The translations under genes and the position numbers were made by a program. From Patescibacteria group bacterium (GTDB lineage: Bacteria > Patescibacteriota > Gracilibacteria > UM-FILTER-43-11), in assembly GCA_018825145.1 (NCBI GenBank), contig JAHJFD010000003.1, positions 1-64,000 of the forward strand: a DNA stretch of 64,000 nt, in the 5' to 3' direction. Under the pieces are notes generated by a model. That model did not search any database. It saw nothing but the letters and a program-made list of their open reading frames with translations, and had not been told where the DNA came from. Below are positions 1 to 64,000 of this stretch, piece by piece (position 1 is the stretch's first letter; each line of letters starts with the position of its first letter).

Positions 1-101
1 AGTTAATAAAAATTAGTAAAAACTAATTAAAATAAAAAGAACTTAATTAAATTAAAGTAAATTAATTTAAATTAAGTCGTTCCACATACAAAAACAAAAA
101 C
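1..101. other. AT-rich upstream region of the HTH gene
   Basis: The first ~85 bases are almost pure A/T with repeated TTAATT/AATTAA words, and end at the HTH start codon. I see no gene here. It could hold a promoter for the gene at 102, but the low complexity makes any single -10 choice arbitrary. Confidence 0.5.
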
Positions 102-275
102 ATGCCCGTGGTTGACCGACTTTACACCACCGAACAAGTTGCCAAACTCCTCCAAATCCATCCTCTGACTGTACTGAAATACATCAATTCAGGAAAATTA
201 CGGGCTGTGAAACTGGGACGAGTTTATCGCGTTACCGAAACCAGTCTGCAGAAATTCCTGGATGAGATGACCTAG
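102..275 (+). CDS. small excisionase-family helix-turn-helix DNA-binding protein (57 aa)
   Basis: The 57-residue frame starts ATG and ends TAG. It reads as the MerR-like HTH_17/excisionase fold: a YTTEQVAKLL helix, then IHPLTVLKYINSGKL as the recognition helix, then a wing with KLGRVYRV and a short C-terminal helix. Proteins of this class bind DNA as small regulators, as excision directionality factors, or as the DNA-binding half of larger systems. Nothing integrase-like is visible beside it, so a regulatory role is as likely as excision. It is followed directly by a hairpin terminator and faces the secreted-protein operon tail to tail. The fold is clear from the sequence pattern; the target is unknown. 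Confidence 0.8.
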   Translation: MPVVDRLYTTEQVAKLLQIHPLTVLKYINSGKLRAVKLGRVYRVTETSLQKFLDEMT

Positions 276-315
276 TTAAATTTTCAACATCTGGTTGAAA
301 AGCAAAACAAAAAAT

Positions 316-357
316 GCCAACATTCCCCAGACTTATCGCTCGCTGGGGAATTTTGGC
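316..357. terminator. bidirectional terminator between the HTH gene and the exported-protein operon
   Basis: A perfect 9-bp stem, ATTCCCCAG (322-330) with CTGGGGAAT (343-351), is extended by GCCAA (316-320) with TTGGC (353-357). A-rich sequence lies on the left and T-rich sequence on the right, so it can end transcription from both sides. The minus-strand stop codon at 357-359 abuts it. Confidence 0.8.
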
Positions 358-1826
358 TATTTCTGTTTATTGGCACATTGTTTGGCGGCAAGTTTTTCAA
401 CTTCACGGTACAGAGTCGGGATTCCTTCTCCGGCTGCTTTATTGACGGCTTTGTAGCCACGCTTTATCTGATTGTTCATGTCCCACAGTACATCATCCAT
501 GAAGTAGATTGTTTCTTCAGCCACACTGTCCATAGACATGCTGTAAGTAAAGGCAGTTTCAACGTCTTCGAGGGCAGTTTCATGTTCGCGCTCAAGAGCA
601 AGCTGTCTGTTTATTTTATCCGCGTACGATATCGTTTCAGCGGCGTTGCGGAACCGGTCACACTTGATTATTCCACTTTCCTCCTTTGTCATTTCTTCGT
701 CCTGGCATTTTTCATATTGTTCAATCTGTTCTTTGTTGCATACTCTGAAATAGCCATCTGCCTGGTTAAAAAAGCGGCAGTTTGTTCCCACGTCCTCGGT
801 GTCTGATGGCGGTTGATAATTGGTTGCCGCGTCGTAAAACGGCGTTACGACTCCTACCATGTTCTTAAGAATGTTCCATTGAGTTTTCCAATAGCCAACA
901 AATTTATCCGTGCCGCCTCCTTTAATCACGCTTTGTGGGTTGCCGCCTTCTTTTCCGGCGATTGTCAGTGAAATCTGATTCGCCCTGATCCATTCCCTGG
1001 CTTTTGCGCGGGCATTTGCTTTGGCCATTGCGTAGATATTGCTCCATTTTTCAGCAGAGAATGCTGAATGTCCGCCCACGGTACCTTTCAGAGTTTCCCA
1101 GCTGTTCAGCACTTCTTCTATGGCTTTTTCAAATTCGCCGTCGGGGCAGCCTGTTGCATCTGATGATGAAAAGACGCCAACATTTGAATAATAGTTCAGT
1201 GGCGGATTGCCTTTGGGATCTTCTCCAAAAAAGTATTTGTTGGAGTTGATTGTTACCGCTTTTCCATCCAGCGTAGCCTCAATTTTGGCTTTCGGATCGG
1301 AGCCGTATCTGCGAAGAAGATCCAGTTGGGTGACCAAATAATCATAGTCCTGCATTAGCAGGGAGCCATGGTAAGTGTCCCGGAGCAAATAAGCTTTTAT
1401 CATTTCCGAGCCCACTTTGTCCCGCAATGTTTCCAGGTTCCAGATTTCGTCCCTCAGACAATTACTTATCCACTCTTCGTTGTAGGCGTTGTAGTTAAAA
1501 ATCATAAAAATCGAATCAAGAGGGAACTGAATAAGGGAAGCAAAAGTTGTGTCAAAGACAAGACCCTGGGCCACTTTGGCATCGCCCGCGATGCCCGTCT
1601 CCCTGGATTCCGCGCGTTTGGCCTTGTCATAAGCCTTGATCTGCTCGACTTCTTCCAGAATGCTCTGGGTACCGTTTTGCTCCTGGGAACCCTGAACATG
1701 CTGTCTTATGACAACCACCTGCTGTGACAGTCTGGGGGAATAAAGCGCGAACACGCTTTGCGCCTGGATGCCAAGTCCGATCAGAACTGCAAGGCCGATG
1801 ATGAAGTTTCGCTTTATTTTGTGCAT
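357..1826 (-). CDS. secreted protein of unknown function, last gene of the giant-protein operon (489 aa)
   Basis: I do not recognise a family. The N-terminus is a textbook signal peptide: basic MHKIKR, a hydrophobic core, then a likely cut after SVFA. The mature part is mostly helical and charged, with scattered cysteines, including a CRFF...RVCNKE...EKCQDEE...IIKCDRF cluster around residues 350-395 and a terminal KQCANKQK. The start ATG lies 13 bp inside the end of the upstream gene, so translation is probably coupled. It is the fifth gene of a minus-strand operon of exported proteins and is closed by the terminator at 316-357. A role as an accessory part of the giant surface protein is inferred from operon position only. 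Confidence 0.75.
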   Translation of the reverse strand: MHKIKRNFIIGLAVLIGLGIQAQSVFALYSPRLSQQVVVIRQHVQGSQEQNGTQSILEEVEQIKAYDKAKRAESRETGIAGDAKVAQGLVFDTTFASLIQFPLDSIFMIFNYNAYNEEWISNCLRDEIWNLETLRDKVGSEMIKAYLLRDTYHGSLLMQDYDYLVTQLDLLRRYGSDPKAKIEATLDGKAVTINSNKYFFGEDPKGNPPLNYYSNVGVFSSSDATGCPDGEFEKAIEEVLNSWETLKGTVGGHSAFSAEKWSNIYAMAKANARAKAREWIRANQISLTIAGKEGGNPQSVIKGGGTDKFVGYWKTQWNILKNMVGVVTPFYDAATNYQPPSDTEDVGTNCRFFNQADGYFRVCNKEQIEQYEKCQDEEMTKEESGIIKCDRFRNAAETISYADKINRQLALEREHETALEDVETAFTYSMSMDSVAEETIYFMDDVLWDMNNQIKRGYKAVNKAAGEGIPTLYREVEKLAAKQCANKQK

Positions 1827-3739
1827 TGTTCTTTTTTATCCAGGGCGGTGGAGCTGATCATGCTTTCGTATTTCGACTGAATGGTGGCAAAACTGTCCCT
1901 CATTTGTTCCAGAAGAGGTTTGATTCTTCCTCCCACTTCCTGATCACTGATGACTCCGTTGCTTATCTTAAGCATGTAGGTGTCCTCCATCTTGGCCCTT
2001 CTGTTGTCCTCGGCCTGTTTGGCGGTAACAGCTAGTTCCGCGAGGGGTGACCGTGTTGTTGTGATAGCTGTCTTAGGCGGAGCGTTATCGTTTTGTGATT
2101 TTTCAGTGGCCTCGTTAACTTTCTTAATCGCCTCTTCAATTGTATTTGTTTTTTTGAACTTTGGTTTGGATTTGGTTGCGGTGTTTAGGTTGAATGAAAA
2201 ATTCGGACCCCAGCGGCTGCTGATTCCAAAGGCACTCATTGTGTTCTGCAGAGGTGTAACATTGGTTTCCAGCGCTTTTTCCATGGCATCCACCATGGCG
2301 GTTATGTGGCAGTCCACACAGCCTTCATTCTTGTTGTAGGGTGATAGGGGGCGGTTTTCTTTTATCAGATCTACGCAGAACCATGATTCAATGGCTTCAG
2401 CGATTTCTTTTTTAATCGGATCTTCTTGCCAGTTTTCACCAAAAAGTAAATCCCGCACATCATTAAAAAGTAAATCCCGCACATCATTAGGGTCAGCGCA
2501 GACAGGGAATGGCAGGCATATTACATTTCCGTCCCCGTCTTTTGCGATATGAGTTTTTCCGGCTACGGTTATCTGCAAGGTACTTTCACCGGGTCCGCAT
2601 GGCGGACGCTTACTTTCCGGAAACTGTTTAAGCGTGCCGCCCAGGAACGGTCCGGGGTATTCAGGGCTTTGTGGTACTTCTTCCGGTGGGCCGGCTTCCT
2701 CGCCTGTAATGGCGGCGCCTTTTTTGGGCACACTGCCTGGCGGACACTTTGGCTGGCTTTCCGCGCCGCCTGTTTTTTTAATGTCCTCAGGTTTTTTGAA
2801 GGTAACCGCTTCGGGATCCTTACACATATCATTTGAACCGCTGGCTTCCGTCTGGCAATACTGATTACAGCCGTCGCCGGATTCTGTGTTGCCGTCATCG
2901 CACTGCTCTGCCATCAGCACGTCTACTTCTCCGTTGCCGCAGAGCGGATTTTGGTAATCACTGCCTGGCTCGTCTCCAAGATCGGCTTCCGGATTATCGG
3001 GCAGGACGCAGTCGGGTGGCAGTTCGCCTTCCTCTTCGGTCACTGCAAGGCCCTCTTCTTCAGCTTCTTCGGCAACTTCTTCTTCCGGTGTCACAGCTTC
3101 TTCCGCGGGTGGCTGAGCTGGGGGGACTGCCGCTTCTTCTTCACCCTCTTCTTCACTGGGCGGAAAGGTAAAGACATCGTTCATCCACTGGGCCTTGGAG
3201 CCAAAGAGAACCATTTCGATCAGATTCAGATCCACGATTAGGTCAAAAGGGGCGTCTGATGTCACAGTGCTGATTTGTCCATCCCAATATTGTTCGGAAG
3301 CTTTAAATTTAAATTCCAGGCTTTTTGAGTTCTGCTGAATAATTCTTTCTTTCTCGTAAGTGTTTTTTATATCCGTAAAAATATTCCAGCCGCCAGTTAT
3401 CTGTCCCGTGGATTTTCCAGAAGGCAGGCAGGCGTCCTGAACGGCTTCAGGAAGTTCCGCTTTTTCATCTTCCGTGTAATCTTTGATGGTGAGGCAAATC
3501 GTGTTATCCAATATTGCTTTGATAATATCCTCATCCATATCGAATTGCGTGGATAATATTTCGATAAGATCATCATCGAAATCCTCACTGTCGTCTTGCC
3601 GGATACCACAGTAAATTCCTTTGTACATAGTATCGATGGAATTCGGGTTGCAAACGTCTGCCGCTTCTGCATGGGGGCTGAGCAGAGCAAAAGCGGATAA
3701 AACCAGGAGTCCTGTGATGAGCTTGCGTACGATTTTCAC
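1814..3739 (-). CDS. secreted acidic protein with a DUF4215-type cysteine-rich repeat (641 aa)
   Basis: The protein has a signal peptide (MKIVRKLITGLLVLSAFALL, likely cut after HAEA). A strongly acidic Glu/Pro/Ala linker spans about residues 195-240. Next comes one Myxococcus-type cysteine-rich repeat of the DUF4215 kind, CGNGEVD...EQCDDGN...GDGCNQYC, near residues 265-295. The second half has a CVDCH motif and a helical tail. Such repeats are known in secreted, disulfide-stabilised bacterial proteins. The gene sits 9 bp after the 263-residue gene and overlaps the next by 13 bp. An in-frame 24-bp tandem duplication at 2441-2488 gives a doubled NDVRDLLF. CVDCH resembles half of a haem c motif (CxxCH) exactly, but a single one in this context is weak evidence for haem. 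Function unknown. Confidence 0.75.
   Translation of the reverse strand: MKIVRKLITGLLVLSAFALLSPHAEAADVCNPNSIDTMYKGIYCGIRQDDSEDFDDDLIEILSTQFDMDEDIIKAILDNTICLTIKDYTEDEKAELPEAVQDACLPSGKSTGQITGGWNIFTDIKNTYEKERIIQQNSKSLEFKFKASEQYWDGQISTVTSDAPFDLIVDLNLIEMVLFGSKAQWMNDVFTFPPSEEEGEEEAAVPPAQPPAEEAVTPEEEVAEEAEEEGLAVTEEEGELPPDCVLPDNPEADLGDEPGSDYQNPLCGNGEVDVLMAEQCDDGNTESGDGCNQYCQTEASGSNDMCKDPEAVTFKKPEDIKKTGGAESQPKCPPGSVPKKGAAITGEEAGPPEEVPQSPEYPGPFLGGTLKQFPESKRPPCGPGESTLQITVAGKTHIAKDGDGNVICLPFPVCADPNDVRDLLFNDVRDLLFGENWQEDPIKKEIAEAIESWFCVDLIKENRPLSPYNKNEGCVDCHITAMVDAMEKALETNVTPLQNTMSAFGISSRWGPNFSFNLNTATKSKPKFKKTNTIEEAIKKVNEATEKSQNDNAPPKTAITTTRSPLAELAVTAKQAEDNRRAKMEDTYMLKISNGVISDQEVGGRIKPLLEQMRDSFATIQSKYESMISSTALDKKEQCTK
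2441..2488 (-). repeat. 24-bp perfect tandem duplication inside the 641-aa secreted protein
   Basis: The 24-base unit starting at 2441 is repeated without change from 2465 to 2488. It is in frame and duplicates eight residues, NDVRDLLF. Complete identity of the copies indicates a recent replication slip. Confidence 0.95.
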
Positions 3740-3748
3740 TTATAGTGG

Positions 3749-4540
3749 TTAACTTACACTGGCGTCTTCCAGCTGGCCGGGAAGAGGTTCAATAACGTTT
3801 CTCAGGTCTTCCAGCGCCCGTCGGTATTTGTCTAAGAATTTAAGGGTGCATTGAAAATGAACATGCATCACAAAAGACAGACGAAGTTCTTTTAAGGAAG
3901 TAAACATCAGATCAATAGCCATCAATGAACTGTCCACTTCCAGCTTTGTTTGTCTTTTTACTGTTTCAAGGTTTGCGCTTTTGATTTTGATCGCCGCCAG
4001 CTGATTGACCGGTTTCCCGTCTTCATCGGTGATCACACCTGTTCCTTTGAACTGATCACCAAGGGTTTGCAGGTAGTTCCGGTAGTCGGCATGGGTCTGC
4101 AAAATAGGATCCAGCAGTTGACCCGGTTCGGTTTTCTGTATGACATTTTTCAGTTCCTTGGGTGTCAGGCAGGCCTGATCAGGTGACATCCAGTCTATAA
4201 GCGGACTCACGACTGGAATCCCGCCGGTATTTGTAGTATTGGCGGCCATAGTGCCGCTTTGTTCAACTCCTTCACTTTGCAGGATTTCGTTTATAGCAAA
4301 TTGAAAAATACAGCCCACGTAATCATGATGTGCAATCTGAGCCTTTTCAAAGGCATCTTCATAAGCAAACTGATTTTTAGTTTCCGTTTCACTCCAGACT
4401 TTCATCAGTTCATCATATTTTGGTTTTTTGTCTTTGCAGGCCTTTTCTGGCTCTGTTTCAGCATAGCTTATAGGCAGGCCTATATTCAGAGTCAGAATGA
4501 AGACAAGAAGGAATCCGATGATTTTATTGATGAGTTTCAT
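3749..4540 (-). CDS. secreted helical protein of unknown function (263 aa)
   Basis: The signal peptide has a long hydrophobic core ending ...GLPISYA, followed by an acidic, lysine-rich mature start. The body is predicted helical by eye, with few cysteines (KACKDKK, VGCIF, QACLT, FQCTL). Its overall pattern resembles the gene just upstream (4547-5371): similar length, an early conserved Cys, a middle segment on a short loop, and a helical C-terminus with a late Cys-containing helix. The two may be diverged paralogues, which is an impression, not an alignment. It lies 6 bp after that gene and 9 bp before the next, so all are surely co-transcribed. Unknown function; an envelope-located partner of the giant protein is the best guess. 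Confidence 0.75.
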   Translation of the reverse strand: MKLINKIIGFLLVFILTLNIGLPISYAETEPEKACKDKKPKYDELMKVWSETETKNQFAYEDAFEKAQIAHHDYVGCIFQFAINEILQSEGVEQSGTMAANTTNTGGIPVVSPLIDWMSPDQACLTPKELKNVIQKTEPGQLLDPILQTHADYRNYLQTLGDQFKGTGVITDEDGKPVNQLAAIKIKSANLETVKRQTKLEVDSSLMAIDLMFTSLKELRLSFVMHVHFQCTLKFLDKYRRALEDLRNVIEPLPGQLEDASVS

Positions 4541-4546
4541 ATTTTG

Positions 4547-5371
4547 TTAGTCACATTTGGCGGCATAACACGAGAAGCGTGAATCCAACTGTTGCAGAAA
4601 GTTATCCAGGTAGCCCACATGCATTTCCATCTCGTGCATTTTGGGAAGAATTGTGCCAAGTTTACGTTCCAGGGCGCTCGCTTTCTGGTCGGCGTTGGCT
4701 TTTTTCAGAACGTTCTCCAGTGTCACAAAGGCGTTGGAAAACTCAGGGCAAAGGGCTTCATCAACGTCGGCCGGACAGCCAAAATTCAATTCCAAAGCCC
4801 TTTTGCAGCCATCATAATTACTTTTGGCGGCACTAATGTTGGGGCTTCGGTTATCGTTGGAGTCTGTCATGCATCGGGGGAAGAAATTGATTTTATTTTC
4901 CGTTATAGTGTCTTTTCCCAATGTGTTTAAAAATTTATTATATTCACTTTCCATTCTCAGGTTATCCGCCTTCTGACATCCTGGTACCACGCCTAAATGT
5001 TCGCTTGTAAGACCTGTCCCTATGGAGCTTTCAATCGGTGCATGGCCGCTATACTGAACGGCGCGGCAAATGTATTCCAGCCAGCAATTATAAGTTCTCA
5101 GATTTTCATAGCCATCCTCCACCATTTCACTGGCTGGTATTTCCTGATCTACCAATTGCTGTAAATTTGCCTGCCAGTCCCGTTTGACGGCTTCCATGGC
5201 TTCATTGTAATCAATACAACAAGTATTGGAGGTGGTTGTACCTTTGCAGATTTCCGCAAATTGTGAATCCTCGGGGCCGGGCGGTTCCGAATGGGTGACT
5301 ATGTCCCAGCTCAGCACTCCGTACAGAACACAGAGCGTGGCAGCGACGATGGTAAGATGGAATTTTTTCAT
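4547..5371 (-). CDS. cysteine-rich exported protein of unknown function (274 aa)
   Basis: The N-terminus (MKKFHLTIVAATLCVLYGVL) is a signal peptide or signal anchor. The mature part has about a dozen cysteines, including a TCC pair, YICRA, PGCQK, PRCMT, DGCKR, FGCPAD, LCPEF and a final SCYAAKCD. That many cysteines in an exported protein suggests disulfide bonds. The start ATG is 2 bp after the stop of the giant gene, so the two are translationally linked and likely made in fixed ratio. I do not recognise the family. Confidence 0.75.
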   Translation of the reverse strand: MKKFHLTIVAATLCVLYGVLSWDIVTHSEPPGPEDSQFAEICKGTTTSNTCCIDYNEAMEAVKRDWQANLQQLVDQEIPASEMVEDGYENLRTYNCWLEYICRAVQYSGHAPIESSIGTGLTSEHLGVVPGCQKADNLRMESEYNKFLNTLGKDTITENKINFFPRCMTDSNDNRSPNISAAKSNYDGCKRALELNFGCPADVDEALCPEFSNAFVTLENVLKKANADQKASALERKLGTILPKMHEMEMHVGYLDNFLQQLDSRFSCYAAKCD

Positions 5372-5373
5372 AT

Positions 5374-8300
5374 TTATTTGCTTATGGTGACTTCCGCGCT
5401 TTGGCCAAACAGTATTTCGTGAGTTTTAATATCCGTAATAGCTGTCATAAAGGCGTCATCCGCCACGAGGTCACTGGCAAAATCAATCAGAGCGCAAAGT
5501 TCGCCGGGACTAATGTACACTCCGGAGGTTTTTTCAGGGAAACCGTCATTCAGTTCCGGGCATCCGTCCTCGTCGTCCACGCCATCCAGGTCTTCCGGAA
5601 CGGGTGGGCACAGGTCGGTCACTTCACAGACATCACCGTAACTGTTTTTATCACCATCCAGTTGATCCGGATTTATTACAAAGACACAGTTGTCGTCTTT
5701 ATCAGTTAACTTTGTCCGGTCAAACAGGCCGCTCTGGTCAAAGGCGCAGATAGGATTCAGGATGCCGTCATTGTCAATGTCCGTGTCACAGACGTCCCGT
5801 ATGCCGTCGCCGTCAGTGTCTTTTATGTTGGGGTTGTCGGCGCAGGCGCAAAAAATCTCTTCATCACAGGCATTGCCGGCGGTATCTTCGTCAAAGTCAG
5901 TCTGATCGGCGTTTTTGACGAAAATACAATTGTCCCCCGGTTCACCTAGTTCAGCCAGTCCGGCGGCTAACAGTTCCGTGTCTACCTCACCTGTGTCAGT
6001 GATGAAGCAGAGTGGATTTAATATGCCATCGTTATCAATATCCATATCACAAATATCGCGAATACCGTCGCCATCCGTATCGGCAGGCCATGGGTTGTCA
6101 AAACATGGGCAGGCCCTTTCGGCGTCGGGCACCAGCATGTCCATGTCATGGGTCATTTCCCACCAGTCGGGTACGCTGTCTTTATCTGTATCCACAAACC
6201 GGCATTTCATTAAGTCTTTAACTCCTGCCGCCATAAAGGCGAATTCGCCTCTTGTAATCTGTTCATCCGGAATTACCAGGCCAAAATTCGCTTTAATCAA
6301 TCCCATTTGAACAGCCGTGTAAACGTAATCCACGTACCAGGCATAATCCGGCACGTCCACAAAGGCGCTTTCAGGCGCTTCGGTTATTTCAAGGCCCGAT
6401 TGGCGCAAAAGTACCGCCGCCGCTTCCGCCCGGCTGATATTGCGTTCGGGCTTGAAAAGGCCATCCCCATAACCGGTAATCATGCCCAGTTCTTTTGCGA
6501 TGGAAATGCAGTAGAAATACCATGAAGGCAAACTGACATCGGGGAAAGGATTGGTGTTGTATCTTGCTTTTTGCGGCTGGGTCGGATTGGCGCAGTCGAT
6601 ACAATTCGTTACGCCCAGCGCGATCTTGATAAACTCAGCGCGAGTCAATTTTTGGTCAGGTTTAAAGGTGTTGTCCTCGTAACCGCTGATCACCCTGCTC
6701 TTGTACAGGTCCAGAATCTGCTTGAAGAACGGATGGTCTTCGGCGACGTCCGGGAAAGGACTGCCTTCGGCCTCACGCGGTTTTTCATATTCAAACTGAA
6801 ACTGCGGCACAGGAGGCGAAGCAGAGCTGGACTGGGCAAAGGCAGTTGCGGCCACCGGCAAAAATCCGATCTGAGTATTCAGACTGTTCATGCTTGTGGA
6901 ACTGTCGATCTGCAGATTGTCAAAATCGGCCTGAATAAATACGTCAAATACGGGTTTTCCGTCATTTGTGGTGATCTGGAAAATGTAAGGGTCTTTCGTC
7001 GAGTCTTTGTTCTTAATCTTCAGATCAAAACCAGCCTGCATCATTCGGATTGTGCCGTCTTTGTCCACCAGGGCAACGTTGGTCTGTGAACCTTCGTCAA
7101 AAATGGCGACTCCGCCCGGGAAGCTGGGGCCGTATTCCGGAATATTAGCCGCCACAATATTATCTCCTGCATGCGCGTCGCCTACCGTAGTTCCGCTGTC
7201 TGCCACGTTATCGGCTGTCAGCTGGGAATTCACAATAGTGACATCGTTATCCGCGGCGGCAATGTAATAAACATTACCCAGAATTTTTTCTGTTTCCTTA
7301 TGAATTACGGCTATGTGGGTGGGGGTCGTGGTTCCGGCAGGCACTGCCAGGATGTCATAATCAGGATCATTTATTGTGATCAGGCCGGTACCCGGTTCCA
7401 CCTGAATTTTTGTGTCCGCTGTCTGATCTTTTAACACAATAGGACTGGGGTCCAGGATTTCAAAACCTTCAATGTGGTAAGAGCCTGCTGAATCAATGGA
7501 ATAATAACTCTGATTTTCGCCCAGGGCGGGGCTGGTGGGCGTTTTCTTCAGAATGCCGACATTCTTCCAGGTTCCCAGCCTTTTGCGGAAGACGCTGAAA
7601 GGTATGTTCGACAAGTCATCCCCTTCCGCCTGCTTTATGGGCGTCATGTTGCCGGCGACAATTCCGTCTTTAATCAGCTCAGGATCCAGACTGATGGTCG
7701 GAACGTAAACATTGACGGTAAATGTTTTTTCATATTTTTCAAAGCCATCGTCACCGATATCCTGAGTCGCGACCAATTTAATCTGAAATGATTTTTCTTC
7801 TTCCTGCGCCGGAATAACCAGGGTATCGCCTACCGTAGGAGTCAGTCGGTTGGTTTCCGGATTAATGAACCAGTAATACTTATAAGTGCCTGCCAGATCC
7901 ACAAAAATTTCACTGGCCCGGATCGTCTTTTTCTTGAAGATCGGCATGTAATATGTGTCAGTTTGGCTCACGTCGATCGGCTTGGCGTCACTTGCGTAAA
8001 TCTGGGGTGCCAGAATTTCATTCTGATTGTAAGTGGCGATGTCGGCATATTTATCAAACCAGGTCAATTTGATCTGATAATAACCGTTTTCCATGGCCAT
8101 GCTGTAAGAAGATCCTTCCAGTTGGTCAAAGTAAACGGCTTTGTTTTCGTTTACTTTTATGTAGGCGTTGCTGATGGTGGGGAAGCGGATTTCTTTTGCT
8201 CCGGTGACAATATTTTTTGGGCTCACGCCGAATCTTTTGGCGGCCATTTCCTTATCAGTCAGACTGGTAACCAAAGTGCCGAAACTGATGACTTCGCCGT

Positions 8301-11300
8301 TTGCCGTTACTTCGGGGGCCAGACCTTCTTCGTTGGGTGGAAGCAAAATAATTTTGGTATCGGCCAGTTGGTTATTCTGTTTATTTGCGTCATAACCGCT
8401 GATGGTACGCTCGAGTTCAATGCCGTAACCATACAGGTCGGGGTGGGCGGTGGGGGTCCATGTAAAAGTGGAGGCGCCGTTTTCGGTGAAGGTAGTCTGC
8501 AGCATGTTTACAGCTTCTTTCGGTTCTTCCGTTATCCGGAGATCTTTGGTTATTTCATCGAAACTGAAACGCCTTGGATTGGAGCTATCGGTATTTTTAT
8601 CACTGTCAGACAGGATCAGGTCCCGCTTCAGGTAAAGTCCTGTGCCGTCGCTGTAGATCAGGTTTCCGTTGGGCATAAAAAGAGTTTCAGAAGTGGCGCG
8701 GAAATCAAGGTGCGGAATCACCGGAACAGGGCTTTCGGTAATAGGGTCCGGCAGGCATAGGGCGGCACCACATCGGTTGGCCAGCCCCGCGACAGGTGGA
8801 ACTTCCTGAGTGCCTCCCTGTCCTGTTGTTCTTTCAACCTGCTTCTGCAGTTCCATAAGCCCTTTGTCTACCGGGTTCTCATTGCTCTTATCAATTTCCA
8901 CGGGCGGCAGAGCGTTGGTGAAGACTTTTGCCTCGTTATTTTCCGGGGTGATTTTTACGTCAGCCAGTTCGTAAGGTGAAAAATTATCGGGCGCGACTCC
9001 GGCTATGGCGTTCAGGTCTTTCACGTGTTTCAGTCCTTCCGCTTCGGCCAGTAACTGGTCGCTCTGCCTGATCATCTGTTCCTGCATCATTTTGAGCTTG
9101 TCGATTGTGGTTTCACGGGGGGTAGGCAGGTAATCGGCCACACCAAATTGTTTTTTCAGCACCGTGTAATCCACGGGAGTTCTTTTGTTCACTTTTTTGA
9201 TTTCGTCAGTAATCTGGGTTAGCAGTGATTTGATTTCCTGGCCTTGTGGCGTCGCGAGAATTTGTCTGGCGTATTCTTCTTCGGAAATCTGCGGCGTCAT
9301 TGTTTGAGACGCTTGTGCGATAATTTTATTTTCTTTCGGCAATTCAGGGCTAAGTACAGCGCTGGCGGCATTACTGCCGAAGTATTTTTGCTTGTTTTCT
9401 TTGCAGTCGTCCCAATGGCGCAGGCACGCGTACAATCTTTGTAATACTGTGGGCCCCTGGCTTTCGGCCAGATGCAGTTTTTCGGCTATCAGGTTAAGCA
9501 CTTCCTGCATGTCATCACCAAAGTTGCCTTCGGCGACATATTCCAAAATGGGGATAGCGGGTATAAGATAATTTAGACCCTGAATCCAGTCCTTGTTTTC
9601 GTCAAACCATTTTTGAATGTCCTGCGCGGCCTGGCCACTCCATTTGTTGATCGTTTCGTTGGCTTTTCGGATGGCTTTGTAGTAATCTTCGTAACTAAAT
9701 TCGATTCCGTTTTCGTCGGCGAATTCCTGCCATTCGGCTTCTTTGTCTCTTAGCCATTTGTCCGCTTCCGCCATCGGGTCTCCTACGTTTTTGTCGATCC
9801 AACCCTGCACGTATTCGTCAAAGGCCGCTTCGAAGTCGGCAGCAACTTTTGCCATTGCGGCTTCAGCTTCATCGAGTTTTTCCTGAATCTTCTTTTCCAT
9901 AATTTCCATATAGTCGGCGTACGCTTTATTCATAGCGTCGGGAATGGCTTTTATCCAGCCATTCCAGGTTTCAGAAGCTTCTTCCAGCGGTTTAGAGATA
10001 ATATTCAGCCTCAGGCCGATATAAATAACAGTTTCAATTCTTATTTCGTTAAAGCCTAAGTCGAAGAGCGCGATATTTGGTAGTTGAATTTTCAGAAGAT
10101 CCAGCGGAATCAGATAGGCGGACCGGTTGGTCAATAGCTTGATCTGATCGCCGAGCATCCTTTCGGGAATCGGCGCGAAGGATTTCTTCATAATGCACCA
10201 GATCTGCAGAATTTTTTCGATAATGGGGATGATAATTTCAAAGGCTATACCAATGTCCGGCAACTTTGGCGGGGCCGGCAAGGTTGGCAAATCAATCGTT
10301 GGCAATGGCGGAAGCGGCGGCAAATCAGGCAGTTCCGGCAGTTTGGGTAAAATAGGTAAAGGCGGCAAGGTAAGCAAAAGGCTAATATTCGGAAAATCAG
10401 GCAGTCTTATGTAAGGGAGCGGCGGAAGCGGAATAGGTTTTGGCCGGAGCTTCAGAATGGGTAATTCGATATTGATGGCCGCATCTAAATTCGACATATC
10501 GAAAACAATATCCGGAATTTTTGGGAACACGATTATCGGAATATCGGGCAGGATCAGGCCAAGAAGCATCCACCAGCCAAAGTCGGCCCAGCGTTCGTTT
10601 GTGCAAATATCACAATTCGCGTCAAAGTCTATAAACAGGTCAAACAAATCTTTAATGTTTTTGATGATTTCGATAATGGTCAAAATAAGTTCAGCCCACG
10701 AGACCATTTGCTGCTGAATAGTTGCCAGCCAGCCCCCCATCATCTGCGCGATCACGTTCAGGTAGCAGGCGACAGACCTTATGTAATCGGCCAGCTGTTG
10801 TTTGAATTTCACCAGCTGCTTAGGAAAGGCAAGATAAGACTGCAGAACCTCAATGTTTTGTTTAACGCTGTTGATTAGTGGATCAAAGTTTACGCCGAAC
10901 ATTTCAGCTAATTTGGAACCAGCGCAACTGGCGCTGTTTTTGGCAAAACTTGTGGCGTCGGTGGCGTCCGGCTGTTCAGCGCATGTTAATTCTTCCCACT
11001 TGTCCTTCACGCGGTCATATTCGCGTTCGTAATAAATAACCCAGTCCTGAGCCTGCATTATCCATGCCTGAATTTCGGCGGCGGACAGCCACGGAATATC
11101 AAACTGAATCGGTTTTTCCGTCAGTTTCACCAAAGGCAGAGTGCTGGCCACGTCGTACAGGCCTTCCAGGGCGTTCAGGTTGTAAATCGAGGCCTGGGTT
11201 TCCACGGCGTTCATGTACTTAAGGGCTTTGGAGCCGCTAAGGTCGTCAAGGGCACCACGGGTGCTGGGGCCTAAATTGCTGATGACTTCTTTGGCTGTTT

Positions 11301-14300
11301 TTGCTTCTTTTTCCGGCAATTTTTGTTCACTGATTTTCTCGATGGCTTTCGCCGTGGCGTCAAAAGAACCTGACATGGTATTTTTCCAGGCCTCAAAACT
11401 TTTTTCTGTTTTCTGCCAATCCAGTGTGAAGAGGGATTTGATGTCCGGCAAGTAGATACTAAAGGTTGGCAGAGTCAGCAGTTTGCTCTTTATTTCCAGT
11501 GTTTGCCGATCAACCCAGCTTGAGATAATGCCGCCTATGGAATCAAAAGATGGAATATGAATGTTCGAAAAGCTTTTGGCGGGTGGGCTGAATTTTGTCG
11601 AATTGCCCAGGTTTACCGCCAGACTTATTTCCAGTCCGCCCGCGCCCTGCTCTGGCCCCTCCTGTTCTATGCCAATGGGAAGATTGGGATCGTTGTTGAT
11701 ATCGTTGATGGCTGAATTGATTTTACTGATTGCCGAATTGATGGCGTCCATGATCGGACCGATCACGTCATCGCGAATGAAGGAACAAAGGCCTCCATAC
11801 ATTTCGTCCACAGGCAGGGCGGTTACCATGCAGTTACCCACTGGCGGCGGATAAGGAATGGGCCACACAGGCGGCGGCACGGTGGGGGAAATCGGATAAG
11901 GCCCCCAGCATATAGCCAGGCCTATTCCGCCGGTCACGGTGGGCGAAAGGTAAAGCCGGAATTGCGACATAATGGGTCCCGGAATTTCGGTCATTCCAAT
12001 AACGGACGGTATTCCAAATCCTGAAACAGTCGGCATGGGGCCCACCGGCGTAGGAAGCGTTGTGGGGAAGGCGAGGGCCGGTAATGGAAAGTATGGCGGT
12101 ACCAAAAGTGCCAGATTAAAAGGCATCGGAAAACAGCCGCCGCCAATGCACTGAAAATCAGCAAGAGCTGAGGCAATGTCATCAAGCACTCCTTCAATAC
12201 AAGAAACCGCGCTGTCCGCATCTTCATAGCAATCGTTGTTGCCGGTAGCCTTATCAAGAGCGGCGCCTACGCCAGCTCCGAATTTAGGTTCCGGCGGAGG
12301 ATTGTCCTGGTTAAAATTACCGCCTTCATAAACTTTCATCTGCTTCATCATGGCGCCAAAATCATTCAGGGCGGCGCTGCTTTCGGGCGGTTTTGGATTG
12401 TTGCTTTCGGTCGTCTGGTAGCTTCGTGGTCCGGTGCTGTAATGCAAAAGCAGTTTGCCTGTGGTGTTGTAAGGAGGCGATACCGCAATGTCCAGATATT
12501 CATCAATAATGGAAGCGGGGTTTGCCAGGTTTTCGTTGGGTTCGCTGATTTTCTGAATGAGCATGTCAGCGGCCGGTGTGTGCGCGACAAAAACATCGTA
12601 GGTCATAACGGTTTTCTGACCTGTTTTCAGATTTAGTCCGCTCAGGAACAATTTTATGCCGTTTTTCTGTGTTTTTAAGTCATCACAGCCGCCCTGCACA
12701 CAACTGACGCTGTCCGGCAGAAAGGTCAGTGAATCCGGTATGGTGTCGGCTATTACGACCTCGTTCAAATTGACGTTCGAATTGATTTCAATGGTATAGG
12801 TCAGTGTTTCTTCCAGATCCACATTCTTCGAGTCGGGGCGATCTTTATTAGCCACTTTCTTGATAACGTTTAATGCGCCAATTGATTCAATCGAGGCGAA
12901 GTAAGTTTCAATTTCATCGCCTTCCGGCCAGGGCAGCTTGGGAACGGCTTCACTATTTTGGATGGCCGCTACAGGGTCTTCGGCGGCGGCTTTTTGCGCT
13001 TCAAAGTTCTTGTTCACAAAGGCCAGCGCCGCACTTTCGTTAACTGAACCACCGATTTCGTAGCCTTCCAGTGGCGGTTTGCTGGCTGGCGGAACCACGT
13101 CATTTCCGGGCTGGCTGGGTTCGGGAATGCCCTTATAGCGAATATCCAGGTCAGTGTTCAGATTGTCTTCCAGTTTCAGGCTGTATCCGTAGTTGGCAAT
13201 CCATTTTCCGTTTTCCGGGAATTTTCCTTTGGCGGGATTGTAATAAAAAATATAAATATCTCCCCGGCTGTCCAGAATAACCAAATCCCCGTAGCCATCC
13301 TGGTCCATGTCCGCCTTCAGGAGTTTGTACATTTTTTTGCCTATGTTTACCTTTTGGTCACTGCGGGTGATGATTTCTTTGTCATTGTGCAGAATGGCTA
13401 ACCTACCTTCATCTGTGGCAACCAACAGGTCTTCGTAGTTGTCTTGTTTAAAATCAAAAGCTTCCAGCGCCACGCCGCCATCCACCAAAAAGGCAATATT
13501 CCCTTTGTCTTTGTAGGGCGGTTCTGTCGGACCGCCCTCAAGCAGTCTGATCCGTCCGTCTTCGGTTAAAAGAGCCACATCCTGATAGCCGTCATTGTTA
13601 AAGTTAAAGTGATTGATGGAAACGATTTGCTTGTCTTCAGCGTCTTTGTAAAGCTGTTGGCCTGTGGCACTGTTGTAGTTCAGACTGGAAGTGCTTTTGG
13701 TTTTAAGCCGTATCGTCGGATCTCCCAGCAAAATCGCGTTAACCGGCATGTTGAATTTTACCGCGTCGCCTATATTTGTTCCGCTGGCAAACAAAGACAG
13801 GTATTTTTGCTGACTTTCAAAACCATAAAATTCCGCCCGAGTTTCTTCCGGCACTTCGGCGTCCTGAGCGTAAAAAACCAGTCCGGTTGAGTCGTTGGTG
13901 CTTTTGCCGCCGTACAGTGTGCTCCACTTCAGGTGGGGGGCGATTTCCTCAAATTTTTCCGCCAGAAGTTTTTCCGGTTTAAAATTCATAATCAATCTGG
14001 CCGGAGTAACCAGGCCGTCAGTCAATTTGAGTTCGATGGCATTGAATTCAGGTTGAGGCTCATAAATCCACTTAAAGCCGCCATCCACAATTTGTACTTT
14101 GTTGGGCTGAATGGTAGTGATGATTTCATTGCGATAGTTTCTTATTTCAAAGCCATTGTTTGACTTAAGTGGTACGTAATCCGTGTCCAGGACTTCCAGA
14201 TACATTTTGCCTTGTTCAGGTATTTTATCTTCGAGCTTTTCAACGGCGTCAAAATTCATGAGCACTTTTTTGCTGATCAGGGTCTGCATTGTCTTTTTAT

Positions 14301-17300
14301 CAAATGCCTGAAGCAGTAAATTAGTTTCGGGAAATTCCACAAAGACTTCCTGATTTAATCCGGTGGTGGTAATCAGGTGGTTTGGCGCGATGCTTAAAGT
14401 TGGTTCGGGAACAGGCGCGCTCAGGAATGAATAAACTGCTTCCGTTTTTCCTCTGAACAAATTTACTCCACCAAAGTAATCTTCCTGTGTGAAATCCCCA
14501 GCAGGAAAACCCACGAAGGAAGCAAAAAGGTTCTGAGGATAGGTTTCCTTCCAGTTTTCCGAGTCAACCCGTGCCAACAGAGGAAGGCTGATGGTGGCAC
14601 TTTTAAGGTCCTTGTGTTCGGCTATCAGAGTAATGTCGGCTGTCTCTTTGCCCGCTTTGATTTTTACCGTTCCCATGCCTTTTACCATGTTCACGGTGGG
14701 GCTCATGAGGGTAGCGAATTCTTTCGACTTTTCGCTCAGCCGGACGCTGATGGTTTTGTTAAAGTCTTCGCTCGGAAACCCGTAACTGTCCGCCGCGATC
14801 ACTTGCAGTTCGGCTTCGGTGCCGATGCGAACATAAGGGACGGCGTTAAGCAGAATCTTAGTGGCGGCGGCTGTTTTTGGGTGAATCGCGAAGGGGCCAC
14901 CTACAATGTAAAGGTCTTTGCTGATCAGCGGGATTTCCTTTTTGCCGGGCGTAGGAATGAACTTAATTTCACCTCTGCCGTTTGTCAGTTTCAGTTTGCC
15001 GCTGTTTTCAAATCCGCCATCGGCCGGTTTTTCGGGGGCCAGCTGAATTTCGTCGTTTATGTTTGTAATGTTACTGCCGTTTGGGTTCTTTAAAACTACG
15101 GAAGCAGTGAATTCGGAACGGCCCGCTTTCATTTCTTCTTTGGCGCTCCAATCGATATCGATTTTGTCGAAAACGTCAATATCAAAGGTGCGTTTGGGCA
15201 GATTGCCCATCGTGATGGTCAGGGTGGCGGAGCCGGTTTTTTTGGCGGTGAAATCCACATTTCGCTCGCCGGTAAAAATGTAAACGTCGTTGGCTGAAAA
15301 TTCTCCAATATCAGGATCTGACAACTCAAAATGAACAGGGGTGTCGATGTAGCCAAGTACAGGTTTACCTTCCGCATTCATGGCCGAAATGGTGATGGAC
15401 GTTTTTTGGTCCGGAGTGAGACTCTTTCGTTTCATTTCCGCATCAAAGCTTGCTGCGGAGGCCAGAAGATCGTCAAACAGATCTTCCGCCGGTTCTTCCT
15501 CCTCGGGCGGAATAGGCGCCGAAGAACAAGAGTTATCCAGTTTAAATAGTTCTGCGGCAGGTAGAATTTCTTCCGTAATCCAGCACTGCAATGCTTCAAA
15601 CCATTCCCAGATTTCCACGCCGCTTGGGTCGCCGCAAATATAGTGACCTTCATCTTCCGGCGCCCCTTCTCCGCCTGCCCCTGTTCCGGTGCCTGCCCCT
15701 GCGGTTCCTCTTTCCGCTTCCGCTTCTTCCTCTTCGCCCGCGGTTGGCGCCTGGGCCAGCATGGCTCTGTTTAATCCAAACTGATACCCGTGTGTGTCGC
15801 CATAAGCTACAATGTGAAGCACCTCATATCCTTCCGGTTTGTTCTGAGGTGATTTCTTCGGGTTGTAGATTGGGCTTGGCATAAAGCTATCCCGGTCCAG
15901 GTATTTTGGAATAATGTCAGCGAGTTTTTGGTCAATGCTTTGTGACTTCCAGATGATAGGTTCGATCATTTCGGAATTACTGACGAAAAAATCTTCAAAA
16001 AGACTACCCTGGGTACTTGTTTTTGAGTCAAGTTCCTGCTGTTTTTGGGCCATTTTTTTAAGCAGGTCGTTGGTGATTTCGTTCGGGTTATTCCCTTTAA
16101 TTCTGAAAAAGTTCAGATATTCGAAGGTTTGTTTTATTCCGCTGGCGGCATAAGATATATACCGGATTCCGTCAGCCGGTGTGCTTGGCGTGGTGACTTG
16201 AGGAACTTTAAGAGATCCAGTGGCCGGATCGAAACTAGGCTCCCCGATGTGTTTAATGGCTTTAACTGTTTCGTTGGTTGGTTCCACGTGAACAGCAAGC
16301 GTGTCTATGGGTTTCTTTTGGGTGCTGACGCTAACCTCGATTTCAATTCCCGGCAATGGTTCATAAGAAAGACTCTGGCCGCTGGCTATCAGTTTTTGCA
16401 CAACGTATGAACCCTTTGTTATCGGATCGGCTCCGGGGTTGTTGCCTGCAAGCATCGTATAGGCTTCATCAATTACTTCGGCAAGCGTGGTATCGAAGGT
16501 AAGAGGCACAATCAGCCCGCTGGCCGCTTCCGCGTAGTACTGCAAAAAATTAAGTAATTTAAAAGTCATTCTCTGCACATCGCATCGGCTGGCCAGATTG
16601 ATGTCCTCTTCTTCAGGTACTTCAATGGAACCCAGAATATCAAAAATAGAAGACTGAGCCAGTTCCGGCACGCACTTATGCGGTCCGTTGCCCGTTTCCG
16701 GGATAGCGATGCTGTTATTAAAAACACAGCCTCCATATTTCTTGTAAGTTTCGGTTTCCTCAAGCACCCAGTCATCATCGTACTCCGGCGGTTTGATTAA
16801 GGTGGCCGGGTTATACATACGATTGGCCTTAGCCAGAACGGAATTATTCGCTAATACCGACTGCCCATCTTGTCTTTGCTGGCCCACCTGAATCCCGCAT
16901 TGCTGAGAAAACAATATGTCGCTGGCACGCTGACCGTCGAAATATCCGAAAAAATCAAAGGTATTGCTGTCTACTTCAATACCCAGAATGCTCATCTCGA
17001 CTGTAAGTTTCGCGTTGGTGATTATATTTTCCTGTCTGTTGGCAAGATTCAGGTTCTTTTTAATAAATTCATCGGTTTCTTTCTCAAGCAGAAGCTGTTT
17101 TCGCTTGATCTGGTTATTTCCGTATTCATCTCTCATAGTGATCAGAGACTCCGGTGAATCCACTTCGCCAGGCGTCCAGCGGCCGGTTTTTGTTATGGCT
17201 TCATTTATTCCGCTTCTGTAAATCTTCAGGGCTTCCGCAAAGTTATATGCATATTTTTTGAAAATATTTTCCGTGTGCACGTCATATATGGAATTGATGG

Positions 17301-18156
17301 CGTTGTCATCGATGACCGGGCTGTCGGGGCTACCTAAATCTGCGCTTACTTCTTTGATGAATTCTTTGAGGAGGTGCTTGTTGAAGCGGTACATAATGAA
17401 CTCTTCCATGTATTTCAGGTACCTCAGATAATTCTTGTAGTCGATGTAGTTCATCTTCTTTTCCATTTCCGGAAAATTGGCGTAAAGCAACCGCTTCTCA
17501 AAATCGGAAAAGTCCTCGTTGCCTGTGCTGTACTCGTAATTTTTGTCGAAATACTCAATCAGCTGTTTTTTAGCGGTATCGGAGTCCTTGCCTGGCGGAA
17601 CAATCAAACCGTGCCACACTTCGGGACTTGGGTTGCTCACTTCTCCGTTTGTTACAAACCAGCCGGTCTTGTGGTCATAAATGTAGCCTTTGCGATAAAA
17701 GTCCGTGTACGGGTACATGCTGGGGCCCGCCATTCCGTCTTCTTCATGCACAACGGGTATCGGCACATCTCCGATTATCACCACGCCGCTCAGTTGGTTG
17801 TCATCTTCTTCTTTTGAATTTCCGAGGGGGTTTCCATCTATCAAATCCGTATCAATCCCCTCAAAATAAAGTTTTTCCAGAACGCTGGCAATGCGGAAGG
17901 TGGATTCATTCCTGTCCACTTCCATCACAAAAGCTTTGGAATGCGGAGTCCTTTGCTGCGCGCTGTCGGCGTAAGTCAGAATCCTGCTGCGTATCGCAAA
18001 ATCATCCATCAATCCCTTTTCGACCAGAATGGCAATCAGATCCAGCCTATCCCGATTTTTGTTATCGACGGGGTTTGTTGTTGTTACTGTCGGTTGTTTG
18101 CTGTCAGTTTCAGCTGCCGCAAGCGCTCTTTGAATAACAAAATCCCGTAATGGCAA
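5374..18156 (-). CDS. giant multi-domain surface protein with Ig-like, FG-GAP, DUF11, SLH and TSP3 modules (~4260 aa)
   Basis: One open frame of ~4260 codons, about 460-470 kDa. Visible modules, with residues counted from 18156:
- an N-terminal ~250-residue region with a VVIIGDVPIP segment, faintly like the gingipain/C25 fold;
- invasin-like Ig domains from ~900;
- FG-GAP/VCBS-type repeats at ~1510-1640 (FNNDGYQDVALL, MDQDGYGDLVIL);
- a DUF11-type domain at ~1770-1850;
- long helical stretches;
- a Pro/Leu-rich segment at ~2565-2635;
- three SLH domains from ~3795;
- thrombospondin type-3 calcium repeats at ~3985-4190 (DTDGDGIRD, DIDNDGILN).
SLH domains normally tether proteins to cell-wall polymers, so this is a wall-anchored, calcium-stiffened surface protein. 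The TTG at 18156 is only the first usual start codon of this frame; a signal peptide is encoded upstream of it, so the true start is uncertain. Confidence 0.85.
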   Translation of the reverse strand: MPLRDFVIQRALAAAETDSKQPTVTTTNPVDNKNRDRLDLIAILVEKGLMDDFAIRSRILTYADSAQQRTPHSKAFVMEVDRNESTFRIASVLEKLYFEGIDTDLIDGNPLGNSKEEDDNQLSGVVIIGDVPIPVVHEEDGMAGPSMYPYTDFYRKGYIYDHKTGWFVTNGEVSNPSPEVWHGLIVPPGKDSDTAKKQLIEYFDKNYEYSTGNEDFSDFEKRLLYANFPEMEKKMNYIDYKNYLRYLKYMEEFIMYRFNKHLLKEFIKEVSADLGSPDSPVIDDNAINSIYDVHTENIFKKYAYNFAEALKIYRSGINEAITKTGRWTPGEVDSPESLITMRDEYGNNQIKRKQLLLEKETDEFIKKNLNLANRQENIITNAKLTVEMSILGIEVDSNTFDFFGYFDGQRASDILFSQQCGIQVGQQRQDGQSVLANNSVLAKANRMYNPATLIKPPEYDDDWVLEETETYKKYGGCVFNNSIAIPETGNGPHKCVPELAQSSIFDILGSIEVPEEEDINLASRCDVQRMTFKLLNFLQYYAEAASGLIVPLTFDTTLAEVIDEAYTMLAGNNPGADPITKGSYVVQKLIASGQSLSYEPLPGIEIEVSVSTQKKPIDTLAVHVEPTNETVKAIKHIGEPSFDPATGSLKVPQVTTPSTPADGIRYISYAASGIKQTFEYLNFFRIKGNNPNEITNDLLKKMAQKQQELDSKTSTQGSLFEDFFVSNSEMIEPIIWKSQSIDQKLADIIPKYLDRDSFMPSPIYNPKKSPQNKPEGYEVLHIVAYGDTHGYQFGLNRAMLAQAPTAGEEEEAEAERGTAGAGTGTGAGGEGAPEDEGHYICGDPSGVEIWEWFEALQCWITEEILPAAELFKLDNSCSSAPIPPEEEEPAEDLFDDLLASAASFDAEMKRKSLTPDQKTSITISAMNAEGKPVLGYIDTPVHFELSDPDIGEFSANDVYIFTGERNVDFTAKKTGSATLTITMGNLPKRTFDIDVFDKIDIDWSAKEEMKAGRSEFTASVVLKNPNGSNITNINDEIQLAPEKPADGGFENSGKLKLTNGRGEIKFIPTPGKKEIPLISKDLYIVGGPFAIHPKTAAATKILLNAVPYVRIGTEAELQVIAADSYGFPSEDFNKTISVRLSEKSKEFATLMSPTVNMVKGMGTVKIKAGKETADITLIAEHKDLKSATISLPLLARVDSENWKETYPQNLFASFVGFPAGDFTQEDYFGGVNLFRGKTEAVYSFLSAPVPEPTLSIAPNHLITTTGLNQEVFVEFPETNLLLQAFDKKTMQTLISKKVLMNFDAVEKLEDKIPEQGKMYLEVLDTDYVPLKSNNGFEIRNYRNEIITTIQPNKVQIVDGGFKWIYEPQPEFNAIELKLTDGLVTPARLIMNFKPEKLLAEKFEEIAPHLKWSTLYGGKSTNDSTGLVFYAQDAEVPEETRAEFYGFESQQKYLSLFASGTNIGDAVKFNMPVNAILLGDPTIRLKTKSTSSLNYNSATGQQLYKDAEDKQIVSINHFNFNNDGYQDVALLTEDGRIRLLEGGPTEPPYKDKGNIAFLVDGGVALEAFDFKQDNYEDLLVATDEGRLAILHNDKEIITRSDQKVNIGKKMYKLLKADMDQDGYGDLVILDSRGDIYIFYYNPAKGKFPENGKWIANYGYSLKLEDNLNTDLDIRYKGIPEPSQPGNDVVPPASKPPLEGYEIGGSVNESAALAFVNKNFEAQKAAAEDPVAAIQNSEAVPKLPWPEGDEIETYFASIESIGALNVIKKVANKDRPDSKNVDLEETLTYTIEINSNVNLNEVVIADTIPDSLTFLPDSVSCVQGGCDDLKTQKNGIKLFLSGLNLKTGQKTVMTYDVFVAHTPAADMLIQKISEPNENLANPASIIDEYLDIAVSPPYNTTGKLLLHYSTGPRSYQTTESNNPKPPESSAALNDFGAMMKQMKVYEGGNFNQDNPPPEPKFGAGVGAALDKATGNNDCYEDADSAVSCIEGVLDDIASALADFQCIGGGCFPMPFNLALLVPPYFPLPALAFPTTLPTPVGPMPTVSGFGIPSVIGMTEIPGPIMSQFRLYLSPTVTGGIGLAICWGPYPISPTVPPPVWPIPYPPPVGNCMVTALPVDEMYGGLCSFIRDDVIGPIMDAINSAISKINSAINDINNDPNLPIGIEQEGPEQGAGGLEISLAVNLGNSTKFSPPAKSFSNIHIPSFDSIGGIISSWVDRQTLEIKSKLLTLPTFSIYLPDIKSLFTLDWQKTEKSFEAWKNTMSGSFDATAKAIEKISEQKLPEKEAKTAKEVISNLGPSTRGALDDLSGSKALKYMNAVETQASIYNLNALEGLYDVASTLPLVKLTEKPIQFDIPWLSAAEIQAWIMQAQDWVIYYEREYDRVKDKWEELTCAEQPDATDATSFAKNSASCAGSKLAEMFGVNFDPLINSVKQNIEVLQSYLAFPKQLVKFKQQLADYIRSVACYLNVIAQMMGGWLATIQQQMVSWAELILTIIEIIKNIKDLFDLFIDFDANCDICTNERWADFGWWMLLGLILPDIPIIVFPKIPDIVFDMSNLDAAINIELPILKLRPKPIPLPPLPYIRLPDFPNISLLLTLPPLPILPKLPELPDLPPLPPLPTIDLPTLPAPPKLPDIGIAFEIIIPIIEKILQIWCIMKKSFAPIPERMLGDQIKLLTNRSAYLIPLDLLKIQLPNIALFDLGFNEIRIETVIYIGLRLNIISKPLEEASETWNGWIKAIPDAMNKAYADYMEIMEKKIQEKLDEAEAAMAKVAADFEAAFDEYVQGWIDKNVGDPMAEADKWLRDKEAEWQEFADENGIEFSYEDYYKAIRKANETINKWSGQAAQDIQKWFDENKDWIQGLNYLIPAIPILEYVAEGNFGDDMQEVLNLIAEKLHLAESQGPTVLQRLYACLRHWDDCKENKQKYFGSNAASAVLSPELPKENKIIAQASQTMTPQISEEEYARQILATPQGQEIKSLLTQITDEIKKVNKRTPVDYTVLKKQFGVADYLPTPRETTIDKLKMMQEQMIRQSDQLLAEAEGLKHVKDLNAIAGVAPDNFSPYELADVKITPENNEAKVFTNALPPVEIDKSNENPVDKGLMELQKQVERTTGQGGTQEVPPVAGLANRCGAALCLPDPITESPVPVIPHLDFRATSETLFMPNGNLIYSDGTGLYLKRDLILSDSDKNTDSSNPRRFSFDEITKDLRITEEPKEAVNMLQTTFTENGASTFTWTPTAHPDLYGYGIELERTISGYDANKQNNQLADTKIILLPPNEEGLAPEVTANGEVISFGTLVTSLTDKEMAAKRFGVSPKNIVTGAKEIRFPTISNAYIKVNENKAVYFDQLEGSSYSMAMENGYYQIKLTWFDKYADIATYNQNEILAPQIYASDAKPIDVSQTDTYYMPIFKKKTIRASEIFVDLAGTYKYYWFINPETNRLTPTVGDTLVIPAQEEEKSFQIKLVATQDIGDDGFEKYEKTFTVNVYVPTISLDPELIKDGIVAGNMTPIKQAEGDDLSNIPFSVFRKRLGTWKNVGILKKTPTSPALGENQSYYSIDSAGSYHIEGFEILDPSPIVLKDQTADTKIQVEPGTGLITINDPDYDILAVPAGTTTPTHIAVIHKETEKILGNVYYIAAADNDVTIVNSQLTADNVADSGTTVGDAHAGDNIVAANIPEYGPSFPGGVAIFDEGSQTNVALVDKDGTIRMMQAGFDLKIKNKDSTKDPYIFQITTNDGKPVFDVFIQADFDNLQIDSSTSMNSLNTQIGFLPVAATAFAQSSSASPPVPQFQFEYEKPREAEGSPFPDVAEDHPFFKQILDLYKSRVISGYEDNTFKPDQKLTRAEFIKIALGVTNCIDCANPTQPQKARYNTNPFPDVSLPSWYFYCISIAKELGMITGYGDGLFKPERNISRAEAAAVLLRQSGLEITEAPESAFVDVPDYAWYVDYVYTAVQMGLIKANFGLVIPDEQITRGEFAFMAAGVKDLMKCRFVDTDKDSVPDWWEMTHDMDMLVPDAERACPCFDNPWPADTDGDGIRDICDMDIDNDGILNPLCFITDTGEVDTELLAAGLAELGEPGDNCIFVKNADQTDFDEDTAGNACDEEIFCACADNPNIKDTDGDGIRDVCDTDIDNDGILNPICAFDQSGLFDRTKLTDKDDNCVFVINPDQLDGDKNSYGDVCEVTDLCPPVPEDLDGVDDEDGCPELNDGFPEKTSGVYISPGELCALIDFASDLVADDAFMTAITDIKTHEILFGQSAEVTISK

Positions 18157-18246
18157 ATAACCCAGGTGGTTTCCCAGTGTAACCAGTATCAGAAGTCCGG
18201 CGATGGAACGTTTAATTTTTATAATTTTTTGTTTTAACTAAGACAT
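18157..18246 (-). other. in-frame signal peptide encoded upstream of the giant gene's nominal start, with an interrupting TAG
   Basis: Reading upstream of the TTG at 18156 in the same frame gives KIIKIKRSIAGLLILVTLG and then NHLGYLPLRDFVIQRALAAA, a normal signal peptide with a plausible AAA cut site. No ATG, GTG or TTG opens this stretch before the in-frame TAG at 18238-18240. An ATG (18244-18246) lies two codons before that TAG, with GGTG a few bases further upstream. A second ATG (18254-18256) is in another frame and would join the signal peptide if one A were missing from the A6 run. Possible explanations: an ATT/ATA start, TAG readthrough, frameshifting, a mutation, or an assembly error. 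Confidence 0.7.
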
Positions 18247-18261
18247 TTTTCACCATTTTAA

Positions 18262-18290
18262 ATTCTACCAAAAATAGCCTTTATCGCCAA
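18262..18290 (-). promoter_or_regulatory. promoter of the giant-protein operon
   Basis: TTGGCG (18285-18290), a 17-bp spacer, then TAGAAT (18262-18267) preceded by TGG, an extended -10. Predicted transcription start is near 18255, giving a leader of about 10-30 nt before the candidate starts. Confidence 0.7.
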
Positions 18291-18308
18291 AGAGAAATCA
18301 CTTATAAT

Positions 18309-18337
18309 TTGCCTACCCGAAAATGGGTAGATATAAA
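18309..18337 (+). promoter_or_regulatory. promoter of tRNA-Val
   Basis: TTGCCT (18309-18314), 17-bp spacer, TATAAA (18332-18337). The expected start is near 18344, three bases before the tRNA. The spacer carries a perfect inverted repeat, CTACCC (18313-18318) with GGGTAG (18325-18330). Confidence 0.7.
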
Positions 18338-18346
18338 GCTACAAAA

Positions 18347-18423
18347 GGGCGGTTAGCTCAGTTGGCTAGAGCGAATGATTGACGTTCATTAGGTCAGAGG
18401 TTCGACTCCTCTACCGCCCACCA
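18347..18423 (+). tRNA. tRNA-Val (anticodon GAC), CCA encoded
   Basis: A full cloverleaf can be drawn. Acceptor GGGCGGT pairs with ACCGCCC. The D-stem is GCTC/GAGC. Anticodon stem AATGA/TCATT closes the loop TTGACGT, giving anticodon GAC. The T-stem is AGAGG/CCTCT with loop TTCGACT. Discriminator A is followed by an encoded CCA. It reads GUC and GUU valine codons. Confidence 0.95.
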
Positions 18424-18452
18424 CCAAAAGTTATTCATGAGTCTGGAAAAAC

Positions 18453-18480
18453 TTGTCTTTTCCTGTAAATCTGGTAAAAT
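18453..18480 (+). promoter_or_regulatory. promoter of the histidine kinase gene
   Basis: TTGTCT (18453-18458), 16-bp spacer, TAAAAT (18475-18480) preceded by TGG (extended -10). Predicted start is near 18487. This makes a TTG start at 18481 impossible on this transcript and supports the ATG at 18538. Confidence 0.65.
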
Positions 18481-18537
18481 TTGACTCGGATTGCCCCTCG
18501 GAAACAAAAAAAGAAACCAGTCATAAATTTTTCTTTT

Positions 18538-20517
18538 ATGTCTTTGATTTCTCGTTTCAAAGGGGCCAAAACGAAATTTGCAAAAAAGAGACTTACCCTA
18601 AGTCTTAGGGAATCTTTGAGTGGGGCTCATGCAGAGACTGCTAAGCAGGCTCAGGACTGTCTGGCCGCCTCTCATCGGATGTATCAGGATTTGGTTGAAA
18701 TGGCCCATGAAGGAATCACCAGGGTTGATCCGGAAGATAACCTGACTTTTGTTAATAGGCAATTTGCCAGGAGTCTGGGTTATAAAGCCAGCGAGCTTGT
18801 CGGGCGCAGTGTTTTTTCGATTGTGACAAAAGCTACGGCTGCCCGAATGAAGAAGGGTACGGAGATGCGAAGAAAAGGTGTGAAGTCCCGTTATGAAGCG
18901 ACTCTTATTCACCGGGATGGCAGCCTGAAGCAGTTCCTGCTTTCCGCCAGCCCTATGTATGGCACTTCTCACGAATTTGTTGGTTCCATGGGTGTTTACG
19001 CCGATGTGACGGAACAGAAGGCAATGGAAATGAGGCTGAACAGAAAAGTAAAACAGATTGATACTCTTTATCGGGTATATGAGCATGCCAAAATGCCCAG
19101 GCCGCTTGGTGTTGTTCTCAATGATATTATACGTGAGATAGTTGAAGCTTTTCCGTTCAGGCAGTTTGTACACTCGAAGCTTATTTTTGATGGCAAAACC
19201 TATTGTTACCCCAATGAGCCTAAGCGCTGGTTTCACAAAATCCAGTTTCCCCTGGTTATCGCGGGGGTCAAAAGAGGCAGTCTGCAGGTAGGCTATAGCA
19301 AAAAAATGCCCCGCATGAGCAGTTTAGATTCTTTTAAGGAAGAACATAAACTTACAAGAAACGTGGCAGAAATTTTGTGTAAGCATATGCATGCCCGGGG
19401 CGTGCTGGATCGATATCATGAAATCATCAAAAAGTCTTTCACGGCCATCATCATTCTCTCTCAAGACAAAATACTTTATGTCAATCCAAGGTTTTACAGA
19501 TTGTTTCAATGTAAAGAGAAAGAGGTTATAGGACGCAGTATTTTTACTTTTTTACCGTATTATAATTCTCGATGTGTTGCCGACGGAAAAGTAAAGGAAT
19601 GCAAAGGAAAAACTATGGAAGGAAAAGATATTGATCTGGCGATAATCACTCAACGTAGCAGCTACCATGGTAAACCGGCTGTGCTTGCCAGAATCAACAA
19701 TATTTCGGCTTTGAAAAAGGCTCAGGGCAGGCTCAGTAATTTCAATCGCGAACTCAAAAAAACCGTGAAAGAGAAAACGCTGCATCTGGAGGAGGCAAAC
19801 AAAAGACTGCAGTCACTCAATCAGCTCAAAGATGAATTTATTGCTATCACTTCTCATGAACTTCGTTCGCCGTTAACTTCCATACGCGGTTATCTGTCTT
19901 TTTTGGTCGAAGAAGATTCACTGTCCCAAATTTCCGAGCCTTACCGGGATTATCTTGTTCGCGCTTACAGCACGACCGACGCGCTTAACCACCTGATTAA
20001 CAATATTCTCGATGTTTCCCGTCTGGACATGGGGCGTTTTCATTTGCAAAAGCAGTATACGGATCTCATCAAGCTAACCAGTAATATCCTGGACAGCCTT
20101 TCTTTTCAGATCAGCGAAAAACGGCTTGAACTTGAATTCGACAATCAGACAGGCCATGAACAGCTGATTATTCATATCGACTCGATCCGCATGTCTCAGG
20201 TGCTAAGGAATATTCTTGATAATTCAGTCAAGTTTACCAACAGGGGGAAAAAAATCCGTGTCACGATCAAACACGAAACCAATTTGGTTTCTGTGGTGGT
20301 CGCTGATCAGGGGGTGGGCATACCTAAAGCAAAACTTGAACAGATTTTTGATAAATTCATGCAGGTTAAGACTACTCAGACAAAGTACAAAGGGGGAGTC
20401 GGCCTGGGTCTTTTTATCGCAAAACGCATTGTGGAACTGCATGGCGGCAGGATTGAGGCGGCCAAAAATAGTGACGGAGGAACCAGCATATCGTTTCACT
20501 TACCTTTACAGGAATAA
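18538..20517 (+). CDS. soluble PAS-PAS sensor histidine kinase (659 aa)
   Basis: A signalling kinase that should phosphorylate the response regulator encoded 9 bp downstream. Counted from the ATG at 18538:
- a PAS domain at ~45-160 (GITRVDPEDNLTFVN ... YADVTEQ);
- a GAF-like or linker region at ~165-285;
- a second PAS at ~290-400 (IIILSQDKILYVNPRFYRLF);
- a short coiled coil;
- HisKA with phospho-acceptor His near 440 in the motif SHELRSPLTSIRGY;
- HATPase_c with N-box Asn near 562, G1 DQGVGIP near 590 and G2 GGVGLGLFIAKRI.
All catalytic boxes are intact. There is no membrane segment, so it senses an internal signal. An upstream TTG at 18481 would add 19 residues, but it lies at the predicted promoter. 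Confidence 0.92.
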   Translation: MSLISRFKGAKTKFAKKRLTLSLRESLSGAHAETAKQAQDCLAASHRMYQDLVEMAHEGITRVDPEDNLTFVNRQFARSLGYKASELVGRSVFSIVTKATAARMKKGTEMRRKGVKSRYEATLIHRDGSLKQFLLSASPMYGTSHEFVGSMGVYADVTEQKAMEMRLNRKVKQIDTLYRVYEHAKMPRPLGVVLNDIIREIVEAFPFRQFVHSKLIFDGKTYCYPNEPKRWFHKIQFPLVIAGVKRGSLQVGYSKKMPRMSSLDSFKEEHKLTRNVAEILCKHMHARGVLDRYHEIIKKSFTAIIILSQDKILYVNPRFYRLFQCKEKEVIGRSIFTFLPYYNSRCVADGKVKECKGKTMEGKDIDLAIITQRSSYHGKPAVLARINNISALKKAQGRLSNFNRELKKTVKEKTLHLEEANKRLQSLNQLKDEFIAITSHELRSPLTSIRGYLSFLVEEDSLSQISEPYRDYLVRAYSTTDALNHLINNILDVSRLDMGRFHLQKQYTDLIKLTSNILDSLSFQISEKRLELEFDNQTGHEQLIIHIDSIRMSQVLRNILDNSVKFTNRGKKIRVTIKHETNLVSVVVADQGVGIPKAKLEQIFDKFMQVKTTQTKYKGGVGLGLFIAKRIVELHGGRIEAAKNSDGGTSISFHLPLQE

Positions 20518-20526
20518 CTTTGTTTT

Positions 20527-20928
20527 ATGGCCAGGATTTCAAAAAATATTAAGGTGATGATTGTTGAGGATAATGCTAACATTTGTGAAATGTACGCGAT
20601 TACGTTTATGCGGCGCGGTTTCACGGTTTACACAGCCTCGGATGGCCGTAGTGCTATTCAAAAATATCATAATAAAAAACCGGATATCATCCTGCTGGAT
20701 ATCATGATGCCCCAGGTTGACGGTTATCAGGTGCTCAATGAGGTCAGAAAGGACGTCAATACCTATACGCCGGTGATTATGCTGACTAACCTGGATGCTG
20801 ATGACTTCAGCAGAGAGTCCCGGCTTGAGAATATTGACGCGTATCTCATCAAATCTCATCACAGCCCACGGGAAGTTGTGGACAAAACGATTGAGGTACT
20901 AAAAATAAACAATATCGCGGTGGATTAG
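20527..20928 (+). CDS. single-domain response regulator (CheY-like, 133 aa)
   Basis: A receiver domain with no output domain. Acidic pair E14-D15 (VMIVEDN), phospho-acceptor D58 in LLDIMMP, the conserved Thr of VIMLTN and the conserved Lys K109 (LIKSHHSP) are all present. It starts 9 bp after the kinase stop, in the same transcript. With no DNA-binding domain, it must act by protein contact. The adjacent RsbW-like kinase and RsbU-like phosphatase are the obvious candidate partners, which is inference from position. Confidence 0.92.
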   Translation: MARISKNIKVMIVEDNANICEMYAITFMRRGFTVYTASDGRSAIQKYHNKKPDIILLDIMMPQVDGYQVLNEVRKDVNTYTPVIMLTNLDADDFSRESRLENIDAYLIKSHHSPREVVDKTIEVLKINNIAVD

Positions 20929-20929
20929 C

Positions 20930-20958
20930 TTGAAAAAAGCGCTATTTTATGCTAAAAT
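20930..20958 (+). promoter_or_regulatory. promoter before the RsbW-like gene
   Basis: TTGAAA (20930-20935), 17-bp spacer, TAAAAT (20953-20958) with TGC before it (extended -10). Start is predicted near 20965. It begins right at the stop codon of the response regulator, so the second half of the cassette can be expressed on its own. Confidence 0.7.
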
Positions 20959-20993
20959 ATTGAGATAGAATTGTATTTGGATGTACCCAAAAA

Positions 20994-21443
20994 TTGCTAA
21001 AACACAAAATTGAGTTCACATTACCGGCTGACCTAAAATTTTCCCCTCTTGTGCGGCGTATTTCTGAGGAAGTGTTCCATTATGCCGGATTTAGCAGAGA
21101 ATGGACTGAGCGCCTAAAACTTGTGGTCGATGAGCTTTTTATGAACGCCAATCAATACGGCTCCAAAACAGATGATGACAAGATTTATATACTCTTCACC
21201 TTCGATAATAACGAAGTGAGTTTTCGCATTGAAGATGAGGGCAGAGGCCAAAGAAAGATGAACGCGGCGGATCTTAAAAAACTTATTTATAAAAATTTCG
21301 ATAAGGTAAGTGATCTTACTAAAACAAGCGGGCGGGGGCTTGCTCTTATAACTCATCTGTGGACTGATGATATGAAAATTGAAGACAGTAAGCGCGGTGG
21401 TATTGTCGTTACTTTTACCAAAAAAATAACTGTTGAAACGTAA
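20994..21443 (+). CDS. RsbW/anti-sigma-factor-type serine kinase ATPase (149 aa)
   Basis: A short HATPase_c protein of the GHKL anti-sigma kinase type. It has the N-box VVDELFMNANQYG, the G1 box EDEGRG and the G2 segment TSGRGLALI, and lacks any histidine-acceptor domain. In known systems such kinases bind a sigma factor and are switched by phosphorylating a STAS antagonist. It starts with TTG; the nearby ATG at 20981 is in another frame and soon hits a stop. It lies 9 bp before the phosphatase gene. No STAS (RsbV) protein or sigma factor is encoded in the window, so its target must be elsewhere or be different. Confidence 0.85.
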   Translation: MLKHKIEFTLPADLKFSPLVRRISEEVFHYAGFSREWTERLKLVVDELFMNANQYGSKTDDDKIYILFTFDNNEVSFRIEDEGRGQRKMNAADLKKLIYKNFDKVSDLTKTSGRGLALITHLWTDDMKIEDSKRGGIVVTFTKKITVET

Positions 21444-21452
21444 TATTTTTTC

Positions 21453-22640
21453 ATGCGATTTATACGGAAAAGCATCATCGGAAAAGCCATTTTCTTTCTT
21501 ATAGTCCTTTTAGGAGGGGTTGTGGGCGGGGGAATCTATCTGCGCAGAAATGGCACGCTTGAGCTTCCTTTGGATTGGATCATGTTTGGGGTGTTGGCGG
21601 CTCTGCTATTCATCTTTTTCATCTTTGTGTGGGATATCTTTCTGCCGCTCTCGAAGGTTGCAAAACAGGTGACTAATCTTTTAACTGGCAAGACTTTCAG
21701 GCGCGTCACGCCGACGACCATCGATGAAGTGGGTGTGTTTACACATTTTTTTAACGAGATTACTCAGGATCTTGAAAAGATTTCTTACGACGTCAAAGAA
21801 AGGCGACGCATGTCTTCGGAACTTGATATCGCTTCCAATATTCAGCGTGATGTACTGCCAAAAGAAGCTCCCGAGGCGCCTGGTCTGGACGTTGTCGCCA
21901 AAACCCGTTCAGCGGCAGAGGTAGGTGGTGATACTTTCGACTTTCTGACATCCGCAGATGGCAATCAGGTTTTTATTTATATCGGGGATGTGACTGGCCA
22001 CGGTGTGCCGGCGGGTCTTATTATGATGATGGTGGACACGATCGTTACGTCCATGGTGTATCAGGGTGTTTCGAATGGGCAGGAACTCATTGCTCACACC
22101 AATTATCTTTTATTTCCCCGCATCAGTTCCCGCTTGTTTATGACTTCTGTCATGCTCAGGTGGGATAAGCTGAATCAGCAGATGTATTACACCGGTGCCG
22201 GGCATGAACATATTTTGATTTACAGGAAAAAGACAGAAGAAGTTGAGGCCATTGCTTCGGGCGGGATTGCCCTGGGTATGATACCGGACGTCGGCAAGAT
22301 TGTGCAGGAAAAACCGATTTCACTCGAGATTGGCGACTGTCTTGTGCTTTACACTGACGGCGTTACCGAAGCCAAAAACCAGACTGATGAAATGTACGGT
22401 CTGGAAAGAATACAAAAGGCCCTGAAAAAAAATGGCTACAAGCCATCGGTTGAAGCGGTTTTTGACGGCATTACCAAAGATTTTTCTGATTTTGTGGAAG
22501 AATATGTCCAGGTTGATGACATCACGATGATCGTTATCAAATACATGGGGAAGGATTTCGCTTCCCAAAAGGTGAAACTGACGGTCAGCAAAGAAGAAGG
22601 CCGGGAGTACATGAAGAGCAAGAAATGGAACTGGGAATAA
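21453..22640 (+). CDS. membrane-bound PP2C-type phosphatase, RsbU/SpoIIE family, with HAMP (395 aa)
   Basis: Two membrane helices at about 8-29 and 41-65 hold a very short extracytoplasmic loop. A HAMP-like linker follows to ~118, then a SpoIIE/RsbU phosphatase domain from ~125 to 375. The metal-binding motifs are present: GGDTFD, GDVTGHGVPAG, LYTDGVTEA and DDITMI. Family members dephosphorylate the STAS antagonist in partner-switching cascades. The gene ends the kinase-regulator-RsbW-RsbU cassette and is tail to tail with the glycosyltransferase, only 13 bp apart. The tiny outer loop suggests that input comes through the membrane or from the response regulator, not from an external ligand domain. 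Confidence 0.88.
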   Translation: MRFIRKSIIGKAIFFLIVLLGGVVGGGIYLRRNGTLELPLDWIMFGVLAALLFIFFIFVWDIFLPLSKVAKQVTNLLTGKTFRRVTPTTIDEVGVFTHFFNEITQDLEKISYDVKERRRMSSELDIASNIQRDVLPKEAPEAPGLDVVAKTRSAAEVGGDTFDFLTSADGNQVFIYIGDVTGHGVPAGLIMMMVDTIVTSMVYQGVSNGQELIAHTNYLLFPRISSRLFMTSVMLRWDKLNQQMYYTGAGHEHILIYRKKTEEVEAIASGGIALGMIPDVGKIVQEKPISLEIGDCLVLYTDGVTEAKNQTDEMYGLERIQKALKKNGYKPSVEAVFDGITKDFSDFVEEYVQVDDITMIVIKYMGKDFASQKVKLTVSKEEGREYMKSKKWNWE

Positions 22641-22653
22641 GGTTTCGCGGGCG

Positions 22654-23742
22654 CTAATCAGTCGCTAAGGTGTAGACTTCTTTTGCGCTTTTTTCCCATG
22701 AATATTTTTCAAGTTTTTTCCGGTAAGTTTCAATCAGGTTTTTGCACAGGGCCGGATTTTCGACGATCTTTTTCATAAGCCCGGCAAGGGCCGACGCGTC
22801 TTCTTTTTCAAAAAATAAGGCGCTTCCTCCGGCGAGCTCCTTTGAACTTGGAATATCTGAAGCTATGATCGGAACTCCATTGCTCATGGCTTCAAGCAAA
22901 GGTATGCCAAATCCTTCAAAACGGGAAGGGAAGACGAAACTGAGGGCGTTTTTCAGTAACGCGGCCTTTTCCGGTTCATTCACGTAGCCCGTCAGCACAA
23001 TGCGGCCTTTCAGGTAATCCGGGATGCCGCTGATGATCTTTTTTCCGCCGTGCCCCGGGAAACCGGCCAGTACCAACTTTACTTCATCATCACCTTTGGC
23101 AAACTCCTTAAAGGCTCTTATCAGAGTGTCGGTGTTTTTTTTGTATTCGATGCGGCCGATGAATATAAAGTATTTTTTGGATTTGAGGTCGTGTTTTTTC
23201 AGTATTTTTTCCGGATTGCCAGGTTCTGTTTTGAAAGGTCTGAAGCCCAGTGGAATTACCTTTATCCGCTTTGGGTCCGCTTTGTAAAATGTAATCAGGT
23301 CCCGTTTTGTGGCTTCCGACGGCGTGATTATTTTTTTCGCGTGCCTTACGGCAAATTTGGTTGCCCAGTTCAGATAAAGTCTTGAAAACGTGGAATAGCT
23401 CTCGGGTGAGTACTTAAATACCACGTCGTGAATGGTAATGACGCAATTCTTTGGGTGGATGAGCGGAAGGACGTGTGACGGAACAAAAAGATTATCAATT
23501 TTTTTGTTTCTCCATATTTCCCAGCTAAGCCGGACAAGCGTCCATAGTCTGGGGAAAGGAATAATTATTTGTTTCACATCAAGTTCAATTTTTCGGGGAC
23601 TGAGTAGGGTAATCTTACTGCCGAATGCTTTAACCAATTCATTGATCAGATGATACGAATAATTTTCCACGCCGGTTCTTTTTCCGGTGTTGTCGTAGCG
23701 GGACGCGTCGATGTAAAGCATAGTGCTATTTGGGTTTGCCAT
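22654..23742 (-). CDS. GT4-type (glycosyltransferase group 1) glycosyltransferase (362 aa)
   Basis: A GT-B fold retaining glycosyltransferase. The N-terminal part has YIDASRYDNTGKRTGVENY, the RTGVE form of the donor/acceptor loop. The middle has IIPLGF and the typical strand start YFIFIGRIEYKKN. The C-terminal half has the family's nucleotide-sugar motif EGFGIPLLEAMSNGVPII, whose paired Glu residues act in catalysis. Such enzymes add sugars to surface glycans or lipids. The frame is open to an ATG at 23757, but that codon overlaps the predicted -10 box, so I chose the ATG at 23742, about 7 nt after the predicted start site. ATG at 23721 (MLYIDASRY) is also possible. The sugar and acceptor are unknown. 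Confidence 0.88.
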   Translation of the reverse strand: MANPNSTMLYIDASRYDNTGKRTGVENYSYHLINELVKAFGSKITLLSPRKIELDVKQIIIPFPRLWTLVRLSWEIWRNKKIDNLFVPSHVLPLIHPKNCVITIHDVVFKYSPESYSTFSRLYLNWATKFAVRHAKKIITPSEATKRDLITFYKADPKRIKVIPLGFRPFKTEPGNPEKILKKHDLKSKKYFIFIGRIEYKKNTDTLIRAFKEFAKGDDEVKLVLAGFPGHGGKKIISGIPDYLKGRIVLTGYVNEPEKAALLKNALSFVFPSRFEGFGIPLLEAMSNGVPIIASDIPSSKELAGGSALFFEKEDASALAGLMKKIVENPALCKNLIETYRKKLEKYSWEKSAKEVYTLATD

Positions 23743-23784
23743 TCTGTCATCCATCATTATAATGGGCTAGTAATATTTTTTTAA
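23736..23784. promoter_or_regulatory. divergent promoters sharing a palindromic -10 (PUR gene plus, glycosyltransferase minus)
   Basis: The core ATTATAAT at 23756-23763 is its own reverse complement and can serve as -10 on both strands. On plus, TTGCCA (23736-23741), 16-bp spacer and TATAAT (23758-23763) lead to 23798. On minus, TTAAAA (23779-23784), 17-bp spacer and TATAAT (23756-23761) lead to 23742. Polymerase can sit in only one direction at a time, so the two genes may compete. Confidence 0.6.
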
Positions 23785-23797
23785 CCTTAAAAAATAA

Positions 23798-24100
23798 ATG
23801 GCTGATGATTATCAATTTGATGATGTAGAATCCAGTGCAGATTCTGAAACTGAGGGCAGTGGAGGCGGTAAAGCAGATGCCGGTTTTGGCGACAATGGAA
23901 ATGGTTACGCTTCCGAATTATTTTCCAAACAAATTAAGGCGAAGTTCAGGACTTTCTTTGTTGACCTGAAAGAAAGTTCAAATGGCAAATTTATTAAAAT
24001 CAGTGAAAAAAGTCATGGCCGTAAGAGTACCATTATGATGGACGCCGAGGATATTCCTGTCTTTATTGAAGCTCTTCAGGAGGTAAGCAAAAAATTGTAA
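23798..24100 (+). CDS. PUR-alpha-like (DUF3276 type) nucleic-acid-binding protein (100 aa)
   Basis: After an acidic, glycine/serine-rich, probably disordered first 37 residues comes a single PUR repeat: ELFSKQIKAKFRTFFVDLKE, then a short turn with SNGKFIKISEKS, then a strand and the final helix DIPVFIEALQEVSKKL. PUR-family proteins bind single-stranded DNA or RNA and usually dimerise. Family membership is recognised from the FSK...A..RTYF-VDLKE...G.FLKI pattern. It has its own promoter (TTGCCA-16-TATAAT) and a leader of ~28 nt. Its cellular role in this organism is unknown. Confidence 0.8.
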   Translation: MADDYQFDDVESSADSETEGSGGGKADAGFGDNGNGYASELFSKQIKAKFRTFFVDLKESSNGKFIKISEKSHGRKSTIMMDAEDIPVFIEALQEVSKKL

Positions 24101-24122
24101 TAAAACAGCAAAAGGCCCAGTC

Positions 24123-25688
24123 TTATTTTGCCATGTCAATAGCCCTTGTTTCTCTGATCACCTGGACTTTGATGGTGCCGGGGTAGGCCAGTTCTTTTTC
24201 AATCTTTCTGGCGATTTCATGTGATAGCTTAATCGCGGCCATATCGTCAATTTTGTCTGGTTTAACAAATACGCGGACTTCGCGGCCGGCCTGAATGGCG
24301 TAGGCTTTTTCCACTCCGTCAAAAGAGGTGGTAAGGTTTTCCAGGTCCCTCAGTCGCTTGATGTAGGTTTCCACTGTTTCGCTTCGGGCACCCGGTCTGG
24401 CGGCTGAAATAGCATCAGCGGCCATGATAACAAAATCTTCGGCAGTGTTCAGCGTGATTTCTTCATGGTGAGCTTCCACGGCATGCACAATGGCATCCGG
24501 CATACTGTACTTTCTCAAAATATCGGCCCCAATCAGAGCGTGGCTGCCCTCGATTTCGTGATCGACAGCTTTTCCGATGTCGTGCAGGAATCCGGCGATT
24601 TTAGCCACTTGCGGGTCGGCTCCTATACTGGCGGCCAGATGGGCTGACAAAAAGCCGACTTCCATGCTGTGCTTAAGAACATTCTGGCCATAACTGGTTC
24701 GGAAACGAAGTCTGCCAATAATCTTAATTAAGTCGGGATGCAGGCCGGTAATGCCCATTTCGAAAGCGGCTTTTTCACCAAATTCTTTCATCATCTGATG
24801 AACCTGCTCTTTTGTTTCCTCAACCACCGTTTCAATTCTGGCCGGGTGAATACGGCCGTCTTCCACCAGTTTTTCCAAGGCTCTTTTCGCCACATAGCGG
24901 CGCACCAGATCAAATCCTGAAATCATGATGGCGTTGGGGGTGTCATCGACAATGACATCTACGCCAGTCAGATGTTCGAAGGCGTTGATATTCCGGCCTT
25001 CTTTACCGATTACCCGTCCCTTGATGTCATCGTTGGGAAGTTCGACAATAGTTTGTGTGGACTCCGATGTAACATCAGAGGCTAGCTTCTGGATGGCCTG
25101 TGAGAGAACATTAGTGGCTTCTTTTTGCGAATTTTCCTTGATGTCTTCGTTCATCTTTTTATAGTGCGAAACAAGTTCATCTTTATACTCGCGCTCCATG
25201 TTGTTTAAAAGCATTTGCCTCGCTTCTTCCTTGGTCAATTTAGTGATGCTGGCCAGTTTATCTTCCTGTTCTTTGTAAATTGCCTCCAGTTTATCTTCCT
25301 CAATTTTCAGATTCTCCACTCTTTTTTCGTAGTCCAGTTTGTTTTTTTCAACTTCAGATGTCTTTTTTTCCAGAAGATCTTCTTTAGAGATCAGGCGCTC
25401 TTCCTGTTTTTCAAGCTGTCGCCTCATGGCCTGTTCTTCTTTTTTTGCCTCTTCGACGATTTCAAGGGCCCGGTTTTTGGCATCGAGAATTTTTTCCTTA
25501 AGCTTGGTTTCTGCCACGGCTGCTTTTTGCTCAATTTCGACCAGCCTCTTCTGTGCCTGACTTATCTTTCTTTCGTTTGCTTCTTCAATTTTTTTGAGGT
25601 AAAGGCTACCTTCAATCTTAAAATAAAAATAGACCGCGGCGGCACCTATTATGATGCCGATTGAAGTGAAAATAATGGTGCTCAACAT
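24123..25688 (-). CDS. rny: ribonuclease Y (521 aa)
   Basis: A membrane-anchored endoribonuclease that starts mRNA decay. The expected layout is all present: an N-terminal membrane helix (1-21), a long charged coiled coil (~25-190), a KH RNA-binding domain (~210-270, VIGKEGRNINAFE) and an HD hydrolase domain with FLHDIGKAVDHE and the downstream HHEE metal ligands. The length matches the family's usual 510-525 residues. The likely promoter is 200 bp upstream, giving a long leader. It is tail to tail with the PUR gene. Confidence 0.95.
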   Translation of the reverse strand: MLSTIIFTSIGIIIGAAAVYFYFKIEGSLYLKKIEEANERKISQAQKRLVEIEQKAAVAETKLKEKILDAKNRALEIVEEAKKEEQAMRRQLEKQEERLISKEDLLEKKTSEVEKNKLDYEKRVENLKIEEDKLEAIYKEQEDKLASITKLTKEEARQMLLNNMEREYKDELVSHYKKMNEDIKENSQKEATNVLSQAIQKLASDVTSESTQTIVELPNDDIKGRVIGKEGRNINAFEHLTGVDVIVDDTPNAIMISGFDLVRRYVAKRALEKLVEDGRIHPARIETVVEETKEQVHQMMKEFGEKAAFEMGITGLHPDLIKIIGRLRFRTSYGQNVLKHSMEVGFLSAHLAASIGADPQVAKIAGFLHDIGKAVDHEIEGSHALIGADILRKYSMPDAIVHAVEAHHEEITLNTAEDFVIMAADAISAARPGARSETVETYIKRLRDLENLTTSFDGVEKAYAIQAGREVRVFVKPDKIDDMAAIKLSHEIARKIEKELAYPGTIKVQVIRETRAIDMAK

Positions 25689-26010
25689 AAATTAGGTAAG
25701 GTTATCAGTTAACCTCAAAGCTAATAAAGTTTGATGAAGCGGCTTTTTTCGGAACGTTTTAATTTTTACTTTGTCACTTGTGTAAACAGTTCAGATGAAA
25801 AGAATATGTTCAGGTTAACGCTCGGATTTTTTCTGACTTCGGCTTTAGTACTTTTAGCTTGAGACTAACGGTAAGTAAATTTCAATATATAAGTATTATA
25901 GAATCACCTATTTTATTGTCAAATAATACTATTTGGCCAGTTTAAGCGCTTAAATTTTTTGAGCACCAGTTTAGCCCTTCTTTCCACCTCCTTTTTTTTG
26001 CAAAAAGCGC
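25689..26010. other. non-coding region: long rny leader and divergent promoter spacer
   Basis: No convincing gene on either strand. The minus strand from ~25888 to 25689 is the predicted ~200-nt rny leader. It includes an AGGTTA/TAACCT inverted repeat (about 25697-25713) close to the start codon. 25923-26010 separates the rny promoter from the ncRNA promoter. Confidence 0.6.
25895..25922 (-). promoter_or_regulatory. promoter of rny
   Basis: TTGACA (25917-25922), 16-bp spacer, TATAAT (25895-25900): both boxes match the consensus fully. The predicted start near 25888 leaves a ~200-nt untranslated leader, long for this window. Confidence 0.75.
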
Positions 26011-26039
26011 TTGTCAATCTGTAATAAATTTGTTATAAT
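26011..26039 (+). promoter_or_regulatory. promoter of the structured ncRNA
   Basis: TTGTCA (26011-26016), 17-bp spacer, TATAAT (26034-26039). The predicted start is near 26046, and no start codon with a useful frame follows. Confidence 0.75.
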
Positions 26040-26045
26040 ATATTG

Positions 26046-26454
26046 AAAAGTCTGGAATATTGCTCCTTTAAATTTAGGTTCAGGGTGAGAGAAACCTGTC
26101 TGGGAAATAAAAATAAATTTTATTTATTTTGTGGCTCGCGGACTTAATTCGCCACGGCGAATTAATGTGGGCTGATTAATGTTCTTAGGCAGGTTTCTCT
26201 CACTGATGGATGACGTTATCATACTGACAAAACAGAAATAAAAGTCTGCTTATCACTGCCTAGCCCCCTTAGGCGTGTGAGGGCGGACATAATGTTTCCG
26301 CTTCGGCGGATATGGGTTTTGTTGGAGCTTAGTGGTCACCGCATTTGCTTTTAGTAGGTGTGCTGATTTCTAAGATTTAACTGCCGTTCTTTCAGTGGGA
26401 GAACTAAAAAACCTCGGTGCTGTCCCCGCTTCGGCGGGGCTCCTGGGGTTTTTT
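26046..26454 (+). ncRNA. structured non-coding RNA of ~410 nt, identity uncertain
   Basis: Strong promoter, strong terminator, no coding frame and much self-complementarity. A 14-bp perfect helix joins 26085-26098 (GTGAGAGAAACCTG) to 26190-26203 (CAGGTTTCTCTCAC), extended by three more pairs. It encloses a TTAATTCGCC/GGCGAATTAA hairpin and an A/T hairpin. Further 3', GCCTA/TAGGC with a C-rich loop facing a downstream GGGC can form an H-type pseudoknot (26258-26284). A UUCG-capped TCCGC/GCGGA hairpin follows. Scattered matches to RNase P RNA landmarks exist: GAAAAGTCTGG near the 5' end, GATGGATGAC at 26205, ACAGAA and GCTTAT near 26232-26252. The specificity domain and a closing P1 are not evident. 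The identity could be a divergent RNase P RNA or a new family. Confidence 0.7.
26406..26454. terminator. strong bidirectional terminator after the ncRNA
   Basis: The inner stem CCCCGC-TTCG-GCGGGG (26424-26439) sits in an outer stem AAAAAACCTC (26406-26415) with GGGGTTTTTT (26445-26454). T runs occur on both strands, so it also stops transcription of the small minus-strand gene at 26503. Confidence 0.9.
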
Positions 26455-26502
26455 AGCATACAAAAAAAGCCCACAAGATGGACTAGTCGAATATTAGATA
26501 TA

Positions 26503-26793
26503 TTAGGCAGCCTGATCAATTATATTGTTGTCATTGGCTGATCTTGTATTAGCTGTGGGGTAGATTTCTCCGAGACTTTCGTTTGCAAGTTCTGTAGGAT
26601 ATTGAGTTACAGAAAAACCGTCGCCCTCACGTTCAACCGCCAGTCTGACAGCACCGCGGATGTCGCTGATAACCCGGGGCATACCTTTGGCTTTTACTGC
26701 TTTCAGGACATCGGCTTTACTAATGATTCCCCGATAATCTTCCAGCTCAATCAGATCGAGGAGTTCTGTCAGGGAGAGGTTTTTTGGGCTCAT
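26503..26793 (-). CDS. small protein of unknown function (96 aa)
   Basis: Not recognised. The first two thirds look like a compact helical domain: SLTELLDLIELEDYRGI, then KADVLKAVKAKGM, then a helix with VISDIRGAVRLAVEREG. The last third (FSVTQYPTELANES...) is likely unstructured. There is no signal peptide. A clear own promoter (TTGATT-17-TATAAT) and a shared terminator show that it is a real single-gene unit with a ~15-nt leader. The helix-turn-helix-like spacing hints at a small regulator, but I cannot assign a family. Confidence 0.65.
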   Translation of the reverse strand: MSPKNLSLTELLDLIELEDYRGIISKADVLKAVKAKGMPRVISDIRGAVRLAVEREGDGFSVTQYPTELANESLGEIYPTANTRSANDNNIIDQAA

Positions 26794-26814
26794 TAATTTA
26801 TGTTTATTCGTTTA

Positions 26815-26843
26815 ATTATACCTTAAATAAAGCGCAAAATCAA
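26815..26843 (-). promoter_or_regulatory. promoter of the 96-aa gene
   Basis: TTGATT (26838-26843), 17-bp spacer, TATAAT (26815-26820). Predicted start is near 26808, 15 nt before the ATG. Confidence 0.75.
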
Positions 26844-26893
26844 TGCTTTAGTGGCAAAATTGAGATTAAATTGCACTATATTTAAATATAATA

Positions 26894-26922
26894 TTGACAT
26901 TTTGTAAAATACATACTATTAT
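26894..26922 (+). promoter_or_regulatory. promoter of the lamin-tail/nuclease surface protein
   Basis: TTGACA (26894-26899), 17-bp spacer, TATTAT (26917-26922). Predicted start is near 26929, exactly at the base of the first leader hairpin. Confidence 0.8.
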
Positions 26923-26928
26923 CATCGG

Positions 26929-27054
26929 CCTGTATAACCCTATACAGGTTCTCAGTTTTGTATTACGGGATCCCCCAAGTTGCCTTTCTATATCAATAAC
27001 ATAGAAGCGATCTTGGGGCATTTTTATATCGGTAAGCACCTCCCGATATGAAAT
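26929..27054 (+). promoter_or_regulatory. three-hairpin mRNA leader, possible attenuator
   Basis: Hairpin 1 (26929-26948) is CCTGTATA-ACCC-TATACAGG, at the very 5' end. Hairpin 2 has CCCCAAG (26973-26979) paired with CTTGGGG (27012-27018), plus an inner helix, and is followed by TTTTT, so it looks like an intrinsic terminator before the gene. Hairpin 3 (27026-27049) is ATATCGG/CCGATAT and ends six bases before the ATG. Its loop holds CACCTCC, the reverse of a Shine-Dalgarno. No ligand class is recognised. Confidence 0.6.
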
Positions 27055-30000
27055 ATGAAAAGAACATTTGCCATCATTTTTTCCCTCCTGCTATTTTTTT
27101 CTCAGGTCCATTTTGTGGTATTTGCGGAGGATTTATTAGAATTTGAGCATGAAGTCGTCAATGAAACGGAACCTGCAGTTCAGATGGAGCCGGAAATTGA
27201 GATACCTCAGCCTGAAGGAGAAATCGTACCTGAGTCAGAGCCAGAGTCGGAACCTGAACCTGAACCGGAGCCAGAGTCGGAACCTGAACCAGAACCCGAA
27301 CCTGAACCTGAACCTGAACCAGAACCAGATTTGCCCTCAGTTTTTATCAATGAAATTCTGGCGGATCCGGTCGAAAGCGATGCCGAGAACGAATTTATCG
27401 AAATTTATAATGCCGGGCCTGAGGCAATCGACCTTCGTGGATGGCAGCTTGATGATGCTAGGGCCGATGACGGAGCGTATGTTTTTTTGAATGAGGAACT
27501 CGATTATATACTGGAACCCGATGCATATTTGGTTCTTTATAGGCCGGAAACGAAAATTACTTTGAATAATGACACAGATGCTGTGCATCTTCTTGACCCC
27601 AATGGGAAGGAAATTGATTTTTATGAATTCGATTCGCCTGGGGCCGGTTTTTCGTGGGGCAGAAGCCCGGAAAATGCCGAAGAATGGATTACGTTTAAAA
27701 CTCCTACACCGGGATTCGCGAATGTAATTGAGCCTAATGGCCTGCCAGTTGCCGTGATTGATATCCAAAAGGATACCGGTTTGATGAAGCTTAATGTTAC
27801 TGGCGCGAATAGTTATGATCCCGATGGCGATAATCTTAGTTTTTTGTGGGAGTTCGAGGAGGGGGTTTTTGATGAGCGGGAAAATCCGTTAATTTATGAA
27901 TATTTAACGTCCGGTGAAAAGTTAGTTCGGCTGACGGTGGCTGATCCATATGGTGCGGTTGGTTTGTCTGACATTATTTTTATTGCTACAGAAGAATCCG
28001 GGGGCGAACCGGGACTTGAGCCTGACCCTGACCCTCAGCCTGACCCTCAGCCTGACCCTCAGCCTGACCCTCAGCCTGACCCTCAGCCTGACCCGGAACC
28101 AGATGAACAACCGCCTTTGATTTTCCTGAATGAAATTCTGGCGGATCCGGTCGAGAGTGATGCGGAGAACGAATTTATCGAAATTTATAATGCGGGAACT
28201 GAGGCGGTTGATCTTTTCGGCTGGAAGCTTGATGACGCGCGGGCGGATGATGGAGGCTATGAATTCCTGAATGCGGAAATTGATTACATGTTGGAGCCCG
28301 ATGCGTATTTGCTTCTTCTCAGGCCGGAAACGAAAATTACTTTGAACAATGATGCCGAAACAGTCACTCTTTTTGATCCGAATGGGAATCAGATTGATTC
28401 CTTAGAATTTGAGTCCCCGGGCAGTGGTCAGTCCTGGGGACGAAGCCCGGAGAATGCTGAAGAATGGATTACTTTTAAGCCTCCCACACCGGGCTCGGTT
28501 AATGTTATTGAACCCAATTTTCCCCCTGTAGCGGTTATTGAAATCCAAAAAGATACCGGTTACATGAAACTAAATGTCACAGGTGCGAACAGTTACGATC
28601 CGGATGGCGACAAGCTCAGTTTTTTGTGGGAATTCGGGGAGGGGGTTTTTGATGATCGCGAAAATCCGTTGATTTATGAATATTTGACGCCCGGAGAGAA
28701 GGTGGTTAGTCTGACCGTCATTGATAATCATGGAAATATCAATGTTACTGAAATCACTTATACGGCTACTCCCAAAGGTTCGGGCGGCGGTGTTGAGGTG
28801 CCTACGCTGTCTTTTCCATCGTACTCTTTAATCAACGAAATCATGCCGGCCCCGGACGGCAAAGATGACGAAAATGAGTGGATCGAACTTTACAACAAGA
28901 ACAGTTTTACTATCGATCTATCCGGCTGGTATTTAGATGACGCCGCGGGGAAAAGCAGTCCCTTCAAGATTCCGGACGGCACGGTTATTTCGCCGAATTC
29001 TTATGCTCTTTTTTCTGAACCGGGCTTAGGACTGTCTTTAAAGAATTCCGAAGATATGGTTCGTTTGCTGGATCCTAATAAGAACGTAAGTCAGGAGGTA
29101 TCGTATTTTGATGCCAAAGAAAACTGGAGCTACGCCAGACGCGCTTATGATTTATTTGAATGGACGCCGCTTTTTACACCCGGATATTTGAACACGTTTC
29201 CGCCGCCTCCAAAAAGTTATCAATTGGGGGATTTGGTTTTTGAAAGCGTTCTGCCCAACCCCGAGGGGGAGGATTCGGGAAATGAAAAAATTATTCTGGC
29301 CAACAAAACCAACCAAAAAATAGATCTGATGGGGTGGACCATTGCTGATGCAAGCGGCGCTGAAAAGGCCATGCCAGATACTTCCGTGCCAGCCAGTGGA
29401 AAGGCGATGATTCTTTCTTCCGAGTTTAAACTTTCCCTCAACAATTCGAACGAAAGCCTTACCTTGTTCGATCCGACCGGTAATCTGATCGATGAAATCA
29501 GATGGAAAAATTCTGTGTCGGGAGGATGGCTTTTTAATCCGGATTCACTCAAAGATGGTTTGGAAGCCGAGGTGGTGCGAGTGGTTGATGGTGACACATT
29601 GGTTGTCAGATTTGATGAAAAAAAACTGACTGTCAGGTTGATTGGAATCGACACACCTGAAACGGTTCATCCCTTTAAGCCCATTGAATATTACGGCAAG
29701 CAGGCTTCGGCGTTTCTTTCTAACACTCTTTCAAACCAGTTTGTCAGGCTTGAATTTGACGCAAATAAAATCGACAAATATGGTCGCGTGCTGGCCTACG
29801 TGTATTTGGGTGATGACATGATCAACAAAAGAATTCTAAGGGAAGGTTACGGGTACGCGTACACCCGCTTCCCTTTCCGATATCTGGATGAATTTGTTCG
29901 TCTGGCGGACGAGGCGCGTGAGGCTAGAATTGGGCTTTGGCAGAACCAAAAAGTGGCTGATCTGATTGAAAAAATTGTGGAGGATGAACTTTTGTTGGAA

Positions 30001-30918
30001 GAAGATGAGGAATTATTGGAAGATGATTTATTACTTTTGCTTGAAGAAGAATTAGAGGATGAGATTTTGTTGGAAGAAGATTTCGTAGCTGAAGAGGTGG
30101 TAGATGAATCGATGCCCGATTGCTCTTCCGACTTTTTGAAGATCGATTCTTTTCTTCCAAATCCGCAAAAGGGCGAGGCGGTTGAGTACATTCGCCTTAT
30201 CAACACAGGTTCCGAAAAAGTTTGTCTGCAGGGGTGGAAGCTTGATGATCAAACCGATGGCGGATCCAAGCCTTTTTCAATCAAGGGTGGCGCCATTGCC
30301 GCCGGCGGGGTGAGGACTTTCAGAAAACAGGAAACAAAACTGGCCCTGAACAACAGCAACGATTGCGTCAACCTCATAAATCCCGATGGGCTGAAGGCCG
30401 ATCAGATTTGCTATGAGAAAACGCACAAGAATGAAGTATTCACCCATGCAGGCGGGGATTGGGTGCCCAAGCCTAAAGCCAAAAAGAAGACTCAGACTTC
30501 CGGCAAAACAGTTCGCTTTAGTTTCGGGCGCGATCTGATTTCTTATCAATCCGATCTGCCTACCAATAGTTATGTGGGTGCTGTTTCGGATATTGATGAA
30601 GAGTCCAAGCTTATCACCATGACACTCGAGACGGGTCAAAGTGTGGCCATTTCTTATGCAAGTTCTCCTGTTAACATTAGAGTGGTCAGGCAGTTGATTG
30701 ATTTTTCCAGACAGGTGGAAATTCACGCTTATGAGTCCGAAACTTCCGTTAATCTTTTATCTATCGAACCTGTCCGTGAGAAATTAACAGTGTCTCAGGG
30801 GCAGGGGGCTGGTGGGCACGCCACGAGGATCATTTTACTCTTTGGTGTACTTCTGTTATTATCGCTTCCTTTAATTTTTAAAGTATGTCCAGACGTCTTT
30901 GCGAAACTACGCAAATAG
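27055..30918 (+). CDS. membrane-tethered surface protein with lamin-tail domains, PKD domains and a thermonuclease domain (1287 aa)
   Basis: Order of parts:
- signal peptide (1-24);
- Glu/Pro repeat linker (~57-92);
- lamin-tail domain (LTD) 1 and a PKD domain (~95-310);
- Asp/Pro/Gln repeat linker;
- LTD2 and PKD2 (~354-570);
- LTD3 and LTD4 (~585-820);
- staphylococcal-nuclease domain (~838-963);
- acidic Glu/Leu linker;
- LTD5 (~1020-1140);
- C-terminal membrane helix with a basic tail.
The nuclease domain keeps the catalytic set: Asp in VVDGDTLVV, Arg in [11 protein letters not shown] with its Asp and Glu, and the Arg of [12 protein letters not shown]. It should cut DNA or RNA outside the cell using Ca2+. 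LTD1-PKD1 and LTD2-PKD2 are a recent internal duplication. A role in scavenging nucleic acids is inference. Confidence 0.9.
28017..28103 (+). repeat. 12-bp tandem repeat coding PDPQ units
   Basis: A 12-base unit (CCTGACCCTCAG and near copies) runs about five times in frame and encodes repeated Pro-Asp-Pro-Gln, a stiff linker between two domain pairs. A similar Glu/Pro repeat lies at 27226-27330. Both are coding, and likely variable in length between strains. Confidence 0.9.
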
Positions 30919-31808
30919 ATAGGTCTGTACCACCTGCTGAGTTCAAACTCAGAAAGGCTTTAATGCGTGCTCGCGGTGTGGGAATGTTATTGAATCTCGG
31001 CGGCAGGATTTATCGTGATAAATTTCGTGACTTATTTACCCACAAAAAGACGGATCATAGCGCCATTCCCGGCGAGATATCTGCGGACCTCGCGGAAATT
31101 GTTCAGTGCTGTATGCAGCTTAAGATTGAGACACATGGTGATTTTCCAAAACTCGGCGAAGAGGAGCGTGGCATCGTCATTGCCAATCATCCCAGCGATG
31201 AGCTTGTGTGGCCCTGGACAAATGTTATTGCGCAAAAATTCACTCCAAGATTAAAGGCAATTGCAAAAAAGGAGCTCTTGTACGATCCGAAAGCTTTGCC
31301 GCCTATTTTCGGTTGGCTGGGCAAATTGAGCGAATTGATGATCATGGTGGATCGCAGTAATCGTGAGACTTCTGTGAAATCGATCAGAGAAAGCTGTAGA
31401 ACGATTTTTAATCCGGGAACTGCTGTTTGCATTTTTCCTGACGGGCATCGCCCGACCAAAGAAAGCATTGAGCGGTCTCACGCTGAAATGGCTAATAAAG
31501 GTTATCCCGACCTTCCTGAAACGATGCCTTACACCTGTCTTCCTAAAAGCGGTGGCCTGATGACTATACTCCGTGCTACAGAGGGTCATTGCATTCGCAT
31601 CCTGAACACGACTGTTGGTTTGAGTACCGATGAAAATGGTTCTGATGTTCTTGGTTCCACGGCGCACATTTATGGTGAAGAAATTGAAAGAGAAGCTTTG
31701 GTGGGTAAAAGCTCCAATGCTGAAGAACAGGAAAAGCGTCTAAGACAGTGGCTAATTGAAGAGTGGAAACGGAAGAATAAGATGATTAATGGTTGGCGGG
31801 CCGCTTAG
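30885..31808 (+). CDS. PlsC-like lysophospholipid acyltransferase (307 aa)
   Basis: The core has the acyltransferase pattern: VIANHPSDE (block I, catalytic His), the [10 protein letters not shown] block and CIFPDGHRP in the place of the usual FPEGTRS. Such enzymes acylate lysophosphatidic acid or related lipids at the membrane. Block I is unusual: the acid follows the His by three positions instead of the common HX4D spacing. The 5' end overlaps the surface-protein gene by 34 bp, so translation is coupled or the start is further in (ATG at 30963). It is tail to tail with the 516-residue gene, overlapping by 4 bp. Substrate unknown. Confidence 0.78.
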
Positions 31809-33355
31809 TGTGAATTGTCACCCCAGACTTTTTCGTGCGCTCGCCTGACGTTTCTTTCATGAGCCTTTTCGCGGTCAATTCCTTTATAATAATGCTCGGG
31901 GAATAGTTGCTGATCCACGCCTTCTGTGAAAAACTTGTCTATGTGGTACGTGTTCACGCCTTGTCTGTATTTGATATCGGCATATCCATCAGGTAGGAAG
32001 ATCTGGAATTCATATGGGTGCCTCCTTCCATCCGCTCTGGTGATCTTCATCTTTAATTTGAATATTTTGAGGTCTTTTGAGCTTGAAGCGGCACTACCGG
32101 CAAATCCCCCGCCATCAAGGCTATCTTTTGGTTCGGATATTTCTATGTTTTGCTCAATATTATTTAATTTTTTCAGAATTTTTTTGCGCTCATCTTCATT
32201 TTTCATTTCACCCTTTATAATGCCTCTAAAAAATTCATCCCAAACCTCCTTGTTCTGATCAAGATTATCTAATCTCGCCAGGATTTCTTTGCGCTCATCT
32301 TCATTTAAATTACCTTCCAATCTTTCATGTAAGCCCTCTCTTATTTCGTTCTTTACCTTTGCTATTATTTGCATTCGAAAAAAATCAGCCCAGTCCTCTC
32401 TGTTATCAAAATTCAGTCTTATACCGTTTAAATCGACGTCTTTCTCGCCAACATGACAGCCGTATCGCATGGTTTTAATAAGTCTTGATTCATCCACTTT
32501 TGCGCGTGGAATTAATCCGAAAAATATTTCCCTTTCTTGGCCGGCTTCATTTGTTACAGTGGTTTTGTGGCTGGGTAATGGGGTTACTCGGGTGAGCTTA
32601 TCACCTTCTAAATCCTCGGGTTGTGAATCCAGGATTTCAGTACTTTCTGTTGCCAGAGTATCCTGAGTGTGCCTGGAAACAAGATATCTTAGAGTTCTCG
32701 CGCCAATTTTAGCCCCCTTGGGTAGTTCAATGATTCTTTCGTTAAACAGGCTCATCATGTAATTCAGAGCTTCGGCATTATCTTCTTCTTTTTCGCTGCA
32801 ATCTCTGATTTCTCCAATATATTGCATTAGCAGCAACTTTCTTGCTGCGTCAAATCTTAGCTTTGAATCCATATCATCATTAAAAGCCATCAACATTAAC
32901 TTTGCCGGATTGTTTGTTGTTTCAACTGTGTGATCCATCTTCATCGTCTCTTCATTCGGGTAATAGTCGGCGATAAGTCGTTCGACATAAGCGTTCGTTG
33001 CACAGCCTAGTTCTTGGACTCCTGACTCCATATCTTCCGTTTTATACTTTTTCATAAAAGGTAGATTCTCTAGCATTGTAGCTTGTATTTGGGCTCGAGT
33101 TTTTTTTCTGTCTTCTGCTGTTGAAGATTTTAGATTTGGTACAAGAGGTACCAGATCAGTCCACTCATAGCCAGTTAGTTCCTGAATATACTCTCTTGTC
33201 TGCATTATTATTTTACGGCCTCTTTTGCCATATTTGGTCAGAAATGTTTTAAAAGCCTGACGATTAAAACCTTTGCCGAAACCTAGTCCTATGACATCAA
33301 AAAATTCTCTTGGCGTGACAGTAGCCTCTGTTTTTGAGGGATTGGAGGGGGGCAT
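31805..33355 (-). CDS. cytoplasmic protein of unknown function (516 aa)
   Basis: Not recognised. There is no signal peptide or membrane segment. It is highly charged, with a Lys/Glu/Asp-rich helical centre containing two related stretches (NLNEDERKEILARLDNLDQN and then NEDERKKILKKLNNIEQN), so a short helical unit is duplicated at ~345-400. Before that lies DLNGIRLNFDNREDWADFF and after it HPYEFQIFLPDGYADIKY. These are vaguely like the RelA/SpoT synthetase strands (DLIGIR..., VEIQIR...), but the key residues are not clear, so I do not assign that function. It has its own promoter (TTGACA-17-CACAAT) with a ~13-nt leader. Confidence 0.7.
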   Translation of the reverse strand: MPPSNPSKTEATVTPREFFDVIGLGFGKGFNRQAFKTFLTKYGKRGRKIIMQTREYIQELTGYEWTDLVPLVPNLKSSTAEDRKKTRAQIQATMLENLPFMKKYKTEDMESGVQELGCATNAYVERLIADYYPNEETMKMDHTVETTNNPAKLMLMAFNDDMDSKLRFDAARKLLLMQYIGEIRDCSEKEEDNAEALNYMMSLFNERIIELPKGAKIGARTLRYLVSRHTQDTLATESTEILDSQPEDLEGDKLTRVTPLPSHKTTVTNEAGQEREIFFGLIPRAKVDESRLIKTMRYGCHVGEKDVDLNGIRLNFDNREDWADFFRMQIIAKVKNEIREGLHERLEGNLNEDERKEILARLDNLDQNKEVWDEFFRGIIKGEMKNEDERKKILKKLNNIEQNIEISEPKDSLDGGGFAGSAASSSKDLKIFKLKMKITRADGRRHPYEFQIFLPDGYADIKYRQGVNTYHIDKFFTEGVDQQLFPEHYYKGIDREKAHERNVRRAHEKVWGDNSH

Positions 33356-33375
33356 TTAAAATATTTATGGGAGTC

Positions 33376-33404
33376 ATTGTGAGTTATTTATTACATTTTG
33401 TCAA
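33376..33404 (-). promoter_or_regulatory. promoter of the 516-aa gene
   Basis: TTGACA (33399-33404), 17-bp spacer, CACAAT (33376-33381). Predicted start is near 33369. Confidence 0.65.
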
Positions 33405-33441
33405 GTACTTGCCATGTACATTGGAGGCACAAAATTTTAAT

Positions 33442-34422
33442 ATGTACGCAGTTTTTTTAAATCACTACATGCTCACTTATGTCCTCTTTGCCATTGGTTT
33501 TGTCTTTCTTATAAAGGGCGCCGATTATTTGGTAGACGGCAGCAGTTCGATTGCGCAGCGAATAGGCATTTCACAGCTCGTGATCGGCCTCACTATCGTT
33601 TCTTTCGGCACCTCCGCGCCGGAACTTATTGTGAATATCATGGCCAGTTTAAAGGGAGCAGGTGATATTGGTATTGGTAATGTTCTGGGAAGCAATATTG
33701 CCAATATTCTTCTTATTCTGGGTGTGGCGGGGGTTATTTATCCTCTGCGCATCCAAAAGAGCACAACCTGGAAGGAAGTTCCGTTAAATTTTTTATCGGC
33801 TTTTGTCCTTCTGGCTTTGGCCAACGATGTAATCATTGATGGGGCAAGCAGTTCTGTGATCAGTCGAATCGACGGCATCATTCTGATGCTTTTCTTTGTT
33901 ATTTTCGTTTATTACACTATCGGTTTGGCCAAAGCTGAGAAGAGTAATGATGGTAATACTAAAAAGTACAGTATTTTAAAATCCGTGATTATGGTGGTGG
34001 TGGGGATCGTCGGACTAGCTTTCGGTGGCCAATGGGTGGTTAATGGCGCCGTTGAAATTGCCGCTTATTTTGGGCTTAGCCAAGCACTGATTGGGTTGAC
34101 CATTGTGGCTGTGGGTACTTCTCTTCCAGAGTTGGCCACCTCGGCTGTGGCGGCCTACAAAAGGAATGCCGACATTGCCATCGGTAACGTGGTGGGCTCA
34201 AATCTTTTTAATATCTTCTGGGTACTGGGTCTGTCCGCTTTGATCAAACCCCTTCCTTTCCGTTCCGAAATCAATACTGATATTTTGGTTTATTTGGCTG
34301 CTGCGCTGCTTTTGTTTCTTTTTGCTTTTACCGGCAAAAAAGAGCATGTCAGCCGATCTGATGGCGTCATCTTTTTATGCTGTTATGGTGCCTACCTTGT
34401 TTTCCTCATCATTCGCGGGTAA
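33442..34422 (+). CDS. K+-dependent Na+/Ca2+ exchanger-type cation antiporter (326 aa)
   Basis: An inner-membrane cation:Ca2+ antiporter of about ten helices in two inverted halves. Each half has the ion-binding alpha repeat: FGTSAPELIVNI with NVLGSNIANI in the first, and VGTSLPELATSA with NVVGSNLFNI in the second. The acidic Glu of both PEL motifs is present. An open frame runs 36 codons further upstream, but that part overlaps the opposing gene and is not membrane-like, so I chose the ATG at 33442; ATG 33469 is also possible. The stop is immediately followed by the murF start. Exact ions are not predictable. Confidence 0.88.
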   Translation: MYAVFLNHYMLTYVLFAIGFVFLIKGADYLVDGSSSIAQRIGISQLVIGLTIVSFGTSAPELIVNIMASLKGAGDIGIGNVLGSNIANILLILGVAGVIYPLRIQKSTTWKEVPLNFLSAFVLLALANDVIIDGASSSVISRIDGIILMLFFVIFVYYTIGLAKAEKSNDGNTKKYSILKSVIMVVVGIVGLAFGGQWVVNGAVEIAAYFGLSQALIGLTIVAVGTSLPELATSAVAAYKRNADIAIGNVVGSNLFNIFWVLGLSALIKPLPFRSEINTDILVYLAAALLLFLFAFTGKKEHVSRSDGVIFLCCYGAYLVFLIIRG

Positions 34423-35682
34423 ATGAAAGCATTTTTTCGAACCATTATCGGCATCTTGCTCGCTTTTAAAGCTCGGTCATATTTAAAGCAACACAGGGTT
34501 CAGGTGATTGCCGTTACAGGCAGTGTTGGCAAAACCAGCACCAAGGAGGCTATTTTTAAAGTTCTCAGTTCTAAGTTCGATGTGCACTCCAGTAAAAAGA
34601 GTTTTAACACGGAATTCGGGCTCAGCCTGGCTGTACTAGGTGAGGAGGAATCCGGCTTCAGTTCTCCTGTGGCCTGGATACGGATTTTAACGCGCGTTTT
34701 TTTCCGCAAGAAAAAGGTCTGCAAAAAAATTATTCTCGAAATGGGGGCTGATAAACCGGGAGACATCAAAAAACTGGTCAAAATAGCGCCTCCAAAAATT
34801 GCCGTAGTTACTAACGTCAGGCCTGTTCATTTGGGCGAGGGGCAGTTTGCAAATCTCGAAGCTATAGCAAAAGAGAAGGGCACGCTTGTTCGCTGTCTGC
34901 CCAGAGAGGGGATGGCGATTCTGAACAATGACGATGAGCACGTGCGCGGTATGCAGACCGCCGCCGGTAAGTTCACCTATGGCATTCACGATACAGCCAT
35001 GCTGATGGCGGAGGATATAAAAGCCGGTGCAAAAGATTTAAAATTTAGGGCGACGTATCATGAAGAGGTTGGTGAATTTACCGTGCCGGTTATAGGTGAG
35101 TTTCAGGTTTATGTTTTGCTTCCCGCCATTGCGGTAGGCTTGCAGCTTGGCATGAAGCTGGGTGAATGTGCCTCAGCCCTCAGTGATTTTCATCTGCCCC
35201 CCGGTCGAATGAACCCCATTGCCGGTGTGAACCGTTCCCAGATCATTGACAGCTCTTATAATGCTTCACCTACCACGGTGGCCACTGCTCTGGATTTGCT
35301 GAATCAGATTAAGGCGTCCCGAAAAATCGTGGCCCTTGGAACGATGAACGAATTGAGTGAAATGACGCAGGAAGCTCACATTGAGGCCGGGAAAAAGGCG
35401 GCGCAGGTGGCTGATCTACTTATTGCTGTTGGGCATGAAGCACCCACCATCAAACGCGGCGCCCTGGAAGCCGGTATGAAAGAAGAAAATGTTTTCACCT
35501 TTTTCGATTCCGAAGAGGCCGGGAACTTTTTGAAAGAACGTCTGAAGCCGGGTGATCTGGTTCTGGTGAAAGGGTCTCAGAACAAGGTACGAATGGAAAA
35601 ACTGATGAAAGTGATTATGAAAGAACCGCATAAGGCCGGTCAGCTGTTGTGCCGGCAGGGGGCGACTTGGCAGAAGATCTGA
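34423..35682 (+). CDS. murF: Mur ligase, UDP-MurNAc-tripeptide D-Ala-D-Ala ligase type (MurF, 419 aa)
   Basis: It adds the D-Ala-D-Ala dipeptide to the peptidoglycan precursor in the cytoplasm. The ATP loop VTGSVGKTSTKE is at ~29-40. The central domain has EMGADKPGDI and VTNVRPVHLGEG, and LNNDDEHV follows. The C-terminal domain has IDSSYNASPTTVATALDLL, typical of MurF, and LVKGSQNKVRME near the end. The usual ~100-residue N-terminal UDP-binding domain is nearly missing, as the P-loop starts about residue 29, so this is a shortened MurF. It starts directly after the exchanger stop and is the only gene here ending in TGA. Confidence 0.88.
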   Translation: MKAFFRTIIGILLAFKARSYLKQHRVQVIAVTGSVGKTSTKEAIFKVLSSKFDVHSSKKSFNTEFGLSLAVLGEEESGFSSPVAWIRILTRVFFRKKKVCKKIILEMGADKPGDIKKLVKIAPPKIAVVTNVRPVHLGEGQFANLEAIAKEKGTLVRCLPREGMAILNNDDEHVRGMQTAAGKFTYGIHDTAMLMAEDIKAGAKDLKFRATYHEEVGEFTVPVIGEFQVYVLLPAIAVGLQLGMKLGECASALSDFHLPPGRMNPIAGVNRSQIIDSSYNASPTTVATALDLLNQIKASRKIVALGTMNELSEMTQEAHIEAGKKAAQVADLLIAVGHEAPTIKRGALEAGMKEENVFTFFDSEEAGNFLKERLKPGDLVLVKGSQNKVRMEKLMKVIMKEPHKAGQLLCRQGATWQKI

Positions 35683-36696
35683 TTATTTTCGTTTGCGCAG
35701 AAGTCTGTAAATAAAATGACTTTCTTTATAGTAGTAGGTGATTGCCATAAGGCCGATTACGATTAAGGGGACGGTAATGTAGGCCAGATTCAGTTCAAAA
35801 AGAATATTGGCCGCCGTATGAAATAAAGTAGCCATCACCAGGCCTTGGGCTATTTTTTCTTCTTCGTAAACATCCGACTTTTTCATGCGCAGAATCGTGT
35901 GAAACCATTTGAATTTTATCTGGTATTTCTTTTCTTTGCATTCGGCGGCAAGAATCGGTTTGGCAAAGCTGGCCAGGCCATAATAATATCCAAAAATTCC
36001 TGAACATATCAGATGAATGGGCATGGTCAGCAGGGCTCTTGGCAAAACAATAGCCATATCACCAGTATTGATGGCGTAAATAATCGTTTCCACAAAAGCG
36101 AAGGCCAATCCGACCACAATGCTAAGCGTAATGGCGTCGTCCACGTCTTTTAGTTTTTTGTCGTCAATAAAACGAACGGTCAGATGTTTCACGTATTCTT
36201 CGATCACGGCCAAAAACATGATGACGCCCACCATGGTGTGAATAATGGATACATCCAGAAATTTCTCCAGTAATTTTTCCGAAAAAATCAACAAGGCCAG
36301 CATGGAACTCATAGTGACGTATTCGAATTCGTCGTCTTTTAAAGCATTTCTGATGTTTTGGAGTGTTTCATGTTTGAAGTGTGTCATCAGTAAACTTATA
36401 GTGCCCGAAAACAAGGTCAAAATACTTACCACAATCAGCATATTCACAAAAAAGAAGAGCAGTCCGTCAAAAAAAGCTGATTGCAATAAACTCTCCAGAA
36501 TTCTGACTTCCGACAGCTGGGGCAGAAAATGAACGTAAACGTATTTGTAGCCAAAAACCGGCAACATCGAGAAAAGGCCGGCCACAAAACTGATGGCTAT
36601 CACTTTATAGGGTTGCGGGTGATACTCCTTCTTATAGAATATCCAACCCCATATAAAGGTTGCTATAGCCAATAGGATTGCATAGAATAAGGTCAC
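35683..36696 (-). CDS. PrsW-family intramembrane metalloprotease (337 aa)
   Basis: A polytopic membrane protein with about nine hydrophobic helices. The family's signature is present: an EEYVKH motif at the start of a helix, then the following conserved helix FAFVETIIYAI (Phe/Glu-rich) and a late helix with HLICSGIFGYYYG. PrsW cleaves anti-sigma factors in the membrane of Bacillus and Clostridium. Here no membrane anti-sigma factor is nearby, so the substrate is unknown. It faces murF tail to tail with zero spacing, and murA head to head. Confidence 0.82.
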   Translation of the reverse strand: MTLFYAILLAIATFIWGWIFYKKEYHPQPYKVIAISFVAGLFSMLPVFGYKYVYVHFLPQLSEVRILESLLQSAFFDGLLFFFVNMLIVVSILTLFSGTISLLMTHFKHETLQNIRNALKDDEFEYVTMSSMLALLIFSEKLLEKFLDVSIIHTMVGVIMFLAVIEEYVKHLTVRFIDDKKLKDVDDAITLSIVVGLAFAFVETIIYAINTGDMAIVLPRALLTMPIHLICSGIFGYYYGLASFAKPILAAECKEKKYQIKFKWFHTILRMKKSDVYEEEKIAQGLVMATLFHTAANILFELNLAYITVPLIVIGLMAITYYYKESHFIYRLLRKRK

Positions 36697-36740
36697 TTTT
36701 TGTTTTTGTTACGGTCGTATTATAACTTTTTTGCCACTTC

Positions 36741-38000
36741 GTGCATACACACCGTTTTTTAGTCACCGGCGGCAAGAAACTTGAAGGGGCTGTAAAAGTT
36801 AGTGGTTCAAAGAATGCAGCCTTACCTATTATTGCGGCTACGCTTCTGACGGATGAAGAAGTAATACTTACCAATGTTCCTGATATCGCTGATATCGCCA
36901 TAATGGAACATATTTTGCACTATCTCGGGATTGAAACGAATTTTGAAGGCAATACTTTTACAATCCGTGCGGGTGCTTCGAAGAATCTTGAAATCAAGCA
37001 TGAGCTGGTTAGTAAGCTTCGTGGTTCAAGTCTTTTTCTTGGCCCTTTGCTTGCCCGACATAACGAGGTAAAACTGGCTTTCCCGGGTGGCTGTGTTATT
37101 GGCAAGCGTCCCATTGATGCCCATTTGCACGCCTTGAAATCATTGGGGGCGAAAATTTTGGAATCCGAAGAATTGTTGCATCTTAAAACGGAAAAATTGG
37201 TGGGCAGTAAATTTACGATGACTGAAGCTAGCGTGACGGCTACTGAAAATGCCATTATGGCAGCAGTTCTGGCTGAGGGTGATACCACGATTCGTTTGGC
37301 GGCCAGTGAGCCGCATGTGCAAGATCTCTGCAATTTTTTGGTTAGCATGGGCGCCAAAATTGACGGAATCGGAACTCATACCTTGAGAATTAAGGGGGTG
37401 AAAGAATTACATGGAACGGAGCATCGGATAACACCTGATTATCTGGAAACGGGTACTTTGGTTTTGGCAGCTGCCATTACCGGTGGTACGGTTGATATTT
37501 TAGATATTGTTCCTGAGCACCTTGATATTTTTTGGCAGAAGCTCCGCGAAGTCGGTGTGCATTTTGATTTGGGCCGGGATTCTGTACGTGTACTTCCTTC
37601 TAAGCAGATGAAGGCGATTAATTTGAAGACAGCTATCTTCCCCAGCTTCCCGACCGATTTACAGGCGCCGTTTACGGCTTTGCTTACACAGGCCGAAGGC
37701 AGAAGTTTCATTTTCGAAACCCTTTTTGAAGGACGTTTTCAATATTTATATGAACTTGAACGAATGGGGCTTAAGCCAAAGATTTTAAACCCATATCAAG
37801 CTGAAGTTGAGGGGCCGAGCAAATTAAAAGGCGCTGCTGTGGCCAGTTGTGATATCCGTGCGGGGGCGGGCGTGCTTATTGCCGCCCTGGCGGCCGAAGG
37901 TCAGACCGAAATCAGTAACATCTATTACATAGATCGCGGTTACGAAAGACTCGACGAAAAACTGAACAGCCTTGGCGCTAAAATTGAGAGGCTAAAATAG
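36741..38000 (+). CDS. murA: UDP-N-acetylglucosamine 1-carboxyvinyltransferase (MurA, 419 aa)
   Basis: First committed step of peptidoglycan precursor synthesis (enolpyruvyl transfer from PEP to UDP-GlcNAc). The substrate Lys lies in SGSKNAALPI near the N-terminus. The catalytic, fosfomycin-reactive Cys is at residue ~118 in GGCVIGKRPIDAHL. A late FPTDLQAP motif and the terminal RGYERLDEKL are typical. Length fits the family exactly. The start is GTG at 36741, in the short gap between divergent genes. Confidence 0.95.
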   Translation: MHTHRFLVTGGKKLEGAVKVSGSKNAALPIIAATLLTDEEVILTNVPDIADIAIMEHILHYLGIETNFEGNTFTIRAGASKNLEIKHELVSKLRGSSLFLGPLLARHNEVKLAFPGGCVIGKRPIDAHLHALKSLGAKILESEELLHLKTEKLVGSKFTMTEASVTATENAIMAAVLAEGDTTIRLAASEPHVQDLCNFLVSMGAKIDGIGTHTLRIKGVKELHGTEHRITPDYLETGTLVLAAAITGGTVDILDIVPEHLDIFWQKLREVGVHFDLGRDSVRVLPSKQMKAINLKTAIFPSFPTDLQAPFTALLTQAEGRSFIFETLFEGRFQYLYELERMGLKPKILNPYQAEVEGPSKLKGAAVASCDIRAGAGVLIAALAAEGQTEISNIYYIDRGYERLDEKLNSLGAKIERLK

Positions 38001-38037
38001 TTCGCGTCTGCTACAATAACGCTTGTAAAAGATTCTT

Positions 38038-39084
38038 ATGAAGTCAAAGATTGAAATCTTAAAATCGCAGGCGCTCGCGGCCTTAAAGGCGGCCAAGTCC
38101 GACGCTGAAGTTCGTGATCTGGAAGTGAAGTATTTAGGCCGTAACGGACTTTTCAACGACATCATGAAGAGTCTGAAAGATCTTTCTGATGAGGAAAAGC
38201 GGACAGTGGGGAAACTGGCTAACGAAACGAAAACCGAATTGGAGGCGGCGGTTCAGAAGAAGTACGCGGAACTTGAAATGTACGCTTTTGACGTGATTGC
38301 TGACAAGGAATGGATGGATGTGACGGTACCCGGTAAGAAACCTGATGTCGGTCACCGGCATCTGATCTCAAAATTCATCGATGACCTTGAAGTGGTGTTT
38401 GGGCGCATGGGATTCGCGGTGGCGGAAGGGCCTGACATCGAAACCGAACACTACAACTTTGATCAACTCAATATGCCTGCCGATCACCCTTCCCGCGATA
38501 TGCAGGATACTTTTTGGGTCAAGAATCTAAAAAGAATGGTGCTTCGCACGCATACCTCCCCCGTGCAAATCCGCCACATGGAATCCCATAAGCCACCTGT
38601 TCGGGTAATAAGCCTGGGCAAAACTTTTCGCAAAGACAGCGATGCCACCCATTCACCTATGTTCCATCAGATTGAAGGGCTTATGGTGGATACCGATATT
38701 TCAATAGCCAATTTAAAAGCCGTGCTGACGCATTTGCTTCAACAGGTGTTTGAAGATCCCAGTATTAAAACGCGTTTCCGAACCAGTTATTTCCCTTTTG
38801 TGGAACCCGGTATGGAAGTCGACTGCACTTGCCCCATTTGCCATGGTGAAGGAAAACTTGCTGACAATGTTCCCTGTAAACTGTGCAAACAGTGCGGGTG
38901 GCTGGAAATCGGCGGAGCGGGCATGGTCCATCCGAAAGTACTCGAAAATGTTGGTTACGATTCCAAAAAATATACCGGCTTTGCTTTTGGGTTTGGAGTC
39001 GATCGCATGGTGATGATTCGGCATCGGGTAAATCATCTTCGTTTGTTATTCGAGAATGATTTGCGATTTATTGATCAATTTTAA
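38038..39084 (+). CDS. pheS: phenylalanyl-tRNA synthetase alpha chain (348 aa)
   Basis: Class II synthetase catalytic subunit of the alpha2beta2 enzyme. An N-terminal coiled coil (1-90) precedes the catalytic core. Motif 2 includes RVISLGKTFRKDSDATHSP and FHQIEGLMVD. A CPICHGEG...CKLCKQCGW cysteine cluster of the kind seen in many bacterial PheS comes next, and motif 3 is FGFGVDRMVMIRH. The beta-chain gene pheT, which usually follows directly, is not in the window. Confidence 0.95.
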   Translation: MKSKIEILKSQALAALKAAKSDAEVRDLEVKYLGRNGLFNDIMKSLKDLSDEEKRTVGKLANETKTELEAAVQKKYAELEMYAFDVIADKEWMDVTVPGKKPDVGHRHLISKFIDDLEVVFGRMGFAVAEGPDIETEHYNFDQLNMPADHPSRDMQDTFWVKNLKRMVLRTHTSPVQIRHMESHKPPVRVISLGKTFRKDSDATHSPMFHQIEGLMVDTDISIANLKAVLTHLLQQVFEDPSIKTRFRTSYFPFVEPGMEVDCTCPICHGEGKLADNVPCKLCKQCGWLEIGGAGMVHPKVLENVGYDSKKYTGFAFGFGVDRMVMIRHRVNHLRLLFENDLRFIDQF

Positions 39085-39232
39085 TTCAGGAAGATCTACT
39101 TAATGGTGCCCGTATTTCTTTTGGGGTACATTGGTGGAGCAATATTTTCTTTACCTTTGGTGGTAAATATCTCAATGTAGGTGATTTTAATATGGGCCGT
39201 TTTCGGCTTTTATTCTTCCGGTCGTGGCATGG

Positions 39233-39238
39233 TATATT
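39233..39238 (+). promoter_or_regulatory. probable extended -10 box of the J-protein gene
   Basis: TATATT preceded by TGG; no good -35 lies at 16-18 bp. The predicted start, ~39245, is one base before the GTG at 39246, so the mRNA would be leaderless. Confidence 0.45.
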
Positions 39239-39245
39239 TGTAGTC

Positions 39246-39830
39246 GTGAAGAACTTTTATGAAATTTTGGGGGTTATGTGCGATGCCAATGCTGAGCAGA
39301 TCAAAAAGGCTTATTTTGTAATGGCTAAAAAGTATCACCCGGATTCCGGTGATGAGTCGGAAGTGAAAAAATTCCATGAGGTGGCCGAAGCTTATAAAGT
39401 TCTTTCCGATCCGGAATCCAGAAAGGTTTATGACTTAACTTTGGGGCCGATTGATCAGGAAGTGAAGAAAGTTGAAGATAAGCCTGTCAGCGAAGCAGTT
39501 CGAACCGGACATCGTGAGGCTTATCGTGATGATGAGCTTAAAGAATTTCATCGAAACCGTTACCAGAAGGCTGTTTTTCGGGTAATAGGCTTTTCGCTTT
39601 TGGTGGGCGTAATTGGGTACTTTACAGCCATTATTATTGGAGGTGTTGGACTTTTGGGTGGCATGGCAGGTTTTTTAATTGGTTTTAACCTTTCTATTCA
39701 TAAAAATTTTAAAATTGAGTCTTTTTTTGATTCCAAAAAATCCCAAAAAGCCTTTCGTATTTTTACCTGGCTACTCTTTTTGTGTGGGTTGGGCTATTTT
39801 GTTTGGTTGATTGTGCAGGACTTTATTTAG
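39246..39830 (+). CDS. membrane-bound J-domain protein (194 aa)
   Basis: The N-terminal J-domain starts at once (KNFYEILGV) and keeps the HPD tripeptide needed to stimulate DnaK ATPase (KKYHPDSGD), then YKVLSDPESRKVYD. A charged linker is followed by two or three membrane helices (FSLLVGVIGYFTAIIIGGVG with an adjoining glycine-rich helix, and FTWLLFLCGLGYFVWLIV at the end). It lacks the Gly/Phe and zinc domains of true DnaJ, so it is a specialised co-chaperone that would recruit Hsp70 to the inner face of the membrane. An ATG at 39192 extends the frame by 18 codons, but these precede the predicted -10 box, so GTG 39246 is preferred. Confidence 0.82.
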   Translation: MKNFYEILGVMCDANAEQIKKAYFVMAKKYHPDSGDESEVKKFHEVAEAYKVLSDPESRKVYDLTLGPIDQEVKKVEDKPVSEAVRTGHREAYRDDELKEFHRNRYQKAVFRVIGFSLLVGVIGYFTAIIIGGVGLLGGMAGFLIGFNLSIHKNFKIESFFDSKKSQKAFRIFTWLLFLCGLGYFVWLIVQDFI

Positions 39831-39858
39831 TATTCTGTAATTACGTTAATCTTAGATC

Positions 39859-40305
39859 ATGCAAAAAGTTATTATCGGATCAGACCACGCTGGTTTTCAG
39901 ACGAAAGAGAGAATCAAAAAGGAACTTGGTTCCGAATTCGAGTTTGTAGATGTAGGAACCCATAATGGTGACTCAGTCGATTACCCTATTTACGCGGAAA
40001 AAGTGGGTCAGCAGGTAGCTGTTACTCCCGGGGTAAAGGGGGTGCTTGTTTGCGGTTCCGGAATCGGTGTTTCAATTGCCGCTAATAAGGTAAATGGAAT
40101 TCGCGCGGCCCTTTGCTACAACAAGAGGTCTGCTGAACTCGCCCGTCTTCACAATGATGCTAACGTGATTGCCACGGTTGGCCGGGAAGAAACTTTTGAT
40201 GATCCGGCGGACGTTGTCCGTGTTTTTTTAAAAACAGATTTTTCCGGTGAAGACCGGCACGCGCGCCGGGTTCAGCAGATAATGGATATAGAAAAACGCA
40301 ACTAA
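39859..40305 (+). CDS. rpiB: ribose-5-phosphate isomerase B (148 aa)
   Basis: It interconverts ribose 5-phosphate and ribulose 5-phosphate in the pentose phosphate pathway. The family's GSDHAGFQTKE start, DVGTH, the catalytic-Cys segment LVCGSGIGVSIAANK and the RHARRVQQI end are present. The active-site His of HNDANV is also seen. The stop overlaps the start of rpe by one base (TAATG), so the two pentose phosphate enzymes are coupled. Confidence 0.95.
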   Translation: MQKVIIGSDHAGFQTKERIKKELGSEFEFVDVGTHNGDSVDYPIYAEKVGQQVAVTPGVKGVLVCGSGIGVSIAANKVNGIRAALCYNKRSAELARLHNDANVIATVGREETFDDPADVVRVFLKTDFSGEDRHARRVQQIMDIEKRN

Positions 40306-40934
40306 TGGATTTAAAAATAGCCCCTTCAATCTTAGGCGTCGATTATGGACGGATGAACGAACATCTGGCCGAACTGGCGCCGTTTTCGGACATGTTCCAT
40401 GTGGATGTGATGGACGGGAATTTCGTCGATAACCTTACTGTTGGTGCGCCGGTGGTGGCCCGCATCAAAACCAAGGTGCCGCTGGACTGCCATCTGATGA
40501 TCAACAATCCTCACAAGTTTATTAAGGATTTCGCGGAGGCGGGGGCTTATTCCATTACCATCCATGCCGAGGCCAGCCTGCATTTGGGTGATGATATCCA
40601 GAAAATCAAAGACGCTGGTTGTCGTGCGGCGGTGGCGCTGAACCCCGAAACCCCGGTCGACAAGATCTCCAAAGTACTCCCCATGCTCGATATGGTTCTG
40701 ATTATGTCGGTTCATCCGGGTTTTGGCGGGCAGGCGTTTATTCCGGAAGTTCTTGAAAAAGTGAAATGGCTGCGTGAACATTATCCGAATCTGGACATCC
40801 AAATCGATGGGGGAATCAACGACCAGACCGCTCCGCTGGCTAAAAAGGCCGGGGCGAATGTGCTGGTGGCAGGGTCTTATATTCTCAAGAACAAAAATCC
40901 CGCCGGGGCGGCACAGAAGCTTCGGGATGCTTAG
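40305..40934 (+). CDS. rpe: ribulose-phosphate 3-epimerase (209 aa)
   Basis: It converts ribulose 5-phosphate to xylulose 5-phosphate. A TIM barrel with APSILGVDYG, the metal ligands in FHVDVMDGNFVDNLT and DCHLMI, the loop MSVHPGFGGQ and QIDGGIN with the catalytic Asp. It is translationally coupled to rpiB and slightly overlaps the opposing transporter gene at its end (4 bp). Confidence 0.95.
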   Translation: MDLKIAPSILGVDYGRMNEHLAELAPFSDMFHVDVMDGNFVDNLTVGAPVVARIKTKVPLDCHLMINNPHKFIKDFAEAGAYSITIHAEASLHLGDDIQKIKDAGCRAAVALNPETPVDKISKVLPMLDMVLIMSVHPGFGGQAFIPEVLEKVKWLREHYPNLDIQIDGGINDQTAPLAKKAGANVLVAGSYILKNKNPAGAAQKLRDA

Positions 40935-42094
40935 GTATTTAGGTGGTGATCACTGCGGGCGGCGTAGGTCATTCCGAACATCGCAAAAGAACCTAGGAAT
41001 ATGACGAGCCATAAATATGTTTCGGGTAAGAAGTGAAAGGCTATTGCCAGTATGGCGGCGGTGACGAAGCGACTGATATTCAGGTATACCTCCCGGCTAA
41101 GCATAAAATTAACAGGGTTTATTTTGTTGCCGTAGGCGTACAGGTAAGAGCTCAGCACGGTGTTCTGCATGGTCAGCATCAGCCGGTTCAGAAATTCCAC
41201 CACCCACACGTAGGCCATGTGTGGCATAAAGTATATTGTCGCGTAAGCCATAATGGTCAAAGTCCGAATACGGCTAATACGAATAAGCAGGTTGGCCCGG
41301 CTTTTTTTGTCGAACCACATGCCGGTCAGCCAGATGATGAGTCCGGTAATCAGCGTTGTGCATCCGATTAAAATACCCAGATCCATAATACTGCCAATGA
41401 AAATCGCGAATATCAGCACCCAGGTATTGGTAATTGCCGTAAAGCTCACTCCTTCCCAAAAATAACCGGGGCTGACCGCCCGCACTTCTTCCTGCTTCAG
41501 GGTCTGCAACAGCTTTTTGTAAGAATATTTTTCAGTGTTTGCGGGCGCGTCAAAAAGGACAATAGGAATCAGGCTGATCAGTCCGGAGCAAATGCCAATG
41601 ATAAAGGTGGCGTTAAAAGAAATCAGAAAGCTCACCGCTCCGCCGATTATCGGTGCGACGAAAGCAATAAGCGTCTGAATTATAAAAACAATGCTCATCT
41701 GCCGGCCGATCACTTTATAATCGGAATTTACGCCAATAAACCAATGCCGGACCATCCAGTAAAAGCTGATGTAAAGAGAATACATAACCACAGCGGGGAT
41801 AATCATTGCTTTGTTTTGGGCGGTGGTCAGCGAAAAAAGCGAAAGAGCTGCAATGTAAAAAACAATGCCCGCCATCATAAAATATTTGGGCTGTTTCCAC
41901 TTCATGGCCAGATTAAAAACAGGCAGGAAGAGTAAGCCGTGAATCAGATTCCAAGCCATCACAAACAAAAAAACAGCGCTCACCGAGTTAAAAAGCCGGT
42001 AAATGAAAATCGGCAGCACTAACATCAGCATTGTGTCGCTGAACTGAAAAAGAAGTTCGTGTAAGTAGAACAGTTTTAAATTACGATTTTGCAT
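40931..42094 (-). CDS. MFS-like membrane transporter (387 aa)
   Basis: Eleven to twelve hydrophobic helices of the major facilitator style (LMLVLPIFIYRLFNSVSAV, FLFVMAWNLIHGLLFLPVF, LIGCTTLITGLIIWLTGMWF), with the loop FDKKSRANL after a helix, as in motif A. No substrate is deducible. The open frame goes back to 42238, but the extra N-terminus is the translated tRNA-Arg gene, giving the well-known false peptide APVAQGIERP...SIPAWRT. An ATG at 42106 overlaps the tRNA's CCA and would be cut by tRNA maturation; the ATG at 42094 is preferred. It is probably co-transcribed with the tRNA. Confidence 0.8.
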   Translation of the reverse strand: MQNRNLKLFYLHELLFQFSDTMLMLVLPIFIYRLFNSVSAVFLFVMAWNLIHGLLFLPVFNLAMKWKQPKYFMMAGIVFYIAALSLFSLTTAQNKAMIIPAVVMYSLYISFYWMVRHWFIGVNSDYKVIGRQMSIVFIIQTLIAFVAPIIGGAVSFLISFNATFIIGICSGLISLIPIVLFDAPANTEKYSYKKLLQTLKQEEVRAVSPGYFWEGVSFTAITNTWVLIFAIFIGSIMDLGILIGCTTLITGLIIWLTGMWFDKKSRANLLIRISRIRTLTIMAYATIYFMPHMAYVWVVEFLNRLMLTMQNTVLSSYLYAYGNKINPVNFMLSREVYLNISRFVTAAILAIAFHFLPETYLWLVIFLGSFAMFGMTYAARSDHHLNT

Positions 42095-42105
42095 GTACTT
42101 TAACA

Positions 42106-42181
42106 TGGTGCGCCAGGCAGGAATCGAACCTGCGACCTCCCGGACCGCAACCGGACGCTCTATCCCCTGAGCTACTGGCGC
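42106..42181 (-). tRNA. tRNA-Arg (anticodon GCG), CCA encoded
   Basis: A full cloverleaf on the minus strand. Acceptor GCGCCAG/CTGGCGC, D-stem GCTC/GAGC, anticodon stem TCCGG/CCGGG around the loop TTGCGGT (anticodon GCG), T-stem GCAGG/CCTGC with TTCGATT, discriminator A and encoded CCA. It reads CGC arginine codons. Most bacteria read CGU/CGC/CGA with an inosine-modified ACG tRNA, so GCG is unusual. Confidence 0.93.
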
Positions 42182-42209
42182 TCGCTGTCGTTTTGCTTCG
42201 AGCTCGGTA

Positions 42210-42238
42210 ATTCTATTAAAAAGAATCATTGATGGCAA
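42210..42238 (-). promoter_or_regulatory. promoter of tRNA-Arg and the MFS gene
   Basis: TTGCCA (42233-42238), 17-bp spacer, TAGAAT (42210-42215). Its -35 overlaps the -35 of the divergent ftsE promoter by two bases. Confidence 0.7.
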
Positions 42239-42257
42239 GGTGAAACTTCCCTAAAAT
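42229..42257 (+). promoter_or_regulatory. promoter of ftsE, giving a leaderless mRNA
   Basis: TTGATG (42229-42234), 17-bp spacer, TAAAAT (42252-42257). Seven bases after the -10 is the A of the ftsE ATG at 42264, so transcription and translation should start at the same base. Confidence 0.7.
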
Positions 42258-42263
42258 AAAGCC

Positions 42264-42911
42264 ATGATCAGTTTTCACAATGTCACCAAAAAGTACGGTC
42301 CCCATTTAGTGCTAGACAGCGTGAAATTTGATATTGAAAGCAATGAGTTTGTGGTTTTGACGGGGGCTTCGGGCTCCGGTAAATCCACGGTGATTGCGCT
42401 TTTGATCGGCGCCGAAAAGCCAACCCATGGAAGTGTCGAAGTGGACGGTATGTATGTCAGTGAAATGGAACAGGTCACGCTTCAATTGTTCCGCCGGAAG
42501 ATCGGAGTGGTGTATCAGGATTACAAACTTTTGGGGAAGAAAACTGTTTTCGAGAATGTGGCTTTCGCCATGGAGGTATGCAATGAACCCGATGAACTTA
42601 TCCACGAACGGGTGCCTGCCGTATTGGCAAAAGTCGGTTTGCTGAATTTTCAGGATAAATTCCCCGATCAGCTTTCAGGCGGTGAAAAACAACGGCTGGC
42701 CATCGCTCGGGCGCTGGTGCATAAGCCACGCCTGATTATTGCCGATGAGCCTACCGGCAATCTGGACGATGAAAATGTAAAAGGGATTTTGCACCTTTTA
42801 AAAAATCTTCATGCGGAGGGGGCTACGGTGCTTTTGACTACCCACGATCCTTTAGTGCGGGAACTCGCTCACGGACGCAGCTTGAGTTTGGAAGATGGAA
42901 AAATAATTTAA
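42264..42911 (+). CDS. ftsE: cell-division ABC ATPase FtsE (215 aa)
   Basis: Cytoplasmic ATPase that with membrane partner FtsX regulates septal peptidoglycan hydrolases. It has Walker [11 protein letters not shown]-loop VYQDYKLL, signature LSGGEKQR, Walker [13 protein letters not shown] and switch His in TTHD. The N-terminus ([12 protein letters not shown]) and the DYKLL phrase are typical of FtsE over other small ABC ATPases. ftsX normally follows; here the next gene is purM after 6 bp. A LolD- or MacB-like role cannot be fully excluded. Confidence 0.82.
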
Positions 42912-42917
42912 TTTTTT

Positions 42918-43952
42918 ATGGCAACTTACAAAGAATCAGGAGTAGATGTTGAACTGGGCGACCGCTGTTCCCGGGCGGCCTACAGCGCGGCCAAAGGGAC
43001 TTTTGCCGGGCGCAAGGGTATGATCGGACAGCCGGTCACCGATGAAGGCGGGTTCGCGGGGCTTTTGGATATGGGTGATTTTTATTTGGCGCAGAATGAT
43101 GACGGCGTGGGTACCAAAATTGAAGTGGCAGAAAAAATGCGGAAATTCGACACGCTTGGCTACGATTTAGTTGCTATGGTAGCCGATGACGCTATTTGTA
43201 TGGGGGCGGAAGTTATTTCGGTCAGTAATACACTGGACGCGCCCAAGCTGGATGCCGAGATGGTAGAGGGTCTGATGGCAGGCCTGCAAAAGGCGGCGCT
43301 GGAACAAAAAATTGTGGTGCCCGGAGGTGAGCTGGCTGAACTTAGCGGGGCGCTTAACGGGGCGGTCTGGAATGCAACAGCAGTGGGAATTGTGGCAAAA
43401 GACCGTGTTTTAAGTGGTGCCGGTATTCAAATTGGCGATGCGATTATCGGTTTAAAATCGGTTGGTATCCGTTCGAATGGAATGAGTTTGGCAAGAATGA
43501 TCCTCAGCAAGCAATTCGGTGAAAATTGGGTGGCCGAAAAATATGATAACGGCCGTACCTGGGGCGAAGTTATTCTGACGCCTTCAAAAATTTATCACGC
43601 GGCTATTCTGAATATCATTGGCCGGTATGGCGAAAGCAAGAAGCATCCCATTAAAGGCATTGTGCACAATACCGGTGGGGGAATTCGCGGAAATCTGCCA
43701 AGGCTTCTGAAAAAACATGGCTTTGGGGCCAAGCTGGACTCTTTGATTGAACCGCATGATTTTATGCTCAGGCTTATGGAACTGGGGCAGGTAAGCGTGG
43801 AAGAGGCTTACAAAACCTGGAATATGGGCGTGGGGATGATGATGGTAACTGGTTCAGAATCAGCAGACGGATTGATCGCGGCACTGGCAAAAGAAGGCGT
43901 GAAATCTCAGGTAATAGGTTATGTAACAGGCGGTGAGGAAATCCAGTTTTAG
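42918..43952 (+). CDS. purM: phosphoribosylformylglycinamidine cyclo-ligase (AIR synthetase, 344 aa)
   Basis: It closes the imidazole ring in purine synthesis (FGAM to AIR, ATP-dependent). N-terminal YKESGVDVELGD, then the loop QNDDGVGTK, MVADDAICMGAE and the C-terminal GLKSVGIRSNGMSLAR and HNTGGGIRGNLPR blocks identify PurM. It starts 6 bp after ftsE and is probably on the same transcript. No other pur genes are in the window, so whether a full pathway exists cannot be told. Confidence 0.92.
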   Translation: MATYKESGVDVELGDRCSRAAYSAAKGTFAGRKGMIGQPVTDEGGFAGLLDMGDFYLAQNDDGVGTKIEVAEKMRKFDTLGYDLVAMVADDAICMGAEVISVSNTLDAPKLDAEMVEGLMAGLQKAALEQKIVVPGGELAELSGALNGAVWNATAVGIVAKDRVLSGAGIQIGDAIIGLKSVGIRSNGMSLARMILSKQFGENWVAEKYDNGRTWGEVILTPSKIYHAAILNIIGRYGESKKHPIKGIVHNTGGGIRGNLPRLLKKHGFGAKLDSLIEPHDFMLRLMELGQVSVEEAYKTWNMGVGMMMVTGSESADGLIAALAKEGVKSQVIGYVTGGEEIQF

Positions 43953-43955
43953 GTT

Positions 43956-44186
43956 CTAGCTTTGCGGATCCATAAAGGTTTTTCGCTGGTTGGTTTTAAT
44001 CATGCGGATGGCTTTGGTGTGGTCTTTTAGGGTGTCATCCGTGGTCAGCAGTTTTTTTTCGTTGCGAATAAAATCCATAGCCAGGTAGCGGAAAAACTCC
44101 GACTGGCTGTTAAAGCCCCATCGGTTGATAGCTTCGTTGATTTGCCCGGCCAGTTCGTCGTAAATAAAAAAGTGCACTCTCTTCAT
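43956..44186 (-). CDS. ribbon-helix-helix (CopG/Arc-type) DNA-binding protein (76 aa)
   Basis: It begins with the RHH beta strand (MKRVHFFIYDEL), then helix A (AGQINEAINRW), the turn GFNSQS and helix B (EFFRYLAMDFIRNEK), followed by a basic tail. RHH proteins bind as dimers to short repeated operators. It has its own promoter (TTGAAA-17-TACATT), and about 50 bp upstream of the -35 lies a set of 11-bp repeats that could be its operator. It is not obviously paired with a toxin gene: its neighbours are purM and dprA. Confidence 0.8.
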   Translation of the reverse strand: MKRVHFFIYDELAGQINEAINRWGFNSQSEFFRYLAMDFIRNEKKLLTTDDTLKDHTKAIRMIKTNQRKTFMDPQS

Positions 44187-44230
44187 AAAAATTCGGTTAA
44201 ATACTAATTATCAATTTTGCGCGGATCGTA

Positions 44231-44259
44231 AATGTACATCATTTTTTTGTGATTTTCAA
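44231..44259 (-). promoter_or_regulatory. promoter of the ribbon-helix-helix gene
   Basis: TTGAAA (44254-44259), 17-bp spacer, TACATT (44231-44236); predicted start near 44224, leaving a ~38-nt leader. Confidence 0.6.
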
Positions 44260-44305
44260 ATATATTGATGCGACCTTGGGGTATCCTTTTTAGGATATGA
44301 AATTT

Positions 44306-44360
44306 TGTTGCACAAGGTTTGTGCAAGATCTGTGCAAGGTTTGTGCAAGATCTGTGCATC
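44306..44360. repeat. five 11-bp tandem repeats, operator-like
   Basis: Units of 11 bp run without gaps: TGTTGCACAAG, GTTTGTGCAAG, ATCTGTGCAAG, GTTTGTGCAAG, ATCTGTGCATC. The common core TGTGCAAG recurs about once per helical turn, so all sites face the same side of the DNA. The first unit holds TTGCACAA, the reverse complement of the TTGTGCAA in later units. They sit between the divergent promoters of the RHH gene and dprA. Confidence 0.85.
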
Positions 44361-44473
44361 AGAATTCTTGAGGTCTGCCTGGTATGCCCCTGGGCTTCAG
44401 AAAAGCGGGGATGTTTGGTGGATTTTTGTGTTGATTGGGCTGATTTGCAATTTTTTTTGCCCATGATACTTTT

Positions 44474-44502
44474 TTGGCGCAGGATTTTTTCAATAATATT
44501 TT
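44474..44502 (+). promoter_or_regulatory. promoter of dprA, giving a leaderless mRNA
   Basis: TTGGCG (44474-44479), 17-bp spacer, TATTTT (44497-44502). The expected start base is the A of the dprA ATG at 44509. Confidence 0.6.
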
Positions 44503-44508
44503 CATCTT

Positions 44509-45576
44509 ATGAACGATGAGTATCTTTTTTTGTTTGCACAGTGGGGAATTTTTACGACCGAGCAGTGTCGAATTATTCTCAATAAATTCGGTTCTTTCAA
44601 AGCTGCATGGAAGGGGCTTAGCTATGAAGATATTCATAATCTGAATGTCCGTGGCGAAAAGGCCGAACGCGTTCTTGAGATACGCGAGCGGATTTCTTTT
44701 GAGCAGATGATGAAAGTTGTCCGTGAACTTGAAGTGAAAGTGTGTTTTGTTGATGATGCCGATTACCCCGTTACACTAAAGCAAATGGAGAATGGGCCGC
44801 CGTTTTTGTTCGTACGGGGCAAACTGCCGGATTTCCACAAGGCTTTGGCCGTGGTAGGTACGCGTTCTTGTACCGATTACGGCAGACTGGTAACCAAACG
44901 CTTTACGGCCGATTTGGTCCGGCATGGTTTTGTGGTGGTTAGCGGCCTTGCTACCGGAATCGATAGCGTGGCTCATAAAACCACCCTCGAAAATAACGGC
45001 ATTACAGTGGCGGTTTTGGGTTCGGGAGTCGATGTAATCACACCAAATTCCAATCATCGTCTGGCACAGAATATAATACAGTCCGGTGGGGCTATTATTT
45101 CCACTTATCCTTTAGGTACGCTGGCTAAAAGGCATCATTTTCCTGACAGAAACATCATTATTGCGGGACTTTGTCAGGGGACTCTGGTAACCGAAGCCGG
45201 ACAGCATTCAGGTGCGCTTATTACCGCCAGAGAGGCTCACGAACTAGGCCGCGAGGTTTTCGCGGTGCCGAACGATATTAACAAATATGCCTTAAGCGGC
45301 ACCAATGAATACATTCGTGGCAGTAAAGCAAAACTGGTCGATAACATCGGGCACATTCTTGAAGATTTGAAAATGCAGATAAAAGATATGCGCCAGATAC
45401 TCGATCTTTCTCATGATGAAAGAATCCTGCTTGAACGGCTGGCAAGCGGCGGGAAAACAATAGATGATCTGGTCATTGAGACAACCTTTGATATCCCCAA
45501 GCTTTGCGAAATTATTTTGCAGTTACAACTCAAAAACGCCATTGCCGAACAGAACAACCGCTTTGTCATCATTTAG
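44509..45576 (+). CDS. dprA: DNA-processing protein DprA (355 aa)
   Basis: It protects incoming single-stranded DNA during natural transformation and loads RecA. An N-terminal SAM-like helical part (1-70) precedes the Rossmann core. The core has VVGTRSCTDYG, VSGLATGIDSVAHKTTLEN, TVAVLGSGVDV, the block AKRHHFPDRNIIIAGL and TEAGQHSGALITAREA with VPNDIN. A C-terminal winged-helix region (DDLVIETTFDIPKLCEIILQ) is also present, as in DprA proteins of many bacteria. It implies DNA uptake capacity, although no other com gene is in the window. Confidence 0.93.
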   Translation: MNDEYLFLFAQWGIFTTEQCRIILNKFGSFKAAWKGLSYEDIHNLNVRGEKAERVLEIRERISFEQMMKVVRELEVKVCFVDDADYPVTLKQMENGPPFLFVRGKLPDFHKALAVVGTRSCTDYGRLVTKRFTADLVRHGFVVVSGLATGIDSVAHKTTLENNGITVAVLGSGVDVITPNSNHRLAQNIIQSGGAIISTYPLGTLAKRHHFPDRNIIIAGLCQGTLVTEAGQHSGALITAREAHELGREVFAVPNDINKYALSGTNEYIRGSKAKLVDNIGHILEDLKMQIKDMRQILDLSHDERILLERLASGGKTIDDLVIETTFDIPKLCEIILQLQLKNAIAEQNNRFVII

Positions 45577-45580
45577 CCGG

Positions 45581-46444
45581 CTAATTATTACTGCAGTTTT
45601 CGGTTGAAATCTCGCAATTATTGCATTCCAGTTCGCCGTCCGTGAAGCCGTAGTATTCGCATGTCTTCTCCCAAAAATTCGTGTCGTCACAGCGTTCATA
45701 GGTTTCAATGATGCCGTTCCCGCAAACAGGGCCGCGCAGAGTCACAGGGTAGTCCAGTTGCTGGATCGGATTGTCTTTTTGTTTCAGACGGATGTTCACG
45801 GTGACTTCTTCGCTGTCGGCCAGTCGGTCAACGCTGGTGGTAAAGGTAAGGTGTTTCGGATTGCCTTCACTATACTGGCCGGGGGTGCCGTGAGCTTCCA
45901 GGAGTTCGCGGCCGTCCAACGGATTGCAGTCTTCAGATTCCGGGCAGACTTTTAAAATATCCACCACTTCCGTTCCCACCAGTTCGGGTTTGCTCAGTTC
46001 GGTGGCGCACCAGTCGGCGTTGTTCCAGCACAGGTGGTCGTTCAGCATGAATTCGTAATTGCTTGGGTCGGCAATGATTTCGAAATTGTCTGTACCGAAA
46101 CTGCCGACAAGCCGGCTGGTCACCTGAGTGGTATTGTTTTCTTTCACAGGCACATCTACAAATCCGTTTAGAGTTCCGCATTTACCGCGTATTCTGTGGG
46201 TGCCGGGTTCCGCGTAAACAAATAACTGGTTTTGGTCCGGCTGGCCATCTTCGCCGACACAGGGGTTTGCCTGTCCTTCATCCGGAAGGTTGTACCCGAA
46301 TTCGCAGTCTTTTAAGGCTTCATTATTGTGGTCCACAATTGTTACGCAGCTGGCGCCGCGGTGCGGTTCGTCGCCACAGGCTGCTACGTTAAGGGCCGTA
46401 AGCGCAAGGGCGGCTTTTATAAGGTTTCGGAATCTGCCATGCAA
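45581..46444 (-). CDS. lipoprotein with a C-terminal cysteine-rich repeat (287 aa)
   Basis: The mature Cys follows a lipobox-like VAAC after a basic HGRFRNLIK start and the hydrophobic ALALTALN, so it is probably a lipid-anchored envelope protein. The body is acidic, with paired cysteines. The end carries CGNGIIETYERCDD and then CEYYG...CNNCEIS...CSNN, a divergent DUF4215-like repeat related to that in the protein at 1814. The frame is open to 46573, but that TTG ACA is the -35 box of its own promoter. I chose the TTG at 46444, with GGAAG five bases before it; TTG 46456 is an alternative. Function unknown. Confidence 0.7.
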   Translation of the reverse strand: MHGRFRNLIKAALALTALNVAACGDEPHRGASCVTIVDHNNEALKDCEFGYNLPDEGQANPCVGEDGQPDQNQLFVYAEPGTHRIRGKCGTLNGFVDVPVKENNTTQVTSRLVGSFGTDNFEIIADPSNYEFMLNDHLCWNNADWCATELSKPELVGTEVVDILKVCPESEDCNPLDGRELLEAHGTPGQYSEGNPKHLTFTTSVDRLADSEEVTVNIRLKQKDNPIQQLDYPVTLRGPVCGNGIIETYERCDDTNFWEKTCEYYGFTDGELECNNCEISTENCSNN

Positions 46445-46544
46445 TCTGGCTTCCAATGAGGCAGGGCCGGCAGTTAAGTGATTTGGGGCCGATGATGAGG
46501 GTTTAAGTGGCTTGTTCAAAGTGCCAATATTAAGTTTGGCAGTT

Positions 46545-46573
46545 ATTTTACAACTAAAATAAAAAGTTGTCAA
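46545..46573 (-). promoter_or_regulatory. promoter of the lipoprotein gene
   Basis: TTGACA (46568-46573), 17-bp spacer, TAAAAT (46545-46550): near-consensus. Predicted start is near 46538, about 94 nt before the chosen TTG. Confidence 0.75.
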
Positions 46574-46581
46574 CTCTGAAA

Positions 46582-47700
46582 TTAAAAGCTTTCTTCTGCC
46601 GGTTCTTCTTCAAACCACTCGTCTTCGTGGAACAGTTCCTCATCTGATCCACTGGGAAGGCCATACCATTCCTCATATTCTGTGGGCGCCTTCACGCTGT
46701 TTTCTTTGCCAATGTCCGACACTTTGTGGCGATAGTTCAGCTCAAGTTTCGTCAGCATGCCGGCATCTTTTAATCTGAACCTGAGTAACAAATTATCAAT
46801 CAGCCTATGCGCATCATTTATCCTGTAAATTCCCGATAAGCTTATTTTGTTCAGCACCGCCCGGATCATCGTTTTCTCTTCGCCAGTCATCTCTTCACCA
46901 AAAGCCGTCGCCGCTTTTTCAATCAGGCCGATTATTGCACCCTTATTTAAGTTGAAGAACCTGAAACCCGCGTTTCTGCCGGAGATTATCTGTCTTTCGG
47001 TAAATAGTTTTGTTTCAAGGGTCAGGCGGATCACTTCCAAAAACTGGTTTACTTCATTTTCGGATAGTTCCGTGTTTGAATCTTTTAACCCCAGCTCAGA
47101 AAGTTCCAATATGGCGGCTTTGGGGTTCTCCTTCATCTGTTCATCGAGCGTCATGTATTTGTTTACATCAATTGTGTTTTCGCTCAGGCTATCTGCCGCC
47201 AGCGAATCGGCCATGGCATGAAACCAGGTTCCCCGGTATAAATCCGCCATTGCCGTCACGTTTTCTATGTCCATGATCGCGAAAGGCAGGGCTTCTTTTA
47301 GCCCGATGTTAAAGTTATTCAGTTTAAAATAAATATCCTGCTGGTCACGGACAATAAGTTCCGCGTTTGCCTGCACAGTCATCTGTTTAAACGGAGTTGA
47401 ATCAGTCACCTCATTGTGATTGGTGAGTTTTATGTAAGCGCTCAGGCGGCTGAAATTGTCTGTTCTGTTTCCTCCATCAATCACACTGCTTATAATTATG
47501 CGATATTCGGCGCTGATGTGATTGTCATACTCTTCAAATTCCGCGGTACCAAAAAAAGACTGCGCCAGTTTGTAATCCTCAATGGCGGCAAAATTGCTGA
47601 GGGCTTCAAAAAAAGGCACATTGGTCGTCGCGGCCAAAAGCGGATTGGCGTGCAGTGATAACAGAGCACAACATAGTAATGACACAACAAGTTTTTTCAT
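46582..47700 (-). CDS. secreted protein of unknown function (372 aa)
   Basis: A clean signal peptide (MKKLVVSLLCCALLSLHA..., cut after LLAA). The mature protein alternates beta-like segments (AEYRIIISSVIDGG, FSRLSAYIKLTNH, MTVQANAELIVRDQQDIYFKL) with a helical middle, and ends in a very acidic tail (DEELFHEDEWFEEEPAEESF). The strand pattern, with tests of the type 'repeat unit with NxD', loosely resembles LolA/LppX-type lipid-binding folds, but I cannot show it. It is on the same strand as the lipoprotein gene, upstream of that gene's own promoter. Confidence 0.7.
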   Translation of the reverse strand: MKKLVVSLLCCALLSLHANPLLAATTNVPFFEALSNFAAIEDYKLAQSFFGTAEFEEYDNHISAEYRIIISSVIDGGNRTDNFSRLSAYIKLTNHNEVTDSTPFKQMTVQANAELIVRDQQDIYFKLNNFNIGLKEALPFAIMDIENVTAMADLYRGTWFHAMADSLAADSLSENTIDVNKYMTLDEQMKENPKAAILELSELGLKDSNTELSENEVNQFLEVIRLTLETKLFTERQIISGRNAGFRFFNLNKGAIIGLIEKAATAFGEEMTGEEKTMIRAVLNKISLSGIYRINDAHRLIDNLLLRFRLKDAGMLTKLELNYRHKVSDIGKENSVKAPTEYEEWYGLPSGSDEELFHEDEWFEEEPAEESF

Positions 47701-47786
47701 CGGATGCGGTTTATTGGATAACTACTTATTCAGTTTACTCTGTTTGCAGAATCAAATAAAATAATTTCCTTATTAAATTACAGTTC

Positions 47787-48233
47787 ATGCGGGAAATCCT
47801 AAAAATGGCCGGTGGATTGCTTATTATTGCCCTGCTTTTGGCGCATATATTTTTGGTAGCGCTTTTTATCATTCCACCAGAAAAACTGCTGACACTGATC
47901 GTTAAAGACAGTCCAGGTTTTTTAACGGCTGAAGAAATTCCGGTATCTGTTGAGACTTTTCTGATCACCAACAAAATAACTGTTGAAGGCGACTATCAGT
48001 TTAATTCAGGCAATAAGGGAAAGCTCATTTCAGGGGTGCTTCAGTTTCGCAGAGTGCGTTTTATGAACGATTCCGAGCGGCTTGCGTTGGATATGAATTT
48101 ACTGAATTATGGTGAGGGCATTATTGGTCTTAGGGCGGCTTCGGAATATTATTACAAAAAACCTCTCACGCAGATTTCCGAAAAAGATTGGGTTATGCTG
48201 GTTCATCTGCAGAAGATTTTTTCAAAAAAATAA
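47787..48233 (+). CDS. small membrane-anchored protein with a partial GT51 transglycosylase-like end (148 aa)
   Basis: One N-terminal membrane helix (8-30) is followed by a short domain. Its end, LNLLNYGEGIIGLRAASEYYYKK then LTQISEKDWVMLVHLQ, follows the conserved last third of the peptidoglycan transglycosylase domain of class A penicillin-binding proteins (N..YFG.G.YGI..AA..YFGK....L...E.A.LA). The catalytic motifs I-III of that family, with the essential Glu residues, are absent. It is therefore either a decayed remnant or a small protein reusing the substrate-helix part. Confidence in the gene is good, in the relationship moderate. Confidence 0.65.
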   Translation: MREILKMAGGLLIIALLLAHIFLVALFIIPPEKLLTLIVKDSPGFLTAEEIPVSVETFLITNKITVEGDYQFNSGNKGKLISGVLQFRRVRFMNDSERLALDMNLLNYGEGIIGLRAASEYYYKKPLTQISEKDWVMLVHLQKIFSKK

Positions 48234-48268
48234 TTTCTTGATCTGTCAATAGCTTTTTGTCAGACAAT

Positions 48269-48296
48269 TTGACTAATTAGACAACTTGGCTATAAT
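48269..48296 (+). promoter_or_regulatory. promoter of the rpoB operon
   Basis: TTGACT (48269-48274), 16-bp spacer, TATAAT (48291-48296). Start is predicted near 48303, leaving a ~115-nt leader that contains the palindrome at 48346-48365. Confidence 0.75.
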
Positions 48297-48345
48297 GTAT
48301 CGGCTAATTTAAGCGCTAACGATTGTGTTGAGGCTGCTAAGCGCC

Positions 48346-48365
48346 CCTGCCTGCCGGTAGGCAGG
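48346..48365. repeat. GC-rich palindromic element in the rpoB leader
   Basis: CCTGCCT-GCCGGT-AGGCAGG, a perfect 7-bp stem. A related palindrome sits 70 bp on, inside rpoB. It is not followed by a T run, so it is not an ordinary terminator. Confidence 0.8.
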
Positions 48366-48417
48366 TGTCCATAATGAATTTTAGCAAGCCTTTATTTCGC
48401 ACAATTGTTTTTCAACT

Positions 48418-51400
48418 ATGGCTAAAACTAAAACCATGCCTGGCGGCAGGCAGGCCGCTCCCAAGTTGACTATAAAACCTACCAAGGTTCTTAACGGTCG
48501 ACATTATTTTACCGAAACGGAAGATAGCTTTAAAATGCCGCCACTCATAGAAATTCAGCTCAATTCCTATCAGTGGTTTTTGACTGAGGGGCTCAAAGAA
48601 CTATTACAGGAGATTTCCCCGATCACCGATTTTTCCGGTAAGAAGATGGAACTGCATTTTCTGAGTCATTCTCTGGATAAATCTAAGCATGATCCCCTGA
48701 CCGCCAAACGAAAAAATCTGACCTACGAAGCTTCTTTAAAGGCGCACGTCCAACTTATCAATAAAGAAACCGGCGAAATTAAAGAGCAGGATATTTTTCT
48801 TGGTTCTGTTCCGCTGATGACTGATAAAGGTACCTTTATCATCAATGGCATCGAGCGTGTGGTGGTTAACCAAATCGTCCGAAGCCCCGGTGTTTTTTAT
48901 TCCCGTAACGCTGCTGCGCCAAAATACTTTAATGCAAAAATCATTCCAAAACGCGGCGCCTGGCTTGAACTTGAAACAGACAAAAAGGGGGTTATTTCCG
49001 TCAAAATTGACCGCAAAAGAAAGATTCCTGTCACTCAGCTTCTCCGGATTTTTGGTTTTCACAAGGATTCCGAAATGCTGGACGCTTTTAAAGACGTGAA
49101 TGTGGATCTGAATAATGATTACATTCAGAACACCCTGGAAAAGGATTCCGCACGCAATATAGATGATGCTTACCAGTCCATTTACAAAAAGATCCGACCC
49201 GGTGATCTGGCCACCCCCGAGAACGCCAAGCACCTTATAGAAGGGCTTTTCTTTGATTTTAAGCGTTACGATATGGGCCTTATTGCCCGCTACAAACTTA
49301 ACAAGCGGTTTGGAACCGGTATTTCTTCCGATATGAAGCATCGCGTGTTTCAGGTGGATGATTTTGTGAATATTCTGAAGGGGCTCATTGAGCTGAATAA
49401 CGGCGAAGGCGAGGAAGACGACATCGATCATCTTTCCAATCGTCGTATTCGAAGTGTTGGTGAGCTGGTGCAAAACAAATTCCGCATGGGCTTACTCCGT
49501 ACCGACCGCATTGCCAAAGACCGTATGACCATTATGGATCTTGAGACCGCCACGCCTACCCAGCTGATCAACTGTCGACCTATTACCGCGGCGCTCCGTG
49601 AATTTTTTGCCAGTTCTCAGCTGAGCCAGTTTATGGATCAGACCAATCCGCTTTCTGAACTGGCGCACAAACGCCGTATTTCGGCCATGGGTCCTGGCGG
49701 GCTTTCCCGCGAGCGGGCTTCCTTTGACGTTCGTGACGTGCACGCTTCGCATTACGGGCGCATTTGTCCGATTGCCACTCCGGAAGGGCCGAACATCGGT
49801 TTGGTGGTGCATTTGGCTACTTACGGCCGTGTTAATCAATATGGGTTTATTGAAACCCCTTACCGAAAGATCGAACATTTTAAACGGCCCAATGTTTCTG
49901 AGATCACCGGGTTAATCATCGATGAGGAAGTAAGAAGCGGGCGCAAAATTGTGGCCAGAATGGGCGACAAGTTAACAAAAGAACAGGCGGGCCAGGTAAC
50001 CAAAGTAAAGAAAGGCATCAAAAGTCCGGCGCCTGTGATTATCAAAAGTCCAGTTCTTTCCCAGCTTATAAATAGACTGGCTGTACAGGACATTAAAATG
50101 GGCCGGAAAGTCTTGATTAAGAAAGGGGAGGAGATTGATTTGGTGATCGCTAAACAGATTGTGGCCAACAAAAAAATCACTTCAGTTAAGATTCAGGAAA
50201 AACCTCAGAATCTGATAAAAGTCCGCGCCTTTATTACTGATGACATTCAGTATTATGATGCTGATGCCGAAAGGAACTTTGTAGTGGCCGAGACAAATAC
50301 CGAAATTTATGATAATGGTCAGTTTGTCACTTCACGTGTGGCTGCCCGTAAGCGCGGCGAACCGAATTTTGTTCACGTTCGTGACCTTACTCACATCGAT
50401 ATTGCGCCCAAACAGATTGTTTCGGTTACCACGTCGCTCATTCCTTTTTTGGAACACGACGACAACACTCGCGCGTCAATGGGTTCCAACATGCAGAGAC
50501 AGGCGGTATCTCTCCTTTCACCTGAAGCGCCTATTGTTGGCACCGGTATGGAGGCTCTTACCGCAGAAAGCTCCGGTCAGGCGGTTGTGGCTCGCGCAGG
50601 CGGAACCGTTGAGGCGGTAGATGCCGATCACATTGTGGTAAAATACAGTGATGGTAAAAAGGAAGAATATCCGATTCTCAGTTTCCAGCGTTCCAACCAG
50701 GCGACCGCTATCAATATGCGTCCCGCTGTTACCAAGGGGCAAAAAGTGAAGAAGGGCGATGTTCTTATTGACGGTGCCGCGGTACAGAAAGGTGAGCTGG
50801 CTTTGGGCCGGAACCTTATGGTGGCCTATATGTCATGGGGCGGGTATAACTACGAGGACGCCATTATCATTTCTGACCGGGTGGCCAAAAAAGGGCTTTA
50901 TGACTCTGTTCACATTGAATCATTCACGGTAGACGTACGTGACACCAAACTTGGTCCTGAAATCGTAACGCGGGATATCCCCAATGTGGGTGAGGTCCGT
51001 TTAAAAGACCTGGATGTAGACGGCATTGTCCGCATCGGCGCCACCGTGCATGAAGGCGATATTCTGGTGGGAAAGATCACTCCCAAAGGCGAAACGGAAC
51101 TGACCGCTGAAGAAAGGCTATTGCAGGCGATTTTTGGCGACAAGGCTAAAGACGTAAAAGACACTTCGCTTCGTCTGCCCGGCGGAGAAGGAGGTAAAGT
51201 TGTAGACGTGCAGATTTTCAGCAGGCAGGAAGGTGACGAACTGCCAACCGGCGTTATCCGGCAAATCCGGGTTTACGTGTCGCAGACCCGCAAAATTCAG
51301 GTGGGCGACAAAATGGCCGGCCGTCACGGTAATAAAGGTGTTATTTCAAAAATCGTTCCTTCTGAAGACATGCCTTTTATGACTGATGGCACGCCTGTCG

Positions 51401-52272
51401 ACATTATTCTGAATCCATTGGGTGTTTCCAGCCGTATGAATATCGGTCAGATTCTTGAGACACATTTAGGTTGGGCGGCTGATCAACTTGGAATCAAAGT
51501 GGCTACGCCTGCTTTAAATGGTATGAATCTCGATCAGATTGCCGAGCTTATGAAGGCGGCAGGTTTACCCGCCGATGGCAAAGTTCAGCTCCACGATGGG
51601 CGAACAGGTGAATCTTTTCAGTACAAAACAGTTGTCGGAAAGGTGTACATGCTTAAACTTCTTCATCTTGTTGAAGATAAGCTCCATGCGCGTTCTGTTG
51701 GCCCTTATTCGCTGGTTACCCAGCAACCGCTTGGCGGTAAAGCACAACACGGCGGACAGCGTTTTGGTGAAATGGAGGTGTGGGCCCTGGAAGCGTACGG
51801 TGCCGCTTATACTTTACAAGAGATGCTCACAGTCAAATCCGATGATGTGGTCGGCCGCGCTAAAGCCTATGAATCCATCGTCAAAGGCGAGTCCATTAAA
51901 ACCCCCAGTGTTCCCGAATCCTTTAACGTACTTGTTAAAGAGCTCAAGAGTTTATGTCTTGATGTAGAACTTCTGAAGTCTAAGGGTGATCAGCTTGAAG
52001 AGGTTGAGCTCGAAGAAGTGATCGATCACGAGGATGAAGCTGAGGCAGTTATTCCTGATGTCGATCGCATCAGCGATCTGGACGAAGGTCATGAGCCAGA
52101 TGCTCAGGTTGAAGATGAAGTTGAAGGTGAAAATACCGGCATGAAAGAGGCTATCGAGGCATTCGAAGATGAACTCATTGATGACGGCGGATCAGATGCG
52201 ATGATTTCTGATGAAGAAATCGATAATTTGGAAGAGGCAGTGGAAAAACGAAAAGGTAAAGAGAATAAGTAA
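48418..52272 (+). CDS. rpoB: RNA polymerase beta subunit (1284 aa)
   Basis: Catalytic subunit of RNA polymerase. The full set of conserved beta regions runs from the N-terminal ETEDSFKMPPLIEIQLNSYQ through the rifampicin-region block SSQLSQFMDQTNPLSELAHK, then NYEDAIIISD, GDKMAGRHGNKGVISKI and the final GGQRFGEMEVWALEAYGA. An acidic extension of about 90 residues follows. The start ATG is followed within six codons by a short MPGGRQA stretch encoded by a palindrome, which is not part of the usual beta N-terminus. It is followed by ssb after 10 bp, not directly by rpoC. Confidence 0.97.
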   Translation: MAKTKTMPGGRQAAPKLTIKPTKVLNGRHYFTETEDSFKMPPLIEIQLNSYQWFLTEGLKELLQEISPITDFSGKKMELHFLSHSLDKSKHDPLTAKRKNLTYEASLKAHVQLINKETGEIKEQDIFLGSVPLMTDKGTFIINGIERVVVNQIVRSPGVFYSRNAAAPKYFNAKIIPKRGAWLELETDKKGVISVKIDRKRKIPVTQLLRIFGFHKDSEMLDAFKDVNVDLNNDYIQNTLEKDSARNIDDAYQSIYKKIRPGDLATPENAKHLIEGLFFDFKRYDMGLIARYKLNKRFGTGISSDMKHRVFQVDDFVNILKGLIELNNGEGEEDDIDHLSNRRIRSVGELVQNKFRMGLLRTDRIAKDRMTIMDLETATPTQLINCRPITAALREFFASSQLSQFMDQTNPLSELAHKRRISAMGPGGLSRERASFDVRDVHASHYGRICPIATPEGPNIGLVVHLATYGRVNQYGFIETPYRKIEHFKRPNVSEITGLIIDEEVRSGRKIVARMGDKLTKEQAGQVTKVKKGIKSPAPVIIKSPVLSQLINRLAVQDIKMGRKVLIKKGEEIDLVIAKQIVANKKITSVKIQEKPQNLIKVRAFITDDIQYYDADAERNFVVAETNTEIYDNGQFVTSRVAARKRGEPNFVHVRDLTHIDIAPKQIVSVTTSLIPFLEHDDNTRASMGSNMQRQAVSLLSPEAPIVGTGMEALTAESSGQAVVARAGGTVEAVDADHIVVKYSDGKKEEYPILSFQRSNQATAINMRPAVTKGQKVKKGDVLIDGAAVQKGELALGRNLMVAYMSWGGYNYEDAIIISDRVAKKGLYDSVHIESFTVDVRDTKLGPEIVTRDIPNVGEVRLKDLDVDGIVRIGATVHEGDILVGKITPKGETELTAEERLLQAIFGDKAKDVKDTSLRLPGGEGGKVVDVQIFSRQEGDELPTGVIRQIRVYVSQTRKIQVGDKMAGRHGNKGVISKIVPSEDMPFMTDGTPVDIILNPLGVSSRMNIGQILETHLGWAADQLGIKVATPALNGMNLDQIAELMKAAGLPADGKVQLHDGRTGESFQYKTVVGKVYMLKLLHLVEDKLHARSVGPYSLVTQQPLGGKAQHGGQRFGEMEVWALEAYGAAYTLQEMLTVKSDDVVGRAKAYESIVKGESIKTPSVPESFNVLVKELKSLCLDVELLKSKGDQLEEVELEEVIDHEDEAEAVIPDVDRISDLDEGHEPDAQVEDEVEGENTGMKEAIEAFEDELIDDGGSDAMISDEEIDNLEEAVEKRKGKENK
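48437..48452 (+). repeat. palindromic element inside the rpoB 5' coding region
   Basis: TGCCT-GGCGGC-AGGCA, in frame, coding CLPGG-like residues (here MPGGRQA). It has the same TGCCTG/CAGGCA arms as the leader copy at 48346. It looks like an in-frame insertion of a small repeat into an essential gene. Confidence 0.6.
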
Positions 52273-52282
52273 CCCAATTTTT

Positions 52283-52690
52283 ATGAGAAGCGTTAATAAG
52301 GTCATTTTGGTTGGGAATCTGACTCGTGATCCCGAACTTAAGCAAACCACCAATGGTCAATCCATTGTTACGTTTGGCCTTGCTACCAATCGCGAATGGA
52401 TGGTCGGAACGGAAAAAAAGTCTCTGGCTGAGTATCACAATATTGCCGCATGGGGAACATTGGCCGAAATCTGTGGAAGATATCTCAGAAAAGGCAAACT
52501 TGTTTATATCGATGGTTACTTAAAAACCCGTTCATGGGATTCTCCGGAAGGCGTTAAAATCTTCCGGACAGAAATTGTGGCCACGGATATGATTATGTTA
52601 GACAAAAGGCCCAAAGACAGCGAAGGGGAAGCTTTCTCCGAATTTCTGCCGGGTGAAGGAGGCAGTGAAACATTTGATCCCGAAAATTAA
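52283..52690 (+). CDS. ssb: single-stranded DNA-binding protein (135 aa)
   Basis: An OB-fold SSB: RSVNKVILVGNLTRDPELKQ start, TFGLATNREW, HNIAAWGTLAEICGRYLRKG and VYIDGYLKTRSW with the following strand. A short acidic tail (GSETFDPEN) replaces the usual DDDIPF tip. The open frame extends back into rpoB, but the ATG at 52283 is the family's normal start. It lies between rpoB and rpoC in the same operon. Confidence 0.93.
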   Translation: MRSVNKVILVGNLTRDPELKQTTNGQSIVTFGLATNREWMVGTEKKSLAEYHNIAAWGTLAEICGRYLRKGKLVYIDGYLKTRSWDSPEGVKIFRTEIVATDMIMLDKRPKDSEGEAFSEFLPGEGGSETFDPEN

Positions 52691-52734
52691 TTATCAATTA
52701 TCAATCATAAATCATTAATCATTAATCAGATTTT

Positions 52735-55700
52735 ATGACTCAATTAAAAGGTCCGAAAAAACACGAAGATTTCGATTCCATCACCCTTTCCGTCGCGAGC
52801 CCCGAATCGGTACTGGAATGGTCTTATGGTGAGGTGACTAAACCGGAAACCATCAATTATCGCACGCAAAAGCCCGAAAGGGATGGGCTTTTTTGTGAAA
52901 AAATATTCGGACCAACAAAAAACTGGGAATGTTACTGCGGGAAATACAAAAGAATCCGCTACAAAGGTGTGGTTTGTGAAAAGTGCGGCGTCGAAGTGAC
53001 CCGTTCCATTGTACGCCGTGAGCGCATGGGCCATATCAGCCTGGCTGTTCCTGTTACCCATATTTGGTTCCTGCGTTCCACGCCAAGCCGGCTTGGTTTA
53101 ATCCTGGATTTACCGATCAAAGCCATTGAGCAGGTTATTTATTTTGCCGCCTACATTATTACCAATGTTGACCAGGAGGCCAAAAAAGAGGCACTGGAAA
53201 ATCTTGATAAAGATTTTCTGATGTACAAGAAGCAAATCCAGGAGGAGTTCAAAAGTAAATCCAATGACCTTAAAATTAAGGCCCGTTCCAAAAAGAAGGG
53301 TGCGCAATTGACTGAAGACCAGATTGATGAACTGGATGAAACGGGGGAAGATGTGGGTGATCTGGTTCATGCGGAGGACTCTTACGCCCGGAAAATTGAG
53401 GAACTGACCATGCAGCATCATCAGGCAAAGGACGATCTTGAAAGTCTTGCTGTCGGTAAAGTCGTCGGAGAAATCGAGTATCGCGAGCTTTCCATGAAGT
53501 TCGGCCATGTGTTTCATGCCGGAACAGGAGCTGAATCTATCCGCAAAATCCTGGAAAACCTGGATTTGAAGGTTTTTATCAAGATTCTTGAGGAAGAGCG
53601 AAAAAGAAGCACGGGTCAGAAATATAAAAAACTGCTTCGTCGTATTCGTTTGGCATCCGCCCTTATGAAGGCGGAAATCCGTCCTGAGTGGATGGTGATC
53701 GTACAGCTCCCTGTTATTCCGCCTGACCTTAGGCCCATGGTACAACTCGATGGCGGCCGTTTCGCCGCTTCCGACCTGAACGACCTTTACAGGCGTGTAA
53801 TCAACCGTAACAACCGTCTTAAAAGACTCATGGCGATCGGCGCCCCGGAAGTCATTTGCCGAAATGAAAAGCGCATGCTTCAGGAAGCTGTTGACACCTT
53901 ATTTAACAATGCCGCCCGTGCGGGTCGCGCTGTGTTCACGGCTGGCGACAAGCGTAAATTGCGCTCCCTTTCCGATATGCTAAAAGGTAAGCAGGGTCGC
54001 TTCCGCCAAAACCTTCTGGGTAAGCGTGTAGACTACTCTGGCCGTTCGGTTATTGTGGTTGGTCCTCAGCTCAAACTTTCTGAATGCGGTATTCCCAAAG
54101 AAATGGCTCTTAAATTATTTAAGCCTTTCGTGGTCGGAGAACTGATTCGTCAGGAGCTTGCTCACAACGTGAAGGGTGCCGAGCGTCTGATTGACGAAGG
54201 TAAAAAAGAGGTTTGGGACATTCTTGAAAACGAAACTTCTAAACGCCTGGTTCTTCTCAATCGTGCACCGACCCTTCACCGTCTTGGTATACAGGCTTTC
54301 AAGCCGCTTCTGATTGATGGTAAAGCTATTCAGATCCATCCGCTTGTTTGCGCGGCTTTTAACGCCGACTTCGATGGTGATCAGATGGCTGTGCACCTGC
54401 CGCTTTCTGAAAATGCGCAAAAAGAGGCCCGCGAACTTATGCTGGCTACCACCAACCTTCTTAAGCCGTCCGCCGGTGAGCCAATCATTACACCATCACA
54501 GGACATGGTGCTTGGCGTTTATTATCTGACGCGTGGATTCAAGGGCAGGGAAGGTGAGGGAATGATGTTTTCGGATATCAACGAAGCGGTTAATGCTTAT
54601 CGTCAGCGCTTTGTTCATCTTCAGGCTTTCATTTCGGGTCGTGCCAAGGGCAAAATTGTGGAAAATACCACAGTGGGCCGTATGATTTTCAACACTTTTT
54701 TGCCTGAAGAAATCGATTATGTGAACGAAACAATCGGTAAGAATGGTCTGAAAGCTCTACTTGCACAAATTCTGGACACTTGTGGCCCTGAAACCACGGC
54801 TAAAGTAGCGGATGAGTTCAAGCGCGTTGGATTTAAGTTTGCGACCAAGTCCGGTATCACTATTTCGGCTTTTGACATGCTGGTTCCGGAGGAACGAAAA
54901 GAAATGATTGCCGTGGCAGATGAAACGGTCCGAAAGATCAACAATCAATACTGGAAGGGGTGGATCACGGAAGAAGAAAGGTATAATCATGCCATCCGTT
55001 TGTGGTCATTCCTAAAGAATGACGTGACCAATAAGATGATCCAGAAATTTGATAACAGCCCTGAGAACAATATTTACTATATGATTGATTCAGGTGCTCG
55101 CGGTAACTGGGGGCAAATTACACAGCTTTGCGGAATGAAGGGGCTTGTGGCCAATCCGTCCGGTAAAACAATCGAGCTGCCCATTAAGTCTAATCTGAAA
55201 GACGGCTTCTCGATTCTGGAGTACTTTATTGCCACACATGGAGGGCGAAAAGGTAAATCCGATACTGCGCTTAAGACCGCCGAAGCCGGTTATCTTACCC
55301 GTCGTTTAGTCGATGCGGTGCAGGATATTGTCATCAAGGAAGCCGATTGCGGCAATGTCCAGGAACATCTTATCACCCGTGAAGAAAGTAACAGGATCGG
55401 CGAGGGTTTTGAAAAACGTATTTTTGGCCGTACGATTGCCGCTCATATTGTTAATCCAAAAACCGGTGAGGTGATCGCGAAGAAGGGTGTGCAGATTGAT
55501 AATGACATAGCCGCTGGCATCAAAAAGGCTCAGGTAGCAGAGGTATTGGTCCGGGCAATTATGACCTGTAAGGTTGAAAATGGTATTTGTCAGCAGTGTT
55601 ACGGGTTTGATCTTGGTACCAATAAGATTGTCGATTTGGGCACGGCGGTTGGTATTATTGCCGCTCAGTCAATTGGTGAACCAGGCACACAGCTTACCAT

Positions 55701-56637
55701 GCGCACTTTCCACATGGGAGGTGTGGCGGAAGGAAGTGATATTACGCAAGGTCTTACTCGTGTGGAAGAACTTTTTGAGGCCCGCAATCCCAAGGGGGCG
55801 GCGGTTCTGGCAGAAATTTCCGGCAAGGCTTTGGTTAAAACACAGAAGGGTCAAATCGAAGTCACGCTTACGGCTCAGGAGCTCGGAGAGGATTCGTATC
55901 AGATTCCGCCTGACTTTGAAGCTGTGGTAAAAAAAGGTGAAAAGATTAAACCTAAGCAGATTATTGCCCGATCTAAGACCGAAAAACATTCCGTTAAAGC
56001 GACTGATGAGGGGCAGGTCGTCAAGGTGACCGGTTCTGAAATTGTTACCAAGCACACCCGAAAACATGAAAAAGTTTATACTTTTGACGCGAAAGAGAAA
56101 CTGCTTATAAAAAACAATGATTTGGTAGCGAAGGGCGTTGCTCTTAATCGTGGACATTTGAATTTACAGGAATTGATGGAGTCGACCAATGTCTATACGG
56201 CTCAGAAGTATATTATGACTGAGGTACAGCATATTTATGCTTCTCAGGGGCAGACTATTAACGATAAGCACATCGAGATCATCGTGAAGCAGATGTTTTC
56301 TAAGGTGCGCGTTATCAACCCCGGCGATTCCAACTTCCTGCCCGGTGAGCTGGTTAATGCTGAACAATTTGAAAATTCTAACGAAGGGCTCAGAAAGGCC
56401 AAAAAAAATGTAGCTCGTGCTGACCGCCTGCTCTTGGGTATTTCCCGCGTGGCTATCACAACAAACAGCTGGCTTTCGGCGGCCAGCTTCCAGGAGACCA
56501 TTCGCGTTCTTGTTGAGGCGTCCACTACGCGAAAAGTTGATAATTTAAAGGGCTTGAAAGAAAACGTGATTATTGGTAAACTCATCCCCGCTGGTCACAT
56601 TTATAAAGCTAATTACGAAAAAAAAGACGCAGAATAA
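52735..56637 (+). CDS. rpoC: RNA polymerase beta' subunit (1300 aa)
   Basis: The active-site [15 protein letters not shown] is at residue ~543. The N-terminal zinc site is [20 protein letters not shown] (from residue ~66). The second zinc-binding cysteines are in the CGNV...[18 protein letters not shown] segment, and the trigger-loop region is seen in [21 protein letters not shown]. The insert at ~160-230 is charged and helical. The 44-bp gap before it is A/T-rich with repeated ATCATTA words. Confidence 0.97.
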
Positions 56638-56660
56638 AGCCATTAATTCAATTATATTCT

Positions 56661-57080
56661 ATGCCAACTATCAATCAGTTAGTCAGAAAATCCAGGCGCA
56701 CACCCAAAAAGAAGAGTAAGGCTCCTGCGCTTCAGTTTACGTTTAATTCTTTAAAGAACAGGGCTGTTATGCTTGAAGGGGGGGCTCCTCAAAAAAGGGG
56801 TGTTTGCATTAAAGTGACCACCATGACTCCCAAAAAGCCAAATTCCGCGTTGCGCAAAATCGCTCGCGTGCGGCTGACCAACGGCAAAGAGATCAATGCT
56901 TATATTATGGGTGAGGGTCACAACCTGCAAGAACACTCTGTGGTGACCATTTATGGGGGCAGAGTAAAAGATCTTCCCGGTGTGCCTTATCATATCACCC
57001 GTGGAGTGCTGGATTGTCAGGGGGTCCAGAAGCGCAAACAAGGGCGCAGTCGGTATGGCGCTAAAAAACCTAAAGAATAA
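56661..57080 (+). CDS. rpsL: 30S ribosomal protein S12 (139 aa)
   Basis: Decoding-centre protein. [11 protein letters not shown], then [20 protein letters not shown] and [20 protein letters not shown] with DLPGVPYH. A ~14-residue insert after APAL, before PQKRGVC, is like that in Firmicutes S12. Lys in KPNSALRK and the Lys before DLPGV are the sites known for streptomycin-resistance changes and are wild-type here. Confidence 0.97.
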
Positions 57081-57122
57081 TGGCAAATGACCCAGTGACT
57101 AATTACCAATGACTAATGACCA

Positions 57123-57581
57123 ATGAGCAAAGTTAAATACATTCCCGAAGGATCCACTCAGTGGCAGGAAAAGTTTATCAACTGCATGATGCTTCGCGGC
57201 AAGAAATCCATTTCAAGGAATATTTTTGGCAACGCTATGAAGATTATTCGGGATCAGGGGGTAAAAAATCCTGAAGAGGTTTTTGAAAAGGCAATTCGCA
57301 ACGTAATGCCAAATATGGAAGTTCGTGCCAAGCGTGTTGGCGGTAGTGTGTACCAAATTCCTGTTGAGGTTAAGCCAAAACGTCAATTGGCCCTTGCCAT
57401 GCGATGGATTATCGGCGCCTGTCGCTCAAAAAAGGGCAAGTCTATGTCCGAAAAACTTGCTGTTGAATTTTTGGAAGCCGGTAAGGAATCAGGTACTGCG
57501 TTCAAAAAGCGCGAAGATGTACACCGAATGGCGGCGGCTAATAAGGCTTTTGCACATTTGGCCCGCTATAGCAGAGGTTAG
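57123..57581 (+). CDS. rpsG: 30S ribosomal protein S7 (152 aa)
   Basis: Head protein that starts assembly of the 3' domain of 16S rRNA. FINCMMLRGKKS, then FEKAIRNVMPNMEVRAKRVGG, then YQIPVEVKPKRQLALAMRWI and the HRMAAANKAFAHLAR end. It follows rpsL after 42 bp of ATGACCAATGA-like repeats. No fusA or tuf gene follows, unlike the classical str operon. Confidence 0.97.
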   Translation: MSKVKYIPEGSTQWQEKFINCMMLRGKKSISRNIFGNAMKIIRDQGVKNPEEVFEKAIRNVMPNMEVRAKRVGGSVYQIPVEVKPKRQLALAMRWIIGACRSKKGKSMSEKLAVEFLEAGKESGTAFKKREDVHRMAAANKAFAHLARYSRG

Positions 57582-57597
57582 GTGCAGGCAAATAAAT

Positions 57598-57626
57598 TTG
57601 CATTGAAAGAGTTATTGTGCTAAACT
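57598..57626 (+). promoter_or_regulatory. promoter of the SLH protein gene
   Basis: TTGCAT (57598-57603), 17-bp spacer, TAAACT (57621-57626) preceded by TGC. Predicted start is near 57633, so the GTG at 57617 cannot be the start and the ATG at 57659 is used. Confidence 0.7.
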
Positions 57627-57658
57627 ATTTTCGCAAAATAAAAATAAAAAATAACAAA

Positions 57659-58723
57659 ATGAATATAAAACAACGAAAAATTTCTATTTATTTAAAAAAG
57701 CTGAGTGTGGCGCTTGCTGTACTCACTTCCTTTGGTGTGATTGCACCTTTGGCGATGGCACAGGAATCTGCCTCGACAGCTTCCGGTACCCAGATGGTAA
57801 GCACGGGTTACAACGATGTGAGCCGGACTCACCCAAATTACACAGCCATTACTTATTTTAGTCAGGCGGGAGTTATTGGTGGTTACGCTGATGGCACTTT
57901 TAAGCCGGATAACGCCATCAATCGGGCTGAAGTTCTCAAAATTATTCTTAAAGGTTCCGGTATCGAATCGAATGAAGCGTATGGAGCGTACTTTCCCGAT
58001 GTTACCGAAAAGGACTGGTTTGCCCCCTTCGTGATTAAGGCCCGCGCGCTTGGGTTTGTGAAAGGCAATGATGCAGATGGAACATTCGCTCCGGGCAGGC
58101 AGGTTAATCTGGCGGAATTTCTGAAAATGCTCTTTGTCGCTAGCGGTGTTGATGTGTCCGCGCTTGAGGGCAAGCAGGTTGTCCCCAATATTCCTGCGGA
58201 TGCCTGGTATGCCAATTATGTTAATTACGCGGCCGTTCTTGGTATTGTCCCAAAAGACGCGAATGGCAATGTGGATGCCGCCAGGCCGCTGAGTCGCGGG
58301 GAAATTGTGAATATGATGTATTTGCTTTCGATTATTCTGAACGGCAAAGACACCCAGTTTCTTTTAAGCCGGGCTGAGGCGGAAATGGCTCAGATTGAAG
58401 TTTACATTGCGGCTAACATGATCGCTTACGCAAAAATTGCGTCCGAACTGGCTTATGATATGACTCAGCAGGCCTACAAGAATATGCCGGATAACGCCGT
58501 TGTTTTGGGTGCCGCCAAGATTGCCAAGGCTTATGACTTGCTGGTTGATTCTTTTATTCTGGGTATTCAGGGGCAAAATGAGGCAGCGGCACAAAAAGCG
58601 AACGAAGTTATTGATAAGGCCACTGAAGCCTGGGAAGCGAATAACGCGACTCAGCCGATTGCCAAGCACATAAAAGATCAGGCCCGTAAAATCCTGGCGC
58701 AGGTGGGGGGAGTTGAGCAATAA
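57659..58723 (+). CDS. S-layer-homology (SLH) domain protein (354 aa)
   Basis: The signal peptide is MNIKQRKISIYLKKLSVALA..., cut after PLAMA. Three SLH domains follow, each with the FxDV...W...I..A...G...G...G.F.P...I.RAE pattern: YNDVSRTHPNY...FKPDNAINRAE, YFPDVTEKDWF...FAPGRQVNLAE and VPNIPADAWYANYV...RPLSRGE. The last ~120 residues are Ala-rich and helical with no SLH features. SLH trimers bind secondary wall polymers, so the protein is wall-anchored. Its gene directly follows the ribosomal operon but has its own promoter. It may be a small S-layer component or a helper for the giant SLH protein. Confidence 0.9.
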   Translation: MNIKQRKISIYLKKLSVALAVLTSFGVIAPLAMAQESASTASGTQMVSTGYNDVSRTHPNYTAITYFSQAGVIGGYADGTFKPDNAINRAEVLKIILKGSGIESNEAYGAYFPDVTEKDWFAPFVIKARALGFVKGNDADGTFAPGRQVNLAEFLKMLFVASGVDVSALEGKQVVPNIPADAWYANYVNYAAVLGIVPKDANGNVDAARPLSRGEIVNMMYLLSIILNGKDTQFLLSRAEAEMAQIEVYIAANMIAYAKIASELAYDMTQQAYKNMPDNAVVLGAAKIAKAYDLLVDSFILGIQGQNEAAAQKANEVIDKATEAWEANNATQPIAKHIKDQARKILAQVGGVEQ

Positions 58724-58774
58724 TATTTGAGAGCTTAGCAAATCTTTTCGATTACCAGGATGGAAGCTTCCATT

Positions 58775-61081
58775 CTAGTTGTCGTACAGTTTTTGCTTTA
58801 GCCCGTTAATAATAATCTTTGCCTTGACTCCGCCTGAAATGATAAATTCCTTAAGCGTTGCGTCTGCTGCTTCTTCGGTGCCAAAGGTATAAAAAGTGGA
58901 TGGTGAGTTTTGATTGTTATAAGAAGTTTGAATCCAGTCAGCTGAACGGGCGGTATTTGAGATCCTGGCTTCATCAATAATTCCATCAAAATAGGATGCA
59001 TTGGCCGGTTCGTCCGAACCAAATGTAAGAGGCGCGGAATTTGATGTAAGTGTACTTAACTGAACTGTATAATCGACAACAAGCTGAGGTGCACCCCCCG
59101 CATAGGACTCTGCAACTCGCGTACCGGTACCGTCAATAATGATTGAGACAGCATTTCCGCTTGACCACCCGACTCTATCAATAACCTCTTGAATGACAGA
59201 AGAAATATTTGGAGTACGTTGATCAACACCTGCTTCACCAACCGTGTTCCAGGCAGGAACACTATTCCAGGCCACTGAAGCGCTTGTTTTGGTTCTGCCT
59301 GTAATATTATGGGTTGAAGACGTGAAAGTTGATGAATTATCTGTGTCTTCTCCGTAGACCGTAAGATTTGTGGTTCCGGAACTTGTTTCATCTACTTTAA
59401 ATTGTACATAGGCATTTGTAATAGTTGCCCCTGAAGGAATAGTGATGTTCTGGAACCTCATTCCGACTTCCTGATCGGTACCACCTTCCATAACCAGTTC
59501 TAAATCCGAACTGCTCAAGTCCATAGCTCCATTCGATACATACTCTTCAGCGTCGTCTGATTCCTGGGATACGCTGACTGTAACATTTCCGGATGCATTC
59601 AGGGAAGTATCAGAGTCCACCTGGGCTCCATCAATATACAGATATATGGCGTCATTACTGCTTTTGACTGCCGTGAACTGGTGCCAGGTATCGTCATCGT
59701 AAGTACCGGAGGATTCAATCTCTATATCCGGCCCCCAGTCGCTATCGTCATCAATGCCAAAAACAAATTCTCCGCTTCCTTTCAGCCAGGTTTTGAACCC
59801 CTGATCATCATAACGGGAAGTTACAAACTGAGTGCCGGTACTGTATTCAACATGAAGGGCCGGACCTGGATAGTCAGGATTATTGTAATCTACCGCTTCG
59901 CGTTTTCCGGTTCCGATATCCGTAAGAATAGAGATATTGGTAACTCCGGAATACGTATCAACAAGCTCCTGAATAACAGATGAAATATCCGGTGAATTAT
60001 ACGTATTGCCGGTAACCCATGTCCCGGGACTCCATGGCACACTGGCGCTTGTTTTAGTACGGCTTGAAATATTGTAGCTGGCAGTAGTATATGTCGCGGG
60101 GGTGGCGGAGTCTTCCGCGTAAATAGTGGTCGAAGTCGCGGTGCTGCTGCCGGATTTTGCGTAATAAGTAACATAGGCGTTTGTGATGGTCGCGTTGGCT
60201 GGAATGTTTACGTTCAGAAAACGCGTGCCTACGTGATAAGCTCCTACGTCCAAACGGTAATAACTTAGGTTTACAGATCCCGCAGGAGACTCATGGCCGT
60301 CATCTGAGCTTGCAGTTACACTGACATCTGTGCTTGTGGCGCCCCCACCAGGTGAGCCGGCTGTTTTAAACCATCCACTCGTAGTAAAACTTCCGGTGCC
60401 GAAATTAAAATCCGTGTCATAGCTTCGGCTGATATAATCATCGGTTCCGTCAAGATCCAAACTGCCGTCAATCTTTCCCGCTACCTGATCACCCGATGTC
60501 ATTGTGCCGCTGGAAGTCATGTGATTACCGTTGCTCGTGCTGTCATCCATTTGCGGCGCTCCGCCTGATGGATCCTCTTTTAAATGCCAAACACCTTTGT
60601 AGTTGGAATTCCAAACACCTGTAACGTTTTCCTGTGAAGTACTGATACCACTGTTACCGTAATATATATAAATTATTGTGTCATCGTTGTAATCAAGGGT
60701 TGGAATCCTTACCCAGGCTACAAATTCACCGGTAGTAGCCACATACTTTTCGACTTCAAAGTCTAAGTTGGTTGTGCCATCAGAAGCGGTGAAAATAATG
60801 TCATAACCATTAGCATTTTGCACATGGCCACCATTTCCTGTTGTTCTTAAATCAGTATCTGTTTTGTTTATAAGAACAGGAAAATTGGTGTGGTCAGCGG
60901 AACCGCTTACTTTAGTATTATCTATGGTGACTGATTTGCGATACGAGTATCCGGATTCCCAGTCAGCGTGAGCTTCGTGAGCTCCTATATTGAATGAATA
61001 TAAGCTAACTATTGTCAGAATTAGCAGCTTGCCTAAGAAACATTTGTATTTACCTGTTTTCTCGTTTATTAGACAGCTCAT
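58775..61081 (-). CDS. exported DUF2341 plus LamG-type protein with two inserted repeat modules (768 aa)
   Basis: The signal peptide is followed at once by a DUF2341 domain (WESGYSYRKSVTIDN...FPVLINKTDTDLRT...YIYYGNS, to ~150). A LamG/concanavalin-like domain then starts (GVWHLKEDPSGG...GSLDLDGTDDYI...GSFTTSGWFK). It is broken twice by the same ~150-residue module: once after ~245 (RLDVGAYHVGTRFLNVNIP...ITNAYVTYYAK...DISSVIQELVD) and again at ~490-650 (EEYVSNGAMDL...NISSVIQEVID). LamG pieces lie between (TWHQFTAVKSSNDAIYLYID) and after (YFDGIIDEARISNTARSADW). LamG domains usually bind sugars. It is 19 bp downstream of the fibre gene. Confidence 0.82.
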   Translation of the reverse strand: MSCLINEKTGKYKCFLGKLLILTIVSLYSFNIGAHEAHADWESGYSYRKSVTIDNTKVSGSADHTNFPVLINKTDTDLRTTGNGGHVQNANGYDIIFTASDGTTNLDFEVEKYVATTGEFVAWVRIPTLDYNDDTIIYIYYGNSGISTSQENVTGVWNSNYKGVWHLKEDPSGGAPQMDDSTSNGNHMTSSGTMTSGDQVAGKIDGSLDLDGTDDYISRSYDTDFNFGTGSFTTSGWFKTAGSPGGGATSTDVSVTASSDDGHESPAGSVNLSYYRLDVGAYHVGTRFLNVNIPANATITNAYVTYYAKSGSSTATSTTIYAEDSATPATYTTASYNISSRTKTSASVPWSPGTWVTGNTYNSPDISSVIQELVDTYSGVTNISILTDIGTGKREAVDYNNPDYPGPALHVEYSTGTQFVTSRYDDQGFKTWLKGSGEFVFGIDDDSDWGPDIEIESSGTYDDDTWHQFTAVKSSNDAIYLYIDGAQVDSDTSLNASGNVTVSVSQESDDAEEYVSNGAMDLSSSDLELVMEGGTDQEVGMRFQNITIPSGATITNAYVQFKVDETSSGTTNLTVYGEDTDNSSTFTSSTHNITGRTKTSASVAWNSVPAWNTVGEAGVDQRTPNISSVIQEVIDRVGWSSGNAVSIIIDGTGTRVAESYAGGAPQLVVDYTVQLSTLTSNSAPLTFGSDEPANASYFDGIIDEARISNTARSADWIQTSYNNQNSPSTFYTFGTEEAADATLKEFIISGGVKAKIIINGLKQKLYDN

Positions 61082-61100
61082 GATTCATTTCTTTTTGGCT

Positions 61101-64000
61101 TTATAAATCATAACTCATCAACACATCGCCTATTTCTGTCCAGGCGGCAGTATCTACTGCGCCCTTACACACAACCGCGAAATCATTATCCGGAGTCCAT
61201 GTTTCTCCTCCGTCTGTTAAATTGGCGCTTGTGATTGCAATGGTTGCTTTACTTGTGGATGCCGCGGCAGATGTACTATGAGCCAGAGCTCCCGCTGTGT
61301 CATAAACCGAACAGGAAACGCCCGATGTTGTAGAAGTCGCGGAACTGGTTTTGTATGTGATAGTTATCGCATTTGTATCCCACGAGCTGAAATCAGACGG
61401 AAGTAATGTCTGGTAGGCAACGTCTATATCCTGGTCATCAGAAATACCTGTAATTTTGTTATATTGTTCCAGGTCAGTGTAATCGTAAGTTGTTTCTGAG
61501 TCACAATTGTTATTTGATCCGTCAGCCTGATGGAGCCCTCTCATGCCTTCAATTAACGATTTTTCGGTACTTAAGCCGATTAAATCGGCCCAACCACCAT
61601 TGGCGTAAACAAATAACTTATCAGTATCTGAATCATAGTAAATACTTCCTTCACTGGTTGTGTTTGGCGCGGTAGAAAGCGGACTAATAAGCAGCGGTGC
61701 TCCGCCTCCTTCTGACATGCTTATTTGTAAGCCTGCCGTGTCATTGGTTGTGTTGTTGTTATCTACTAATAGTCCGATCATGTTTTCGGAATTATCAACT
61801 TCCACTTCAAGTTTTCCGCCGGCAGAATTTGTACCAATGCCAAGCTTCTTGCCGTCCGAATTGAAGTAACTGTCATCGACGCCTGAAAGTAATACTACTG
61901 ATGAATTATCCCTGAAGAATCGCATCTCACCACCACTAGGTGTGGACTGAACCTCCATTGCGGCTTCTTCTGCTCCCGAGTCTGTTGATCTAACCATTAA
62001 GGATGCAATATAACCATCAGCTCTTACAGGCTGAATAAGAGCATTACCATTTGTAACCTGAAATTTTTCACTTGGTGTCGTTGTTCCAATGCCAACCCTA
62101 TTATTATCTGACTCTATAACAAATGTATCTGTATCAACAATGAAATCATCGCCTGCTCCACCGCCAAGAGTGAAGTTAAATCCATCCGTGGTTGAAGAGA
62201 AATTCATATCACTGTTCGAATCTGTGATTCCGGTATCGCTCAAGGTTAAGCTCGCTCCGGCGATGAATGAGCCGTCAGTGTAAACATTACCTTCAACTCC
62301 CAATTGATCCTGAACGAACAGATCTCCGGCAGCCAGCGTAAAGCCTGAATTTGCCAGTGTTTCTGCTTGGTCAATACCAACAATCACACCTTCGTCGTCT
62401 TCATACACTCCATTGGTACCGTCTTCCCAAAGTCCGCTTCCGCCACTGGCAAGTGAATCCAGACTTGTCCAGCTACTCTCATCTTCATCACGGTATTCCA
62501 TTTCACCGGTTGAGGCATTGATTTTAATACCAGGATCATTTGTATAAGTCAAAACCCCTTCCCAGTGGAAAGCGGTAGTGTTTCCAAAAGTGGAGGCGTA
62601 AATATAATCATCTGTGTCACCACTTGGGATAAATCGTATTCTGTCTGCCGGTTGCAAAATTAAATTACCGGAAGTTGTCGTTTGAACGGTTAAGTCGGCA
62701 GAAGTTTCGTTGATTGCTGCATCGCTATAAGTGGTTGTTCCGGCAGTAAAGCTTCCATCGGTGAATACATCACCTTCCACACCGGCAGTGCCGGCTACAA
62801 AAAGGTCATCTCCGCCTAAGCTAAAGCTGCCGTTATCGATAGTCTCTGAGCTTGAAGTGGAACCTCCTACTACCAGGTCTTCATCAAATCTTACGTCTGC
62901 GCCGTCCGCCCAAATGGAATAAGTATTCGCATCGGCAACATAAATTCCATAATCAAATGTTGTAGCATTAACTCGAAGACCTGTTCCAATACCGCCAGTT
63001 TCTGTTGTTTGAATAATCTTAATCGCATCTACTTCACTTGTAGCATTATCCGCAGCATTGCCATCAAGATCAATCAACATACCGCCTTTATGAATTCCGG
63101 CATCCAATGCAGTGATTACATCAGTTCTAAGCCTCAATCCATATTGATTATCAGATGTTCCCGTGTACAGATTGTGGTCAAAGTTTGTTTTAGCCATGTT
63201 GGCCTGATTGGTATTTCCTGTAAAGGTCGTGTAATCAGCAACTCCTCCAACACCAAATGTTAGATTATCTTCCGGATCAATAGTCAGGCCAGCTGTAGAT
63301 GTGATCGTATCTGTTCCAGTGCCCAATGCCAGATTTCCAGAATCTGAATCAAGTGTTAAGTCACCGCTTCCGCCTGATGAAATACTCAAAGCGCCCGATC
63401 CTGTAATTGAGCCGTCTCCGTAAGTCGTTGTAGCGCCGACGATGAATGAACCATCTGAGTAAACATTCCCTTCCACACCAAGCTTATCTCCTACAAAGAG
63501 GTCGTTGTTTCCGGCAAGGACGAATCCGGCATTGGACAAAGTCTCAGCTACGTCGGGTCCGACTATTGTGGCCGCGTCATCTTCATATACACCATTTGTT
63601 CCGTCTTCCCATAATCCAGTACCCGAAATATCCGAAGTGAACGCTACTGTTCCTGATCCATCCTGAAATGTAATAGTCCTGTCCGCTGTTGGGTCGGTAA
63701 CAGCAAAAGTTGTTTCAAAGTCATTGGCTGTGGCACCTTCTAACACGAATGGTGAAGCTCCTGCCCAGGTACCATTTGCGGTCAGCACGTCTGCGGCGGC
63801 ATCGCCAAGAATTACTCCATCGTCAAATCGTGCGTCATCGGCATCTACCCAAAGCGCATAAGTGTCGGCCCCTTCTATGTATACACCGTAATCATTTGTA
63901 CCAGCGGTTTGATCTGCTACATATAATCCATAAGCATCCGTAATGGTTCCGCCACCAACATTTTGCGCGTTCACAGCATAAAATGCAGTTGCCTCCTCGA
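61101..64000 (-). CDS. partial large fibre-like surface protein (more than 965 aa, 5' end outside window)
   Basis: The frame is open to the window edge, so the start is missing; the GTG at 63974 is not the start. The sequence is low in Lys/Arg and made of short beta repeats like those in tail-fibre or trimeric adhesin-type shafts. Paired modules recur: GLWEDGTNGVYEDD (twice), YGVYIEGADTYALWVDADD against YGIYVADANTYSIWADGAD, and EGNVYSDGSF, EGDVFTDGSF, EGNVYTDGSF. A VGIGTTTPSEKFQV segment and LGIGTNSAGGKLEVEV are typical of long bacterial surface fibres. The C-terminus is a separate beta domain with a disulfide-size Cys pair. Probably a stalk or adhesin; the receptor is unknown. Confidence 0.75.
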   Translation of the reverse strand, partial: EEATAFYAVNAQNVGGGTITDAYGLYVADQTAGTNDYGVYIEGADTYALWVDADDARFDDGVILGDAAADVLTANGTWAGASPFVLEGATANDFETTFAVTDPTADRTITFQDGSGTVAFTSDISGTGLWEDGTNGVYEDDAATIVGPDVAETLSNAGFVLAGNNDLFVGDKLGVEGNVYSDGSFIVGATTTYGDGSITGSGALSISSGGSGDLTLDSDSGNLALGTGTDTITSTAGLTIDPEDNLTFGVGGVADYTTFTGNTNQANMAKTNFDHNLYTGTSDNQYGLRLRTDVITALDAGIHKGGMLIDLDGNAADNATSEVDAIKIIQTTETGGIGTGLRVNATTFDYGIYVADANTYSIWADGADVRFDEDLVVGGSTSSSETIDNGSFSLGGDDLFVAGTAGVEGDVFTDGSFTAGTTTYSDAAINETSADLTVQTTTSGNLILQPADRIRFIPSGDTDDYIYASTFGNTTAFHWEGVLTYTNDPGIKINASTGEMEYRDEDESSWTSLDSLASGGSGLWEDGTNGVYEDDEGVIVGIDQAETLANSGFTLAAGDLFVQDQLGVEGNVYTDGSFIAGASLTLSDTGITDSNSDMNFSSTTDGFNFTLGGGAGDDFIVDTDTFVIESDNNRVGIGTTTPSEKFQVTNGNALIQPVRADGYIASLMVRSTDSGAEEAAMEVQSTPSGGEMRFFRDNSSVVLLSGVDDSYFNSDGKKLGIGTNSAGGKLEVEVDNSENMIGLLVDNNNTTNDTAGLQISMSEGGGAPLLISPLSTAPNTTSEGSIYYDSDTDKLFVYANGGWADLIGLSTEKSLIEGMRGLHQADGSNNNCDSETTYDYTDLEQYNKITGISDDQDIDVAYQTLLPSDFSSWDTNAITITYKTSSATSTTSGVSCSVYDTAGALAHSTSAAASTSKATIAITSANLTDGGETWTPDNDFAVVCKGAVDTAAWTEIGDVLMSYDL

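Follow-up and report, generated by a model that had tools for sequence, protein, structure and literature searches.

What is the structured RNA that appears to be encoded next to rny in the tiny genome of a Patescibacteria group bacterium? An earlier note on the 64,000 nt of DNA analyzed here, in the following called the window, had proposed either a reduced or rearranged RNase P RNA or a new RNA class. The region lies on contig C47 of genome G000 (1.16 Mb, 93% complete), and all genomes compared are MAG assemblies. The RNA, named RNA-A, is a predicted independent transcription unit on the plus strand (26011-26456), which comprises a promoter, a boxA-like site, a hairpin module, a 3' domain, and a terminator, and which is flanked by rny (24123-25688, minus strand) on one side and by a small convergent ORF (26503-26793) on the other. 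The sigma-70-type promoter (TTGTCA-17-TATAAT with an extended TG, 26011-26039) matches the consensus at 11 of 12 positions, in agreement with the earlier note; the pattern TTG..TGnTATAAT is present in all 14 aligned RNA-A loci. The unit ends with a symmetric, bidirectional-looking intrinsic terminator (AAAAAACC..GGTTTTTT, 26404-26456), which is kept in both relatives of the same genus, G001 and G002. The predicted fold is far more stable than expected (z = -8.6, none of 100 shuffled sequences was equally stable), and a search for an ORF revealed none, the longest stop-free run having 46 codons. Promoter, terminator, lack of an ORF, and conservation were upheld, and the long-range helix, which had been claimed to have 17 bp, was even found to be longer, with about 23 bp (26081-26103 / 26183-26205). 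An H-type pseudoknot between a CCCC loop and a downstream GAGGGC was not confirmed: the sequences of the window and of G002 would allow it, but in G001 the GGGC is replaced by ATGG. What the earlier note had overlooked is the boxA, the repetition of the long hairpin as a tandem module in the genomes of relatives, and a second, competing partner for its 3' arm.

The proposed relationship to RNase P RNA could be addressed directly. With Rfam 15, cmscan of the whole window at the gathering threshold yielded two tRNAs and nothing else, a scan of the locus (25950-26520) with E values up to 10 gave chance-level matches only, and the RNA-A loci of the relatives had no Rfam match. RNA-A is about as long as bacterial RNase P RNA (RF00010) and has a few of its short phrases, and RNase P RNAs that have diverged are known from this radiation (PMC8172020). 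However, the RNase P models did not match the locus with E values up to 10, and the search for another rnpB, which had been suggested as a check, uncovered a complete gene on a different contig of the same genome (C33:30015-30374, RF00010, 181 bits, E = 2.5e-59). In addition, relatives of the same genus do not keep the phrases, and conservation of CR-I and CR-V, as expected of an RNase P RNA, is not seen: G001 and G002 lack both GAAAAGTCTGG and GCTTAT, their version of GATGGATGAC is changed, and ACAGAA is kept solely within an A-rich element. RNA-A as the RNase P of the cell is refuted, and its derivation from an RNase P RNA by reduction or rearrangement is extremely improbable. A tmRNA (RF00023) was sought at the locus, but no tRNA-like domain, tag ORF, covariance model match, or ARAGORN match was found. 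6S RNA (RF00013) has a long hairpin with an internal bulge, as has RNA-A, but its model does not match the locus, and the true 6S RNA of G000 is encoded elsewhere (C51:14323-14485, 50.9 bits). A riboswitch or attenuator was also discarded, because the unit terminates before any gene on its strand is reached, and the next ORF is convergent. A search of open-access papers did not reveal a report on an RNA of this kind for the lineage.

Homologs of RNA-A were collected at the DNA level from G001 and G002, with 71-82% identity, and more distant ones with a covariance model. The model, R1, was built from the hairpin modules of 10 genomes and matches 15 of the 18 genomes of the family; matches outside of the training set were obtained in G017 (8e-20), G013 (3e-13), G010 (2e-10), G006 (3e-7), and G012 (4e-4). 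The searches covered 353 genomes of the class, and R1 gave marginal matches in just two of the 335 genomes from other families. Several candidates were discarded, i.e., reverse-strand DNA matches in G004, G006, and G048, which are AT-rich and due to chance, an R1 match in G240 (E = 0.003), which is an A-rich palindrome just upstream of the 16S gene, and a contig scan with GTGAGAGAAACCTG, which was uninformative with 119 unrelated chance matches. A search of phage DNA gave no match.

The hairpin module of the window (26081-26205), identified by its R1 match and by covariation, is present in one copy. It has a 5' arm (26081-26103), which is predicted from the fold and from covariation, and a 3' arm (26183-26205). 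In the family, a module is composed of an outer stem (CAGUGAGA/UCUCACUG, of which many covarying versions exist) and a second stem (CUGCUUAG/CUUAGGCAG), followed by an asymmetric internal loop with a nearly constant strand GGAAAACAAAAAUCAAAAC, and a variable apical part lies beyond. The most constant unpaired part across modules is an A-rich internal-loop element (GGGAAATAAAAATAAA at 26102-26117, family form GGAAAACAAAAAUCAAAA), which is found in nearly all of them. In relatives up to five modules occur in tandem (two in G009, three each in G014 and G017, four in G005, and five in G011). Single-module versions are as frequent as arrays, and thus dosage may not matter. The contigs of L159, L155, and L157 (G003, G006, and G007) end within or just before RNA-A; tandem modules may therefore break assemblies, and the module counts in these genomes are lower bounds. 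A palindromic element, GTAGTTTACTACGGAGAATGGATC, which resembles a mobile REP/MITE-type repeat, occurs in apical loops or in the 3' domain, and its placement differs between genomes (L160 in G011, L161 in G014, L153 in G009, L196 in G013, and L197 in G017).

When 20 modules were aligned, 20 of 26 base pairs were found to change on both sides. The covariation is thus very strong, with 60 compensatory cells, compared to 19.8 (sd 3.4) in shuffled alignments, a value that was not reached in any of 500 shuffles, and the signal was abolished when the pairing partners were slid against one another. A degenerate, REP- or MITE-like repeat array without RNA function would be in accord with the tandem copies, with the palindromic elements in some module loops, and with a broken remnant in G016. 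However, promoter, boxA, 3' domain, and terminator are conserved, the copies are found at a single locus, and the compensatory changes are located inside of the modules, so this explanation is very unlikely. A CRISPR-like array was considered because boxA leaders occur there, and it was rejected because the repeats of RNA-A are long covarying hairpins. The suggestion of a new RNA class is borne out by a real gene with covariation and by the lack of an Rfam match even at permissive thresholds, and RNA-A is almost certainly a real new family of noncoding RNAs.

In nearly all loci of the family RNA-A is divergent from rny, and the unit is often much longer than that of the window. The neighbor encodes RNase Y with the Pfam domains RNase_Y_N, KH_1, and HD. 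G013 holds a second RNA-A copy with four modules away from rny, and the regions upstream of rny in 24 genomes outside of the family contain no such RNA. In G016 (L165, C130:1170-1380) the promoter and one decayed module abut the 3' end of a neighboring ORF, and 3' domain and terminator are missing. This is a remnant or a misassembly; thus, either RNA-A is not strictly essential or the assembly is wrong. The 5' UTR of rny (25689-25960, minus strand) contains an inverted repeat, CCTCAAGTTAATAA ... TTATTAACTTGAG, the arms of which are 120-175 bases apart and which is found in several genomes of the family; it is possibly an autoregulatory element of RNase Y. Some families of the class have in-frame TGA codons in rny, which resembles UGA-recoded Gracilibacteria and may place the class there. 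Beyond rny, a PurA-type ssDNA/RNA-binding protein is encoded (23798-24100, plus strand; PF04845, 29 bits at a cut-off of 25), and the gene has the same position in G001, G002, G010, and G014. The region adjoining RNA-A on the other side (27055-30918) encodes a protein of 1287 amino acids that combines five lamin-tail domains and PKD domains with an SNase-type nuclease domain and with acidic PE repeats of considerable length.

The leader of RNA-A looks like an rRNA transcription signal, composed of a promoter and a boxA. The putative Nus antitermination site GCTCCTTTAAA (26062-26072) agrees with the published consensus GYTCTTTAANA, which is gamma-proteobacterial (PMC5725501), and RNA-A has one of the features of boxA-led transcripts, a boxA consensus near the 5' end. 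Boxes of this kind follow TATAAT in 14 of 16 RNA-A leaders, compared to 0.2 expected from dinucleotide shuffles, with a pattern that was written after inspection of the leaders; variants include TGATCTTTAAAA, TGTTCTTTAACA, TGATCTTTGAAA, and similar sequences. The rrn leader of G000 itself carries TTGTTCTTTTGAAT, an approximate boxA match. In the pre-rRNA of E. coli it has been proposed that boxA holds the nearby boxC strand for pairing with the trailer (PMC10250234), and the 5' arm of the first module of RNA-A occupies the position that corresponds to boxC. A strong promoter, an early boxA, and a downstream strand for long-distance pairing are common to RNA-A and to rRNA leaders (boxB-boxA-boxC) and other boxA transcripts. 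Unlike the leaders of rRNA operons, RNA-A does not precede an rRNA; the unit has a terminator of its own, and the RNA is 388-892 nt long across the family.

The 3' domain (26206-26403) could be aligned in 12 genomes and is well conserved in the genus. It contains a second A-rich element (GACAAAACAGAAATAAAAGT, 26226-26245), the 5' side of which pairs with GTTTTGTTGG at 26316-26325, and shortly before the terminator a strand that finds its complement in the last 3' arm of the modules (CAGTGGGAG, 26393-26401). A comparison of arm pairings thus assigned two partners to this 3' arm, its own 5' arm and the pre-terminator strand. In RNA-As with several modules the best partner of a 5' arm is its own 3' arm in 16 of 19 cases, and therefore the modules seem to be individually closed hairpins. 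The pre-terminator strand, GGUGRGAG in the family, pairs best with the 3' arm of the last module in all five untied arrays, and therefore two helices compete. The two alternative pairings are comparable in energy at nearly every RNA-A locus. For the competing helix 96% of the cells are paired, and its covariation is modest (p ~0.01) because the last 3' arm is nearly invariant. In G006 the pre-terminator strand continues directly into seven T.

A second RNA, RNA-B, was discovered via a marginal R1 match in G050, at a locus with promoter, boxA, and hairpin. The DNA of this locus is conserved in 16 of the 21 genomes of its own family. R2, a model of the RNA-B core, matches 69 of the 353 genomes of the class at E values up to 0.05, and matches below 1e-4 are found in about 50 genomes from ten families. 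In most of the loci that were read RNA-B is divergent from gmk, and in many cases ssb is located beyond it. The genome of the window has RNA-B (L297, G000:C65) in addition to RNA-A, and RNA-B is present in 12 other genomes of the RNA-A family; further loci described are L283-L295, L230-L237, and L268-L278. RNA-B has no match in Rfam. It is an unannotated structured RNA of about 350-580 nt with a class-wide distribution, which contains the boxA, the strands CTCCCTACTTTTC / GGTAGGGAG, and AAAACAAAAACAAA elements. Its 3' hairpin has a CCACCUCUGA / CAUGUG internal loop, and several families share a GGUG-CACC pseudoknot. The two RNAs resemble one another in the form of the promoter, the position of the boxA, the arm hairpin that follows it, the A-rich AAAACAAAAAYAAA, and a strand complementary to the 3' arm. 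They differ in sequence and in the 3' half, and RNA-B has a single module, gmk as neighbor, and is found class-wide. The best E value of a profile search between them was 0.013, with an alignment confined to the boxA and the A-rich element, and R2 gave only noise on the RNA-A loci. Therefore, homology of the two RNAs beyond the leader and the A-rich element is not claimed.

What could be the function of RNA-A? The explanation that we favor as a whole is a stand-alone structured RNA with an rRNA-like promoter and boxA leader and with modular protein binding, which we regard as plausible, yet somewhat short of probable; the narrower proposal of a Nus-assisted modular protein-binding RNA is slightly more tentative still. 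NusB/S10 would bind the putative boxA and keep RNA polymerase processive through the untranslated RNA, and, by analogy with boxA and boxC in pre-rRNA, might also help the long-range arms to pair. Each module would offer its A-rich loop as a site for one protein, and RNA-A would act as a modular sponge or scaffold, the capacity of which would scale with the number of modules. The last module might be opened or closed when the terminal strand pairs with its 3' arm. First candidates for a partner would be RNase Y, which has a KH domain, and the PurA-type protein near rny; the latter could be a partner, judged by proximity alone, which may be simple synteny. A borrelial PUR protein has been reported to prefer RNA (PMC3764826). 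Hfq was not found in the 18 genomes of the family, and CsrA was not found in them above the cut-off, which excludes two classical partners. Sponges of the CsrB/RsmZ type are stand-alone RNAs that end at a terminator and in which stem-loops for protein binding are repeated a variable number of times. RNA-A shares the repeated stem-loops and the terminator, its protein binding being putative, but in place of a GGA hairpin loop it repeats an A-rich internal loop, which is set in a long stem, and it carries a boxA in a family without a CsrA above the cut-off.

Three other explanations deserve attention. If RNA-A were a trans-acting regulator, the freed 5' arm or the loops would pair with mRNAs, gated by the competing helices, and the comparable energies of the two pairings of the last 3' arm are in accord with it. 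However, the lack of Hfq speaks against this, the arms covary freely from one module to the next, as would not be expected with a fixed mRNA target, and the most conserved unpaired parts are A-rich. This explanation is rather unlikely, and the same is true for a regulator or substrate sponge of RNase Y. The latter would explain the location divergent from rny, and the synteny in nearly all loci of the family, the inverted repeat in the rny 5' UTR, and the KH domain are in agreement with it, but the second copy in G013 is located elsewhere, an association with rny is not seen outside of the family, and RNA-B adjoins gmk. Somewhat more weight can be given to a lineage-specific paralog of RNA-B, which as an RNP would carry out a variant of its core function rather than act as a sponge. 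It would account for the shared architecture, including the AAAACAAAAAYAAA element and the downstream complementary strand, and R1 scored the 5' hairpin of RNA-B in G050 and also in G049; the weak profile match, the failure of the R2 core model on RNA-A loci, and the coexistence of both RNAs in one genome count against it, so that it is still doubtful. Equally doubtful is a combination with the favored modular protein binding, namely, that the class has a Nus-assisted RNP system with RNA-B as the deeply conserved core and RNA-A as its modular relative in one family, which would have one to five A-rich protein-binding elements and might be a decoy or amplifier for the core protein. The recurrence of the A-rich element in RNA-B is in line with the favored explanation.

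Few noncoding RNAs are both large and structured, and several of these proved to be catalysts or to assemble cellular machines. RNA-A is a previously undescribed one from a poorly known group of tiny bacteria. Noncoding RNAs were explicitly excluded from a survey of boxA targets (PMC5725501), and RNA-A is a concrete and testable case of this group. The variable number of modules represents a natural series for mapping what a module binds. A lineage with tiny genomes, which lacks Hfq and CsrA, spends 388-892 nt on this RNA and equips it with a strong promoter and with what looks like an antitermination leader of the rRNA type; the class to which it belongs keeps a second large RNA, RNA-B.
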